Source: a virus. From it: 44,472 nt of DNA. The stretch covers positions 1 to 44,472 of the IMG/VR virus record IMGVR_UViG_3300017788_000046; one strand, written 5' to 3'. The notes under the pieces were generated by a model. That model was not told the origin of the DNA and searched no databases. It saw only the letters and a list, made by a program, of their open reading frames with translations. This document shows, piece by piece, positions 1-44,472 of the stretch. A program made the translations under genes and the position numbers. Each line of letters begins with the position of its first letter. Within the stretch, counting starts at the first letter, position 1.

Positions 1-1656
1 AGATTTTACTGGGAAATAAACAACTGCGGTGTTGTCTGGATCCGTTACGGAGTCCTCTACCTTGTATTTAGCGTCCTTAAAAAGTTTAAGCATTGGGTCG
101 GACTTAGCAAACCGTATGGCTCTAAGAACATACTCCCCACCTATAGGCCAGTGAACCCCTGGAGTTTCTCCGGCAAGAATAGATACTGTTCCTGAAGGTT
201 TGATACTCGTTGTTTTAATAGACTCTCGTACGCAAAGCCATTCAGAATAAGTTTTATCCCATCTCTGTACCTCGTGATAACCAGCATCCAACCAATCTCT
301 AAGCTTTGGAAGGCCCTTGGTATCAGCAAAAGCCGCCAAGCCTGAAACCGAACAACCAATGCGACGATTCCGCTGCATAATTGCGTTAGTGTTTGGCCAA
401 TGTGTGGACATCAGGGTAACTGTCTTGGCATACAAATAGGCAAACTTAAGAGTTCGCATATAATCTTTTACATCTGAGTGTCTATTGATGTATGTCTCTA
501 CAAGGGTGCAGCACTCATAAGATTCAAGAGTCTGCTCAGCGCATGGGTTATAGCCGGCAGCACGATAATCTTTGTTATTTTCTGGGTCATTTAGACGCCC
601 ATACTTTCTAGACATATCAAGCCAAATAAATCCGGGCTCACCGTTTAGGGCAATAGCTTCTACAAACGGAGAATAATCCATGCCTACCGTAGCCTCTAGT
701 GAGTTATTGCTCATCCAACCCCAACCTGGGGCCTCAGCATCATAGGAGTTTCTTTCCGGAAAAATTTTTGGATTCTTTAAATTAACGAAATCCATGTCTG
801 TAGGCTGACCAAGAGCTAGCTCAGCAGAACGACGAACATTTCCAGAAACTACGCATACTCCGATAAGGTTAGCTATATCTACGATGTCCTTGGTAGTTAT
901 TTTATTGCCTTCTCGACCTTCAAAAATCTTTTTAATAGACTTATGGAGCCTCTCAAGAGGTTCATGCCCGGCTGCAGTTCCTCCAAAAGTTTTAATTGGA
1001 GTTCCAGCTGGCCGGATTAATGAATAATCAAAGGTATAGCGGGGTTGATCAGATTTTAAATAAGAATTAATTAAAATAGCAGTGGATTCAACCCAACCTT
1101 CGCGGGTATCAGCAACCATTATTATTGCTTCTGGGCCGGCAGGCTTATAAATAAAAAATTCTTTTTCTGCGCCTTTTGTATCAAATCCCACTCCCACCCC
1201 AAGCATGGAAGCCTCCATTAAAAATACAAAGGGGGAGGAAGGATCTGCTTTAGACATATCTAAGGTGGATACAAAAGCGCAATTCTGAAGGGCGGCAGAG
1301 TTTCGGTGTTCCATTACAAATGGGGTACCCATCATCCATAAGCCTCGTCCTGGTGGAGTCCATTTTAAATTAAATAGTCGATCAAATGCTTCTTGAGCTG
1401 AGGCTTGAGCTTGTTGCCCATTCCAGGGTAGACGGTTAGATTTACAATGATCTTTTTGGATTGAGTACATACCCTCGATTACTCGACGGCATACGTCTGC
1501 CCAAGTTTCTTTACTTCCGTCTTCTCGTAAACGAGAATATGTTCTCATAAAAGTTATTTCGCCTACTGAGTTGCCTCCAGCATCTGTATATCCCCACGGA
1601 ACTTTCTTATCTTTGTATGAAGCGATAAAATCATCAGTAAGACGAAATGAAAACAC
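1..1656 (-). CDS. nrdJ: Adenosylcobalamin-dependent ribonucleoside-triphosphate reductase (class II), 3' end off window
   Basis: Reduces ribonucleoside triphosphates to deoxynucleotides for phage DNA synthesis, using vitamin B12. I translated this open frame by hand: 552 residues are present and it runs off the left edge without a stop. The monomeric Lactobacillus-type enzyme is about 740 residues, so roughly 185 are missing. Visible family motifs are QNCAFVS (Cys126, first redox thiol), NPCAEQTLESYECC with Cys372 (thiyl-radical position), Glu374 and Cys383 (the 11-residue spacing between cysteines matches C408/C419 of the Lactobacillus enzyme), and SIKPSGTVSILAG. The start is a GTG at 1656-1654 preceded by AGAAAGGA at good spacing; no upstream ATG fits. 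It is last in the block after the TGT-like gene, separated by 53 bases that hold a palindrome. The C-terminal redox cysteine pair lies outside the window. Identification is secure; only the length is incomplete. Confidence 0.95.
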   Translation of the reverse strand, partial: MFSFRLTDDFIASYKDKKVPWGYTDAGGNSVGEITFMRTYSRLREDGSKETWADVCRRVIEGMYSIQKDHCKSNRLPWNGQQAQASAQEAFDRLFNLKWTPPGRGLWMMGTPFVMEHRNSAALQNCAFVSTLDMSKADPSSPFVFLMEASMLGVGVGFDTKGAEKEFFIYKPAGPEAIIMVADTREGWVESTAILINSYLKSDQPRYTFDYSLIRPAGTPIKTFGGTAAGHEPLERLHKSIKKIFEGREGNKITTKDIVDIANLIGVCVVSGNVRRSAELALGQPTDMDFVNLKNPKIFPERNSYDAEAPGWGWMSNNSLEATVGMDYSPFVEAIALNGEPGFIWLDMSRKYGRLNDPENNKDYRAAGYNPCAEQTLESYECCTLVETYINRHSDVKDYMRTLKFAYLYAKTVTLMSTHWPNTNAIMQRNRRIGCSVSGLAAFADTKGLPKLRDWLDAGYHEVQRWDKTYSEWLCVRESIKTTSIKPSGTVSILAGETPGVHWPIGGEYVLRAIRFAKSDPMLKLFKDAKYKVEDSVTDPDNTAVVYFPVKS

Positions 1657-1683
1657 AAAGTATCCTTTCTAGCGGTTATTGGA

Positions 1684-1700
1684 CTGTTATCTGATAACAG
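1684..1700. promoter_or_regulatory. 17-nt palindrome upstream of nrdJ (possible operator)
   Basis: CTGTTATCTGATAACAG is an 8-bp inverted repeat around a single central base, 28 bases upstream of the nrdJ GTG. The 15-nt core TGTTATCTGATAACA recurs at 2354-2368. No T-run follows it on the minus strand, so it does not look like an intrinsic terminator. An operator or other protein-binding site is the simplest reading, but no convincing -35/-10 pair was seen next to it. Confidence 0.4.
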
Positions 1701-1709
1701 TAGAGAAGA

Positions 1710-3191
1710 TTAATCTATAGAATCAGAGATAATTTTAGTGGTTTGCTCTTCATTTAACCCGCCATCCGGCAAGTGTTTTAGAGTATTTGCACGGTCTCCA
1801 AACAATGCTGACATTACACCACCACTAGTTTGACGCTCAACTGTCATACGTACAAACTCCTTGTTTTCTTCTAATTCTTTTAATTGTTTTACTAATTTAA
1901 AAAGCCTATCAATTTCTTGACCGGTGTTGGGATCAGGGTAACCACCATTTAGTTCTTCTGCAAATCGAGAAAAAGCCACTCTGGCGCCCTGCATTTCAAT
2001 AATTGTATTTAAAAGAGCCTTTAATTGATCCTTTGTCTTGACCTCAAGTGGAAGGTTAAAGGCACAAGCTGAATCAGGTTTCATTGCCGGACAGTTAGCA
2101 GCTACAAAACATGTGTTGCACTGTCTCAAGGACATATTAGAATTTTCTATGACTGCGGCGTCACGAATTACGTCTCTTCCGCTACCGTCGGTATCTATAA
2201 TAGTTTTTGAACTCATTGAAAATACCGGCAAAGTTCGTATCTCATCAGCACTTCTGCCCTTAATTTCAACAGATTGTTTCCGCACCTCTAGAGCACTATT
2301 ATCAGGTTCTAACCCCTGTGTTTCCGCTAAACCTGGGTCATCCTTATCAACGTTGTTATCTGATAACATCGGCCTACCTTTTTTTGTTAGGGCCAACTCC
2401 AACTGCAAGTAAGACCAGATTGTTAGTTTTGCTACTTCATTGCTGTCATCATTTAAAATTAAATCAAAGTCTAATCCAGCTTTTTCAACAACTGCTTTAT
2501 ATCTTGATCTGGCTTGGTCCTTCATTTTTTTCTGATACCTTACCAAGCGAGTACCGTCCCAAATAATAGTCTCCCCACGCATCATGGGAGACAACCAAGA
2601 TAGGGTGCTGGCAGTCGTTAATGGGACTTGACGAAGGTTATCCGGGTTAGCGCAAGCAATCCCATGAAAAGATACCCCATACTGGGATTGAAGGGCCCTA
2701 GCCCGTGCTGAAAGCGTTAAATCGGTACTTATAGTCTGGCCCAGAATACCCACGTGAGGGTAGGTTTGAGATAAAGACATAAGGGCTGGGTGACCTAACT
2801 CACCATGCCATATGGGTATAAAACGATCCGCTCCGAAGTCTTCCCAGAAGGTCTTACGCTGTTCGTTGATCCAAGCTGATCCAAGTCCTTTGGCATCCAA
2901 TTCTGTGGCCATAAAAATTCTTTCTTCATTTATGGCTACCCAATCCTCATAATCAGCTGCGTATTCTTCAAGCTCAACGGGGGAGAACTTTTCTTTATTT
3001 ATGTGGTACCCACCCCCGTCTATATAAATCTTTATATCCTCTGGGAAACGTTCTGCAAGCAGGTAATCTTTATTTTTTGGTAGGCCTCGCTTCATTAAAC
3101 GCCAAAAATTAACCCCTATATGCTTAACACCGGCGTCAACTAAGAGCTTTCTGTGAGATGGGACCTCGCCGCCAAGGAAAATTAAGTCCAT
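1710..3191 (-). CDS. tRNA-guanine transglycosylase / DpdA-like protein
   Basis: A 493-residue protein whose first ~210 residues have the motif order of TGT-superfamily TIM barrels, closest in style to archaeosine TGT and DpdA, the enzyme that inserts 7-deazaguanine bases into DNA. Visible landmarks are YIDGGGYH (Asp58, place of the general base in DSGxF), a central IPIWHGE strand, HGIACANPDNL (from residue 176; HGfgvt in DpdA) and TTASTLSWL (192-200; VDSTSW in DpdA). In my hand alignment the nucleophilic Asp of VDSTSW is Ser here, so activity is uncertain. A C-terminal C-x2-C-x5-C-x8-C cluster (358, 361, 367, 376) could bind zinc or Fe-S. I chose the ATG at 3191 (TAATG overlap with the upstream gene, AGGTGG before it) over a GTG at 3200. 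It could modify DNA or tRNA, or only bind; no preQ0 synthesis genes lie in the window. Confidence 0.6.
   Translation of the reverse strand: MDLIFLGGEVPSHRKLLVDAGVKHIGVNFWRLMKRGLPKNKDYLLAERFPEDIKIYIDGGGYHINKEKFSPVELEEYAADYEDWVAINEERIFMATELDAKGLGSAWINEQRKTFWEDFGADRFIPIWHGELGHPALMSLSQTYPHVGILGQTISTDLTLSARARALQSQYGVSFHGIACANPDNLRQVPLTTASTLSWLSPMMRGETIIWDGTRLVRYQKKMKDQARSRYKAVVEKAGLDFDLILNDDSNEVAKLTIWSYLQLELALTKKGRPMLSDNNVDKDDPGLAETQGLEPDNSALEVRKQSVEIKGRSADEIRTLPVFSMSSKTIIDTDGSGRDVIRDAAVIENSNMSLRQCNTCFVAANCPAMKPDSACAFNLPLEVKTKDQLKALLNTIIEMQGARVAFSRFAEELNGGYPDPNTGQEIDRLFKLVKQLKELEENKEFVRMTVERQTSGGVMSALFGDRANTLKHLPDGGLNEEQTTKIISDSID
2354..2368. repeat. Second copy of the 15-nt palindrome TGTTATCTGATAACA
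   Basis: An exact 15-nt match to the core of the palindrome at 1684-1700, in the same orientation and about 670 bases away, inside the TGT-like gene where it encodes part of a linker (residues LSDNN). The linker between the barrel and the cysteine cluster looks free to vary, so the shared palindrome need not be driven by protein sequence. I found no third copy by eye. Confidence 0.5.
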
Positions 3192-3652
3192 TATTCCCAC
3201 CTATTTAAATCATCGTCTAGAGTTAATTTAGCCTTTAATTTTTTTTGAGACTCAATTTCCTGTTTTACATCGTCCCAAGGACGGGTTTCTCGTTTTCTAC
3301 GAGTGAAGTTAGGCTTAGAAAATAACATAGTAGTTACCCCAGAAGCTATAGCAGAAACGCAACGATCTACATCACAGTCTATAAATAGTTCAATTCCCCC
3401 TGAAGATCGGGCAAGGGTTAGTTGGCGTAGGCGTAGGTCTTGACCCTCAAAGGCTAGTCTTTTATCGTATAGCTCAGCATAACCTGTAACTAAGTTAGAT
3501 CTAAGCCAATACTCTGCCTCTTCAGAAGTACCGTCGGTAGCGAGCGCGATGCGATAAGAGCCAACCAGGGTTCTAAAAAGTTTAAGACCCTCATGTATAG
3601 GGTCTCCTACTTCAGTTCTTAGTACGCCGTCTATTGAAATGAATGCTGTCAT
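3191..3652 (-). CDS. HAD-superfamily-like protein lacking the usual nucleophile
   Basis: 153 residues with a HAD-like layout: FISIDGVL (4-11) corresponds to motif I, ALATDGT (Thr39) to motif II, and LFIDCDVDRC (Asp92/94/96) to motif IV. In active HAD phosphatases motif I is DxDGV; here the first Asp is Ser6, while Asp8 is kept. It is therefore probably inactive as a classical phosphatase, or uses another chemistry, or is a binding protein. The last 40 residues are highly charged. It is translationally coupled on both sides: ATGA overlap with the nucleotidyltransferase upstream, TAATG with the TGT-like gene downstream. That suggests the three act together. Family call is by motif only. Confidence 0.45.
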   Translation of the reverse strand: MTAFISIDGVLRTEVGDPIHEGLKLFRTLVGSYRIALATDGTSEEAEYWLRSNLVTGYAELYDKRLAFEGQDLRLRQLTLARSSGGIELFIDCDVDRCVSAIASGVTTMLFSKPNFTRRKRETRPWDDVKQEIESQKKLKAKLTLDDDLNRWE

Positions 3653-4575
3653 GGTTTTTTATTAGTAGCGGCTCTCCTGATTAAAGTATCTGCATCTGGT
3701 AGCTCGATGCCGTAGGTGTCCAATTGTTTTTCTTCTTCATTTAAATCTTTATATTCTTTAATAGCTTTTAGAGCATGTACTGCGCCAGATCTTTTACCGG
3801 CTTGCCAACGGTAGTTATTAAAATCGGAATAGCCGCCACCTATTTTGCTAAAAGCTACTTTTCTACCAGCGTGAATATCCTCATAAAAAGCTACGGCCTG
3901 ATCCACTATGGTTTGTAATCTTTTTTCTGCGTTTATGCGATATGCAGTATTAGAGGCATTTGACCTAACCTCAGAGAGTGCCTGAGTATATCTGCTTACC
4001 AATTCTATTGCCGTATCGTAATCTTTTTTTGATCTTTGCTCCCAACTACGTGAGTAAGGCAATTCAGGGTTTTTATCTGGAAATACCGTCCAAGAATCAG
4101 ACATTAAATCATAGGCTGCGTATGGGTTTATATCTCTAATATCTGATTGAGGGTTTACATAGTAAGTAAGCTCATATCCTTCCCAACTTTTAGTTTTTGG
4201 CATAAGACTTTCATAAAAACTTTCGTTGAACATTTTTGCAATTTCTTCATTAGATAGGCCAACATACTCCTGGTTATACTGTCTAAAAACAGGATAGTTT
4301 ATTCCAATTAAGCAGTCTAAATCTCCAGGATCTCGTGAAGCAGACCATTGATACGATACTCCAGAGCCAGCAAGCCACATAGAAACCCACCTATCTGGAT
4401 TGGTGTATCTAATTCCTAAATGTTCAAAAAGAAATCTTTTTATGCCATTACGCACCCAAGGGCGTAGAGTAGTTCCTATAAATAATCTAGGGTCTAACTC
4501 TGTTTCAGGCTTGCTGAAATAGGAAGTTGAGCTGGGGGACACATCAACTTCTGAGAAACGGTTAGAGATATCCAT
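3649..4575 (-). CDS. Nucleotidyltransferase-fold protein
   Basis: 308 residues. The stretch from residue 68 carries the pol-beta-type nucleotidyltransferase signature: LAGSG (Gly70-Ser71), then DLD (Asp85/Asp87) 14 residues after Ser71, in the strand DLDCLIGI. Such proteins transfer NMP to proteins, RNAs or small molecules; the substrate here cannot be told. The rest is mixed alpha/beta with a Lys/Glu-rich end and no other motif I recognise. It is the first gene of the coupled trio with the HAD-like and TGT-like proteins (4-nt ATGA overlap). The metal-binding pair is intact, so catalysis is plausible. Confidence 0.55.
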   Translation of the reverse strand: MDISNRFSEVDVSPSSTSYFSKPETELDPRLFIGTTLRPWVRNGIKRFLFEHLGIRYTNPDRWVSMWLAGSGVSYQWSASRDPGDLDCLIGINYPVFRQYNQEYVGLSNEEIAKMFNESFYESLMPKTKSWEGYELTYYVNPQSDIRDINPYAAYDLMSDSWTVFPDKNPELPYSRSWEQRSKKDYDTAIELVSRYTQALSEVRSNASNTAYRINAEKRLQTIVDQAVAFYEDIHAGRKVAFSKIGGGYSDFNNYRWQAGKRSGAVHALKAIKEYKDLNEEEKQLDTYGIELPDADTLIRRAATNKKP

Positions 4576-4580
4576 AGTGC

Positions 4581-4781
4581 CTATTCTTCATCCTCTTCGG
4601 GTGTATGTCCTGGCATTTCAACATTATTTTCTTTAGACATAAAGGGTGGAGCTACAAACCCGCACTTTTGATGGCAAGAAGCAAATCTAACCCCTAAAAC
4701 CCAAGCTGCATCTGAGTAGCCCTCATCACACTCTACGTTAAATCTTGCCCCGCAAACACATTCCATGTCTATGAGCATCAT
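4581..4781 (-). CDS. Small cysteine-rich protein, possible zinc ribbon
   Basis: 66 residues with Cys8, Cys10, Cys18, and His37/Cys40 ahead of an acidic tail (EEDEE). The CxC...C...HxxC arrangement suggests one metal-binding knuckle. Function unknown. It lies 5 bases upstream of the nucleotidyltransferase and is read in the same direction, so it is probably co-transcribed with it. Confidence 0.6.
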   Translation of the reverse strand: MMLIDMECVCGARFNVECDEGYSDAAWVLGVRFASCHQKCGFVAPPFMSKENNVEMPGHTPEEDEE

Positions 4782-4914
4782 TTTTTACCCTTTCAACTAT
4801 AAAAGAAGAAAAACCATCAACATTAAATACTATTCTTCCCCTACTATCCGTGGTAAAAGGAGGATTTTTTGAATCTAAAAAGTCTTTAATTGTTTTCTTT
4901 ATTAGATTCTGCAT
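4738..4914 (-). CDS. Possible small ORF bridging two genes
   Basis: Without this 58-codon ATG frame, 4782-4885 would be a 104-base non-coding gap. The product begins MQNLIKKTIKDFLDS and includes a strand-like GRIVFNVDGF. It overlaps the downstream 66-aa gene by 44 bases and the upstream 83-aa gene by 29, more than most junctions here, and its ribosome-binding site is weak. The composition is protein-like rather than random, but I cannot exclude an untranslated spacer. Confidence 0.35.
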   Translation of the reverse strand: MQNLIKKTIKDFLDSKNPPFTTDSRGRIVFNVDGFSSFIVERVKNDAHRHGMCLRGKI

Positions 4915-5137
4915 TTAAACTAACCATCTTAAGTATCGTGTATTCGGCTGCAGACTGGGCTTGAATATCGGATAAGATTTCTGCCATATGCCTACGAACC
5001 TCACGAAGAGTTGAATCACGATCTACTGAAACCGAAAAAACATCTTTCTTCATCTCAAGAAAAATATTTCCATCTTTTCCAATTAAGACAGCAAATCCTG
5101 TAGAAAACTCTCTTACTTCCATTTCTTTTTCTGACAT
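4886..5137 (-). CDS. Hypothetical protein, 83 aa
   Basis: Small alpha/beta protein: predicted beta strands around FSTGFAVLIGKDGNIFLEM, then a helical half (residues 45-75). No family recognised. The ATG is preceded by TAGGAGAAACA, a strong ribosome-binding site, which supports it as a real gene. Confidence 0.65.
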   Translation of the reverse strand: MSEKEMEVREFSTGFAVLIGKDGNIFLEMKKDVFSVSVDRDSTLREVRRHMAEILSDIQAQSAAEYTILKMVSLNAESNKENN

Positions 5138-5145
5138 TGTTTCTC

Positions 5146-5727
5146 CTATTTATATAGTCCAGATGCTTTTCGCATCTGAGTTACTACGTGGGTTTTTACT
5201 GGACAAAAATCACAAAGATACACATTAGTACTTGCTGACTCTGTAGGCATGGGCAATCCAGCCTCTTTTCTTTCAGCGTGTGTTTTAGGTATTAATCTCT
5301 TTTTAGAGTCTCTCCAGTCGGGACAGCCTTCTTTAGGTCGCAAATGCTCTGAATAACATTTCATAGCATCCTCATAGAAAGTTGCTTTAGTGATGTAATA
5401 GTCTGGATCTAGGTCGGCTAGACCACCGCCTACTCGAGAACGAAGATTTTCTATAATCTGCTTACGATACTTTTCGTTGCTCCAAGTCTTTACACCAATT
5501 CTTGATAAGAAACCTGTGTGAGGTACACCAGCACTATTGTGCTTTTCTATAGTCAGTTCTAAAAAGACATCGTCGTCAGGATTACCTTCAAAATCTGGAA
5601 TCTCTTCGATGGTCTTGCAGTTATAGCAGTAGAGCAAACGAATTTTTGGGCCCTCATCTCGGACCTCTACATATTCTCCACCCTGATCGGCTGGATTTCC
5701 TCCACTACCTAAAATAGGCACGCCCAT
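5146..5727 (-). CDS. Hypothetical cysteine-motif protein, 193 aa
   Basis: Contains YCYNCK (Cys34/Cys37) near the N-terminus and CDFC (172-175) near the C-terminus. The two CxxC pairs could form one zinc site bringing the ends together. The N-terminal 20 residues are Gly-rich. Function unknown. It ends 8 bases before the 83-aa gene begins. Confidence 0.65.
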   Translation of the reverse strand: MGVPILGSGGNPADQGGEYVEVRDEGPKIRLLYCYNCKTIEEIPDFEGNPDDDVFLELTIEKHNSAGVPHTGFLSRIGVKTWSNEKYRKQIIENLRSRVGGGLADLDPDYYITKATFYEDAMKCYSEHLRPKEGCPDWRDSKKRLIPKTHAERKEAGLPMPTESASTNVYLCDFCPVKTHVVTQMRKASGLYK

Positions 5728-5768
5728 ATATAACCTCTCTAACTACTTGAGAGGACATCCTACCACAC

Positions 5769-6281
5769 TTAGTATTTAGTAGTTTTTGGCCTATAAATGG
5801 TGCGAGTCGCGGCTTTTTCTTCTTTTCTAACTTTTTCCCGCATCGAAGTATCTTCCGGAACAGTGTAAACTTTAAATTCTCGGCCGTTAACCATCCGGGT
5901 AGTATAACTAGGGGCAGCGGATACTTTTTCTTTTTTGGGCCTTGGTTTTTTAGGGCTCTTTGTTTTAGGGGTTGCTTTAGAATCATCTTTAGACATATGC
6001 TGTAAATAGTGTCTATTTAAATCTACAGCCTCTAAACGAGTTATGTGACCGTCCTTAACGGCATCAGCCACATGCTTAGCAGAAGGTATATTTGATGATT
6101 TTGGGTTTTCTTTATTTATTTTAGAAAACTTATATCCCACTTTGCGTCCTACGGAAATTCCCTTATCAATTAAAGAATTGATTTGTTCTTGATCTAAAGA
6201 TCTTGTATCTGTAGCCCTGCCCTTGAGTAATCCTTGGGACTTTAAAATAGCCCACTGTTGTTTTGTTCGCTTAACGCCCAT
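5769..6281 (-). CDS. Basic hypothetical protein, 170 aa
   Basis: Lys/Arg-rich protein with a helical first half that looks folded (LDQEQINSLIDKGISVGRKV and a following HxxxLxAVDLNRHYLQH segment) and a Lys/Pro linker (around 105-120) reminiscent of nucleic-acid-binding tails. It is the last member of the run of small basic proteins. A role in DNA binding or in the virion is possible; neither is shown. Confidence 0.65.
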   Translation of the reverse strand: MGVKRTKQQWAILKSQGLLKGRATDTRSLDQEQINSLIDKGISVGRKVGYKFSKINKENPKSSNIPSAKHVADAVKDGHITRLEAVDLNRHYLQHMSKDDSKATPKTKSPKKPRPKKEKVSAAPSYTTRMVNGREFKVYTVPEDTSMREKVRKEEKAATRTIYRPKTTKY

Positions 6282-6283
6282 AA

Positions 6284-6943
6284 TTAATCTCTATTTTTTA
6301 AAGAATTAAAATCTCCGCGTATGACTCTTAAAGTCAAATCCTCTGCTTCTTTTCTTCTGCGAATATCAGCAATATTTTTAAATACTGGCTTTCCACCAAG
6401 ATTTGGATTACCTGATCTAGAAGCCTTACCATATCTTCCTCCAGGGTATTGTTTTTGTTTTTTATAAATTTGATCGGATTCAGCTCTTTTACTTTTGATA
6501 AGAGCTTCAACAGCTGAGTTTGCATCCAAAGAGGGGGTGTCATCTACTTGACCCTTATACGCTTCACTGACCGAACGAGTCATTGGAGTAATGTTAGGAG
6601 CAGGTAAATTTTTCTTTTCTGCCCTACGTTTTACTTTTCCAGCACAACTTTGACAAAGAGGAACAAAAGCAACTGGTTCAGTTTTAGCTTTTTCTACATC
6701 TCTTTGTTGCAAACCAGCTAATCTAGTGGCGTCAGCACTACAATTAGTGCCCCAGCAAAGGTGTTCTCTACCTCTTGTAGAACCGCCCTCTAAAACGCTT
6801 TTAGAACCCCCACCTTTGTTACCTTTTACCCCACCACGTTTGCTTTTTACAAATGGGTTTGATTTAAAAGAGTAGTATCCTAAGTATCCTTCATCTAGTT
6901 CTGTAGCCATCAACGATCCCTTTGCATCTGGTCTATCGCACAA
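6284..6943 (-). CDS. Basic protein with HNH-like or zinc cysteine pairs, 219 aa
   Basis: Contains HLCWGTNC (residues 62-69) and LCQSCAGK about 30 residues later, a CxxxxC/CxxC pattern typical of a treble-clef or zinc-ribbon knuckle, embedded in a Lys/Arg/Gly-rich chain. I do not see the catalytic His-Asn-His of an HNH nuclease, so I call only a metal-binding basic protein. It overlaps the next upstream gene by 34 bases. Confidence 0.6.
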   Translation of the reverse strand: MCDRPDAKGSLMATELDEGYLGYYSFKSNPFVKSKRGGVKGNKGGGSKSVLEGGSTRGREHLCWGTNCSADATRLAGLQQRDVEKAKTEPVAFVPLCQSCAGKVKRRAEKKNLPAPNITPMTRSVSEAYKGQVDDTPSLDANSAVEALIKSKRAESDQIYKKQKQYPGGRYGKASRSGNPNLGGKPVFKNIADIRRRKEAEDLTLRVIRGDFNSLKNRD

Positions 6944-7260
6944 GTAGCGCAGGTACCGCTTACTTCACGTGCGGAAGAAAAACTAGAAGTAAAATGACTT
7001 TTTCGTTGAGTCACCCCACCACGATCACGCATACCTTTATTAGCAGCATGAGCCGGCGAAGGATTCTGAGTTAATCCTAAACTGTAGTTAATTTTAGAAA
7101 CAACTCCATCAATTCCATCAGCAGCCATGCCCCCAAGTTTTTTGGCTACGTGTTTTGCACCTTTTTCTTTGTAATCTTTTGCTGCAGGACTATTTTTAAT
7201 CCTGTCTGAAAGCTTCTTCTTTGGGCGGCGCTCATCTCCAGATGACGTTGCAATACTCAT
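6910..7260 (-). CDS. Basic hypothetical protein, 116 aa
   Basis: Lys-rich N-terminus (DERRPKKKLSDRIKNSPAAK), a short Gly/Ala helix-like centre (AKKLGGMAADGIDGVVSKI) and a C-terminal CATC motif. Function unknown. It is ATGA-coupled to the upstream gene and overlaps the downstream one by 34 bases. Confidence 0.6.
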   Translation of the reverse strand: MSIATSSGDERRPKKKLSDRIKNSPAAKDYKEKGAKHVAKKLGGMAADGIDGVVSKINYSLGLTQNPSPAHAANKGMRDRGGVTQRKSHFTSSFSSAREVSGTCATCAIDQMQRDR

Positions 7261-7538
7261 TTTTTGTTATCCCACTTTTTAGATTTACCTTTTAATTTAT
7301 TTATAAACTTATCATCGCCGTAATTATATGAACCCTGAGAACCTTTTCTAAAATAACCGCCGTCATTTGACTGCTTACCTCCACCCGTAGGTCTTTTAGG
7401 AGGTTTTGGAGGATTAGCTGGGGGAGCAGCAGCCGCAGCCTTAGCCTTTTTAGGCAGGACTACAGACTCGCCAACCATTCCTGTTGATTCTTTGCGTGGA
7501 AGGCGACGAGTGTCTAAAGACCTGTCTATTGGATGCAT
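7257..7538 (-). CDS. Low-complexity basic Pro/Lys/Gly protein, 93 aa
   Basis: Begins MHPIDRSLDTRRLPRKEST. The centre is a Lys/Ala/Pro stretch (residues 29-50) and the end is Gly/Tyr/Lys-rich. Apparently disordered. It overlaps the downstream gene by 4 bases. No family recognised. Confidence 0.6.
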   Translation of the reverse strand: MHPIDRSLDTRRLPRKESTGMVGESVVLPKKAKAAAAAPPANPPKPPKRPTGGGKQSNDGGYFRKGSQGSYNYGDDKFINKLKGKSKKWDNKK

Positions 7539-7544
7539 GTTTAA

Positions 7545-7823
7545 TTAGTAAGTAACACCTATTTGATTATTATCAACATCAAATACTGGATACTTGCGAG
7601 CGCGGCTAACTGCGGTATCTCCTACAGGATTTACCTTGTTTGCCTCTTCTGAGTTTACAAAACCATAGTTGTAGAAAGGATGAAGACTGTTGCGATTAGC
7701 AGTAGTAATCTCTTCTCCAGTTCCAGCAGCTACAGTGGTGTTGGGACGAGCCTTGCGGTACTTACCGTCAGTTGCTCCGTCTGCCATGCTTTGATTAAGT
7801 GAGCGTGATTCGTTAGTTGCCAT
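7545..7823 (-). CDS. Hypothetical protein, 92 aa
   Basis: Less basic than its neighbours; it carries NSLHPFYNYGFVNSEEANKV and ends VFDVDNNQIGVTY. The Tyr/Asn-rich style resembles small virion-associated proteins, but I recognise no family. It is separated by 3 bases from the upstream 72-aa gene. Confidence 0.65.
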   Translation of the reverse strand: MATNESRSLNQSMADGATDGKYRKARPNTTVAAGTGEEITTANRNSLHPFYNYGFVNSEEANKVNPVGDTAVSRARKYPVFDVDNNQIGVTY

Positions 7824-7826
7824 TAT

Positions 7827-8045
7827 TTATCCATTCTTTTTCTTAGGTGAAACAACTTTTACCGAGGACATTGGTTCCCTATAATCTTTAGCCGCATCTT
7901 TTCCGGTATTTGTCCACGGATCGGCTTTGTCTGCAGCATTCTTTTTTTGAGCAGCACCAACCGCACTGCCAAAAGCTCTCATTGTTAGCTCGTGAGTACG
8001 AATTGAGTTAACAGTTCTACGAGTGTCTTTGTCGCGTCTAAACAT
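7827..8045 (-). CDS. Basic hypothetical protein, 72 aa
   Basis: Starts MFRRDKDTRRTVNSIRTHE and ends with a PKKKNG tail. Probably one helix (HELTMRAFGSAVGAAQKKNA) between charged tails. It overlaps the 87-aa gene upstream by 8 bases. Function unknown. Confidence 0.6.
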   Translation of the reverse strand: MFRRDKDTRRTVNSIRTHELTMRAFGSAVGAAQKKNAADKADPWTNTGKDAAKDYREPMSSVKVVSPKKKNG

Positions 8046-8301
8046 CTTTTCTTTCCGATCTAGGAGTTTTTATAACTCTTGAGCCAAGACCAATCTGAGG
8101 ACCGCCACGAGTCATACCCATAGCTTCTGCGGGACGACGCTCATTTACGCGTTGCTTACGAAGTTTGGATAGATGAGAGACATCTGAAGGAGTCACTCGT
8201 CCTCCTGGAGCTTCCTCCATTAAACGACGAAGATAATCTTCCTTAATCTCAGTCTTTGGACGACGACGTGGATCCGTGCCTCTACGTGGTGGATTACTCA
8301 T
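8038..8301 (-). CDS. Arg-rich hypothetical protein, 87 aa
   Basis: N-terminal TDPRRRPKTEIKEDYLRRL, then a helical segment with LSKLRKQRVNERRPAEAMG. Strongly basic; no family recognised. Its ATG sits inside an ATGA overlap with the stop of the 45-aa gene upstream, which supports both starts. Confidence 0.6.
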   Translation of the reverse strand: MSNPPRRGTDPRRRPKTEIKEDYLRRLMEEAPGGRVTPSDVSHLSKLRKQRVNERRPAEAMGMTRGGPQIGLGSRVIKTPRSERKDV

Positions 8302-8435
8302 GTCTTTTTCTTCTTTTTCTTCTTTACGTCTTTATCTTTAGATTTAGGTTTTAAATCCTCTGTTTTAAGTGCTTTTAAAGGTACGACCTTGTACTTTGGA
8401 GTAGTGCTTAGTACGTCCTTATTTTTCATGCTCAT
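8298..8435 (-). CDS. 45-aa lysine-tailed small protein
   Basis: Short frame I found by reading the gap between two genes. It starts MSMKNKDVLSTTPKYKVV and ends in a run of about nine Lys before the stop. TAGGAGAAACT lies just ahead of the ATG, and the stop forms an ATGA overlap with the next gene, so it fits the operon exactly. The polylysine tail suggests binding to nucleic acid or another polyanion; this is inference. Confidence 0.65.
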   Translation of the reverse strand: MSMKNKDVLSTTPKYKVVPLKALKTEDLKPKSKDKDVKKKKKKKT

Positions 8436-8465
8436 AGTTTCTCCTATTATTGGTCCTGTGTACCC

Positions 8466-8873
8466 TTAAAGTTTGCCGCCTGGAGTACTCCTACGCTGCC
8501 TATCTGAAGCGACTCCTCCCTTACGCCAGCTAGCAGAACTTCGCTGTCCTGTAGCCATAGTCTTTTGTCCAGAGGCCGTTCCAGCTTTTTTAGGCACTTT
8601 TGTAATTCTTGGACGAATTACTTTTTTGGTCCTAGCTACAAACTTCTTACTGTTTCTATACTTAGATATAGCTCCAGGAGATCCCGGATTTAAATTCATA
8701 GACTGCCTAGATACCCAGGGAGCATCACGAACTACTCGATCCCATCTTAGGGTAGAAAAAGAATTAACCTTAGTTTGAGCAACCCTAGGTTTTTTTCCTA
8801 TTTTTTTAGGAGCAGAATGCGCTTTATGTGGGCGAGGAGCTCTAGGAGCTTTAGGCTGTCGTGGCTTAGTCAT
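8466..8873 (-). CDS. Protamine-like basic protein, 135 aa
   Basis: Almost entirely Arg/Lys/Pro/Ser. The N-terminus MTKPRQPKAPRAPRPHKAH and the later KKVIRPRITKVPKKAG give a very high positive charge with few acidic residues. A short segment DAPWVSRQSMNLNPGSPGAI looks more structured. It may neutralise DNA in the capsid or bind RNA; nothing in the sequence decides. Its ATG overlaps the stop of the zinc-knuckle gene upstream. Confidence 0.6.
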   Translation of the reverse strand: MTKPRQPKAPRAPRPHKAHSAPKKIGKKPRVAQTKVNSFSTLRWDRVVRDAPWVSRQSMNLNPGSPGAISKYRNSKKFVARTKKVIRPRITKVPKKAGTASGQKTMATGQRSSASWRKGGVASDRQRRSTPGGKL

Positions 8874-9025
8874 TTACGCACACTCATGGCTGATTTAGCT
8901 TGTTTTGTATATGCAGCGTTACGACAAGACACGCAAAGCTTGGTTACCCCAGAAAATAAATTTTCTACTGGAGTCATAAGAATTTTGCAACTAGGGCATT
9001 CAACGCTAGAATTATAAACTGTCAC
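8870..9025 (-). CDS. 51-aa zinc-ribbon protein
   Basis: Frame found by reading the gap. GTG start at 9025 in a GTGA overlap with the preceding gene; its stop forms ATGA with the following gene. The product has VECPSCK (Cys10, Cys13) and KLCVSCR (Cys31, Cys34): two CxxC pairs 17 residues apart, a classic minimal zinc ribbon, followed by a basic tail. Such mini-ribbons often bind nucleic acid or partner proteins. The precise coupling at both ends makes it a confident gene. Confidence 0.75.
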   Translation of the reverse strand: MTVYNSSVECPSCKILMTPVENLFSGVTKLCVSCRNAAYTKQAKSAMSVRK

Positions 9026-9381
9026 CAAAATCCACCGCTTTGTGCGTTTCTTAAGGTGCCTTGATAGCCTGCCTGAGAAGCTGTAAAATCTACCCTTGTT
9101 GGCTGGAATTCTTCGTCTACGTTCATAACATCCAGTACAGATAGGGCTCTAGTTCTGTAGCCAAACTTTGGTGGGAAAGGATCTATTTGAGGAAGGTTGG
9201 GACGAACAGCATTTTGAAGAACGTTTCCAGGCATAGTTATGGAGTTTAAAGCTTGACTTAAAAGACGTTCTTGTACTGAGGCAAATGGCCCCATGTAGTC
9301 ATATCGTATGCCGACCTCTTGTTGGTCTGCAACTATTCCTCTGGGCTTACTACGATCATATATTGAATCTTGTGAGTTCAT
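9022..9381 (-). CDS. Hypothetical protein, 119 aa (possibly structural)
   Basis: Not as basic as its neighbours. It contains YDYMGPFASVQERLLSQALN and PNLPQIDPFPPKFGYRTRAL, Pro/Phe/Tyr-rich segments with a style common in small virion proteins, and ends SGGFW. No family recognised. It abuts the 181-aa gene with no gap. Confidence 0.65.
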   Translation of the reverse strand: MNSQDSIYDRSKPRGIVADQQEVGIRYDYMGPFASVQERLLSQALNSITMPGNVLQNAVRPNLPQIDPFPPKFGYRTRALSVLDVMNVDEEFQPTRVDFTASQAGYQGTLRNAQSGGFW

Positions 9382-9927
9382 TTAGTTCCACTTTGGCCTT
9401 AGATGTTTGAATTGATATCCTACTCGAGGATTAAATTCAGCTGGGATATTAGAAGAAATATTAGCTTTGCCATCATTGACAAGTTTTTGATTTTCGCCAA
9501 TTTCAGTCTTAGGCGCATTTCTACGCATAAGCATGTTAATAGCCCCGTTATTATCCACAACGGAGTAAAGATTTTTATTAAGTCTTCGATCTGGTTTTAG
9601 AGCAGATGGCCACATGTATTGGGCAGGATCTATGCGCTCGCCTTTATGAACTCCGCGTTGATATCCGCGTTGAGTTTGTCTACTTTTTAATGAATCAAGA
9701 ACAGTGTCTGATACGGAATAAGGTTTACCTTTATCATCACGACGAGAACGAATAGTTCCTAGATAGCCGTCGGGATATTCAGCCTGTGGGGCACGACCAA
9801 CGCCCATACGAGCGTAGTCCATGTCGCTTCGTGGCACAACGGGAGTGCCTCCACCACCCATGGTGGTGTAGGCGCCTTGATACCCGTTGGCTCCAAGGTA
9901 TTGCCAATTTTGATGTGAGGAAGGCAT
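9382..9927 (-). CDS. Hypothetical protein, 181 aa (possibly structural)
   Basis: Gly/Tyr-rich N-terminus (NGYQGAYTTMGGGGTPVV), then AEYPDGYLGTIRSRR, a charged middle and a C-terminal NPRVGYQFKHLRPKWN. The Gly/Asn/Tyr-rich, Arg-containing composition suggests a virion-associated protein, which is inference from composition only. It is the first gene of the basic block, 15 bases after the 99-aa membrane-type gene. Confidence 0.6.
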   Translation of the reverse strand: MPSSHQNWQYLGANGYQGAYTTMGGGGTPVVPRSDMDYARMGVGRAPQAEYPDGYLGTIRSRRDDKGKPYSVSDTVLDSLKSRQTQRGYQRGVHKGERIDPAQYMWPSALKPDRRLNKNLYSVVDNNGAINMLMRRNAPKTEIGENQKLVNDGKANISSNIPAEFNPRVGYQFKHLRPKWN

Positions 9928-9942
9928 ACCTTTAGTTTACTT

Positions 9943-10242
9943 CTATTTGCCTTTGGCGACTTCCTTAGCTGAAGCTTTTCTTGCTTCTTCAGCAAGTTTA
10001 ACTGAGAGTTCTGCAGCTGCAGCTGAGGCAACTCGGCCAAAAGCTGGATCTTTCTTATTTGCCCAACGAAGAACGGTGGGGATAAGTGATGCCCAGAGAG
10101 CATTTGCTACCAAAAACCACTCACTAGCTCCAAAAGCTAAAGGAGAAGCTATGCCACTGCTTTGAGTTACGATCATAACCGCGGCTACAACTTGACCTAG
10201 AAGGTTGCGTACATACGATTCTATTGCCGGATTTATTTTCAT
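9943..10242 (-). CDS. Small membrane protein, holin-like candidate, 99 aa
   Basis: Two hydrophobic segments (about residues 13-36, LLGQVVAAVMIVTQSSGIAS, and 42-58, FLVANALWASLIPTVLR) followed by a charged, Ala/Lys/Glu-rich cytoplasmic tail (70-99). Size and layout fit class II holins, and it is ATGA-coupled to another one-helix membrane protein just upstream, as in holin pairs. No endolysin gene is adjacent, so the role is tentative. Confidence 0.5.
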   Translation of the reverse strand: MKINPAIESYVRNLLGQVVAAVMIVTQSSGIASPLAFGASEWFLVANALWASLIPTVLRWANKKDPAFGRVASAAAAELSVKLAEEARKASAKEVAKGK

Positions 10243-10436
10243 TTATCTTCCTTGCTAGTCAACAAGCGATGAATTTCATCTACCTTGTCTTTGACTGATC
10301 CTCCACCATTTGGTTTAAGTTCAGCCAAATATTCAAATACTAATCTCTTCACAAGCCTAGAAATTCTTAATTCTACTATACCCAGTAAAGTTAATATACC
10401 AATTGCGATAGATAAGGCAACTTGCAGATCTGTCAT
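10239..10436 (-). CDS. Single-helix membrane protein, holin/antiholin-like, 65 aa
   Basis: N-terminal hydrophobic helix (VALSIAIGILTLLGIVELRI) followed by a basic stretch and a charged helical tail (DKVDEIHRLLTSKEDK). AAGGA stands ahead of the ATG, just after the terminator at 10450-10501. It is coupled to the two-helix protein downstream; together they could form a holin pair. No other family signal. Confidence 0.5.
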   Translation of the reverse strand: MTDLQVALSIAIGILTLLGIVELRISRLVKRLVFEYLAELKPNGGGSVKDKVDEIHRLLTSKEDK

Positions 10437-10449
10437 GTCATAAAATCCT

Positions 10450-10501
10450 TAAAAAATAATGGAGTTAATGTATGGCATATCATGCAACACATTAACCCCA
10501 T
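10450..10501 (-). terminator. Intrinsic terminator after the metallophosphoesterase gene
   Basis: On the minus strand ATGGGGTTAATGT (10501-10489) pairs with ACATTAACTCCAT (10471-10459): 13 pairs including one G-U. It is followed at once by TATTTTTT. A smaller GCAT/ATGC pairing lies inside the loop. It sits 25 bases after the stop of the 398-aa gene and before the next ribosome-binding site. Confidence 0.75.
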
Positions 10502-10525
10502 TAAAACGGTAAACACGGAAAAATT

Positions 10526-11722
10526 TTACAGAGAGGCCGAAAATTCTTGTCCGCGGTATAGAGTTTTACCGTCATCTATGTGAACTAAGTCCACATGGAA
10601 AGATCCTTCTGGCTTATACGTAATGACAGCCATACCTTGTTGCCAGTTCTCATAATAAGTTACTGGACGACCGTCAATTCCCACAGAACCCTTAACACTA
10701 GGTACAGCGCCATCTACACGGCATAGACAGCCGGGACTAATTGCCATAACTTTGATTTTACCTGCACGGTCGAAAGTTGTTTTTGACTGAATCTCTTGCC
10801 TGTGAATGTGTCCAAACACTGTAGAGATGTGTGGCATTTCATTTGTGTATGAAGCTGCTGTTGATCCATTTGATTTAACTTTATCTCCATGGATTGCTCG
10901 TAGACTGTCATTAATCCACCACATACCTGCTGGGTAAGCATCAATGTACTCCACATCAAGTTCATCAAGACGAAGTAAATAAGGTAACGACATTACTGGC
11001 CAAGAATCTGGAACATTTGCTCTACGCAATGCAAAAGCAGATAAAGCATTTGCTTGAACAAACCTTTGCATTCTACGATCATGATTTCCCTCTAAAACAA
11101 CGATCTTAGCATCAGGTGCAGCAGCTCTTTGTTGTCCTAAAAATAGGTGGCCTCTATCAATGGCATTTTGAGTTGTAAACGCAAATGCAGCTTCTTGTTC
11201 ATATTTTCCTTGAGCAGGAAGATCAAGAAAATCTCCAAGATTTACTACTTGCTCTACGCCATTTTCATGTTCTAAGGCTGACAAAACTTGTAACGCAACA
11301 TCCATTGCTGCATCATCGTGAAAAGGATCTAAGCCCTCATCAAATTGTCTAAATCCTATTTGAGGATCTGGGAGAATTACTGCTTGTTTCCAACCACCAA
11401 TTAATGCAGGAGCTTTTTTAGGTTTTGCTGGAGACTTTATAACTACGGGTTGAGCAGGTTGAACAACAGGCCATTCCGGTCCCTGTTCCCATTTAGGACT
11501 TATCTGTATGCCTACAAGATCTTTAGTTTGTATTTCTCCGTCGGCATCTTTAGCTGCAGTTTGATAGAGGCTTACTCTACTAATCTTTCCAACCTCATCA
11601 AGGTCTATATTGTTTCTATCTAAAAGGTCTTTAATTACACCAAGAGCGTCTTTATTGGCATTTTCTGCCCTAAAATTTTTTAGAGCATCTCCAATGTTTA
11701 ATTCATCCACAGGCAGGCACAT
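10526..11722 (-). CDS. Calcineurin-like metallophosphoesterase
   Basis: 398 residues. The C-terminal two thirds carry the ordered metal-binding motifs of the family: LPDPQIG (Asp119, Gln121), NLGDFLD (163-167), EGNHDRR (GNHD 212-215), IHGDK and VFGHIH. These bind two divalent metals and hydrolyse phosphate esters, with substrates ranging from nucleotides to nucleic acids. GNHD and GHxH are both intact, so it is likely active. The first ~110 residues are a separate helical and Lys/Pro-rich region. The first ATG overlaps the upstream HTH gene by 25 bases; an in-frame GTG at codon 5 is an alternative start. A strong terminator follows. Confidence 0.85.
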   Translation of the reverse strand: MCLPVDELNIGDALKNFRAENANKDALGVIKDLLDRNNIDLDEVGKISRVSLYQTAAKDADGEIQTKDLVGIQISPKWEQGPEWPVVQPAQPVVIKSPAKPKKAPALIGGWKQAVILPDPQIGFRQFDEGLDPFHDDAAMDVALQVLSALEHENGVEQVVNLGDFLDLPAQGKYEQEAAFAFTTQNAIDRGHLFLGQQRAAAPDAKIVVLEGNHDRRMQRFVQANALSAFALRRANVPDSWPVMSLPYLLRLDELDVEYIDAYPAGMWWINDSLRAIHGDKVKSNGSTAASYTNEMPHISTVFGHIHRQEIQSKTTFDRAGKIKVMAISPGCLCRVDGAVPSVKGSVGIDGRPVTYYENWQQGMAVITYKPEGSFHVDLVHIDDGKTLYRGQEFSASL

Positions 11723-11946
11723 CCTTTCATTCTATGTTTACGGATGGTTTCTGTAGATACTTCAAATCCAATAGTTTTAAGAAATAAAGATAATTTATGG
11801 TTTGATATTGGATCATCAAAGAGAAGGCTTTCTGCATCCTTTTTATCTTGATCTTTCAATTTTTCTATCCACTCACCAAGAGCACATAATTTTGTACTAT
11901 GTATATTATTTTGTTTTTTAAACTCAGCTAGGGCCTCCGCTAGCAT
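11698..11946 (-). CDS. Putative helix-turn-helix DNA-binding protein, 82 aa
   Basis: A helical protein ending with an HTH-like SNHKLSLFLKTIGFEVSTET followed by IRKHRMKGCACL. Many small actinophage HTH proteins end in such an R-x-HR-x2-x-C-x-C tail. It could regulate transcription or act in packaging. It starts after a terminator and has its own AGGGAG ribosome-binding site; the phosphoesterase follows with a 25-base overlap. Confidence 0.5.
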   Translation of the reverse strand: MLAEALAEFKKQNNIHSTKLCALGEWIEKLKDQDKKDAESLLFDDPISNHKLSLFLKTIGFEVSTETIRKHRMKGCACLWMN

Positions 11947-11960
11947 TTTGTTCTCCCTAT

Positions 11961-11997
11961 TAAAATAAGAAACCGATATAGGTGTTTCCCATACCGG
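11961..11997 (-). terminator. Intrinsic terminator after the 119-aa gene
   Basis: Minus strand CCGGTATGGG (11997-11988), loop of five bases, CCTATATCGG (11982-11973): ten pairs with two G-U, followed by TTTCTTATTTT. It lies just downstream of the gene at 12016-12375 and before the ribosome-binding site of the HTH gene. Confidence 0.65.
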
Positions 11998-12015
11998 CTC
12001 TTATACTACACGTGT

Positions 12016-12375
12016 TTAGTACGAAGTAGCAACTCCATCACTGAAGTTTGGATTAGTGCGGTTAATGACAGACTTAAACTTACGACCATTAGCCTGAGTA
12101 GACGCAGCCTCTGGGCTGGTTGACTTTAGGTATGAGGTCTTAATTCCGTAAGCTGCACCGTTACGATCACGTCCAGCAGGAACATTCTTGCGAATGCCTA
12201 CAGGCTGTGAGTAAGGGTCTCCAGCGGCGGTGTTACCCTTCTTAACAAGGGTGCCTTTCTTAGGCTTACCTACGCTGAATTTAACGCCGTCCTTGTACAT
12301 TGGCTGGCGAGGTGCGCCAGTCTTTGCCATACCTGCCAGAGCTTCCTCTGGGGTTGGAATAGATTGTTTGGCCAT
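12016..12375 (-). CDS. Hypothetical basic protein in its own transcription unit, 119 aa
   Basis: Starts MAKQSIPTPEEALAGMAKTG; the rest is Lys/Gly/Ser/Asn-rich and ends NPNFSDGVATSY. It resembles in composition the proteins at 7545-9927 and has no recognised domain. AAGGAAAGAACAC precedes the ATG. It is bracketed by a promoter-like/palindromic site (12391-12410) and a terminator (11961-11997), which suggests separate, possibly strong, expression such as that of an abundant virion or DNA-binding protein; this is inference. Confidence 0.65.
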   Translation of the reverse strand: MAKQSIPTPEEALAGMAKTGAPRQPMYKDGVKFSVGKPKKGTLVKKGNTAAGDPYSQPVGIRKNVPAGRDRNGAAYGIKTSYLKSTSPEAASTQANGRKFKSVINRTNPNFSDGVATSY

Positions 12376-12390
12376 GTGTTCTTTCCTTAA

Positions 12391-12410
12391 GGTTATAGTT
12401 GAGATCTCAA
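12391..12410 (-). promoter_or_regulatory. Candidate -10 box next to a 12-bp palindrome
   Basis: In the gap after spoVS, TTGAGATCTCAA (12399-12410) is a perfect 12-bp palindrome. One base further along the minus strand is TATAAC (12397-12392), five of six matches to the sigma-70-type -10 consensus. No good -35 lies 16-18 bases upstream, so an activator or repressor site is possible. It would drive only the single gene that ends at the terminator at 11961-11997. Confidence 0.35.
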
Positions 12411-12423
12411 AACCAACGGTACA

Positions 12424-12708
12424 TTAGCTTACGTTGATTGTAAAGACTATTGCAGAAATTTGTCCATCTCTGGAGTCTACTGTGGTAAATCCGGGCCTAC
12501 ACGTTAGGTCTAAACCTCTTGGAGCCACATATCCACGGGCTATTGCTATTGCTTTTACCGCTTGATTTACCGCTGATGCCCCTACAGCACGTAATTTTAC
12601 GGTTGGATTTTCATACAGAGCGTGGGCTATAGCAGACCCTACTGACTGGGCATTAGACCCAGCGCTTACTCGCAGGAACTTATCATCCTGCTCTTTTATT
12701 TCACTCAC
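12424..12708 (-). CDS. spoVS: SpoVS-family protein
   Basis: 94 residues matching the SpoVS family along most of its length: FLRVSAGSNAQSVGSAIAHAL, then RAVGASAVNQAVKAIAIARG, GYVAPRGLDLTCRPGF and a final strand AIVFTINV. The ASAVNQAVKAIAIARG(F/Y)VAP core is diagnostic. SpoVS is a small ALBA-like protein needed for normal spore-coat and septation steps in Bacillus and is widespread in non-sporulators, where it is thought to bind nucleic acid. The start is a GTG at 12708 with AAAGGA about ten bases ahead. It is separated from the RuvC-like gene by 46 bases with no gene. Its role in a phage is unknown. Confidence 0.88.
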   Translation of the reverse strand: MSEIKEQDDKFLRVSAGSNAQSVGSAIAHALYENPTVKLRAVGASAVNQAVKAIAIARGYVAPRGLDLTCRPGFTTVDSRDGQISAIVFTINVS

Positions 12709-12754
12709 GAATTTATATTCCTTTGGTGTCGATTAATATAGACGCCCTCAGGAA

Positions 12755-13339
12755 TTAGGTTAGGGGATACTCCCTATATTTTGGGTCTAAAAGCTTTTTA
12801 ATTACATCTTTTTCATAGGCAGTGTCGGCCCTACTAGCAGCTATTCTAGCTAGAGCATAGGAATCTGCGGCATTATCGTCAGTAAATTCTACGTCCCATT
12901 TCTTAAAAACATTTAAAAGAATCTGATTCTTTTTGATTCCAGTGCCTTTTCCGGTTACATACTTTTTAAGCATTGCTGGGGCTACTAGAAGGGGATAAGC
13001 AGCATCAGAGTCATAAAGCCAGGACCGAAGTTCTAACTTAACCATGCCCCCTAATTCACCAGCCATATGAGCCATTTGGGCCCCATAAGCATAGCCTTCT
13101 ATAGCTGAAGCTTTAATATTTTTAGCCTGCTCAAAAATTTCTAAACCCATAAAGGAAGCTATATCCCTCAAACGCTCTACCCCTCGCATAGGCGAGGTAT
13201 AAACCATAGTTTTATAAAGAGTGCAATCTTCATTTATTAACGTAAACGCAAATCCACTGTATGACTGATCTATGCCTAAATACTTTATAGAGTCATCAGT
13301 TAAATCTAATCCTCCGTCAAAAACTGGATTACGAGCCAC
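12755..13339 (-). CDS. RuvC-like Holliday junction resolvase
   Basis: 194 residues with the RNase H-fold resolvase layout: YLGIDQSYSGFA (Asp24), SAIEGYAYG (Glu81) and TDDNAADSYALA (Asp154/155 and Asp159), plus the AP-x2-LKKYVTGKG loop typical of RuvC relatives. These acidic residues bind the two catalytic metals. It would resolve branched replication and recombination intermediates before packaging. All catalytic acids are present. It overlaps the DUF6378-like gene by 11 bases. A second, unrelated resolvase-type nuclease lies at 15233-15550. Confidence 0.85.
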   Translation of the reverse strand: MARNPVFDGGLDLTDDSIKYLGIDQSYSGFAFTLINEDCTLYKTMVYTSPMRGVERLRDIASFMGLEIFEQAKNIKASAIEGYAYGAQMAHMAGELGGMVKLELRSWLYDSDAAYPLLVAPAMLKKYVTGKGTGIKKNQILLNVFKKWDVEFTDDNAADSYALARIAASRADTAYEKDVIKKLLDPKYREYPLT

Positions 13340-13697
13340 GGCGTGTTCTCTCGTCCTTAATCATTTGAATAGTGCCAAAGTATCCTGCGCCGTCCACCAA
13401 GTTATCTCTCTTAGGTTGATATGCCTCTCTAGCAAGTTTTACTCCAACCATACATAATCCAACCTGTTCTGGGCTAATCTTGTACCCCAGGATCGCAGAC
13501 CAGATCTGTGCAATACGGGTGAAGTTATCTAATGGGTGATCATAGGATTGATTACGATCACCGGTAATAAGTCTTTGAGCCTCTTCAAGAATAGTTTCCT
13601 TAGGTTGTAAATCTTCTTGCACGGCTTTTAAATCCTCCCCCGTCTGATGTTCTTCTAGTGAGCTCTCTGGATACCACTTGAGAATCCCGTTCGACAT
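13329..13697 (-). CDS. DUF6378-like phage protein
   Basis: 122 residues. The segment from residue 36 (ILEEAQRLITGDRNQSYDHP, then NFTRIAQIWSAILG and KLAREAYQPKRDNLVDGAGY) matches the phage/prophage family DUF6378, whose members have an all-alpha, nucleotide-pyrophosphohydrolase-like look but no proven function. The ATG at 13697 makes a 98-base overlap with the preceding gene. An in-frame GTG at 13622 with GGGGAGGA upstream would shorten the overlap to 23 bases and keep the whole conserved domain, so the start is uncertain. Confidence 0.75.
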   Translation of the reverse strand: MSNGILKWYPESSLEEHQTGEDLKAVQEDLQPKETILEEAQRLITGDRNQSYDHPLDNFTRIAQIWSAILGYKISPEQVGLCMVGVKLAREAYQPKRDNLVDGAGYFGTIQMIKDERTRRGS

Positions 13698-14082
13698 TTT
13701 CCGCCCTCGTTTCTAGTATCTTTCTGAATGCGTATTTCGTATCCAGATCCTCTTTTAATTCTAATACTTTTGGATCTGCAGCAATACTAGCTTTTGCAAC
13801 AGCTACTCTATCCCCCTTTGTACCGGCCCAATTCGAAAGCATTGCTTGTGCTTCTACAGTATCTAAAAATCTTTGAGCTTCTCTTTCATTAATAACAGCA
13901 ACGGCTCTAGCTCCAGAAAGATGATCGTTCCATTGAGTAAATTGAACAAAAAGATCCATCAAACCTTCGTCATCTAATTCAGTTATTTCTCTAGGAAGTA
14001 GAGGTATAGGAAAATCAGGTTTTGCAGAAAGGGTTACACCTAAAGAATTTAACGATTCTAATACTTTTCTGCTTATACTCAT
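13600..14082 (-). CDS. Hypothetical helical protein, 160 aa
   Basis: Predicted mostly alpha-helical, with a middle (DLFVQFTQWNDHLSGARAVA, then NEREAQRFLDTVEAQAML) and a basic C-terminus ending in an SRARR-type tail. Such coiled, basic-tailed proteins often sit beside recombination genes in actinophages, but I recognise no named family. It starts directly at the stop of the exonuclease gene and its end overlaps the next gene. Confidence 0.65.
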   Translation of the reverse strand: MSISRKVLESLNSLGVTLSAKPDFPIPLLPREITELDDEGLMDLFVQFTQWNDHLSGARAVAVINEREAQRFLDTVEAQAMLSNWAGTKGDRVAVAKASIAADPKVLELKEDLDTKYAFRKILETRAENVERDSQVVSRELTRRTSDGGGFKSRARRFTT

Positions 14083-14915
14083 TATTTTTCTCCCCTAAAT
14101 GGTTCGCATCGTTTACAGCCGGCAACAGGATTTATGCTGCATGCTGGGGGCCTATTATTCTCCGAAGCCCAAACTACGTCAAGTGCGGCTTCAAAGAAAG
14201 AGGCGCTGTACTCCGGGTTGTAAGAAACTACAAATTCCTTGTAATCTTGATTAGCCTTTAGCTCATAAATAAAAACTATGTCATTTGGAGCAGACTCTAA
14301 AGTTCCAGCTTCAACCATAAGATGGGCTAGATGAAGGTAAACCTGTCCTTGAAGAATATGAGTTCTAAAGGGTTGACGAATGTTTTTCCATGCTCCCTCT
14401 AGATCTGTTCCAGATATTAAAAACGGAGCTTCCATACGAATAGTCCCGGAGCCTATTGATTTAATTTCTATTAAAAAATCTTCTCCAAGACCTTTTATCC
14501 ACCCATCTGAATGCCCATAAATTTTATGTTTGGGACTAGAAAGGGGGACCTCTAAATAGTCAAGATTTTTATTTTCTGACGCTAAACCCCAGTTATCTTT
14601 TTTCCCCCAGACCCCATATAAAATACCCATATCTTTTAGATAACCTTGCCACTTTGCGTGAATAGCATGGCCCTCATCAAAAATAGACCTAAGCCGGAGT
14701 CCTGGACGATCACGTGTTTCTACGTAATTACCCTTTAAGGCGTGAAAGGCTGCAAGAGCACACCACTCCGGCTTAATTAAATCTGAAGGGTGAAGAATAT
14801 CCTGACGTCTTTCCTCAAAAGGTTGAACTAAGATATGACGTTCTACTGCCCCAATTAAACGAGTCTCTCTTTTACCGGCATCTAAATATGCCTTTAGTTC
14901 ACCAAATTTAGCCAT
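14082..14915 (-). CDS. Cas4/RecB-like PD-(D/E)XK exonuclease with Fe-S cysteines
   Basis: A RecB-family nuclease domain: GHAIHAKWQ, then GHSDGWI (Asp137), LIEIKS (Glu150, Lys152) and a QGQVYLHL helix, i.e. the full D...ExK...Q signature. Cys52 in an EWCALAAFHAL helix and a C-terminal C-x7-C-x2-C (259, 267, 270) match the four cysteines that hold a 4Fe-4S cluster in Cas4 and AddB. It probably degrades 5' ends to prepare single strands for the RecA-like protein two genes upstream. I chose the ATG at 14915 because it overlaps the WhiB stop as TAATG; an ATG at 14939 would add eight residues but has no clear ribosome-binding site. Confidence 0.82.
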   Translation of the reverse strand: MAKFGELKAYLDAGKRETRLIGAVERHILVQPFEERRQDILHPSDLIKPEWCALAAFHALKGNYVETRDRPGLRLRSIFDEGHAIHAKWQGYLKDMGILYGVWGKKDNWGLASENKNLDYLEVPLSSPKHKIYGHSDGWIKGLGEDFLIEIKSIGSGTIRMEAPFLISGTDLEGAWKNIRQPFRTHILQGQVYLHLAHLMVEAGTLESAPNDIVFIYELKANQDYKEFVVSYNPEYSASFFEAALDVVWASENNRPPACSINPVAGCKRCEPFRGEK

Positions 14916-15232
14916 TAGCGTTCTTGTTTCTCCAACCATTTATCTAAGGTTAAACCTTGTTTTTCATACTTTCGCTTCATAGCATTTCTTTCTCTGTGGG
15001 ACATTCCTCCAAAGATTCCATGAAGTTCATCATTAATTATTGCTTCACGAAGACATTCTTTTCTTACTGGACACGGAGGTCGTCCGTCTTTTCCCCAGCA
15101 GATAGCTTTGGCTTTATCAGCAATTGGCTTGTATAACGTTTTGTCTCTCGGTGGAAAGAAGATCTCAGTGTCTTCGCCACGACACTTAGCTTCGTATCTC
15201 CAAGCCCAGGGAAGGTCATCCCTGTTTTCCAA
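14915..15232 (-). CDS. WhiB-like transcription factor with expanded cysteine spacing
   Basis: 105 residues. WhiB hallmarks: AKCRGEDTEIFFPP (Cys17), AKAICWGK (Cys45), PPCPVRKECL (Cys54, Cys60), a G-I-F-G-G turn and a basic SHRERNAMKRK tail. WhiB proteins hold a 4Fe-4S cluster and regulate transcription with the principal sigma factor. Usual spacing is CxxC-x5-C; here eight residues (WGKDGRPP) separate the second and third cysteines. Phage WhiBs can block host WhiB regulation (TM4 WhiB is the known example). It lies directly upstream of the exonuclease gene. Confidence 0.88.
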   Translation of the reverse strand: MENRDDLPWAWRYEAKCRGEDTEIFFPPRDKTLYKPIADKAKAICWGKDGRPPCPVRKECLREAIINDELHGIFGGMSHRERNAMKRKYEKQGLTLDKWLEKQER

Positions 15233-15550
15233 TTAATCTCCTTGTATAGAGTTACGTAGTTCAAAGAAATCCTCCTCTCCCAATATCACATAGTTTTCTC
15301 CATCTAGATGTATACCTAGAATAGGAGTTCTTCCATCAAGAATGGCTTCTTTTGTTATTTTTTTTAGAACTTCAGATTTAATAGTGACCTGTTTTTTACC
15401 AGTCCACTTGTGTTCAATCAATAGTTCTTTACTTCGCACGTCACCTTTTCTTGACCAGAAAGCACCAGAAGCAGCATTAACATAGCCACCGATAACTTTT
15501 GCTAATCTCTTCTCATGTTTACGAGATTGTTTTTGACCCTCAGTCTTCAC
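15233..15550 (-). CDS. Hjc-like PD-(D/E)XK nuclease (Holliday junction resolvase type)
   Basis: 105 residues, the normal size of minimal Hjc/VRR-type nucleases. Conserved order: Glu13 in a helix, GDVRSKE (Asp37), LLIEHKWT (Glu46, Lys48) and a following helix, i.e. E...D...ExK. A GAFWSRKGDVRS segment and QVTIK strand are typical of actinophage copies annotated as resolvases. It overlaps the RecA-like gene by 11 bases and is followed by the WhiB gene with no gap. It may cut branched DNA; specificity is not decided by sequence. Confidence 0.7.
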   Translation of the reverse strand: MKTEGQKQSRKHEKRLAKVIGGYVNAASGAFWSRKGDVRSKELLIEHKWTGKKQVTIKSEVLKKITKEAILDGRTPILGIHLDGENYVILGEEDFFELRNSIQGD

Positions 15551-16595
15551 TGTTGATCACTAATACTGGACTAGTCTTTAGTGTATCTAGTACTGCTTTG
15601 CTAATTTCTTCACTTAGCTCAATTTCTTCCCTAAGGGAATCAATTAATGCCGGTGCACCTTGCCACTTACGTTCGCCGTAGTACATCCACCCTCCACGAC
15701 GATCTACTATCCCGTTTAGGATAGACAAAGCAACAATTTCCTTGGCTCTATCATACTCCCCTGAATCGATAATTCCCCCGTCCGCAAAGTAAAAGTCCAA
15801 ATACGCGGTTTGCTGGGGTGGGAAAGTTTTATTTTTAATGGTTCGTACTCTGATGGTCTGTCCGACACGTTTTTTGTCCTGTCCTGTTCCGATTTCTAAC
15901 CACTCATCTCTCTTTACCTCACAGCGAATACTGTAGGCGTAGTCCTTACCTAAACCTCCTGGGGTGGTGCGAGGATCTCCGTGAATGACCCCAATCTTCA
16001 TACGGTACTGATTAATCATCATTCCAAGGATTGGACGCTCTTCCTCAACAAGGTCACGTTTTGTCGCAGCTCCAACCTTACGGAAGAACTTATTTGTGAG
16101 CATAGCTCCTCGTCCAACAGTAAACTCTTCCATAGTTTTTTCATCCTCCGCCGAAGGTACAAGCGCAGGTAAAGAGTCGATAACAACCATATCAACAGAC
16201 TTAGACTCAGCAAACTTAATAACAGCGTCAAAAGCATCCTCCATGCTATTTGTTTCCACTAATAAGACTCGATCAGTATCGACTCCACACATTTGTGCGT
16301 ATCCGTTGTCGAACTGCTCTGCAGCAATCCAAACAACAGTAAAGTTTGGATCTAAAACTTGATTTGCAGCTATAGTCTTTAAAGCTATAGCAGTTTTACC
16401 GTGTGAAGCTTCTCCTACAACTTCTACCCAGTGATTCATAGGCCAACCTCCACCGAGTACAACATCTAGCGTAAGAGAGCCAGTTGTTATCCTCTTAGGA
16501 ACTTTGGTCATGCTTGCAGGTACAACAGTGTTGTCACCCAACTTTTTATTTATTAGAGCAGCAACTTTTAATACTTCAGAGTTCAGGGTCATCAT
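15540..16595 (-). CDS. RecA-like recombinase
   Basis: 351 residues. RecA core: TGSLTLDVVLGGGWPMNHWVE, Walker A GEASHGKT (61-68), VVIDSLPALVPS as Walker B, and NQYRMKIGVIHGDPRTTPGG in the L2/strand-invasion region followed by an R-V-T-I-K-N-K core. The layout is that of RecA, with a short helical C-terminus. It would load on single strands made by the exonuclease and drive strand exchange for recombination-dependent replication or repair. Catalytic motifs are intact. It is in an ATGA-type junction with the zinc-ribbon gene upstream. Confidence 0.92.
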   Translation of the reverse strand: MMTLNSEVLKVAALINKKLGDNTVVPASMTKVPKRITTGSLTLDVVLGGGWPMNHWVEVVGEASHGKTAIALKTIAANQVLDPNFTVVWIAAEQFDNGYAQMCGVDTDRVLLVETNSMEDAFDAVIKFAESKSVDMVVIDSLPALVPSAEDEKTMEEFTVGRGAMLTNKFFRKVGAATKRDLVEEERPILGMMINQYRMKIGVIHGDPRTTPGGLGKDYAYSIRCEVKRDEWLEIGTGQDKKRVGQTIRVRTIKNKTFPPQQTAYLDFYFADGGIIDSGEYDRAKEIVALSILNGIVDRRGGWMYYGERKWQGAPALIDSLREEIELSEEISKAVLDTLKTSPVLVINSED

Positions 16596-16972
16596 TAGCC
16601 TAGTCTTTCTACGATAGTTTGTGGATTAAAACCGGATCCTACAGCAGGTTGCTTTGCTGGTACAGCTGGGGCACCATCGGTAGGGATTCCAGTACCTGTT
16701 CCAGATTGAACTAACGGGTAGCCGCAGTCATAGCAACGTTTTAAATTTGTACCTTGGGGCGCCATATAATTTCCTGAATTACATCCAGGACAACGATCTA
16801 CCTGGCGAGCGCTTTGCGCTTTAGTAACGGTTTGATCTCTCTCGGGATCGTATGTAACTGGAGTATTTTGAAGTGGCGAGTACCTATACGGTACCGAAGG
16901 TTTTGGGGATGTTGGGGGTACTGAAGGTACGTTTGGTTGTGATAGTTTTTTAGTCCACCAGTCATTAGTCAT
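16595..16972 (-). CDS. Proline-rich zinc-ribbon protein, 125 aa
   Basis: Pro/Ser-rich N-terminal half, then DRCPGCNSGNYMAP and RCYDCGYPLV: two CxxC pairs about 17 residues apart, a zinc ribbon, then a Gly/Pro/Ala tail. Function unknown; many actinophages carry a similar ribbon beside recombination genes, which I recall only in general. It overlaps the 147-aa gene upstream by 8 bases. Confidence 0.65.
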   Translation of the reverse strand: MTNDWWTKKLSQPNVPSVPPTSPKPSVPYRYSPLQNTPVTYDPERDQTVTKAQSARQVDRCPGCNSGNYMAPQGTNLKRCYDCGYPLVQSGTGTGIPTDGAPAVPAKQPAVGSGFNPQTIVERLG

Positions 16973-17408
16973 TAGGTATCACCTCTGTGTGTAGTAGTCG
17001 TAAATCCATAAGTGAAGATATACAAGAAACAGCAGATGAGATAGAAATTATCTTAAAAAGTTTTTTTAATTCAGACAAGTCCTTTTCATCTATTGAAAAA
17101 GAACCGTCGTCTTTTTTAGATTCAAGTACATAGGCAAAACTAGCAATTTCTGCGGAGATATCTGCATGGGTGTCTATAATTGGCATTAAAGAAACAAACC
17201 TTTGTAACCTCAAATCGCTGGCTCGTTCCTCCATCTCATGTACTTCTTCAGATATGGGAGGTAAGCCTATAAGATTTGCTATTTCTTCTGTTGATTCAAA
17301 AGCAGAATCATAAACCACTTGTCGTATCAACACGGGAAGTGGAATATTAATTACACTTAACTCCGGTTCTTTCTTATTCTTACGCTTTTTATTTATAAAT
17401 TTAAACAT
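16965..17408 (-). CDS. Hypothetical helical protein, 147 aa
   Basis: A Lys-rich first 15 residues, then alternating hydrophobic helices (IPLPVLIRQVVYDSAFEST, DTHADISAEIASFAYVLESK, KLFKIISISSAVSCISSLMD). It could be membrane-proximal or oligomeric; no family seen. Its ATG overlaps the stop of the 43-aa membrane protein as TAATG. Confidence 0.6.
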   Translation of the reverse strand: MFKFINKKRKNKKEPELSVINIPLPVLIRQVVYDSAFESTEEIANLIGLPPISEEVHEMEERASDLRLQRFVSLMPIIDTHADISAEIASFAYVLESKKDDGSFSIDEKDLSELKKLFKIISISSAVSCISSLMDLRLLHTEVIPND

Positions 17409-17539
17409 TAGTTCAACCTTATCAATATAAGAATCTGTATAAAAAGGGTCGCTAATGGAATAATTGTTCTTATAAGTTCCATAGTATGATTATGTTCGTC
17501 TAACTTTCGTTCAAGACGATTTCTAGCAAAAGTCGTCAC
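17408..17539 (-). CDS. 43-aa single-helix membrane protein
   Basis: Frame read in the gap between the polymerase and the 147-aa gene. GTG start at 17539 forms a GTGA overlap with the polymerase stop, with GGGGAG seven bases ahead. Its stop forms TAATG with the next gene. A charged helix (NRLERKLDEHNHT) is followed by one hydrophobic segment (IIPLATLFIQILILI) ending in Arg-Leu-Asn. It is probably anchored in the inner membrane with its charged N-terminus in the cytoplasm. Function unknown. Confidence 0.7.
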   Translation of the reverse strand: MTTFARNRLERKLDEHNHTMELIRTIIPLATLFIQILILIRLN

Positions 17540-19512
17540 TTTGCTTCTCCCCATTTGCTTACCACCTTTACGTCTGCAATCATAGGAACTTTAAGGGCAT
17601 TTACGCCTTCCATAGCCTCTCTGACTGCATTAACAGTCTCTTCAGCTAAATGATTAGGGGTTATAGTAACCAATTCATCATGAACAGTCAAAATCAGGTT
17701 TGATTCCTGGGGGATAAGGTTTCTAGCCCGTACCATAGCTACTTTTATAAGGTCTGCAGCTGAACCTTGAATTACCGTGTTAAATGCCTGACGCTCTGCT
17801 CTAGCACGTTTCCACTGCTCTTTAGATCTTAGATCTGGTATATAACGTCTACGTTTTAATAGCGTACTGGCATAGGGCATAGGAGTTTGTCTACGGCAAT
17901 CGCTTATTACTCTTTTTTTATATAAATTTACAGCGGGAAATTTACGCGAAAACGTATCTAGTAGGTTTCTGGCCTCTGTTAAAGAACACCCAATTTCGTT
18001 AGCAATTTTGTCTGGTCCAACACCATATGCCAGAGATAGTACAAGAACTTTTCCGGCTTTTCTATCAACACCCACAGTATTACCAATAGCCGTGTAAATA
18101 TCCTCCCCGTTTAGGTACGCAGAGATCATAGTCCGATCCTGACTAAACGAAGCAATTATTCTAGGCTCTATTTGACTGTAGTCAGCAACCACTAATTTGT
18201 GTCCCGGGGGAGCAACAAAGAGATTTCTAATTGCTTTTCCATTAGCCGTGTGTGGAGCAGGAACGTTTTGCAAATTAGGGTTTCTACTAGAAAAACGTCC
18301 GGTCTCAGTGCCGTACTGTACAAAATCTGTGTGTATTCGATTTTTATATAAAAGTCGCTCTTTAGCAACAATTTTAGACTTACCGGCAAGGGTGCGAGTA
18401 ACGTCTCCACCTAAATACGGAATTACATAAGTAGTTAAAAGCTTGTTTAAGTCAGAGTAAGTCATCAAGGCATCTACAAGAGAGTCTCTACCCCGGAACT
18501 TTTCTAGAGCCGGCTCAGATACAGAAAAATCATGGACTGTAAGGGGAGTTCCTTTTTCTGCGTGTGCTTTTCCAGCAGGGGTAAGCACAGTCGGTTTTAT
18601 CCCTCTACCGCCTTCTTTCTTTGATGTGAAAAGAAGGCGCTGCTTTTCAGGAACGGAGTTAATGTTAAATGCCTTACCAGCTAAAGAGTAAATTTCTGCT
18701 TTCGTGTCTTCTAGCTGTTTCTCTAAATCTATCTTTAATTGTGAAAGTTGAGCTACATCTATATCTGCACCTCGAAGCTCCATCTCACATATTACCTGCA
18801 ATACATCCATCTCAAGAGAAAATATGCCAAATAAAGAATCAGAGTCTAATTGCTTTGAGTAGTGAAGGTACAGTTTCCAGGTCCACTCGGCATCAAGTCC
18901 AGCGTAAGTAGCTACCTCATCAAAAGAATATTTTTCAATTTCTTTTCCAACACCCTTTACCATGTCATAATTAAATTCTCTTTTTAAACAATCGTCTAAA
19001 CCTAAACCGATACGATGAAGATTATTTAATACAAAAGCAGCGTTTAAAGTACAAAAATATTTAGGTTCTGGAAGACCGCCAATGTATTTAGAAACACTTT
19101 GTAAATCAAACTTAAGGTTGTGTCCTCCCTTGACCTTGTCACTGTTAAATAAAGGCTTTAAAGCTTTAAATACTTCTGCAGGAGTAAGTTGTTCTGGAGC
19201 TGATGAGAAAACTTTTGTTGCTTTTTTTTCATCTTTGCTGTAATCCTGAGGCCTTAACTCTAAACCCTTCTCTACACGAAGGTGTGCAGAAGGAAGCAAA
19301 GGATACTCTGTACGAATATGTTGACCGTTTGGATGACCCATAGGGATAACATCAACGCGATCATATGTGGCAAGTGCAATCCAGACTACTTTATTTTGTC
19401 TGGGATCTCCGCGATGATTACCCATAGTTTCTACGTCAAAAACAAACGCATCTACTTTGCTATACGCATCGACTACTTCTTGTAGTTGATCTAAAGTATA
19501 GATGACTTTCAC
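17536..19512 (-). CDS. Family A DNA polymerase with 3'-5' exonuclease domain (Leu762 type)
   Basis: 658 residues. The N-terminal DEDD exonuclease domain has FDVETMG (Asp26, Glu28), GGHNLKFDL and AGLDAEW. The polymerase domain has GRFSSRNPNLQNVP, motif A VVADYSQIEPRI (Asp444), motif B DRKAGKVLVLSLAYG (484-497) and motif C LTVHDELV (His611-Asp-Glu). There is no 5' nuclease domain, as usual for phage PolA. In motif B the residue equal to E. coli Phe762 is Leu (492). Phage Pol I types differ at this site (Phe/Tyr/Leu), with proposed links to replication rate and lifestyle. It starts with a GTG at 19512 and is the main replicative polymerase of this module. Confidence 0.95.
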   Translation of the reverse strand: MKVIYTLDQLQEVVDAYSKVDAFVFDVETMGNHRGDPRQNKVVWIALATYDRVDVIPMGHPNGQHIRTEYPLLPSAHLRVEKGLELRPQDYSKDEKKATKVFSSAPEQLTPAEVFKALKPLFNSDKVKGGHNLKFDLQSVSKYIGGLPEPKYFCTLNAAFVLNNLHRIGLGLDDCLKREFNYDMVKGVGKEIEKYSFDEVATYAGLDAEWTWKLYLHYSKQLDSDSLFGIFSLEMDVLQVICEMELRGADIDVAQLSQLKIDLEKQLEDTKAEIYSLAGKAFNINSVPEKQRLLFTSKKEGGRGIKPTVLTPAGKAHAEKGTPLTVHDFSVSEPALEKFRGRDSLVDALMTYSDLNKLLTTYVIPYLGGDVTRTLAGKSKIVAKERLLYKNRIHTDFVQYGTETGRFSSRNPNLQNVPAPHTANGKAIRNLFVAPPGHKLVVADYSQIEPRIIASFSQDRTMISAYLNGEDIYTAIGNTVGVDRKAGKVLVLSLAYGVGPDKIANEIGCSLTEARNLLDTFSRKFPAVNLYKKRVISDCRRQTPMPYASTLLKRRRYIPDLRSKEQWKRARAERQAFNTVIQGSAADLIKVAMVRARNLIPQESNLILTVHDELVTITPNHLAEETVNAVREAMEGVNALKVPMIADVKVVSKWGEAK

Positions 19513-19521
19513 TGTTGTCCC

Positions 19522-19608
19522 CTAGTTCTTTTTACATTGGTCACATTCACAGTGACCTTCCCCATTTATATCAATCCAAAAGTAATCTAATTTTATTGCG
19601 GGATGCAA
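19522..19608 (-). CDS. Possible 28-aa peptide with TTG start
   Basis: A perfect AAGGAGG stands eleven bases ahead of a TTG. The frame encodes 28 residues ending in DINGEGHCECDQC and a Lys-Lys-Asn tail, with CECDQC plus His as a possible metal knuckle. Nine bases separate its stop from the polymerase GTG, which otherwise has no strong ribosome-binding site of its own. It could be a true peptide or a leader that couples translation into the polymerase gene. The TTG start and small size keep this tentative. Confidence 0.4.
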   Translation of the reverse strand: MHPAIKLDYFWIDINGEGHCECDQCKKN

Positions 19609-19632
19609 ATCTGATTATGCCTCCTTATTAGA

Positions 19633-19675
19633 CCGGGGACCTAGGAAAAGGAGGGGAGGAAACCTAGGCCCCCGG
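19633..19675 (-). terminator. Strong GC-rich hairpin without a U-tract after the SSB-like gene
   Basis: Minus strand CCGGGGGCCTAGG (19675-19663) and CCTAGGTCCCCGG (19645-19633) can pair over 13 positions with one G-U; the 17-base loop is pyrimidine-rich (TTTCCTCCCCTCCTTTT). No U-run follows; the next bases are TCTAATAAGGAGG. It may be a partial terminator, an RNA-stability element, or a structure that sets the ratio of SSB to polymerase. It sits 11 bases past the SSB-like stop. Confidence 0.5.
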
Positions 19676-19686
19676 CAATTGTTGGT

Positions 19687-20412
19687 TTATTGACCGGCTA
19701 GAAGTTCTTTTGCAATTTCTTCTAAATCAGCTGCAGTAGAAACACGAAGTGCTTCAGGACCCAAAGGCTTTAGCTTAGAAAGCATTTCCGCGGCTGCTGC
19801 AGGATCAATTTCCCAATCCTCAACAAGATCCCGTTCTTTTACGGGAACAATTGAATAGGAGGTTTTTGTACCTTGACCAGACTTACTAACTGCCCAATAA
19901 ATATCTGGACGATTGAGTGGTCCAGTCTTTTTATCAGCGTTTAGTTTTTCTAGTTGACCGCAGAGACGTACTCCAACAGTCATGAACTGAACTTCTGGTT
20001 CAGATTCTAAATCGGTCAAGTTAACTACGGAGAAGGCAAACTTTTGTTCTGGTTTATTTCCTACTCGGCATAAAGGATCTCCATCCCAACCGATAAAGGA
20101 CTTTTTACCTGGACGATTTACCCAGTGCTGCAAAAAGCTCAAAGGCTCTGCAGATATAAATTTAATTAACTGGACATTTTCTTCAAACTTAAAATCAGTT
20201 GTGAAGGATTTACTTGCGTTAGCTACTGCTTTTTTAGCAGCGGACCAACCGGATTGAATTGCTGAAGAACGTTCTGCTACTTCAGTTTCATCTTCTGGCT
20301 CAAACATCTCTGTAGAAGATGTTGCGTCTAGATTTTCTTCTTCGGAAACGTAAGAAGCTACGCTTGGTGCTTCTTTACGAATACGTAGTGGATTTGTTGT
20401 CTGAACTCCCAT
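19687..20412 (-). CDS. Probable single-stranded DNA-binding protein (OB-fold)
   Basis: 241 residues from the chosen start. An acidic, Ser-rich N-terminus precedes a beta-rich core: NVQLIKFISAEPLSFLQHWV, KKSFIGWDGDPLCRVGNKPE and FAFSVVNL, then a strand VQFMTVGVRL and GPLNRPDIYWAVSKSG. This order resembles phage gp32/gp2.5-like SSBs, with a charged helical C-terminus. I favour the ATG at 20412, preceded by AAAGGA, over an ATG at 20451 that overlaps the upstream stop (TAATG) but has no ribosome-binding site. The position between a DNA-binding regulator and the polymerase fits an SSB. The family call is by fold pattern, not by a diagnostic motif. Confidence 0.55.
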   Translation of the reverse strand: MGVQTTNPLRIRKEAPSVASYVSEEENLDATSSTEMFEPEDETEVAERSSAIQSGWSAAKKAVANASKSFTTDFKFEENVQLIKFISAEPLSFLQHWVNRPGKKSFIGWDGDPLCRVGNKPEQKFAFSVVNLTDLESEPEVQFMTVGVRLCGQLEKLNADKKTGPLNRPDIYWAVSKSGQGTKTSYSIVPVKERDLVEDWEIDPAAAAEMLSKLKPLGPEALRVSTAADLEEIAKELLAGQ

Positions 20413-20450
20413 TTGGGTGGTTCCTTTCTTATCGGCCTTCGGCATAAGCA

Positions 20451-20924
20451 TTAGGCATTGGCATTGGTTTCTTGCGTGTGAATCTTAGTCCAGTTTTCCA
20501 GTAACTCTACTGAAAGATCTGAATTACGATTCCATTCAATCCTAGGAGACTCTATGAGACCCCTGGACTGAAAACTTTCTACAGCAGACTCTATCATAGC
20601 TCGGCTGTACATGCGCCATCCGGGCTCTTTTTTTCCATCAACAACCCTAGCTTTTAATCTATAGGGAGCTCTGGGTATGTAACCCTTTCTTTCCCACAAT
20701 CTGATTGTAACTAGAGGCCTGTTCAAGGCCAAGCACAAAGACCCGGCACTAAATAGTTCTACTGAATTACCGTTAGGTAAATTTTTTATTTTTCCTTGAG
20801 ATTCCCAAGAATCTTTATCTGCTTTTTTAATTGGTTCAGGAAAGGACATTGACTTACGTTTACGTTTAGAGCCAGGATAATACTGGTCTACGTTTTTAAA
20901 CATTTCATCAATGGTGTCTGGCAT
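20451..20924 (-). CDS. MerR/excisionase-like winged-helix DNA-binding protein
   Basis: 157 residues with a helix-turn-helix and wing: ELFSAGSLCLALNRPLVTIR, then LWERKGYIPRAPYRLK and GWRMYSRAMIESAVESF. This is the MerR-like arrangement (recognition helix ending in W-E-R-x-G, then a wing with P-R-x-x-Y-R). The N-terminal 45 residues are basic and Ser-rich. It may regulate the replication operon or act as a replication accessory; it has no recombinase partner here. It is followed by the SSB-like gene. Confidence 0.65.
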   Translation of the reverse strand: MPDTIDEMFKNVDQYYPGSKRKRKSMSFPEPIKKADKDSWESQGKIKNLPNGNSVELFSAGSLCLALNRPLVTIRLWERKGYIPRAPYRLKARVVDGKKEPGWRMYSRAMIESAVESFQSRGLIESPRIEWNRNSDLSVELLENWTKIHTQETNANA

Positions 20925-20925
20925 T

Positions 20926-21366
20926 TTAATCTTTCTTAGGAATAAATGCCCAAGTAACCTTTTTAGGAAACATGGTGTCTATGTCTTCTTCGGTTAGTTT
21001 ACCCTCGTAAAGGGCAGCCATAACCTCATCCTCTGCAACTGTAGGGATTGACTTTATGCAGCGATCTGCTAATCCTTTTTTTGTAAGGATCAAAATAGCA
21101 GCATCCATATCTAAACCTAAAGATACTTTTCTCTGACGTTGTAGTCGTCTAAACCCGTCTACTTCTTCAGGCAACTCAAAATTTATATGCCCACGATCAT
21201 CTTCTACGCCATTTTCAATTACGTATTGATTTAACTCCTCTTTTAAAGCATTTTGTTCTTTAGTCAAAGAATCAATCCGAGTTTTAAAAGAAATGAAGTC
21301 CCTAAATTTTTGAATTAAGGGGTCTACTACGGGTATTACTCTTGGTGGCTTTGCTATTTTTGGCAT
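20926..21366 (-). CDS. Hypothetical coiled-coil protein, 146 aa
   Basis: Pro/Val-rich N-terminus, then a coiled-coil helix (FISFKTRIDSLTKEQNALKE with heptad-like hydrophobics) and a C-terminal alpha/beta region ending in DTMFPKKVTWAFIPKKD. I recognise no family. It is one base ahead of the MerR-like gene and downstream of the ribbon-helix-helix gene. Confidence 0.65.
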   Translation of the reverse strand: MPKIAKPPRVIPVVDPLIQKFRDFISFKTRIDSLTKEQNALKEELNQYVIENGVEDDRGHINFELPEEVDGFRRLQRQRKVSLGLDMDAAILILTKKGLADRCIKSIPTVAEDEVMAALYEGKLTEEDIDTMFPKKVTWAFIPKKD

Positions 21367-21384
21367 TTTCCCTCCTCAGGTTTG

Positions 21385-21528
21385 TTAGTCTGAAATGTAT
21401 TCTTTCAGAGCTTCTATAATAACATCGGTGATGGTTCTGTTGTCAAGTGCAGCTTTTTCCTTTACTGCGCTCCAAAGTTCATTGGGTACCCTAATTGTTC
21501 GAGTAGGGGTTTTAGGTGAGTTTGGCAA
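21385..21528 (-). CDS. Ribbon-helix-helix DNA-binding protein, 47 aa
   Basis: Frame read in the gap. TTG start at 21528 with AAGGAG six bases ahead. The product has the CopG/Arc layout: beta strand TRTIRVPNELW, helix AVKEKAALDN, turn, then helix ITDVIIEALKEYI. Residues Thr/Arg in the strand would contact DNA as a dimer. Likely a small transcriptional regulator of the replication genes. The fold call is strong even though the gene is short. Confidence 0.75.
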   Translation of the reverse strand: MPNSPKTPTRTIRVPNELWSAVKEKAALDNRTITDVIIEALKEYISD

Positions 21529-21541
21529 AAGATCTCCTTGT

Positions 21542-23134
21542 TCAAACTATACTAGATTCTAAAAAAGCCCTCAAACTTCCGGCAGTAAGGGTAACCCCAC
21601 CACGGTCGTTTATTCCTTCCCCATCAACTACTGCGTTTGCCACAGCATTTTTTTGTTCCAAGAGGGCGTGCTGCCTTTCCTCTATGGATCCATCGATAAG
21701 GAGATCCTGGATAACTATAGAGTTCCAAGTACTGGAAGCTCGTTTAATTCTACCGTTTCTTTGGACAGCTAACCCGGCATTCCAAGGTAAATCATAATTT
21801 ATTAACATATTTGCCTGTGGAAGATCTACTCCGTACCCACCTGCGTCAGAACTCACCAGAACCCTGCAATTAGGGTTTGTTTGAAATTCAAGCTTAGATG
21901 CCTCTTTAGTTTTAGCATCCATCTGTCCAGTATACGTAGTTGACCTATACCCCTTTTTTTCTAAAGCTTTAGCAATAATCTCAGTCATCAAAACGTAGCT
22001 AGTAAATATAACAACTTTATTGCCGTCGTATTCAGATAAAAAATTGTCTGCAAAGTCTACTAAAACATCCAATTTAGGGGCAGATTTTAGATCAGAAAGC
22101 ATACCCGAATCTTTTAACTCCCAAGCATACTTAGATCCTTCTCCAGACATGGCATTAAATATTTCTGCAGAATGTCTCAACAGATCTGGATGATCACACA
22201 ACATACGCAAAGCGGTTAGTTTAGACATTATTCGCCCACGTAATTGATCTCCTGAACCACCCTGATCGCTTTGATTTCCATAATGAGAAAATAAATCAAA
22301 CCTAGGGCCAAAAGAATTTAATGCTTCATCTAGATCGTCTAACAATTCGGTAACAATTTGCCTGTATAGAACAGCCGCTTTACGATCAAATTGAATAAGT
22401 ATTGGTTCTGCTTTTATTTCTTCAGGCAAATAGGGAGCAACATCTGGATCTTGTTGACGTTTACGAACTATTGCTGGAGATAAAGTTTTGTGCAGTGTAG
22501 GTAGATTTCTATACCTCTCTACACCGCCAAATTGATTTCTTACAATAAACGTGGCATCAAATAGATCAAATCTACCTAGAACTTTAGGGTTTACAAACTG
22601 CATTATGGAATAGATTTCTTCCGGTTTACCGTTCTCTACTGGAGTACCGGTAAGAGCAAATTTATACTTTGAGTCTAGTTGCTTAACGTATCTTGATCGT
22701 TTTGATTTAAAGGATTTAATGGCGGTTGCTTCGTCGACAACGACGAATCCTCTTGGTAATGATGAAATAAAAGACCAGTCGTTAACAACCTGCTCGTAGT
22801 TAACAATGATGTAATCCACCTCGGTGTTGTACCAGTCGAAAGCTTTAGCGTATTGATCTGTTCTTTGTTTTTGGGTTCCATCAATGACCAAAGCGTTTGA
22901 AGATCCATTAGTAAACTTTTCTATTTGAGCGGCCCATTGATATTTCAATGAGGATAAGCATATAACTATACCAGGTTCTTCTATATCCCCACTATCCATA
23001 AGACTCTCTATAGCAGCAATAGTCAAAACTGTTTTACCTAAACCAAGATCGTATGCCACTAACATGTTGCGTTTTAAAATCATTTTGTCTACAGCTTCTG
23101 GTTGAAAAGGTAAAAGAGTTCCAACAAAAGTCAT
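21542..23134 (-). CDS. SNF2-family DEAD-box-like helicase
   Basis: 530 residues with both RecA-like lobes. Motif I is YDLGLGKTVL (GLGKT 31-35), then VICLSSLKYQW, motif II VVDEATAIK, motif III ALTGTPVEN, and in lobe 2 VVIFTSYVLMTEI, VLVSSDAGGYGVDL and a final Q-R-N-G-R-I-K-R (motif VI). A translocase acting on DNA or protein-DNA complexes; phage members are thought to help replication or repair. All ATPase motifs are intact. It starts two to four bases into the previous reading frame (ATGA junction) after the 61-aa gene. Confidence 0.9.
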   Translation of the reverse strand: MTFVGTLLPFQPEAVDKMILKRNMLVAYDLGLGKTVLTIAAIESLMDSGDIEEPGIVICLSSLKYQWAAQIEKFTNGSSNALVIDGTQKQRTDQYAKAFDWYNTEVDYIIVNYEQVVNDWSFISSLPRGFVVVDEATAIKSFKSKRSRYVKQLDSKYKFALTGTPVENGKPEEIYSIMQFVNPKVLGRFDLFDATFIVRNQFGGVERYRNLPTLHKTLSPAIVRKRQQDPDVAPYLPEEIKAEPILIQFDRKAAVLYRQIVTELLDDLDEALNSFGPRFDLFSHYGNQSDQGGSGDQLRGRIMSKLTALRMLCDHPDLLRHSAEIFNAMSGEGSKYAWELKDSGMLSDLKSAPKLDVLVDFADNFLSEYDGNKVVIFTSYVLMTEIIAKALEKKGYRSTTYTGQMDAKTKEASKLEFQTNPNCRVLVSSDAGGYGVDLPQANMLINYDLPWNAGLAVQRNGRIKRASSTWNSIVIQDLLIDGSIEERQHALLEQKNAVANAVVDGEGINDRGGVTLTAGSLRAFLESSIV

Positions 23135-23316
23135 TTAGGATCTCCTATTTTTCTAACAGTGACTGGGCCACACATAGAAGCATAATATTCGTCCTCTTTT
23201 TTTAAACGTTCTGCTAAGCGACGTTTATAGCCTTTTGTATACTCCATTGCTCCGCCCATTGATCCTCCAGTGTTTCCAGTACTGGTGGCCTTCTTACTTC
23301 CCTTTTTAGCTCCCAT
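23131..23316 (-). CDS. Small basic hypothetical protein, 61 aa
   Basis: Gly/Lys-rich, with a helix KGYKRRLAERLKKEDEYYAS and a short C-terminal strand. No family recognised. Coupled between primase (11-base overlap) and helicase (4-base overlap), so probably a cofactor or expression spacer for them. Confidence 0.55.
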   Translation of the reverse strand: MGAKKGSKKATSTGNTGGSMGGAMEYTKGYKRRLAERLKKEDEYYASMCGPVTVRKIGDPK

Positions 23317-24256
23317 GTATAGCTAACCTCCCCAAGACACAGTGTCTTGCGTTTTCTAAACCCCAGTCTATCTGATCAGGAGTTAAATCGCCAATGTCCT
23401 TTTTGTCCGAATCTCCGTAATTAAAGAACCAGCACTCTATACCTAATTTCCTAAAAGAGTCTAAAAGAAACTTGTTGGCTTTATTGCCGGCCTCATCGTT
23501 ATCCATAGCAATAATTAAATTTTCCGCTTTACGCATTATTTCAATCTGATCTTCGCTAACAACAGCGCCAAAAGTAGCTACGCCGCCAGGTATACCAACA
23601 GACTTTAATTTAACCGCATCTAATGGAGATTCGATAACTATCATTTGATCTTTATCCCAACAATTCATGCCAAATAAAGTTTTTGATTTTGGGACGCCTG
23701 GAGGTCGATTAAAAAACTTTCTAGACAGATGCCCTTTTTCTTGCCAACCCAAAAGACGATCATCTAAAGACCTAATGGGGAGTATCCAAGTAGAATCTGA
23801 TTCTCTCCAAGATACTCCGTAGGTGTTGCAAGCTTCTACTGACAATCCGCGATCTTTTGCAGCCCAAGCAGGAACTTCTTTGAAAACAGCAAGTCGAGCC
23901 TCACTCATAGGAACTAATTTTGGTAAATGAATATAGGTTTTCTTAGCCTCATTTAGTTGTTTAGATACTAATTCCCAATTTACATCGGTATTAGACCTTA
24001 ACCATGACTTTGCTTTTTCTAGATCCCCATACTCTAGAAGATCAGAAATTAAAGTTAATAGGTTTCCCTTGTACCCACAAGAAAAACAATGATGAGCTCC
24101 GGTATCGGCATTTATAGACCAAGAAGGATTAGTGTCTTCTTTTCCAACTCTATACTTGTGCATAGGGCATAAAGCAATTAATTCAGATCGTCTTTGAGAA
24201 GCCTCTATACCTAAACGTAAAAGAGTACGCTCTATATCCCCCTCTTGATAGAACAT
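23306..24256 (-). CDS. DnaG-like primase (CHC2 zinc finger plus Toprim)
   Basis: 316 residues. N-terminal zinc finger: LCPMHK (Cys30, His33) and HHCFSCGYKG (Cys57, Cys60), the CHC2 signature that recognises the template. A Toprim domain follows with MIVIESPLDAVKLKSVG (the acidic catalytic strand) and AMDNDEAGNKAN (DxD-like metal motif). It lays down RNA primers and would work with the DnaB-like helicase upstream. Compact compared with bacterial DnaG (about 600 residues), as usual in phages. Starts in a TAATG overlap. Confidence 0.9.
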   Translation of the reverse strand: MFYQEGDIERTLLRLGIEASQRRSELIALCPMHKYRVGKEDTNPSWSINADTGAHHCFSCGYKGNLLTLISDLLEYGDLEKAKSWLRSNTDVNWELVSKQLNEAKKTYIHLPKLVPMSEARLAVFKEVPAWAAKDRGLSVEACNTYGVSWRESDSTWILPIRSLDDRLLGWQEKGHLSRKFFNRPPGVPKSKTLFGMNCWDKDQMIVIESPLDAVKLKSVGIPGGVATFGAVVSEDQIEIMRKAENLIIAMDNDEAGNKANKFLLDSFRKLGIECWFFNYGDSDKKDIGDLTPDQIDWGLENARHCVLGRLAIHGS

Positions 24257-24468
24257 TACGGTTTATCCACCAAAGTAGGGGCTTTAGCAAAAGTTCCGCA
24301 TACTGAGCACTCCATGTCAATAAAGTACGTTGAGATCTCATACTCGTCAAACATTGCTTTAATGTTCCAAATATTTGAATCACATACTGGACATTCATGA
24401 TGAATTTCATTTTCGTGATCCAAAGTACCAGTGTAATCTGGCTTAAGTTCACGAATAGATCGGGGCAC
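24256..24468 (-). CDS. Zinc-ribbon protein, 70 aa
   Basis: A longer in-frame region continues upstream across the WhiB gene, but that part has the unnatural composition of an out-of-frame reading. I therefore take the GTG at 24468, which has AGAGGAG five bases ahead, as the start. The protein has HHECPVCDSNIWN and MECSVCGTF: two CxxC pairs of a zinc ribbon, flanked by acidic and beta regions. It overlaps WhiB by 20 bases and the primase as TAATG. Function unknown. Confidence 0.7.
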   Translation of the reverse strand: MPRSIRELKPDYTGTLDHENEIHHECPVCDSNIWNIKAMFDEYEISTYFIDMECSVCGTFAKAPTLVDKP

Positions 24469-24706
24469 GTCTTCTCCTCTGAGATCTGATTCTTTGACGC
24501 TCTCTTGGAGTTGTGGCTCCCCATATTCCTTCAAGATTCGGCTCAAATATCGCATACTCAAGGCAAGAATTGATAAGAGGACATTTACGACAGATATCCT
24601 TAGCAACGTTAACCTTAGACTTAACACTGTAGTCTTCCGGAAAAAATATTTCCGGATCCTCATTCTTACAGAGTTGGCTGCCATCATATGGATACTGCGC
24701 TTCCAT
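24449..24706 (-). CDS. WhiB-like transcription factor, 85 aa
   Basis: A compact WhiB: SQLCKNEDPEIFFPED (Cys13), KDICRKCPLINSCL (Cys39, Cys42, Cys48 with the normal CxxC-x5-C), EGIWGATTPRER and an Arg-rich DNA-contacting tail. All four Fe-S ligands and the G-[IV]-W-G turn are intact. It lies between the DnaB-like helicase and the zinc-ribbon/primase genes. It may adjust transcription of host or phage genes during replication. It is clearly distinct from the second WhiB at 14915-15232. Confidence 0.9.
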   Translation of the reverse strand: MEAQYPYDGSQLCKNEDPEIFFPEDYSVKSKVNVAKDICRKCPLINSCLEYAIFEPNLEGIWGATTPRERQRIRSQRRRRAPIYS

Positions 24707-25916
24707 ATTCCTCGAACCTTCCTTCTTCCCAGTCCCATAGAAGTTCTACTTCAGCGGGACCGCAGTTGCGACTTGCAACTATTTTTAACAATCTGGAGCT
24801 ATCGTCTGCTTCGTCTTGACGTTGCAGAGCAAAGATAACGTCTGAATCCTGGAGAAAAGATGAAGAATAACCAATTGAGTCAGCAGTAACCTGTCCCCTA
24901 CGTACTTTGTGATTTAAAACCTGAGTTGTTTGAACTATTGGGATCTCATGTTGTTGACTCAAGCGTTTCATAGAACGAGTTATATTTGTTAAGGCAAGGG
25001 GAGTAGTCATTTCTCCCGTCATTTCATCAACCATCAAATACACACCATCAACAAAAAGAATATCTGGGCGTAACTTCTCAATCTTTACTGACAAAGCACT
25101 TATAGTTTGAGCAGATACCGACTCTGATAGATAAAAATTGTGCATAGCGTCCATGCGCTGTAAGAACTTTTGATATCGAATTTCTTCTTCAGGCTTTAAG
25201 GCTCCACGCATAAGTCTTCCATTAGAGATGTGCGCTCGCATAGCATCATGACGCCTTTGTTGTTCAATATTGCTCATCTCAAAAGATTGAAACATGGGGA
25301 CAAAACCATCATCGTGTACGTTAGCTGCCATCTGCATAGCTAGGACAGATTTACCAGTTTTAGGCGGAGCTATGATTGTAATTAACTGACCGGGCTGTAA
25401 ACCAGCTGTTGCAAAATCCATAACTTGAAAACCAGTTGCCATACCAATAAGACCATTAGGTCTCGTTTTAACATTCAAATATTCGTCGTATCTTTGAGTA
25501 GCATTGTTAGAAAGATTTATATCTGTTATGCGGTTTACGCCTTCATCAGATAGCTTTGCTATTCCAGCACCAAGAATAGTTAAAGCACTGTTGTGATCTC
25601 CAGCAGAGACTGCATCTGCAGCTAACTGAACTACTTCTATAGTCTTTTGACGTTTCCTATACTCAATTAGTTGATCTAAAAGATAGGACGAACTGTCTTG
25701 AACATCTAGAAGTCGATATGTAGGAAAGTTATCTTTTACTGTAACTGCAGTTGGAACTTCACTGTATTTTTTCCAGTGATTGTGTATAAATTTCCATACC
25801 TCACGGTTATCTTCAACATAAAACCAATCTTCGTGTATACCTCGTTCAAGGAGAATAGATATATCTCTATCACGGATTGCTTTTGATATGAGCCGTATCT
25901 CGTTATCCGCAGCCAT
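24684..25916 (-). CDS. DnaB-like replicative helicase
   Basis: 410 residues. The N-terminal helical domain is followed by a RecA-fold ATPase: GLIGMATGFQVMDFATAGLQ, Walker A IIAPPKTGKS (183-190), FQSFEMSNIEQQRR, LFVDGVYLM (Walker B), and TTQVLNHKVRRG then GYSSSFLQDSDVIFALQR. The hexameric ring unwinds the fork 5' to 3' and recruits the primase two genes downstream; the DnaC-like protein upstream is its likely loader. Complete and probably active. It overlaps WhiB by 23 bases. Confidence 0.9.
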   Translation of the reverse strand: MAADNEIRLISKAIRDRDISILLERGIHEDWFYVEDNREVWKFIHNHWKKYSEVPTAVTVKDNFPTYRLLDVQDSSSYLLDQLIEYRKRQKTIEVVQLAADAVSAGDHNSALTILGAGIAKLSDEGVNRITDINLSNNATQRYDEYLNVKTRPNGLIGMATGFQVMDFATAGLQPGQLITIIAPPKTGKSVLAMQMAANVHDDGFVPMFQSFEMSNIEQQRRHDAMRAHISNGRLMRGALKPEEEIRYQKFLQRMDAMHNFYLSESVSAQTISALSVKIEKLRPDILFVDGVYLMVDEMTGEMTTPLALTNITRSMKRLSQQHEIPIVQTTQVLNHKVRRGQVTADSIGYSSSFLQDSDVIFALQRQDEADDSSRLLKIVASRNCGPAEVELLWDWEEGRFEEYGSAVSI

Positions 25917-26320
25917 TAAACTCTCCCAATATCTATATATTTGCCGCCGTATCTTAGGGCCCTGTCTGGAGTATCCACAACTCCTACCAATTCTGGGCGA
26001 TAGGGAAGCTCCCTTACAAAATCAGAAATAGTCTTATAAGATAAAAAATAATTAAACGGATTAGTACCTAGATTGTCAAGGTCTTCTTGTATATCTTTCA
26101 TTTCTTTTTTGGAATACCCAAAACCTATTAACTCTAGGCTGTAGCCATACTTTTGAGAAAAACGCCAGAACAATGATAGGGCAGCTCGATTATAGGTAAT
26201 ATCCTCTTCCATTATTGGAATACCTAAAAATCTACGAACAGAGGGTTTCTTATCGATTACGCAGTCAAGAGAAACTGAGACTCGAAGAGGAACCTCGTTT
26301 GAAATATCGCCCCCCCTCAA
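25916..26320 (-). CDS. Possible degenerate HAD-like protein, 134 aa
   Basis: VSVSLDCVID (14-23) resembles HAD motif I, but the nucleophile position is Ser17 and only the second Asp (19) remains, as in the protein at 3191-3652. A hydrophobic strand LELIGFGYS and a late VGVVDTPDRALRYGG would fit motifs II and IV. The start is a TTG at 26320; a run of seven G follows directly. I place it in this superfamily only tentatively. It lies between the SWIM protein and the helicase (one-base overlap with the helicase start), so it is expressed with the replication genes. Confidence 0.4.
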   Translation of the reverse strand: MRGGDISNEVPLRVSVSLDCVIDKKPSVRRFLGIPIMEEDITYNRAALSLFWRFSQKYGYSLELIGFGYSKKEMKDIQEDLDNLGTNPFNYFLSYKTISDFVRELPYRPELVGVVDTPDRALRYGGKYIDIGRV

Positions 26321-26322
26321 AG

Positions 26323-26598
26323 TTAAATTGCCTCTATCTTTCCATATCTAATTAAAAACTCTCTAAATGCCTCATCTGATTCTTTTGCTTTTTTAATTGC
26401 AGAATCTGGAGTAGATTTATCAATTTGAATTGGAAAAGTACCGTTAGCTAATTCTAATTCGCACCACGTTATATGTTTACATTTTTTGCGAGCTTTGAAT
26501 CCTTCACAAGTACATTTTAGATTTAACTCTTTATCTGTCATAACTTCATCGACACCACTTGTAGAAACAAAAAATTGTATTGTTTTCATTGAGCTCAT
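26323..26598 (-). CDS. SWIM-type zinc-finger protein, 91 aa
   Basis: Has LKCTCEGFKARKKCKH: Cys29, Cys31, Cys40, His42, the CxC-x8-CxH pattern of the SWIM finger, which binds DNA or protein. N-terminal beta strands (KTIQFFVST) and a C-terminal helix (KAKESDEAFREFLIRYG) complete it. SWIM fingers occur in SNF2 helicase complexes and recombination factors. It is ATGA-coupled to the DnaC-like gene. Confidence 0.7.
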   Translation of the reverse strand: MSSMKTIQFFVSTSGVDEVMTDKELNLKCTCEGFKARKKCKHITWCELELANGTFPIQIDKSTPDSAIKKAKESDEAFREFLIRYGKIEAI

Positions 26599-27284
26599 AA
26601 TTTTCTTCTATCTCCCTCTCCGGAGGATATAACGTAGGGGAAAAAAGCTTCGTATGCAAAACTTGCCATAGGAGCCCCATATACGTCAATCCATTGCTTA
26701 AGTGGAACGTTAGTCGTAATTATCGTGGGAAGTCCAGCGTTGAATCTGGATCTAAGTAAAGCATCAAAAGTATTTTCAGACCAACCACTTGCTGTTCGAT
26801 ATTCCTTGCCTAAATCATCTAGAACTAAAATCTTTACGTTCAAGTGATCTTGAGCATCGCCGTATAGCCCCTCTACAAGGCTTGATTCTGTCTCATCTGC
26901 GTCAGGATCCCATTGACGCTTCTGAAGGCGTAAGAACCTGGGATAGTCCGTAAAATACCCTGGACGGACTGGAAACCTTTCTAGGGTACCTATGACATCC
27001 CTAGGAATAGTCCTTAAAAGCTCCTGAAGGGCCGTAGAGGCGAGAGTAGTCTTGCCGTGACCTGGATTACCCACCAAAAGGAGACCCATACCGCAAGTGG
27101 GTTCTCCCTGGGCTTTTACGACCTTGCCGGAATTGACCAGATCGATCCACTTCTTGACCCCGTCTAGGACTTGGCCTTCATAGGGATCTAGGTCCGATAG
27201 CTCCAGCCCAACGCTTTTCATTGGGAGGCCAGCACGGTTTATATAAGCTCTAACGCTAGGTGCTAGATCTTTTAAGTCGTACAT
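26595..27284 (-). CDS. DnaC-like AAA+ helicase loader
   Basis: 229 residues. Walker A VGNPGHGKTT (72-80), Walker B ILVLDDLGKEY (153-160), and sensor-1-like TIITTNVPLKQW mark the DnaC/IstB branch of AAA+ ATPases. It would load the DnaB-like helicase onto single strands. It is coupled to the initiator-like gene upstream (one-base overlap) and the SWIM gene downstream. Motifs are complete. Confidence 0.85.
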   Translation of the reverse strand: MYDLKDLAPSVRAYINRAGLPMKSVGLELSDLDPYEGQVLDGVKKWIDLVNSGKVVKAQGEPTCGMGLLLVGNPGHGKTTLASTALQELLRTIPRDVIGTLERFPVRPGYFTDYPRFLRLQKRQWDPDADETESSLVEGLYGDAQDHLNVKILVLDDLGKEYRTASGWSENTFDALLRSRFNAGLPTIITTNVPLKQWIDVYGAPMASFAYEAFFPYVISSGEGDRRKL

Positions 27285-28207
27285 TACTTGCCCTCCAAAA
27301 GCTTTAGCATCTTTTCTTGATGAATGGCAAAGTCTTCATCCACGTATTGCTTTTCTTCAGGCTGAGATACCTTGCCGTGGACCGTAGGATAGAACTGAAA
27401 GAACCTTCTGTAAAGTGGATAGCCAATTCCAGCATCACGAGTTAAGCGCGGATCTGCAAAGAACATACGGATTGCTTTTAGAATAACTACGCGTTTAGTT
27501 CCGCGACCAACAAGATCATTAATCCAGGTAGCAAGATACTTTGAGTTAACTTGAGCGGGAACGCCGGGGGCGTGCTGATTACAGAGATCGTAGAACTCTC
27601 CAATCAAATCTTTAGTTCCCCACTCTTCCTCAGGCCTTTCGTTACGACGCATAACTGCTGGGGTGGAGGCGATGGCGGTTCGTTTGTATTTGGCGTTGCG
27701 TTTAGCAACTTTGTCTTCTACCTTGCCCACGGAACCAACTTCATAGTCGGTATCTAATGATTTCTTAGATTTGGGTTTTGGATCATCTATTGGCCATGGC
27801 ATAAGTTCCTTTCTTGGCGCGTCAGCGCCTAGATTAGAAATACGTAGTATTTCTAATCTATTACTGCTCTCTAGTTGTATATTACTAGTAATGCCTGATT
27901 CACCGACGGTCGGAATTCCAGGCATCGGTTGATAGTTCCAATTGAACATATCTACGTAGTGTCGGCCTACTGGAGTGAACTTTAAGGTAGTTACCCAGCG
28001 TCCTCCGATGACCTGTTCTTTGAACGCCTTTACGTACCCAAACTTCTTCAGCTCAGATCCGGCAGCTCGAATTGCGTCCCTGCCTTCGTTCATGTAATTA
28101 GATTCCATAATTTCTTCGGTAGACATAGGCCGACCTACTGTGGCAAAAACCATCCACAATGCACGAGCCATACCCGAAAGATATGGGTTTAGATTTGGTG
28201 CTTCCAT
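27284..28207 (-). CDS. Winged-helix replication initiator-like protein
   Basis: 307 residues. The N-terminal ~80 residues look like a winged helix (ALWMVFATVGRPMSTEEIM, an HTH, then GGRWVTTLKFTPVG as a wing). The middle is a Lys/Ser-rich linker. The C-terminus is helical (TWINDLVGRGTKRVVILKAI) in the style of DnaD or phage O-like proteins that bind an origin and recruit the loader. It is the first gene of the replication run, just after the palindromic promoter-like site. Origin binding is inference from position and domains. Confidence 0.6.
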   Translation of the reverse strand: MEAPNLNPYLSGMARALWMVFATVGRPMSTEEIMESNYMNEGRDAIRAAGSELKKFGYVKAFKEQVIGGRWVTTLKFTPVGRHYVDMFNWNYQPMPGIPTVGESGITSNIQLESSNRLEILRISNLGADAPRKELMPWPIDDPKPKSKKSLDTDYEVGSVGKVEDKVAKRNAKYKRTAIASTPAVMRRNERPEEEWGTKDLIGEFYDLCNQHAPGVPAQVNSKYLATWINDLVGRGTKRVVILKAIRMFFADPRLTRDAGIGYPLYRRFFQFYPTVHGKVSQPEEKQYVDEDFAIHQEKMLKLLEGK

Positions 28208-28225
28208 TTTCCCTCCTTAAACCTT

Positions 28226-28266
28226 TATAGTAAATTTACTATAGTCGATCTACCCCTCTTGGTAAA
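28226..28266 (-). promoter_or_regulatory. Candidate promoter overlapping an 18-bp perfect palindrome
   Basis: TATAGTAAATTTACTATA (28226-28243) is a perfect 18-bp palindrome between the tail module and the first replication gene. On the minus strand it begins with TATAGT (28243-28238; five of six matches to TATAAT), and TTTACC (28266-28261; four of six to TTGACA) stands exactly 17 bases upstream. A regulator bound to the palindrome would cover the -10 and the start site. AAGGAGG follows before the ATG of the initiator-like gene. This fits a regulated early promoter, though part of the -35 lies in the upstream coding region. Confidence 0.5.
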
Positions 28267-28553
28267 CCTCGCATTTGTCTTACAGATACACCAGTAAAAG
28301 CTTGCTCTACTGCAAGGGATGCTGTCAAACCGACAAAGGCAGTTGCTATTGAATAGACAATCAAGGTATAGTCCTGCACCCCTAAAATAAAGGGGAAGAT
28401 TATTCCAAAGATGATGGCTACTAACCCCCGCCATTTTCCTATAGGCGTTATTAAACCTTCTATGGCGGTTAGTATTCCCGCAATTGCTAGAGAGGAAATT
28501 ACTAAGGTTGTCATGGAGAGGACTTTACTGTCTAAATACGACCCTGTCAACAT
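28239..28553 (-). CDS. Three-helix membrane protein, holin candidate
   Basis: From the ATG at 28553 it has 104 residues with three hydrophobic helices (LVISSLAIAGILTAIEGLI; GLVAIIFGIIFPFILGV; LIVYSIATAFVGLTASLAV) and an Arg-rich C-terminus, a layout common in holins. It is last in the tail operon, a usual place for lysis genes. The start is unclear: an ATG at 28514 avoids overlap with the tail gene, and a TTG at 28601 has an AGGG ahead. No endolysin gene is next to it; the only wall-degrading domains in the window are in the tape measure. Confidence 0.5.
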   Translation of the reverse strand: MLTGSYLDSKVLSMTTLVISSLAIAGILTAIEGLITPIGKWRGLVAIIFGIIFPFILGVQDYTLIVYSIATAFVGLTASLAVEQAFTGVSVRQMRGLPRGVDRL

Positions 28554-31500
28554 GGAAGGTTTGACCTGCGGCTGGGGTATCTGTTTCCGCAGTAATCTCA
28601 ATGGTAGCCCTAACAGACCCTACAGTTTCTAGTCCCGTAGCGTAAGTGGATAGGTATGCCCAACGATCACTTCTACGTATTGAAACCGTATCGGTTCTAG
28701 TAATAACTTGAATATCAAACTCATCATAAAAAGTTATTTTTAAATTGTATACTCCAAAAGCGTCAGCGTTTTCTGGACGAATAGCTACAGAGGCATAATA
28801 ACCTGATCCCGCATCTACAACAATTTGATCGTAGGTTATGCCAAATTCAGAGTCTGTGGATGCGTACACTCTACAAAATGCTGTTCCGTGAGTGCAAGTT
28901 TCATCAAAAAGAGTTCCTCTAGGGACAGATCTAAATAAGGTTGCATTAATTCCTTCCCACTCTCCAAGATCGTTTTCAAAAGAAGCAGAAGGTATTAAAG
29001 AAGTCGTTAGTTCAGGATATTGAGTTTCACTTTTTCCTGGTCGAATAGCCCAAGTACTTCCATTAGGAAGCACAGACCCCAAAGTTTCATACAAACGAAT
29101 AAATTTATCAGAATACGTAGGCCAGTAAAGGCTTTTGCCCCCATCTCTACTCTCTGATTTAGTTAAGTACATATTAACCGATGGATTTAATAGATTTGGT
29201 CTAGTAACTACTTCAGGTATTGCTGGGTCTACAAACTGTGTTGGTATACGCCCATATTCCGCCTGAACACCGTCAATATAAAATACTGCTGCCGACCCAT
29301 TTCCAGTACTTAAAGATATAGTTAATGTAAAGGATGTTTCCCCGGCTAAAAGGATTCGGTTAGCGTGAAGTCTAGTCCACTCATCTTTATTACTTGTATT
29401 CACAATAAACTGTCTAATTTCTTGTCCAGAAGTACTAATGGAGTATGTTCCAGCTTTATTCATAACATACGCAGAAACTACGACATCTTCTCCCCCTTTA
29501 GCAGCTACTGGAAGATATACCGTAGTAGATATTTCTCCGCCACCTGCTTTGCTTACGTGACCAACATTATTACCAAATAAGGTAGCAGTAGTTACTGAAG
29601 TAAGTGTTGTACCGGAACCAGCAACCCAAGTAGTTGTTACTTCAAATGAAGGATTTGATACAAAATTAATACGATTTTTAGTTTCCCAACGACAATCCTC
29701 TACAAAGAAAAAAGTTTCAGTTATTGGGTTAGCTGGAATAGGTGCTCCATCCCCACTAAAAAAAGCATCTGTAGAATCGTTTTGTTCAAATAAAAGCGCA
29801 TCAAAATAAAATATATCGTCAATATCTGCAGTTTCAAAATAAATTGCTACTTTAGCTAACGGGGTTCCTGAATCTTCAGTATAAACAGGAGCTATTGAAG
29901 TAACAGATATTTTTTCTGCTTCTGAAGTAAGCAGTAATGGGTCTGAATCTACAATATAAGGGGTAGTTGGATAGAATTTTCCATCGTCATCTGTAAAAAT
30001 TGTAGTTTGTTCATCAGCACTTTGCTGTACTGAATACTCAATGCGAGCAATAGCATTGTTGACAGATCCACTTACATGTGCGCTAAAAGTATAGCTTTTA
30101 CCTGGCTCTACCGGAATCCAGTCTGAAACTAAAGCAACTCTGTCTTGATCTGAAGTAGCAGTTAGTTTTGCTACTGAATTTCCGTAAACAGTACTAGAAG
30201 TTGGAGGATTAAAATCTTGAGATAAAGTCGAGTTTAAGGAGTACCAGCCTCCAATTCCACCATCAAAAGATGGGTTTTGAATTAGGTTTTCTTTTTTTCC
30301 CTTTACTACTACTTGTACTAAACGAGCGTCTTGATACTCTAATGAATATTGAGGCTCACAAAGTTGAAGCATATCAAAAAAAGCTTCAGAGCTATTATTA
30401 TTTGGAGTAAAGGATATCGTTACGCCGGCATATGACGCATTAGACGGAGATATTTTGCCGTTTCTTCCTGAGTCTGATGGAGTAGTAAACTCAACCCAAG
30501 AAAGAGTAGTTAAATTTAAAGTCGTTCCGTAATCAGTAGAGGAAATTACAATACCGTTTTTATCATACCAATCAATCCGAGCCTTAACAGAGGCGAGATT
30601 TTGTGTTTCTTTAAGCCTAGTCCAACCACTAAATATGTAACGAGTGTTTGGTTTAATAGGTATTCCATATAACACAGGGGTAGGCATAGACTCTACTGTA
30701 CCTACAGGCAAACTTGGGTAAACTATTATTTCGGGATTTCCGGAGTGCCCGTGTGATCTAGCAAATCCTTTATTTCTTGGAGGAAAGAGAAGATCGTATA
30801 ATCCAGGATTTGGTGGGGTTATTGTTTGATTAAAGTCAGAGGTAGAATTAGAGTATAAATGATGATCAAAATCTCCTTCTAGGGTTCCCCATCTCCCTAC
30901 AGATTCTTCAAATGAAGAGTCGTTATAATCTAAAAATAAATTGTGTCCAACTATTACTTCATTTGACCAGTGCGTCAAACCAGTAGTATAGGTATTAACA
31001 GCTGCGCTAGTTCCTTTAATAGAGTTAATAATGTTGCCAACACCAAGTACGGACCTATGATAAATGTCCCCTAATGAAGGTTCAAATGTAAATCCAAGAT
31101 CTGTAATCTTATATCTTAAGGTAGAGGACGGAGCATATTTATAATCTGAGCTTTTTTCTAAAATATTAGCTTCTGTATTAAGCTTGTCATATGCAAAAGC
31201 ATAAGCTGACAAAGTGTTGTAGAAATACCCATCTTCTGGTTCTCCAGTAGCATCTCCTGGAGCATTAAGCCAAGCTCTAGGTATCCATTTAGAAATTTTA
31301 TTTAACGTATCTGTTTCACCTACAAATATAGCTCTAGCATCTCCGCAATTAATCCATCGAGTGCCGTTAAAAATCCAAAAAGAATATGTAACTTCAATAC
31401 CTTCATCTAAGCTTTGAGAGTCAATATACGATAGGCGATAGTTACTTATTACATCTCCGTCTACAAGAATACCTTCATATGGATTATTAGGTGCGCCAGA

Positions 31501-31689
31501 AAAACTTTTAATTAGTTTCCAATGGGTTGGCAGACCGTCTGCGGGATCAGAAACTACTGACCCCCATCCCAAAGAAATAGTCTCATAATCATAAGACCAA
31601 GCCCTAAGATTTACGTTATAGTAAACTCGATTGTTTTCAATCTCGCCATACTTAGGAACACCGTATGTGGTAAAGGAATACTTGGCCAT
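28525..31689 (-). CDS. Tail/baseplate fibre protein with repeated carbohydrate-binding-like modules
   Basis: 1054 residues. The N-terminal ~250 residues resemble a P2 gpI-like baseplate attachment region (KWIPRAWLNAPG, then FAYDKLNTEANILEKSS). The rest contains several jelly-roll modules of the CBM4/9 kind, each opening with an N-P-S-F-x-x-x-x-x-W signature: NLIQNPSFDGGIGGWYSL, RINFVSNPSFEVTTTWV, and variants SLIPSASFENDLGEWEG and YNDSSFEESVGRWGTL. These domains bind glycans, so the protein is the likely receptor-binding fibre. It is the last large tail gene before the holin candidate. The module calls are strong; sugar specificity cannot be read. Confidence 0.7.
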   Translation of the reverse strand: MAKYSFTTYGVPKYGEIENNRVYYNVNLRAWSYDYETISLGWGSVVSDPADGLPTHWKLIKSFSGAPNNPYEGILVDGDVISNYRLSYIDSQSLDEGIEVTYSFWIFNGTRWINCGDARAIFVGETDTLNKISKWIPRAWLNAPGDATGEPEDGYFYNTLSAYAFAYDKLNTEANILEKSSDYKYAPSSTLRYKITDLGFTFEPSLGDIYHRSVLGVGNIINSIKGTSAAVNTYTTGLTHWSNEVIVGHNLFLDYNDSSFEESVGRWGTLEGDFDHHLYSNSTSDFNQTITPPNPGLYDLLFPPRNKGFARSHGHSGNPEIIVYPSLPVGTVESMPTPVLYGIPIKPNTRYIFSGWTRLKETQNLASVKARIDWYDKNGIVISSTDYGTTLNLTTLSWVEFTTPSDSGRNGKISPSNASYAGVTISFTPNNNSSEAFFDMLQLCEPQYSLEYQDARLVQVVVKGKKENLIQNPSFDGGIGGWYSLNSTLSQDFNPPTSSTVYGNSVAKLTATSDQDRVALVSDWIPVEPGKSYTFSAHVSGSVNNAIARIEYSVQQSADEQTTIFTDDDGKFYPTTPYIVDSDPLLLTSEAEKISVTSIAPVYTEDSGTPLAKVAIYFETADIDDIFYFDALLFEQNDSTDAFFSGDGAPIPANPITETFFFVEDCRWETKNRINFVSNPSFEVTTTWVAGSGTTLTSVTTATLFGNNVGHVSKAGGGEISTTVYLPVAAKGGEDVVVSAYVMNKAGTYSISTSGQEIRQFIVNTSNKDEWTRLHANRILLAGETSFTLTISLSTGNGSAAVFYIDGVQAEYGRIPTQFVDPAIPEVVTRPNLLNPSVNMYLTKSESRDGGKSLYWPTYSDKFIRLYETLGSVLPNGSTWAIRPGKSETQYPELTTSLIPSASFENDLGEWEGINATLFRSVPRGTLFDETCTHGTAFCRVYASTDSEFGITYDQIVVDAGSGYYASVAIRPENADAFGVYNLKITFYDEFDIQVITRTDTVSIRRSDRWAYLSTYATGLETVGSVRATIEITAETDTPAAGQTFHVDRVVFRQ

Positions 31690-32229
31690 TTACATCCCAG
31701 CAAGAAGAAATGGACTAAATCTTACTGCTTCTGCTGTTTCTAGGGCAGAATTTGCAGTAGTGTTTAAAGAGTTGTATTCAGAGCTTCCTTCGTACAAAAC
31801 TTTTCCAGTGTTTACTTTTGGTATGCCCGCGCTATCTACGTTAAAACCTAAAGCGTCATTAGCAGCCCTACTTTCAAATATATTTGCTGTTCCTGAAGTA
31901 GTTTTTATTAAAAGACCTACTATTCCAGCAGTAGGTTGTATAGCATCTCCTACTTTTTTAACGTAAGGACTACTTGCGCCAACACCATTTACGAGGCCTA
32001 CTTCAATGTTATTAATTCTTTGATCAAGGCTGGTCCAAGTAGTAGTTGTTGAAAAAGTTCCGTCGTAACTAGACGTTAAAGGACTTCCTCCAAGAGACGC
32101 AGCACCCAATACCAACTCAAGGGCGCGTACCTCGTCCTGCAGAGCATTTACGTGATCTGCTAATACAGTATCTACTAGGTCTACCTTATTTGTAAAGGTC
32201 CTAATACTTGTTGGATATGATGCGGCCAT
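31690..32229 (-). CDS. Tail fibre-like protein, 179 aa
   Basis: N-terminal VDLVDTVLADHVNALQDEVR is the trimerising helix found at the base of many phage tail fibres (AxHVNxLxDEV). The rest is a beta-rich, Ser/Thr/Gly region (TTTTWTSLDQRINNIEVG, KTTSGTANIFESR) typical of fibre shafts. It probably joins the 1054-residue fibre to the baseplate. It abuts the fibre gene directly. The family call rests on the helix and composition. Confidence 0.6.
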   Translation of the reverse strand: MAASYPTSIRTFTNKVDLVDTVLADHVNALQDEVRALELVLGAASLGGSPLTSSYDGTFSTTTTWTSLDQRINNIEVGLVNGVGASSPYVKKVGDAIQPTAGIVGLLIKTTSGTANIFESRAANDALGFNVDSAGIPKVNTGKVLYEGSSEYNSLNTTANSALETAEAVRFSPFLLAGM

Positions 32230-32255
32230 TTACTTACCTCTTCCTATTAGTTTTT

Positions 32256-33800
32256 TCATGCAAGACCCCCACTTGTTGTAATAATCAAATCGTCTGGGAG
32301 TAGGTACGAAATTTCATTTGGCTGCAGAGTAATAGTAGCGGCTGAAGCACTATTATTTGTATTTAACTTGGTTAGGGTTACGGACTCTACCCCAGGAATA
32401 CCGGCAGCTTTAGACAAAACTGTTGAAAAAGCTATAGTCCTACCAAACGTGTTTTTTTCAAAAGAGAATAGCTCTCCCTCATTTAAAAATGCTTTAGCTA
32501 TTGCTAATTTTACAGCATTGTTTCTATACGATGGGTTTACGTCTACTGTCATAGAAACATAAGTTCTAACATACGTTGGGGGTTGCACTGAAACAGTTGC
32601 CCCTACAGGAATTTTATCCGAAAGATATAATTCTATTTCTGAAGCTAATTCGTTCCATAAAGCTGTAGGATTTCCACTAGCAATTCCAGGGGTATTAGAT
32701 CCATCATTTTGAGTCTGTGCATATAAGGTTATTGAACTATATATTGATCCTACTGAGTTTACTTTCCCAACACGGGGTACTTGCAAAGCAAGATATTTAT
32801 AGTCATCAAGAGTCACTGCACGTTTTCTTGAAATGATTGCGGCTTTAATTTTTGCACGTAGTTGAGAAATATCATCTGCGTCAGCGCCACCTGAAGCTGC
32901 GATTGGATTGGAAGCATTTATATATGAGACTGCTTCAGGATCAATATTTCCGGGTATAAACGTAACTTCGGAAACAGAGTTTGATACTACGTTTCCTGAA
33001 CTACCGACGCTAGTTTTATACAAAGAACTAACAAACTGACCCGTTGGAGGTACAGCTCCATTTATTCCATCACCAAATACAACTGTAAGGGTTCCATCCT
33101 CATTCTGTTCGGTAGTAAATACTAGGTCTGAAGGACCAACATTAGTTAAAGCGGCTACGTATGTCCACGGAGAAAATGCTTCTCCTTGCCCAACATAAAC
33201 AATTAAAGAATCATCTACAACCCCAACATCAGGAATTAAAAATTCTTGATTAGTTTCTCCAGTAGAAGTTCCAAGACTTGAGGGAAGAGGTTTATTATTG
33301 CTAGGATTAATAAGGTCTGGTCTATCAGTATTTACTGTTTTTCCTTCTCTAGCAGTAAGAGTAATTGTTTGAGATGGTTGAAGTTGGATGGCAGCCTGAG
33401 TAGTTTCAAAATAGACTTCTGTAAAAGGTCCAAACAGAAGAGGAGCCATAACTTGAGTTCCAATAGGAATGTCTATAGCTTGATTGCTTATATTTTCAAA
33501 CAAAAGGTTAATTGATGCGGGGGTTGGACCAGAAGGATTATATCCATAAAGTTTTGCAAAATTTAAAAGAGTCTCTCTACGTATAGCAGTATCTACCGCG
33601 GTTTCATTAGCAACTCTATCTAGGTAGTAGGACATTATGTCCCCCATGTAAGCAAACGCCTCAACAAGAACTGCGCCTAGATCCGAGGGATCTTCTGCAT
33701 CCCAATTTATATTTGTGCGAGCATTTATAAGATTTATTAAATCATTTTTTAGAGCCGCAAAATCTCTAGAAGTATAGTCAATCTGTATTTCGTTTGCCAT
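32256..33800 (-). CDS. Baseplate J-like (gp47/gpJ) wedge protein
   Basis: 514 residues. The start IDYTSRDFAALKNDLINLIN and the following DPSDLGAVLVEAFAYMGDIM and YYLDRVANETAVDTAIRRET are the standard N-terminal signature of baseplate J proteins. The middle has a beta domain and the end a helical ARAF-like region with E-x-Y-L-S-D-K-I-P-V-G. It links the baseplate hub to the fibres in contractile tails. It follows the gp25-like gene at a 2-base gap. Confidence 0.9.
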   Translation of the reverse strand: MANEIQIDYTSRDFAALKNDLINLINARTNINWDAEDPSDLGAVLVEAFAYMGDIMSYYLDRVANETAVDTAIRRETLLNFAKLYGYNPSGPTPASINLLFENISNQAIDIPIGTQVMAPLLFGPFTEVYFETTQAAIQLQPSQTITLTAREGKTVNTDRPDLINPSNNKPLPSSLGTSTGETNQEFLIPDVGVVDDSLIVYVGQGEAFSPWTYVAALTNVGPSDLVFTTEQNEDGTLTVVFGDGINGAVPPTGQFVSSLYKTSVGSSGNVVSNSVSEVTFIPGNIDPEAVSYINASNPIAASGGADADDISQLRAKIKAAIISRKRAVTLDDYKYLALQVPRVGKVNSVGSIYSSITLYAQTQNDGSNTPGIASGNPTALWNELASEIELYLSDKIPVGATVSVQPPTYVRTYVSMTVDVNPSYRNNAVKLAIAKAFLNEGELFSFEKNTFGRTIAFSTVLSKAAGIPGVESVTLTKLNTNNSASAATITLQPNEISYLLPDDLIITTSGGLA

Positions 33801-33802
33801 CG

Positions 33803-34210
33803 TTACTCCGTTACCGTGATTGTTCCGTCAATGTTAAAAATAGCTGTGCTAATAGACAAAGTAGTTATAAGATCATTTGGTAATTTTATTATTATCTCAA
33901 CTTCAGCTATTCCATCTTCATCTGGTGTAGATACCAAAACTTGTTCTACGTTAATTTCTGGCATCCAAACAGACACTGCTTTTTTAACTGCTTGAGATAT
34001 AGAAGTCTCTAGATTATTACCGTTTTCATAAAGAGCTTGTAACACATCCGTACCGTAATCTGGCAGCATTGGACGTTGATTAGGGCTAGTAGATAGAAGG
34101 GTTAACAATCGATCTAAATAAACCTTTCTTGGGTCGTTAGTGCTGTTAAGCACGCCAAGACCATTAAGTGTGAATGGGTATGAAATAGCGCTCACTGTAC
34201 TCCTATCCAA
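33803..34210 (-). CDS. Baseplate gp25/gpW-like wedge protein
   Basis: 135 residues, the normal size for gp25-type proteins. YPFTLNGLGVLN, then VYLDRLLTLLSTSPNQRPML and PDYGTDVLQALYEN carry the conserved N-x-R-x-M-x-P-x-Y-G core, and GIAEVEIIIKL is the C-terminal sheet strand. It sits at the sheath-baseplate interface where it seeds sheath assembly. It overlaps the OB spike gene by 19 bases. Confidence 0.88.
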   Translation of the reverse strand: MDRSTVSAISYPFTLNGLGVLNSTNDPRKVYLDRLLTLLSTSPNQRPMLPDYGTDVLQALYENGNNLETSISQAVKKAVSVWMPEINVEQVLVSTPDEDGIAEVEIIIKLPNDLITTLSISTAIFNIDGTITVTE

Positions 34211-34812
34211 ACTGGGTATTCAGGATCTCCAGCTACAAACATCACCCAGATCATCTGCCCTACTACCGGGTAGCTTCTATGGAAAGTATGTTCTGGAACC
34301 TTTATAGAGGTATCCGTAGTGGTTGTTCCTGGGGCACTTAACCCACTTGCCACAGTATAGAGGCTATTTTCTTTAGAGTCTGTTGTAGATGTCGGCTCAT
34401 TAGCAACAAATTTGGCTTGGCCCTGAGTTCTAGTTTTGGTTTTAGTTATAACGTGTTGATGATTTAATTGTTGATTTCCAGGAGCCTTTGGAACTATGGT
34501 TAGTGCAGGAACAGTTCCAGTATCCCCCCGGGAGTCTGTAACCAAAACAGGGGTTGTAGTAAGCATTGCCGCTATTTGGACAGCCGTATGGGGAGCATGA
34601 TCTGGATGGTAAGAAGAGTCTGTAATTGGTAAACATGCTCTCGCCCAACCAGTTACTTCTTGACCCGTAGTTTGAAATACCTTGACTTTTATACGATTTT
34701 GTTTTAGGGGATCGTTTACATCTTCTACTTTTGCCGAGTAAATTCCAAAAAACCTAGATCTACCTACCGGATCTATACCATACTCGGAGTCTATGAGATG
34801 AGTGTATTTCAT
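34192..34812 (-). CDS. gp5-like OB-fold baseplate spike protein (no lysozyme domain)
   Basis: 206 residues. FFGIYSAKVEDVNDPLKQNR then IKVKVFQTTG is the N-terminal OB-fold strand pair found in T4 gp5, gpV and VgrG, and YPVVGQMIWVMFVAGDPEYP closes it. Between them is a Thr/Ser-rich insertion (about residues 105-160). Unlike T4 gp5 there is no lysozyme domain, and no beta-helix needle is visible. It would sit under the split hub as the central spike. It is ATGA-coupled to the hub C-terminal gene. Confidence 0.75.
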   Translation of the reverse strand: MKYTHLIDSEYGIDPVGRSRFFGIYSAKVEDVNDPLKQNRIKVKVFQTTGQEVTGWARACLPITDSSYHPDHAPHTAVQIAAMLTTTPVLVTDSRGDTGTVPALTIVPKAPGNQQLNHQHVITKTKTRTQGQAKFVANEPTSTTDSKENSLYTVASGLSAPGTTTTDTSIKVPEHTFHRSYPVVGQMIWVMFVAGDPEYPVWIGVQ

Positions 34813-35393
34813 CTTGCCTCCCAGATTACTGTTCTCTTCACATTTGAAAAATTAGGTGGGGTAACTGAATACGGATCTGAAGGAACTATGGTTTCTAGTT
34901 TACTAGTAACGTTTTGCGTTACTACTGATGTTTTTTCTGTTTTTCCGTAAGTTGGGGTCAAAGAAGAAGCATTAATTTCAAAAGAATTATCCTTTAAAGC
35001 AGCATTAGAAGGTTTAATTGCTTGCCCAGATAGTTCTCCTACAATATCTCTAACTTCAGTGTTATTTTTAGCTGAATCACTTGTTTGTCCAAGCTTGTCT
35101 GTTCCAACCTTAAGTTCCATTAAATAATCAGCTGGAACTCCTCCAAAGATGTGTTTAACAGACAAAACAGTCCAGTATCCAGACATGCCGTTAGGAAGCC
35201 CGTCTAAATAAACTACTTCGTAAGGTTTTACCGCAGAGTTTCCTACTACCACTACCTTAGCTCTATACTGATATCGTTTTGCATCAGCTAAGTCATTAGC
35301 TATATACTTAGATTCAGTAAGGCTAGTAGCAACATCATAAACTTGATGTTTATTGAATGAGGCTACATTTTTGTCTTTTGAATACCTACTCAT
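34809..35393 (-). CDS. Baseplate hub, C-terminal half (gpD-like, split gene)
   Basis: 194 residues. RYQYRAKVVVVGNSAVKPYE, then VVYLDGLPNGMSGYWTVLSV and KHIFGG match the second half of gpD/gp27-type hubs (A-x-G-[ND]-x-x-[VL]-x-P-G-x-x-[VI]-x-L-x-G, then S-G-x-Y-x-V-x-x-V-x-H). I place the start at an ATG at 35393 because GAGGAG stands ten bases ahead; this ATG overlaps the stop of the N-terminal half (ATGAGTAG). The two halves are one gene in most phages. Confidence 0.65.
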   Translation of the reverse strand: MSRYSKDKNVASFNKHQVYDVATSLTESKYIANDLADAKRYQYRAKVVVVGNSAVKPYEVVYLDGLPNGMSGYWTVLSVKHIFGGVPADYLMELKVGTDKLGQTSDSAKNNTEVRDIVGELSGQAIKPSNAALKDNSFEINASSLTPTYGKTEKTSVVTQNVTSKLETIVPSDPYSVTPPNFSNVKRTVIWEAR

Positions 35394-36234
35394 TTTTAAA
35401 GAACTCCTCATTAGGCACAACTACACCCTTGTCTTCAAAACTAAAGTCCTTAAGTTTGTGCGTAGTTTCAATAACTTTTCCTGTTTGTTCATTGTATCCA
35501 GTCACTACACGGTCTACTTTTGCTCCTCTTTCTGGAGAACTATCTGAAATTTCATAAGTAACTCCAATAATAGTTCCATAGCTTCTATTGTATTTAACTG
35601 CTACCCCACCAACTGATGAGTCTTCGTATTTAAAATACTTTGCAGAGGGTTTGCTTTTGCTATAAATCTTATTTTTAGAAACAAAATAAATAGTAGTTCC
35701 TTCAGAACGTAGAGCAAATCCTGTTTGTTTGGCTAAACGTCGGCATACTTGCCAATCAGTTTGACCAGCAGCTACAATCATTTTTCTTACACGTGGGTGT
35801 CTTTGAGTAATGGCTTTCATACCATTTTTTGCTGCAATTTTACTTATTACTTGATCTGCAGTAACATTTTTATATATTTTTTGATCTGTATTCTTTAAAT
35901 AATAAGACGCAGATAGGCAAACTACATCGGTATTGTTTGAGTCTGCATCGTCTTTAGGAATAATTTCATAGACGTACCCTAAAAATTCTGATTTAACTCT
36001 GTCAGTTGTATACGTAAATTTTACTGGATCTTCAGAAAAAAGTGAAGTCTCTCTAGACTCTGGCTTTCCTTTAAAATGAAGAACTAATCGATCGTGCTGC
36101 TCCGTATCTTGATATAATTCAGCACCCACTAAATTCAGTTCAAAATTAGGCTTTTTAGGGAACTCTACTTTAAAAGTAGAGTATCTAGCTGTAGACTCAT
36201 ATACGTAATTTTTTTGAGGATTATTTTCTGTCAT
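35386..36234 (-). CDS. Baseplate hub, N-terminal half (gpD/gp27-like, split gene)
   Basis: 282 residues. STFKVEFPKKPNFELNLVGA, then DRLVLHFKG and FLGYVYEI form the first hub sheet; CLSASYYLKNTDQKIYKNV and TDWQVCRRLAKQTGFALRSE (the D-W-x-x-x-x-R-L-A-x-x-x-G motif, about 172-190) are typical of gpD/VgrG-like hubs. The second hub sheet is in the next gene. The central hub holds the tube on the spike. It overlaps the LysM gene by 14 bases. Confidence 0.75.
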   Translation of the reverse strand: MTENNPQKNYVYESTARYSTFKVEFPKKPNFELNLVGAELYQDTEQHDRLVLHFKGKPESRETSLFSEDPVKFTYTTDRVKSEFLGYVYEIIPKDDADSNNTDVVCLSASYYLKNTDQKIYKNVTADQVISKIAAKNGMKAITQRHPRVRKMIVAAGQTDWQVCRRLAKQTGFALRSEGTTIYFVSKNKIYSKSKPSAKYFKYEDSSVGGVAVKYNRSYGTIIGVTYEISDSSPERGAKVDRVVTGYNEQTGKVIETTHKLKDFSFEDKGVVVPNEEFFKNE

Positions 36235-36505
36235 AAGGAATCCTTATAATAGTTCCCGGAAGTATTTTAAAAGGATCTGAAATTTCTGGATTTATCTCCA
36301 TAATTTCCCACCAGTATTTGGACCCACCAATAAAATAATCAGCTAGCTGACCTAAACTATCTCCATCTACCCAAGTATATTCAATATAGTTTACTTTTTT
36401 TTCTTTTGAAAATTTTCGAAATACCGAGATAGTATAGTTGCTTGTGTATTTGTATTTTATCTGGGCTAAGGGACCATCGTAGTATCGAGATACTCTTTCT
36501 ATCAT
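36221..36505 (-). CDS. LysM-domain baseplate/tube protein (gpX/gp53-like)
   Basis: 94 residues. The second half is a LysM domain: VDGDSLGQLADYFIGGSKYW, then WEIMEINPEI and LPGTIIRIP. In contractile tails a small LysM protein joins the hub and tube initiator (gp53, gpX, Afp7 C-terminus). The N-terminal half is a beta region, not a signal peptide, so it is virion rather than secreted. It is ATGA-coupled to the 551-residue protein that may be its partner. Confidence 0.75.
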   Translation of the reverse strand: MIERVSRYYDGPLAQIKYKYTSNYTISVFRKFSKEKKVNYIEYTWVDGDSLGQLADYFIGGSKYWWEIMEINPEISDPFKILPGTIIRIPYDRK

Positions 36506-38157
36506 GATGTAGTAGCCTCTTCTCCGGTAGATGCGTTAGCTTGTGCTTGTTTTCGCCAGCCTTCTTTAATTGCTTCTGAGCCAAGGTCAAGGGATGGGTA
36601 ACGAATAAAGGAGATATCTACTTTAGAAAGCATGGGAACCATTTCTTGAGTAAACATTACATGAGTTACACTTAAAGTAGCGAAAGAACCATAGTATTTT
36701 AAATTATCATGTATGTGGAACCAACATGGCGTACCGGTAATATATCCAAAATCTGAACTTTCTCCCGGGTAATTTAAAAGAGCAGTTTTTCCAGGACTTC
36801 CATTCAACACTCTATATAAAAATTCAAGGTCGTACTCAGTACCACGTCTTAAAATTCCTTCAACTTCTTCCGGCGTAAGGGCTCTAGGATAGTTTTTAGT
36901 GTAAGATCCACCACCCCAATTTTTAAGCTCCGTCATATCTGCTATACGATTTAAATATAAAGACACAGTAACTGAAGTATTTCCTCCTAATAGGTTTGCA
37001 GGATCTTTGCTATTTAACATCCAGTCAATTGAGGTATTAGTTGTAGTGCCGTACTCTATGGCGGTGGGATTATAAGTAAATTTAAATCCCCAAAAAGGTT
37101 GCTTACCTGTTTTATCTTTTTTATTAAGAGCTTTTGCGCCATCAGTAGATTGATATATTTTTCCTAGACGATTGTTTCTATTAGACAATGCTTGTTGTAC
37201 ATCTACAATAGAGGTAATAATTCGACCATTGCTATTTAATTGCTCTCTAGTTCGTTCTCCATGAGAAACACTTCTAGTGACATAATGATTAGGTGGGTTA
37301 TATCTAACCTTATCTAGATTGGGTGGTGGAAGCACAGCGGTGTCTGGGACATCTGGGTCGTCATTAGAAAAACACTCTTGCGCTTTTAACCTAATTACTT
37401 GTTTTCTACCAACTTCATAGTGATTGATTTTGTCTGGATTAGGTCCGCCATCTTTTCCAATATACTTTTGACTAACAAATGATCCATCTAACGCGTATGT
37501 TTTTACATAAACGTGTCTGCCATCTGACTTATCTTTAAGAACTAGCGCTACCCATCTGTTAGGTTTTGCACAGGTGTCACGAGTAATAAGATCTTGTAGA
37601 CTACCAACAGCAGCCTCATCTTTTATGTTTTGAGGTACTTGTGAAGCAACATTGCCTTGAGTAAAAGTAATTGTTTTTGGTAAGCCAGGTATTCCAATTG
37701 CAGGAAAAACTTCTAAAGGCACTGAACTATTATTTTCATCACTGTTGGGCTTTAATGTAACTAAAAATTTGGGGGTAAAAGTAAACCCAGCTGTTTTTCC
37801 TTTAAATCCTACGTAAAATAAGTTTTTATCTGAAAATAATTGATTTTCTTCATTTGTGCTATTAATGGTGCCAATAGTTACGTTATTAGCAACAGAATCT
37901 CTATAACTTTGTGGTATTGCTACTTGAACATTATTGTCATTTAATATTTGTGGTATTCCGGACCCCAGTTTGTACACACGAATATAGTATATTACTTCAT
38001 GCTTTAAATTTACTCTTTTAGATGGGCTACTTATTGCAACATACCCATCTTCTGGGCTGCTGCCACCGGTTCCAATTTCTTCTTTTGTAACAACAGTCCA
38101 GTAATATAGGATTCCGGCATTTTGTAAGCTAGGGTTGTCTACATATTCATATGCCAT
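36502..38157 (-). CDS. Tail tube initiator / CIS tube-like baseplate protein
   Basis: 551 residues. The first ~300 residues are beta-rich with no family I can name. The C-terminal 240 include FKFTYNPTAIEYGTTTNTS, then SVTVSLYLNRI, FLYRVLNGSPG, GTPCWFHIHDNL and a strand pair VTHVMFTQEM and DISFIRYPSL, a pattern shared with CIS-tube (Afp7-type) and T4 gp48/54-like tube-initiator proteins. Afp7 normally carries a LysM at its C-terminus; here the LysM protein is the next gene. The tape measure gene is just upstream, which suits a hub/tube-end role. Confidence 0.5.
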   Translation of the reverse strand: MAYEYVDNPSLQNAGILYYWTVVTKEEIGTGGSSPEDGYVAISSPSKRVNLKHEVIYYIRVYKLGSGIPQILNDNNVQVAIPQSYRDSVANNVTIGTINSTNEENQLFSDKNLFYVGFKGKTAGFTFTPKFLVTLKPNSDENNSSVPLEVFPAIGIPGLPKTITFTQGNVASQVPQNIKDEAAVGSLQDLITRDTCAKPNRWVALVLKDKSDGRHVYVKTYALDGSFVSQKYIGKDGGPNPDKINHYEVGRKQVIRLKAQECFSNDDPDVPDTAVLPPPNLDKVRYNPPNHYVTRSVSHGERTREQLNSNGRIITSIVDVQQALSNRNNRLGKIYQSTDGAKALNKKDKTGKQPFWGFKFTYNPTAIEYGTTTNTSIDWMLNSKDPANLLGGNTSVTVSLYLNRIADMTELKNWGGGSYTKNYPRALTPEEVEGILRRGTEYDLEFLYRVLNGSPGKTALLNYPGESSDFGYITGTPCWFHIHDNLKYYGSFATLSVTHVMFTQEMVPMLSKVDISFIRYPSLDLGSEAIKEGWRKQAQANASTGEEATTS

Positions 38158-41100
38158 TAGTAACTACCAATTCCTTCTCCATACTTAAGTTTTTGTTCTA
38201 ATCTTCTCAACACATCGTCTGCTAATTTATTAGCCTCAGATACAGATGCTCTTGCAATTTGAACATTCATATTTACCGAAACATTTACCTTTGAGTTAGA
38301 GTTTAAAGTAGCATTTCCTCGCATAACGGCGGTGCTAGAACCTCCAGTTTCTGTGGAAGAAAGTCCAGCAGACCCCATACCATCGCCGCCACCCATGCCA
38401 GTTTTCTTTGCTACAGTCTCTGCATCGTCTAAGAACTTAGTAAAAGCACCGGTGTTATAAGCTTCCCAAGGTTTCCAGTTAGTTCCTTTTTTACTTTTTA
38501 CCCAAGCAGATTGGATATTGTAACGTGGGTCACGAAGACGAGTAGCATCTCTATAGGGATCGTTGTACGCTCTCCAATCTTTTAAAGAACGGATCTGAAA
38601 AATCCCATAACTGTTTCCCCATTTTTTATTTGCTAAATGCTCGTCTCCCACAGCTCCCGGTCTTCCACCAGATTCTGCTAAAGCTACTGCAAAGGCTGTT
38701 TTTAAAGAATCTCCTCTAAAGCCTCCTTCATAAAGCATTTTCATAAGAGCAGATCGACTTCCTCCAGCTATTCCTGAAGGAGTTTCATCATACGAAGTAT
38801 TAAAGTTATCCTTATATTTTTTACTATTAACGTTTATCCCACTGACCATTCTTCCAAGATTTACTGGTCCTCCACTAAACATCCGCAATAGTTCAGAGAT
38901 AGAGGGGCTTCTTAGTTTTTTAGATACTGGCAGGGATAAGTCACTGTCTAGTGAGGAAGTAGAGCTGGAAGTCTTAATGTCATTATTAATTCCAAAAACT
39001 CTGCCCGCCATGTTTTTTAAACCACTAAATGCTTTTCCAGCAATGTGTTTTATAAATGAAAATGCTCTTCCAAATAGTCCTTTAGGATCTTGACGTCCTT
39101 GAGCACCAACACCGCCGTGATCTCTGATTTCAAAGTGAAGGTGTGGACCAGTAGAGCTTCCTGCTCCTGGAGCACCTCTTTTACCGCCAGACTTAGCAAT
39201 TTCTTGACCTTGTTTTACTTTTTGCCCTTTAGAAACAAGTATCTTACTTAAGTGAGCATACAAAGTTGATTTTTTTGCGTGTTTTATAATTACATAATAG
39301 CCATATTGACGATGAGTTCCAGTTTCACTTACAATACCATCTGCAGCTGCAGCTACAGGGCTGCCTACACCAACTGCGTAGTCAATACCGGTGTGATTAG
39401 AGCTAATGCCCGGATTTCTTTTTGCTGCATCTGGACGAGGTCCAAAAGGAGAACTTACTGGAGTACCTTTAGGCACAGGCGGTTGAAATACTTTTCCGGT
39501 AGCTCCACCGTCTCCACCAATGCCATGAGAACAACCCATGTGGCCATGAGCGCAATCTCCGCCACCCATTCCTCCGCCTAATAGCGTTTGTCCAAGACCA
39601 ATACCCGTACCTATAAGGGCACCAATACCTGTTCCAAGACCAGGAATAAAGCTTCCTACAGCGGCTCCCGTAAGAGCCATGCTACCTATGTTGGCAGCTG
39701 CTCTACCGGCAGTACGAACATTAGGGTTGACTTTATCTCCAAATAATGCGTCTAATGCTTCTGTACCTAAAGTGGCCGCAATAGCGCCGATTGTGAGTTT
39801 ACCCTTTGAAGACTTTATTAATTTTAATAAGGCTGCTCGTTTAGATAGTGCAGCTGCACCAGTAGCAGCAGTTCCAGCTCCAACAGCAGCTGCTGTTCCA
39901 GCGCCCATAGTTGCTGCTGTTCCGCCTGCAGCTAAAGCACCTGTTCCCATAAGCCCTTTAGCGCCACCAACACCAAGCATTCTTGCAGTTAATCCTAGCT
40001 GCAGTGCGCTAGCGCCTGCACCCATGGCCATACCGCCTAAGCTTGATAAAGTTGCTCCCGTATTTCCAGCCCCAGGCATAGTTTGTAAAATACCTTTTAG
40101 GGTCATTAATCCATCATTGACTGGACCTAATATGTCAGCCATAGTGCTAAACGCATCGTTGACGGATGCCGTAGTACGAAGACCTACGTTGTATCCACCC
40201 ACTAAACCAGCTTCTGTTGATTCAAGCTTACGGGCCTCAGACGTGTTGTATCGGAACTGAGATCTTATTGGGCTTTCTTTACCAACACCCATAAGATCAA
40301 GAGCTCGGTTAGGGTCAGACAAGTCTTTTTTATTTAGGGCGCTTCCCTTACTTGCCCTAGCAATTATTCCCATTTGCAATTGACGCATTAATTCTGGATC
40401 CCCACCAGTTAGTTGCATTAAAGTTGCATAACCCCTAGATCCAGGGTTAAGAACCATCATTGCTTGTTCTTTAGTTATGGAGCGTGCGCCATATAAAAAG
40501 CGATAAGCTTGATTTATTAATTGATTAGGAGCTACTAGGTTTCCCTCTCTGTCACGAGCACGAATGCCGCCTCGCAAAAAAGTCATTGCATTTATTCCAG
40601 CAAATGCTCCAGCAACTTGTTCGTTAGAGGAACCGGTTATTGCCGACATACCCCCAAGTTGTTGCATTATTCGCCTAGAGCCTAGGGTATTGGCTAAATA
40701 TCCGCCTTGATAAGCTAGCGTTGCTGCAGCAGCTGTAGGACCGTATGCGCTAGTTGCGCCGCCACCTACTAAACGATTAGATTGAGAAATTAAGCTTGTA
40801 GCGCCCATTCCGCTGAGTCCAGCCACGGAATCTGCGTACATTCTTTGAGTTACTGCCGCCATAGTATTTGGCGCCATACTCATACCTATTGCTGCAGTTC
40901 CAGCTGCAACTACTCCAAGACCTACGCCAATCTGTTGGTTGCGGGTCCCACTTCCAAAACTACCAAGACCTAAAGTTTGACCGCCAACGCCACCTTTTCC
41001 ACCGTTAGAAATTTTGTTTACATACTCAGCAGCTTGTTTTAAATTTTTATTTATTTTATCGGTGTGTGCGACAAGTTTAAGCAGCCCAGTATCACCTTTA

Positions 41101-41189
41101 GACAATATTTTTTCCAGGATACCTGGCATTTGTCCAAAAGTGTTGTCGGTAGCACCGACCAAGTTTTGTCCACCGGGTGGGACTGCCAT
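38157..41189 (-). CDS. Tail tape measure protein with M23 peptidase and lytic transglycosylase domains
   Basis: 1010 residues. The first ~540 are Ala/Gly/Met-rich helical and hydrophobic segments typical of tape measures. Residues 575-700 form an M23 (LytM) metallopeptidase: SSPFGPRP, NHTGIDYA (His599, Asp603), AHL (His646) and GPHLHFEI (His683, His685), all zinc and catalytic positions present. Residues 810-920 form an SLT-type transglycosylase: ALAESGGRP (Glu839) and NSYGIFQI. Just ahead of M23, DCAHGHMGCSHG is a Cys/His-rich insert. It sets tail length and opens the cell wall during injection. It starts as TAATG at the end of the chaperone extension. Confidence 0.92.
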   Translation of the reverse strand: MAVPPGGQNLVGATDNTFGQMPGILEKILSKGDTGLLKLVAHTDKINKNLKQAAEYVNKISNGGKGGVGGQTLGLGSFGSGTRNQQIGVGLGVVAAGTAAIGMSMAPNTMAAVTQRMYADSVAGLSGMGATSLISQSNRLVGGGATSAYGPTAAAATLAYQGGYLANTLGSRRIMQQLGGMSAITGSSNEQVAGAFAGINAMTFLRGGIRARDREGNLVAPNQLINQAYRFLYGARSITKEQAMMVLNPGSRGYATLMQLTGGDPELMRQLQMGIIARASKGSALNKKDLSDPNRALDLMGVGKESPIRSQFRYNTSEARKLESTEAGLVGGYNVGLRTTASVNDAFSTMADILGPVNDGLMTLKGILQTMPGAGNTGATLSSLGGMAMGAGASALQLGLTARMLGVGGAKGLMGTGALAAGGTAATMGAGTAAAVGAGTAATGAAALSKRAALLKLIKSSKGKLTIGAIAATLGTEALDALFGDKVNPNVRTAGRAAANIGSMALTGAAVGSFIPGLGTGIGALIGTGIGLGQTLLGGGMGGGDCAHGHMGCSHGIGGDGGATGKVFQPPVPKGTPVSSPFGPRPDAAKRNPGISSNHTGIDYAVGVGSPVAAAADGIVSETGTHRQYGYYVIIKHAKKSTLYAHLSKILVSKGQKVKQGQEIAKSGGKRGAPGAGSSTGPHLHFEIRDHGGVGAQGRQDPKGLFGRAFSFIKHIAGKAFSGLKNMAGRVFGINNDIKTSSSTSSLDSDLSLPVSKKLRSPSISELLRMFSGGPVNLGRMVSGINVNSKKYKDNFNTSYDETPSGIAGGSRSALMKMLYEGGFRGDSLKTAFAVALAESGGRPGAVGDEHLANKKWGNSYGIFQIRSLKDWRAYNDPYRDATRLRDPRYNIQSAWVKSKKGTNWKPWEAYNTGAFTKFLDDAETVAKKTGMGGGDGMGSAGLSSTETGGSSTAVMRGNATLNSNSKVNVSVNMNVQIARASVSEANKLADDVLRRLEQKLKYGEGIGSY

Positions 41190-41341
41190 TACTTCACCGC
41201 CTTAGGCCTATTAATTGCTTTAGTTAACCAAATCATTCTTTCCCTAAAAGATAGGGACTTGATGTCCTGTAAAGTCCATCCTGGATAATAGTGCGTTAGT
41301 AAACTATACGCTTCTATAACCAGCTCGTAACTTGTCTCACT
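41189..41341 (-). CDS. Out-of-frame C-terminal extension of the tail assembly chaperone
   Basis: A 50-codon frame between the chaperone and tape measure genes, shifted +1 (or -2) from the chaperone frame. Its product (SETSYELVIEAYSLLTHYYP, then GWTLQDIKSLSFRERMIWL) looks like the C-terminal part of tail assembly chaperones. It has no ATG, GTG or TTG between the upstream stop in its frame (41363-41365) and position 41221, by which point most of the peptide has been read. It is therefore probably made only as a fusion with the 272-residue protein (about 322 residues in all). Its stop overlaps the tape measure ATG (TAATG). Confidence 0.7.
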   Translation of the reverse strand, partial: SETSYELVIEAYSLLTHYYPGWTLQDIKSLSFRERMIWLTKAINRPKAVK

Positions 41342-41362
41342 CTCGAAACAAATCTGCCAGGG
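41337..41362 (-). other. Programmed +1/-2 frameshift window
   Basis: The shift must occur after the extension-frame stop (41363-41365) and before or at the zero-frame TGA (41337-41339). Two good mechanisms are visible in TTT CGA GAG TGA. A -2 slip of the tRNA on GAG (41342-41340), with TGA in the A site, re-pairs perfectly with GAG at 41344-41342. A +1 slip moves tRNA-Phe from TTT to TTC at CGA. The two predict fusions ending DLFRE-SETS or DLF-ESETS. Confidence 0.6.
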
Positions 41363-42155
41363 TCAGTGGCAGTGATACCTCCGAATCGCAAGAGGAGCAA
41401 GTTTTTTTGATTTCACTAAGTTGTGGGCCTGGGTTGCGGTCTGTTATATGCTTTATTAGATCTCTACGATCTTTTAAGCTTAAATCCTTAATTTGTTGAA
41501 CATTTAAAATAGGCATTCCATTGATAGATTCGACACAGCTCTTTAAAAGAATAGTGTCTAGTTCAGCTGCATTTTTGTTAGTTGCATTAACTAGTGCTTT
41601 TTGAGCACCGCCAGTTGGTAAATTTACTTTTACCTTTCCAACTTTGCAATCAACTATCAATGACCTATCTTCTTCTTTTTCTAACTTTTTAGTTTTTACA
41701 TCGGATGTGAGATCAATCTTAAAAGTTTGATCTTCTCCACAATCGGGACATACAGGACCAATAGTCACTTCTGGACCAAATGTGGCAACTCTAATAGCTA
41801 AAAGTAGTGCTTCTCTGTCTCCAGCTAAAAGAGCATCTAATGTTTCTTTATCGGCTGGTTTATCGCCAATTTTTACTGTCGCTCTTTCTAGTATGGATAA
41901 TAGAGCTTTTCCAGGATCACCAATTCGAGCAATTATTTCTTCGTCAGTTCCTGTTAGTTCTCGTATTTCTGCGGTAGTTATGACCCCTTCAAAAGGATCA
42001 GTTAAGCCACCAGGTAGTTCTACCTGAGTATCAGGAGGTAACGGAGTTTCAACCTTAGGGGCTGGTGCCGCTACCTCCTGCTCAGAAAGTGCTTGTGCTG
42101 CTAGTTTATTAGCTAGAGCAGGGTTGTTTGTTGCGCTGATAGTTTCTGTAGACAT
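41337..42155 (-). CDS. Tail assembly chaperone / T4 gp26-type zinc-ribbon protein, zero-frame product
   Basis: 272 residues. An acidic, Ala/Pro-rich N-terminus and a helical domain (DEEIIARIGDPGKALLSILE) precede PVCPDCGEDQTF and KTCSSCDSEVSL, two CxxC pairs that can form a zinc ribbon as in T4 gp26/gp28-type proteins. The protein ends LADLFRE at a TGA where a frameshift can add 50 residues. It is located between the tube and tape measure genes, the standard place for tail assembly chaperones. These proteins coat the tape measure before the tube polymerises. Confidence 0.75.
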   Translation of the reverse strand: MSTETISATNNPALANKLAAQALSEQEVAAPAPKVETPLPPDTQVELPGGLTDPFEGVITTAEIRELTGTDEEIIARIGDPGKALLSILERATVKIGDKPADKETLDALLAGDREALLLAIRVATFGPEVTIGPVCPDCGEDQTFKIDLTSDVKTKKLEKEEDRSLIVDCKVGKVKVNLPTGGAQKALVNATNKNAAELDTILLKSCVESINGMPILNVQQIKDLSLKDRRDLIKHITDRNPGPQLSEIKKTCSSCDSEVSLPLTLADLFRE

Positions 42156-42178
42156 TTAGTTTACCTTTTCGTTAGTTA

Positions 42179-42817
42179 TTAAAGAGCTGAGATTACTGTG
42201 CTGTCAGAAAGTTTCTGTGCTGAACCTGCTTGTGTATAGTTACGAGCAAAGGTTACGTCAAAGCCTTCATGTACTAGAGTAAGTTCTTCAACCATTAGTG
42301 TGCTAGCTCCGGCGTCCAAGTTGCTGTAAGACAATGAAGTAATCCAGCAGTTGTTTACACGGAAACGCATAGATGCGTGTTGATCATAGGCAGTTTCTAC
42401 TGCACCAGATCCGCCAGACCCATTAAGAGCAGCTGGGTTTGGATGACTTAGTACAGCGATATCTAGATCGCAACGGAAGTCTGCACCAACACCACTTGTA
42501 GCGTTTGGTGTTAAGACTGAAAATAGACGACGCATCCAACGAGCGTGAGCATCGTTACCTAACATTACTCCTTTAGAAAGGGTAATTGGGGTAAAAGAGC
42601 TCTGACCAGGAATCTGGTGAAAGTTGGTGTTGTAGCCGCCTTCGCGGTATGCAATTGATTCAGTAGTGACGCTTAGACCGGAAAGAGATACGAAACCCAT
42701 CTTTCCAAAAGAAGAGCCCCACTTAGCATCATTAGTCTGTGGAAGAAACTCAACCACAAACTTAAAATTACGTACCGGATCGGTTAAGAGGGTACTGAGG
42801 GTGTTATTTACGGGCAT
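42179..42817 (-). CDS. Tail tube protein (gp19-like)
   Basis: 212 residues. DPVRNFKFVVEFLPQTND, then FVSLSGLSVTTESIAYREG and SFTPITLSKGVMLGND are the standard gp19-type tube motifs (N-x-F-x-V-x-[FI] and S-G-L-x-x-x-x-x-x-x-Y-R-E-G). Later VNNCWITSLSYSNLDAGAST and VEELTLVHEGFDV close the beta barrel. Hexamers stack to make the inner tube. It lies 14 bases after the sheath gene, the usual order. Confidence 0.93.
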   Translation of the reverse strand: MPVNNTLSTLLTDPVRNFKFVVEFLPQTNDAKWGSSFGKMGFVSLSGLSVTTESIAYREGGYNTNFHQIPGQSSFTPITLSKGVMLGNDAHARWMRRLFSVLTPNATSGVGADFRCDLDIAVLSHPNPAALNGSGGSGAVETAYDQHASMRFRVNNCWITSLSYSNLDAGASTLMVEELTLVHEGFDVTFARNYTQAGSAQKLSDSTVISAL

Positions 42818-42831
42818 GATTATTTATCTCC

Positions 42832-44391
42832 TTAAGCCGTAGCTGTTCCGGTAATCTGACCAAGTTTGATTACAATAAACTCAGCAGGGTACTCAAGAGC
42901 AACGCCAACTTCAATGTTGACACGGCCATTTTGAATGTCTGCTTGGCTTGTTGTACTTGCATCTACCTTTACGTAGTAAGCCTTATCTGGGCTTGCTCCA
43001 CGTAAACCACCTTGTTGCCAATAACCTCTTAAGAAAGAGCCTAAAGCAACACGGATTTGAGACCATAGACGTTCGCTATTGTTCTCAAATATTGCAAAAG
43101 AGCTTCGATCAGTTAGCTCTTTCTTTATGTAGACCAGTGATCTACGTACATTTATGTAGCGATCACCTGGGGTGTTGTTAAGTGTGCGACCACCCATAAC
43201 AACAATTCCATTTCCTGGCACTTGGCGAATTGCATTAATTGGCGCAGTTCCAGTATTAAGAGAATCTAGTTCAGCATTTGTTAGTTGACGTTCGGTAGCA
43301 ACTGCTAAAGCTACTCGGTTTGTAAGACCAGCTGGGGACTTAAATACACCACGAGAAGCGTCTGTGGCTAAGAATTGACCCATCATTGCTGCTGCAGGAG
43401 CTTGAGTTCTAGTAGCTCCTCCGCTTGCACGCAAAGTGTCAGGGATAACAAGCCATGGATAATAAACCGCAGCGCATCCTCCATCTGAGTCCGGAGCCGC
43501 AGCCTTTACATCTGCAATAAAGGTTTTAGCTTCATTGGTTGTCTGACCTACTGGAACATCAACTATAGCGAACGCGTCTCCACGTAGCTCGCAATAATTA
43601 ACTAAATCTCCATAAATATTTACAGCAAGAGTGCGCTCTTGAGTAGTTCCAGCAGGAGTATAAATGTATGCAGCTGCAGGAATTGTAAATAGAAGTGGAT
43701 TTTGGATAGCATCAAATGTGGTTAGCGCATCTGAGTAGTTAGTACGAGTTGGAGCTGCTCCATTTGCACCGCCGCTTAGATCTTTCAAGCCATCAATTTC
43801 TGGCATATCATCTGGGGAAACAGACGCTGAATTTAGATCTGCAGCACGTACGTAAGCTGAAGAGGCGTTAATTACGGATACTACATATCTAGGATCTGTA
43901 GAATTCATACTTAGATCAGTAAACTGCTCTAATACATTTGAATTTGCAGCGTTTGTAATTGGAGCGCCATACACAGCTAAAGTAAAGCGAGTAGCTGTTC
44001 CGGCTGCTAATACTTCTACAGAAAGATCATTTCCCCAAGCTCCTGGGCTTGCTGCAGAAATAGAAAGGGTGTTAAGAGCAGCTTGAGCACGGTCAGTTAA
44101 TATTACTGATGCTGAAGCTGAGGAGCTTCCTACAACTCGCTTTACGTATAGCTGACGGCCACCGTTAGCAAAAAAGTTATAGGCTGCCCATGTGGTTGGA
44201 TATGCGTCTTCAAGAGATCCAAAAGTTTTTACGAACTGTGTCCAAGAGTTAAGAAGCACTGGTTGATTAACAGGTCCACTAGATAGAGCGCCTACCAGGG
44301 CTCCAGCTGCAGTTCCTACATCCGCTAGTGCGACTTCTTGAGGAAGTTCGACTTCTTGGATAAAGACGCCTGGTCTACTGTATGTAGCCAT
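42832..44391 (-). CDS. Tail sheath protein
   Basis: 519 residues. Starts ATYSRPGVFIQEVELPQEVA, the classic sheath N-terminus (Y-x-x-P-G-V-[FY]-x-x-E), then VGALSSGPVNQPVLL. The middle has two inserted domains, and the C-terminus contains YINVRRSLVYIKKEL and NGRVNIEVGVALEYPAEFIV, the conserved sheath core. Contraction of this polymer drives the tube into the cell. The ATG is preceded by AAGGAG. Typical sheaths are 450-700 residues, so it is complete. Confidence 0.95.
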   Translation of the reverse strand: MATYSRPGVFIQEVELPQEVALADVGTAAGALVGALSSGPVNQPVLLNSWTQFVKTFGSLEDAYPTTWAAYNFFANGGRQLYVKRVVGSSSASASVILTDRAQAALNTLSISAASPGAWGNDLSVEVLAAGTATRFTLAVYGAPITNAANSNVLEQFTDLSMNSTDPRYVVSVINASSAYVRAADLNSASVSPDDMPEIDGLKDLSGGANGAAPTRTNYSDALTTFDAIQNPLLFTIPAAAYIYTPAGTTQERTLAVNIYGDLVNYCELRGDAFAIVDVPVGQTTNEAKTFIADVKAAAPDSDGGCAAVYYPWLVIPDTLRASGGATRTQAPAAAMMGQFLATDASRGVFKSPAGLTNRVALAVATERQLTNAELDSLNTGTAPINAIRQVPGNGIVVMGGRTLNNTPGDRYINVRRSLVYIKKELTDRSSFAIFENNSERLWSQIRVALGSFLRGYWQQGGLRGASPDKAYYVKVDASTTSQADIQNGRVNIEVGVALEYPAEFIVIKLGQITGTATA

Positions 44392-44472
44392 TCGATTTTA
44401 CTCCTTAATAGTTAGGTTTTTACGAGGGGTTCCGAGTTTATATTTCGATTGGTTCAAAGTCTGTAAATTGCG
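44392..44472 (-). other. End of an upstream gene plus sheath leader (unresolved)
   Basis: Eighty-one bases at the window edge. Two frames read in from the right: one stops at the TAA just after AAGGAG, and one stops at TAA about 35 bases earlier after FEPIEI. Either could be the C-terminus of a neck or completion protein, which normally precedes the sheath. I cannot choose between them. AAGGAGTAAAATCG supplies the sheath ribosome-binding site. Confidence 0.35.

Follow-up and report, generated by a model that had tools for sequence, protein, structure and literature searches.

A DpdA-like barrel without its nucleophile is fused to a terminase-type domain in a core operon of actinobacterial myoviruses

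Phage DpdA proteins are 7-deazaguanine DNA transglycosylases, and 76 phages were reported to carry a singleton DpdA, i.e., one without preQ0 genes (Hutinet et al. 2019, PMC6884629). The same study considered that further work is needed on whether singleton DpdA proteins diverged in function. Among singleton carriers, Salmonella phage 7-11 contained trace dADG and Mycobacterium phage Orion showed no modification (PMC6884629). The TGT-like protein described here has direct orthologs in Streptomyces phages BRock and GiJojo (~35% identity), named in databases as phrog_887 "queuine tRNA-ribosyltransferase" or "dpdA-like tRNA-guanine transglycosylase". The missing nucleophile argues against the enzyme activity that these names imply, and the names are very probably wrong. 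BRock and GiJojo share the gene order of our locus and differ from it by an extra low-complexity gene between the HAD-like and TGT-like genes. Two other systems contain parts of the protein. Gut phages BS162P1 and MT835482 encode the same two building blocks, a DpdA barrel and a four-cysteine domain, as neighboring genes (L048, 6893-7720 and 7770-8525; L051, 3518-5716 and 5719-6480), with the four-cysteine gene following right after an intact DpdA. In contrast to the TGT-like protein, their DpdA keeps the catalytic Asp, and the genomes have QueC and QueD as well as, in BS162P1, FolE. The terminase small subunits of the Gordonia, Rhodococcus and Tsukamurella phages Monty, Woes, Jumbo, Orchid, GTE7, GMA3, TIN2 and Mbo2 share a homologous four-cysteine cluster and following helical region, at a similar position in proteins of similar size. 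The sequence of their N-terminal half is not recognizable as DpdA, their gene sits right next to that of the large terminase, and no NTase or HAD-like genes adjoin it.

The window analyzed here is the whole 44,472-nucleotide stretch of the virus record IMGVR_UViG_3300017788_000046. It stems from a contractile-tailed phage with recognizable sheath, tube, baseplate, DnaB-like helicase, primase, DNA polymerase and UvsX-like recombinase. Three genes on the minus strand form the cassette: an NTase-like protein of 308 aa with an NTase domain followed by a helical domain (3649-4575), a HAD-like pseudoenzyme of 153 aa (3191-3652), and the DpdA/TGT-like protein with a four-cysteine C-terminal domain (1710-3191; 493 aa from the ATG at 3191), which matches phrog_887 with E 1e-61. 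The longest TGT-like ORF spans 1710-3200 and opens at a GTG at 3200 (496 aa). The ATG at 3191 is the likely start, because the Met it encodes, the fourth residue of the longest ORF, does not vary across the alignment. The genes overlap by ATGA (NTase/HAD) and TAATG (HAD/TGT), as expected from the translational coupling that a sequence-only reading had proposed for 1710-4575. The same reading placed the cassette directly upstream of a ribonucleotide reductase. This is correct for the window, where the reductase ORF occupies 1-1656 and runs off the edge, and does not hold in GiJojo, where the reductase lies far from the cassette. A functional link between the two was rejected on this ground. None of the three proteins received an assignment above cut-off from the Pfam and NCBIfam libraries, and sequence searches against solved structures returned nothing useful.

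The cassette is widely conserved. More than 150 relatives have the order NTase, HAD-like, TGT-like, among them freshwater and soil contigs, Streptomyces phages and Nonomuraea prophages. Loci in this order were recovered from IMG/VR by scans with the NTase, with the TGT-like protein and with its C-terminal domain. The co-occurrence predicted for related phages was found in 79 of 80 loci of an NTase-anchored search, with all three genes in order; the lone exception is a contig ending just past the NTase. In soil relatives, the cassette members are separated by one or several additional genes and keep their order. A few relatives (L222, L235, L282 and L295) carry HAD-like and TGT-like genes with no detected NTase. 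All three genes also occur on Nonomuraea genome contigs, and two of them, HAD-like and TGT-like, on a Saccharothrix contig. By tblastn, both NTase and TGT-like genes were found at ~35% identity in six records of five Streptomyces phages, i.e., BRock (twice), GiJojo, LuckySocke, Alone3 and pSt2308. Core status was assessed on genomes picked by their tail sheath, independently of the cassette genes. All ten sheath-selected contigs of at least 88 kb encode NTase and TGT-like genes, the single miss being a 63 kb fragment, and the module is therefore core in the phage group rather than an occasional accessory. The cassette is thus a core operon in a large actinobacterial myovirus group with genomes of about 100-115 kb, and its carriers are viruses of soil and lake actinobacteria. 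In 296 Actinomycetota genomes, phrog_6902 was not found.

Residues 4-270 of the TGT-like protein (2391-3191, minus strand) are predicted to form a DpdA-like TIM barrel. The barrel is homologous to phage DpdA over its length and shows the landmarks D-x-G-[GA], the "VW" strand, HG and S-x-x-S-x-x-W in the same order. The window protein reads IDGGG...ELD...PIWHGELG...HGIACANPDNL...TASTLSW, with SVDSTSW in DpdA at the position of the serine. This agrees with the DpdA/TGT motif order, the serine at the nucleophile position and the additional four-cysteine cluster previously proposed from the sequence. Profile comparison using hhalign likewise upheld the kinship with DpdA, both for the family against five phage DpdA (probability 96.7, E 4e-10) and for its N-terminal half alone (E 3e-15). 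The reference set included DpdA of Edwardsiella phage ZHS, encoded beside QueC and GTP cyclohydrolase I, and of MT835752, encoded beside QueC, QueD and QueE. With a DpdA profile, the TGT-like gene was picked up in each of the five Streptomyces phage genomes searched (E 1e-16 to 1e-18) and in 2 of the 15 from freshwater. Structure prediction had been suggested as a check of the TGT barrel. The AlphaFold2 model, built like the others on alignments of the window and IMG/VR rows only, contains a TIM barrel (residues 1-270 mostly at 80-90 pLDDT), and Foldseek against BFVD places viral queuine tRNA-ribosyltransferases among its neighbors (E about 1e-8). A Foldseek search against the PDB recovered generic TIM barrels with no TGT at the top, hence the fold assignment rests on the profile comparison and BFVD.

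The catalytic residues of the barrel are not maintained. The nucleophile position, occupied by Ser198 in the window protein (2607-2609), is Ser in 131, Ala in 36, Thr in 8 and His in 4 of 179 family members. Asp occurs in none of them; the lone Asp counted belongs to the true DpdA of MT835482, and all three true DpdA proteins in the alignment have Asp at this position. The general acid/base position is retained in the window protein as D61 (DGGG; 3018-3020) and varies across the family (D 100, H 30, E 17, Y 13, T 12, others including N, S and A). With replacements in about 80 members, the Asp of D-x-G is not a family-wide feature. Invariant residues are the four cysteines and the scattered W202, T211, W214, Y222 and E255. 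Judged from the alignment, conservation has shifted away from the catalytic residues, and the TGT-like protein is a descendant of phage DpdA that has lost them.

The C-terminal domain (residues 355-496; 1713-2138) points to a different set of proteins. Its cysteines C361, C364, C370 and C379 (2064-2120) follow the spacing C-x2-C-x5-C-x8-C, and each is invariant in the 179 relatives. The cluster turned out to be informative, as it points to terminase small subunits. PHROG families of the terminase small subunit match the domain at E 0.0064 and 0.048. In a permissive tblastn search, almost all records beyond the family and the gut phages stem from Gordonia, Rhodococcus and Tsukamurella phages, and the protein is a small terminase wherever a function is annotated. 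The hhalign comparison of the C-terminal regions yielded a probability of 91.8, E 7e-7 and a score of 48.7, while reversed, shuffled and unrelated controls scored between 13 and 20. Searching 18,634 ORFs of all loci with a profile of the terminase C-terminus retrieved exclusively this domain family among the top 56, with the first rank taken by a cut copy of the BS162P1 four-cysteine gene (L058). In the reverse search with the family domain, terminases rank first. Foldseek additionally matched the TGT-like model to the small terminase of Gordonia phage Jumbo (E 2e-6 over the whole chain, TM <0.3). In ten Gordonia, Rhodococcus and Tsukamurella phages, the large terminase gene is directly preceded by the four-cysteine homolog; in ReqiDocB7, the homologous gene is broken into two parts. 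Scanning viruses with both four-cysteine proteins of the gut phages produced no further relatives. These profile comparisons show a specific homology between the domain and the C-terminus of terminase small subunits from Gordonia, Rhodococcus and Tsukamurella phages.

The loss of catalytic residues together with the fusion to a terminase-type domain suggests that the protein probably serves DNA recognition or packaging rather than modification. We suggest that a DpdA barrel lost catalysis and was joined to the four-cysteine domain of one type of terminase small subunit. The dead barrel would most likely act as a DNA-binding module, and the C-terminal domain could link it to the packaging machinery. 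The TGT-like protein might thereby be the small terminase subunit itself, or work alongside it, in picking DNA for packaging. The pseudo-HAD protein may be a structural partner, and the NTase might nucleotidylate a partner, either protein or nucleic acid. These proposed roles draw on sequence relationships, and we give the conversion of a catalytically dead DpdA into a DNA-recognition or packaging factor a little under an even chance. In favor of packaging, the GiJojo annotation lists one terminase gene only, the large subunit. Several observations speak against packaging. The TGT-like gene is not beside the large terminase, which lies ~40 kb away in GiJojo, and in no cassette genome where both were located is it directly upstream. 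In Gordonia phages, the protein is called a small terminase on the basis of gene position and annotation. Comparing the terminase N-terminal halves with the barrel by hhalign gave a non-significant E of 0.019, no better than the control, and the C-terminal part of the AlphaFold2 model is of low confidence. Short conserved ORFs are present upstream of the large terminase in cassette phages and might be the true small terminase.

The NTase is predicted to be the sole active enzyme of the cassette. It carries the intact GS...DLD motif noted initially, as GSG-x-S...DLD (G70-S71-G72 and D85-L86-D87; 4315-4368), as well as a third carboxylate, E135, on the YELTYYV strand (4171-4173). Residues G70, S71, D85, D87 and E135 are invariant in 176 relatives. 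The AlphaFold2 model (pLDDT 88) predicts strands at 64-69, 84-92 and 134-140 in the order of a Pol-beta-type NTase. Foldseek of this model against the PDB returned helical noise alone, with no significant match to a solved NTase, and DUF6932 was the sole family match, below its cut-off. In Gordonia phages, the NTase was not found at E 1e-5, hence packaging does not generally involve NTase and HAD-like proteins as partners. The HAD-like protein has motif I as FISIDGVLR, with Ser6 (3635-3637) in place of the nucleophilic Asp as first noticed in the window. The position is S, A, F, V, Y or E in 169 relatives, which makes phosphatase chemistry unlikely. The protein reached no Pfam HAD family.

TGT barrels bind nucleic acid, and eukaryotes have in QTRT2 a catalytically inactive TGT partner that binds tRNA. 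The cassette could thus be an RNA- or tRNA-directed host-takeover module, in which tRNA bound by the dead barrel is handed to the NTase for the addition of nucleotides or the capping of RNA ends. The invariant active site of the NTase would fit, as would the many tRNA genes, RNA ligases, polynucleotide kinase and Ro-like protein of GiJojo. However, no tRNA gene was found in the window, which covers only part of the genome, and the C-terminal domain indicates a terminase rather than RNA. The DpdA profile detected no second TGT in any genome tested, so the phage provides no active TGT with which a heterodimer could form. We regard an RNA-directed role as doubtful.

Considering that both partners of the invariant NTase site have no nucleophile, the cassette might also be a toxin-like or host-takeover system that nucleotidylates proteins or nucleic acids, with the two pseudoenzymes as scaffolds or regulators and no part in packaging. 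The ART-like and ParB-like genes among the inserts in soil relatives would be in line with such a system. Yet it leaves the terminase-type C-terminal domain unexplained, and the relatives mentioned above keep HAD-like and TGT-like genes with no detected NTase. A nucleotidylating system seems rather improbable.

The cassette was initially thought to be a possible new base-modification system despite no visible preQ0 genes. The latter observation extends to every cassette genome tested, with QueC and QueD profiles negative in all 21 and the FolE profile in all 20. Control records with intact DpdA yielded QueC and QueD in 3/3 and FolE in 2/3. Taken with the absence of the nucleophile in 179/179 members, these results do not support base modification. 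Continued base exchange is unlikely, and its catalysis with no canonical Asp, perhaps by another nucleophilic residue or on a host-supplied base, has only a slim chance given the drift at both catalytic positions, the missing QueC, QueD and FolE, and the unmodified DNA of Orion, even if the barrel is conserved, D61 and D102 are both present in the window protein, and preQ0-less DpdA carriers include the trace-modified phage 7-11.

Returning to DNA recognition and packaging, the gut phages offer a potential earlier stage. A DNA base-modifying enzyme may have become a packaging protein, if a DpdA barrel once active beside a four-cysteine partner fused with that partner, ceased to be catalytic and came to recognize DNA within a small-terminase-like protein that NTase and pseudo-HAD accompany. 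We consider this scenario possible and hold it tentatively. A search of openly accessible literature retrieved no relevant paper joining small terminases with DpdA/TGT or describing the cassette. To our knowledge, the link between a DpdA barrel and small terminases has not been described before. Labels such as queuine tRNA-ribosyltransferase or DpdA get taken as evidence for anti-restriction DNA modification, and the TGT-like family is very probably mislabeled in this respect. If the proposed fusion is true, the DpdA/four-cysteine pair of gut phages would point to a former coupling of base modification and packaging. The terminase link provides a testable, specific function for a core gene of a widespread actinophage group, and we offer the TGT-like family as a likely example of an enzyme fold put to new use in DNA recognition.

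The nucleotidyltransferase, HAD-like and TGT-like genes of the cassette are interspersed with extra genes in soil relatives (L177:6083-8896, L145:5948-6805 and L211:4974-5642; L-numbers denote loci in other genomes, with coordinates given within the locus). The products of these inserted genes include ParB-like proteins (GHHR) as well as ADP-ribosyltransferase-like proteins (LYHGT), the latter weakly matching an RNA 2'-phosphotransferase PHROG. Many of the inserted proteins share a similar short N-terminal tag, such as HLGPQF or VGAQF. Upstream of the cassette, the window encodes a protein with two Cys knuckles (CYNC and CDFC; window 5146-5727), which is also kept upstream in soil relatives (L211:1903-2427, L282:2231-2710 and L314:1416-1907), and a series of small low-complexity Lys/Arg-rich proteins (window 5705-10242).

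The four-Cys C-terminal domain of the TGT-like protein occurs without the barrel as a short stand-alone ORF in the chromosome of Streptomyces sp. ISL-96 (L315:6061-6513), and this ORF is possibly a prophage remnant. The annotation of Rhodococcus phage ReqiDocB7 divides the small terminase homologue into two successive genes, one for its N-terminal part and one for its C-terminal part (L331:152-1548). In the phages that carry the cassette, the large terminase is immediately preceded by a pair of short conserved ORFs of 86-121 aa (L340:832-1375 and L336:404-1020), which are alternative candidates for the small terminase.

In the gut phage MT835482.1, DpdA (L051:3518-5716) is flanked by QueC upstream and QueE downstream, and is split by an intein-like insert immediately adjoining the catalytic Asp (FFSSDSS...TTWLGG). 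In both gut phages the match to the large terminase has a QueD-like gene as its immediate upstream neighbour (OP172706.1 8811-9969; MT835482.1 10605-11824).

The record of Streptomyces phage pSt2308, which carries the cassette, has its opening point between the HAD-like gene and the TGT-like gene (L049:1-1913 and L004:11959-13455). Opening points of near-complete relatives are scattered, as expected from circularly permuted genomes or from assembly.

Follow-up and report, generated by a model that had tools for sequence, protein, structure and literature searches.

Probable +1 frameshifting at UUU-Y in phage tail assembly chaperone genes of the T4 gp26/gp51 family, with a candidate two-part element upstream of the slip site

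Results

Tail Genes and Reading Frames at the Locus

The window, that is, the whole stretch of 44,472 nt that was analyzed, carries on its minus strand the tail module of a contractile-tailed phage. Genes for a tail sheath (42832..44391; phrog_23, E = 1.9e-52) and a gp19-like tail tube (42179..42817; PF06841, E = 2e-21) are followed by an ORF of 272 aa (41337..42155) and by the tape measure gene (38157..41189), all of them on the minus strand. In a profile search, the product of the 272-aa ORF matched PF12322 (T4_baseplate) with an E-value of 2.1e-14 and 54.2 bits, above the curated cut-off of 24.5, as well as the baseplate hub family phrog_150 (E = 1.5e-13). It is thus a tail assembly chaperone of the PF12322 family, T4 gp26/gp51 type, and it sits between the tail tube and tape measure genes as G/GT chaperones do; we refer to this zero-frame product as the G form. 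Its residues Cys136, Cys139, Cys253, and Cys256, invariant in 12 aligned sequences, would constitute a putative zinc site, which makes the earlier description of the protein as a zinc-ribbon type a fair one. The tape measure protein (38157-41189, minus strand) contains both an M23 peptidase domain and a lysozyme-like SLT_3 domain. Elsewhere in the window, a queuine tRNA-ribosyltransferase-like gene (1710-3200, minus strand; phrog_887, E = 1.1e-61) possibly takes part in 7-deazaguanine modification of DNA or tRNA. A hub-gene junction near 35400, considered as a second frameshift, was rejected: the overlap is an ordinary one and has an ATG of its own.

The chaperone ORF ends with GAT TTG TTT CGA GAG TGA, its UGA stop (41337..41339, minus strand) being located two sense codons past UUU. 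From this TTT, the +1 frame of the window reads F-ESETSYELVIEAYSLLTHYYPGWTLQDIKSLSFRERMIWLTKAINRPKAVK, in which the 51 residues of ESETSYELVIEAYSLLTHYYPGWTLQDIKSLSFRERMIWLTKAINRPKAVK, followed by TAA, make up an extension (41189..41344, minus strand), or T part, whose stop overlaps the start of the tape measure gene as TAATG (41191-41187). The extension is tentatively P2 GpE-like: it matched the tail family phrog_6416 with an E-value of 0.002, and Pfam P2 GpE (PF06528) with an E-value of 0.033 and 14.1 bits, below the cut-off of 23. Upstream, a TGA at 41365-41363 bounds the +1 frame, and both frames overlap by 23 nt, or by 26 nt if the zero-frame stop is counted. In the +1 frame of the window, the Met codon of the RERM motif is the first ATG, GTG, or TTG. 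The original prediction, which had placed the locus at 41189-42155 and described an extension in a shifted frame that is open for 26 bases up to the zero-frame TGA and has no usable start codon, was therefore correct in its coordinates and frames.

Conservation of the Frame Break Among Relatives

We compared the window with 157 related loci, 8 from deposited phage records and 149 from IMG/VR; a scan of genome contigs for further relatives found none. Twelve of the resulting 158 sequences end ahead of the zero-frame stop, and 146 are readable through the site. Codon re-pairing was tabulated for 124 genes, and clusters were defined at less than 70% protein identity (45 clusters), with stricter sets of 22 clusters below 50% and 16 below 40% identity. 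Near-copies (L059-L063, L084, L087, L089, L095, and L123) were counted by script only, and L116 and L137 have truncated extensions. In the 99% identical relative L006, the chaperone frame breaks internally near position 3149, with a stop after 216 codons, upstream of the slip site; this is likely an assembly error.

In 135 of the 146 readable sequences, the zero frame contains UUU and then C or U, and the extension lies in +1. The +1 extension was GpE-like in the displayed readable UUU-Y members, among them LR756508 and phages of Streptomyces, Bacillus (SP-15), Listeria (LIS04), and Streptococcus (GXN1). Six other sequences (L143, L146, L147, L148, L152, and L153) have lost UUU-Y and read TTY AAT CCC AGT, with the extension still in +1, and this subclade has probably switched its slip site to CCC-A. 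In three distant PF12322-like members (L156-L158), the extension is in the −1 frame, the site being T TTT TTC in L157 and L158 and a TTT TTT C run in L156, which has TTT-C and yet carries its extension in −1. In the remaining two, the distant relatives L108 and L114, the extension is a separate ATG gene at the end of the chaperone gene.

The same frame break and site are found again in contigs of independent origin and in named phages, and the break is therefore not an assembly artifact. A single-base change would join both frames of the window, as expected if a sequencing or assembly error, or decay of the gene, had split one ORF by an indel; this explanation has a negligible probability and is refuted by the relatives, the break being retained at one and the same codon in 135/146 readable sequences, some of them from named complete phage genomes. 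The 3′ part of the +1 extension is annotated as a hypothetical gene in phages LuckySocke (L015, 3378-3533), BRock (L016, 3342-3524), and SP-15 (L022, 3249-3368). By their coordinates these genes are in the same frame as the +1 extension, whose end has thus been annotated as a separate gene and the GT product missed.

Slip Site and Direction of the Shift

The slip site is UUU_C (41345..41348, minus strand), with UUU as the P-site Phe codon and CGA as the zero-frame A-site codon. In our table of sites, the TTT-Y closest to the stop, at a distance of at most 20 codons, was used as slip codon, a rule that favors finding one and was checked by a count of the feasible re-pairings in the overlap. In that count, +1 re-pairing on UUU was feasible in all 45 clusters, and in 31 of them no other codon of the overlap could re-pair in this way. 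By its conserved zero-frame UUU plus pyrimidine inside the overlap, the site belongs to the UUU_C class. The Phe codon was TTT in every cluster, while the genes overall use 247 TTT vs. 93 TTC; given the TTT:TTC use of each gene, the chance of this outcome is about 10^-8.7 for the 45 clusters and 10^-4.8 for the 22 clusters below 50% identity.

The A-site codon was CGN in 28 of the 45 clusters and, when it encoded Arg, never AGR; the other codons at this position were CAR, CAY, CTN, TGG, TTT, and TAA, the latter in L051 and L052, where the stop comes right after UUU (TTT TAA) and the overlap of L051 amounts to 11 nt. Since the A-site codon varies among relatives, a rare CGA as the driver of the shift was rejected (the window uses CGA at 5.3 and CGC at 4.1 per 1000 codons), and CGA, at which the original prediction had placed the +1 option, is not the key. 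A 3′ stimulator was likewise rejected, the 76 nt downstream giving a z-score of −1.01. These observations fit a slip of tRNA-Phe in the P site from UUU to UUC (or UUU), in which the zero-frame A-site codon would be secondary.

The original prediction had proposed a programmed shift of either +1 or −2, and it is true that both TTT to TTC re-pairing (+1) and GAG re-pairing (−2) are possible in the window itself. In the −2 case, as in the tail chaperone of Mu, the shift of which is −2 according to PMC3498833, tRNA-Glu on GAG would slip back to the overlapping GAG while UGA occupies the A site, and the window does offer perfect re-pairing and a stop in that place. However, no GAR codon able to re-pair exists in the L013-type site (TTT CGC TAA) or in L051 and L052 (TTT TAA), nor is there such a codon in the Streptomyces member L016, and −2 re-pairing anywhere in the overlap was feasible in only 43/124 genes and 21/45 clusters, so that no −2 codon is conserved, as opposed to UUU-Y in 45/45. 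A Mu-like −2 shift is therefore very unlikely. Frame, site, direction, and conservation are read from the sequences directly, and on these grounds we consider the slip site and the +1 direction firm at the level of sequence comparison; frameshifting as such and its +1 variant are well supported, and the −2 variant fails in the relatives.

An ATT codon in the +1 frame of the window, between TGA and TTC, might serve as a non-canonical start, and in L108 and L114 the extension does have its own ATG. Separate translation of the extension is nevertheless highly improbable, given that no ATG, GTG, or TTG precedes the RER motif, that ATT is not kept in L013, and that an overlap of only 11 nt is left in L051. 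Aligning the site in relatives, a check suggested together with the original prediction, which named separate start codons as the contrary outcome, thus gave UUU-Y with a +1 extension in 135/146 sequences and a separate ATG in those two. Transcriptional slippage, for which TTTTTT at the site of some distant members might speak, can practically be dismissed, the run in the window (GTTTC) being too short.

A Probable Hairpin Upstream of the Slip Site

Two features absent from the original prediction, a hairpin and an SD-like motif, precede the slip site. The hairpin, which we grade as probable, consists of a 5′ arm CTGCCA (41367..41372), a loop CTGACCC (41360-41366), and a 3′ arm TGGCAG (41354..41359), all on the minus strand, the latter being located 5 nt from UUU. 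When synonymous codons were permuted within each gene, keeping protein and codon use, the window hairpin had a p-value of 0.0075 and ranked 5 of 255 positions in the gene, and p < 0.05 was reached in 22/45 clusters; the Streptomyces-type and several distant hairpins were individually not significant in this test (p from 0.08 to 0.47).

Across relatives, the 3′ edge of the hairpin lies 3–7 nt ahead of UUU, and its arms vary by lineage but pair within each: CTGCCA/TGGCAG in the window, CCGCTA/TAGCGG in L007 and L013, TTCCTA/TAGGAA in L097, CCCAC/GTGGG in BRock, CGCATCC/GGATGCG in LR756508, TACCG/CGGTA in L099, CTGGGTT/AGCCCAG in L149, and GGTGC/GCACC in L151. Dealing the 3′ arms among sequences broke the pairing, the observed total being reached in 0 of 50000 trials with 45 clusters, in 9 of 50000 with the 22 clusters below 50% identity, and in 437 of 50000 with the 16 below 40%. 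Column covariation on alignment A4 was not above control, because the helix changes register between lineages. For the window, folding of the 45 nt that precede UUU gave a different lowest-energy structure (−10.8 kcal/mol), in which the 5′ arm pairs with GGUA, and the hairpin was the best fold only within a 40-nt stretch (−8.9). Dinucleotide-shuffle z-scores were weak (−0.98 in the window, −2.15 in L013, +0.17 in L016, and +0.21 in L099).

An SD-Like Motif That Accompanies the Hairpin

The SD-like motif GAGGU (41377..41381, minus strand; GGAGGU from 41382) lies 28 nt before UUU in the window. GAGGT was found in 31/45 clusters, all of which also have the hairpin, at a distance to TTT of 28 nt in 22 clusters, 25 nt in 7, and 26 and 19 nt in one each. 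With the hairpin folded, about 9 unpaired nt would separate motif and UUU in the window, and 4–13 in relatives. The motif thus does not have the close spacing of a prfB-type SD, which lies a few nt from its P-site codon: it is 28 nt away in sequence, and folding of the hairpin would be required to bring this down to 9 unpaired nt. In Escherichia coli prfB (RF2), the SD:anti-SD helix is close to CUU, whereas here the hairpin would fill the place of that helix and the SD-like motif lies beyond it.

The Glu codon of the motif was always GAG, while GAA is preferred elsewhere in these genes (662 vs. 308); the product of the per-gene odds is about 10^-16 if the clusters are independent, which is not fully so, and the 31 clusters entered include L125, the motif of which is out of frame. 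In L134 and L140, the EV dipeptide is encoded by GAGGTA at the fixed place and by GAAGTA when distal, and in L125 GAGGT is built out of frame from other residues.

Hairpin and SD-like motif occurred together in 31 of the 45 clusters, 12 had neither, two had the hairpin only (L022 and L137), and none had the motif only; adding nine members without the UUU-Y +1 shift brought in two with GAGGT but no hairpin (L143 and L148). Among these members, no hairpin was found in the four scored from the CCC AGT subclade. In L108 and L114, no hairpin was scored and GAGGT was absent; L157 has neither feature, and L156 and L158 have weak stems and no GAGGT. The joint label changed 8 times on a tree of 56 proteins, 7 of the changes being forced by well-supported branches, and in independent pairs corrected for descent 5.5 of 8 agreed and none opposed (p between 0.03 and 0.06, borderline). 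Coupling of hairpin and SD-like motif is thus plausible, and sequence comparison suggests that both assist the slip in many phages that are only distantly related. As the 12 clusters with neither part still carry UUU-Y, the 5′ element is not strictly required.

Those 12 clusters would also be expected if the +1 shift at UUU_CGN worked alone and the hairpin and GAGGU merely reflected protein and codon constraints plus shared descent. The weak shuffle z-scores point the same way, as do HF2, which has TTT CGC and no evident hairpin, and influenza A virus, in which UUU_C works with no hairpin named in the relevant passages of PMC3498833. Against this stand the synonymous permutation and arm-dealing results, the GAGGTA/GAAGTA choice in L134 and L140, and the out-of-frame GAGGT of L125, so that we consider an unaided site possible but rather unlikely.

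Relationship to T4 Genes 26, 51, and 25

T4 genes 26 (L160, 4306-4929; E = 8.8e-64) and 51 (L160, 4980-5726; E = 3.9e-52) both belong to PF12322. The family covers residues 1–201 of gp51, leaving 48 residues in frame, and gp26 ends at EFFELL. The last 48 residues of gp51 matched the −1-frame extensions with 92.8% in hhalign, and these in turn matched the +1 extensions with 95.5% when the −1 members were left out of the +1 profile; compared directly, gp51 and the +1 extensions gave no significant match (2.6%; hmmsearch E = 3.2). The link therefore rests on two steps, from gp51 to the −1 members and from these to the +1 extensions. On this basis, T4 may have a two-gene G/GT system, with gp26 as its short G and gp51 as an in-frame GT, similar to the two-gene form described for phage 0305phi8-36 in PMC2147016.

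The end of T4 gene 26 also contains the split ribosome-binding site of gene 25, in which, according to PMC3014915, a hairpin cuts the SD distance from 27 to 11 nt. In both arrangements, which are located at the ends of homologous genes, an SD or SD-like motif is followed by a hairpin and then by the target codon; they differ in that the T4 site serves initiation at AUG and its hairpin overlaps the FF codons. A link between the two is conjecture. The T4 arrangement is said in PMC3014915 to have arisen within close T-even phages, and such an origin would speak for convergence.

Discussion

The comparison of relatives makes it probable that the G and GT chaperones are produced from one gene by programmed +1 frameshifting, in which a hairpin and an SD-like motif may favor the slip. 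In G/GT systems, G typically binds the tape measure, GT recruits the tube, and neither is present in virions. Most ribosomes would presumably read to UGA and yield the G form, and in a minority tRNA-Phe would slip in the P site from UUU to UUC at +1 and yield the GT form, which would join tape measure and tube as in lambda. We infer a stimulating role for the hairpin: re-folded behind the ribosome, with its 3′ edge 5 nt before UUU, it would occupy the place of the SD:anti-SD helix in prfB and, together with the GGAGGU just before it, may hold or push the 30S subunit so that a forward slip is favored.

Frameshifts that yield G and GT are known from long-tailed phages such as lambda and P2, and that of HSTV-2 is described as very likely +1 (Atkins et al., 2016; PMC5009743). 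The present gene shares with these systems the place between tube and tape measure, the two products (here predicted), and an extension that ends at the tape measure gene; it differs in shifting +1 at UUU-Y instead of −1 and in a G part of the T4 gp26/gp51 family, T4 being called the exception in PMC5009743. TTT-CGC has been suggested as a +1 site in the HF1-group haloviruses (PMC7230728), which resemble our case in direction, in TTT-CGN, and in a tail chaperone before the tape measure; these are archaeal viruses, and the HF2 zero-frame protein lacks the CxxC motif and an evident upstream hairpin. The same slip of a P-site Phe tRNA from UUU to UUC, often before CGN, is described for influenza A PA-X (PMC3498833) and for plant amalgaviruses, named in PMC7230728, which use 80S ribosomes without an SD. 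The existence of a class of UUU_C stimulators was anticipated by Firth et al. (PMC3498833).

On E. coli 70S ribosomes, an upstream hairpin juxtaposing the E site was reported to stimulate +1 and reduce −1 shifting, mimicking an internal SD helix (Huang et al., 2018; PMC6321510). The hairpin described here would likewise adjoin the E site at a +1 shift on 70S ribosomes, those hairpins being designed and placed at CUUUGA. The same article describes for prfB a slip by +1 in the P site and a helix that adjoins the E site on its 5′ side; like L051 and L052, prfB has a stop in the A site. Thus, G/GT shifts, UUU_C +1 sites, engineered upstream hairpins, and TTT-CGC in haloviruses were already known. 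The apparent novelty of these sequences is a two-part 5′ element, made up of a hairpin and an SD-like GAGGU that in most cases precedes UUU by 25 or 28 nt; we found no phage tail-chaperone +1 site with a conserved upstream hairpin and SD-like motif in open-licence PMC full text.

The element could go further and act as a split SD for the elongating ribosome: the hairpin would fold in the mRNA exit region and bring an SD 25–28 nt away within a reach like that in prfB or in initiation, and the T4 gene 25 start would be the same device, reused for initiation after the frameshift had given way to gp26 (G, ending in EFFELL) and gp51 (in-frame GT). We regard this extended scenario as unlikely.

Collectively, these results suggest that tail chaperones of the gp26/gp51 branch as a rule shift by +1 at UUU-Y and not by −1; their GT product is missed in the current annotations of LuckySocke, BRock, and SP-15. 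The 5′ element is likely a natural counterpart of the +1-stimulating upstream hairpin that is known, in the literature considered here, from engineered constructs (PMC6321510), and it comes in many natural variants, with, without, or moved. The separate short and long paralogues of T4 would offer a possible answer to why this phage appears as the exception.
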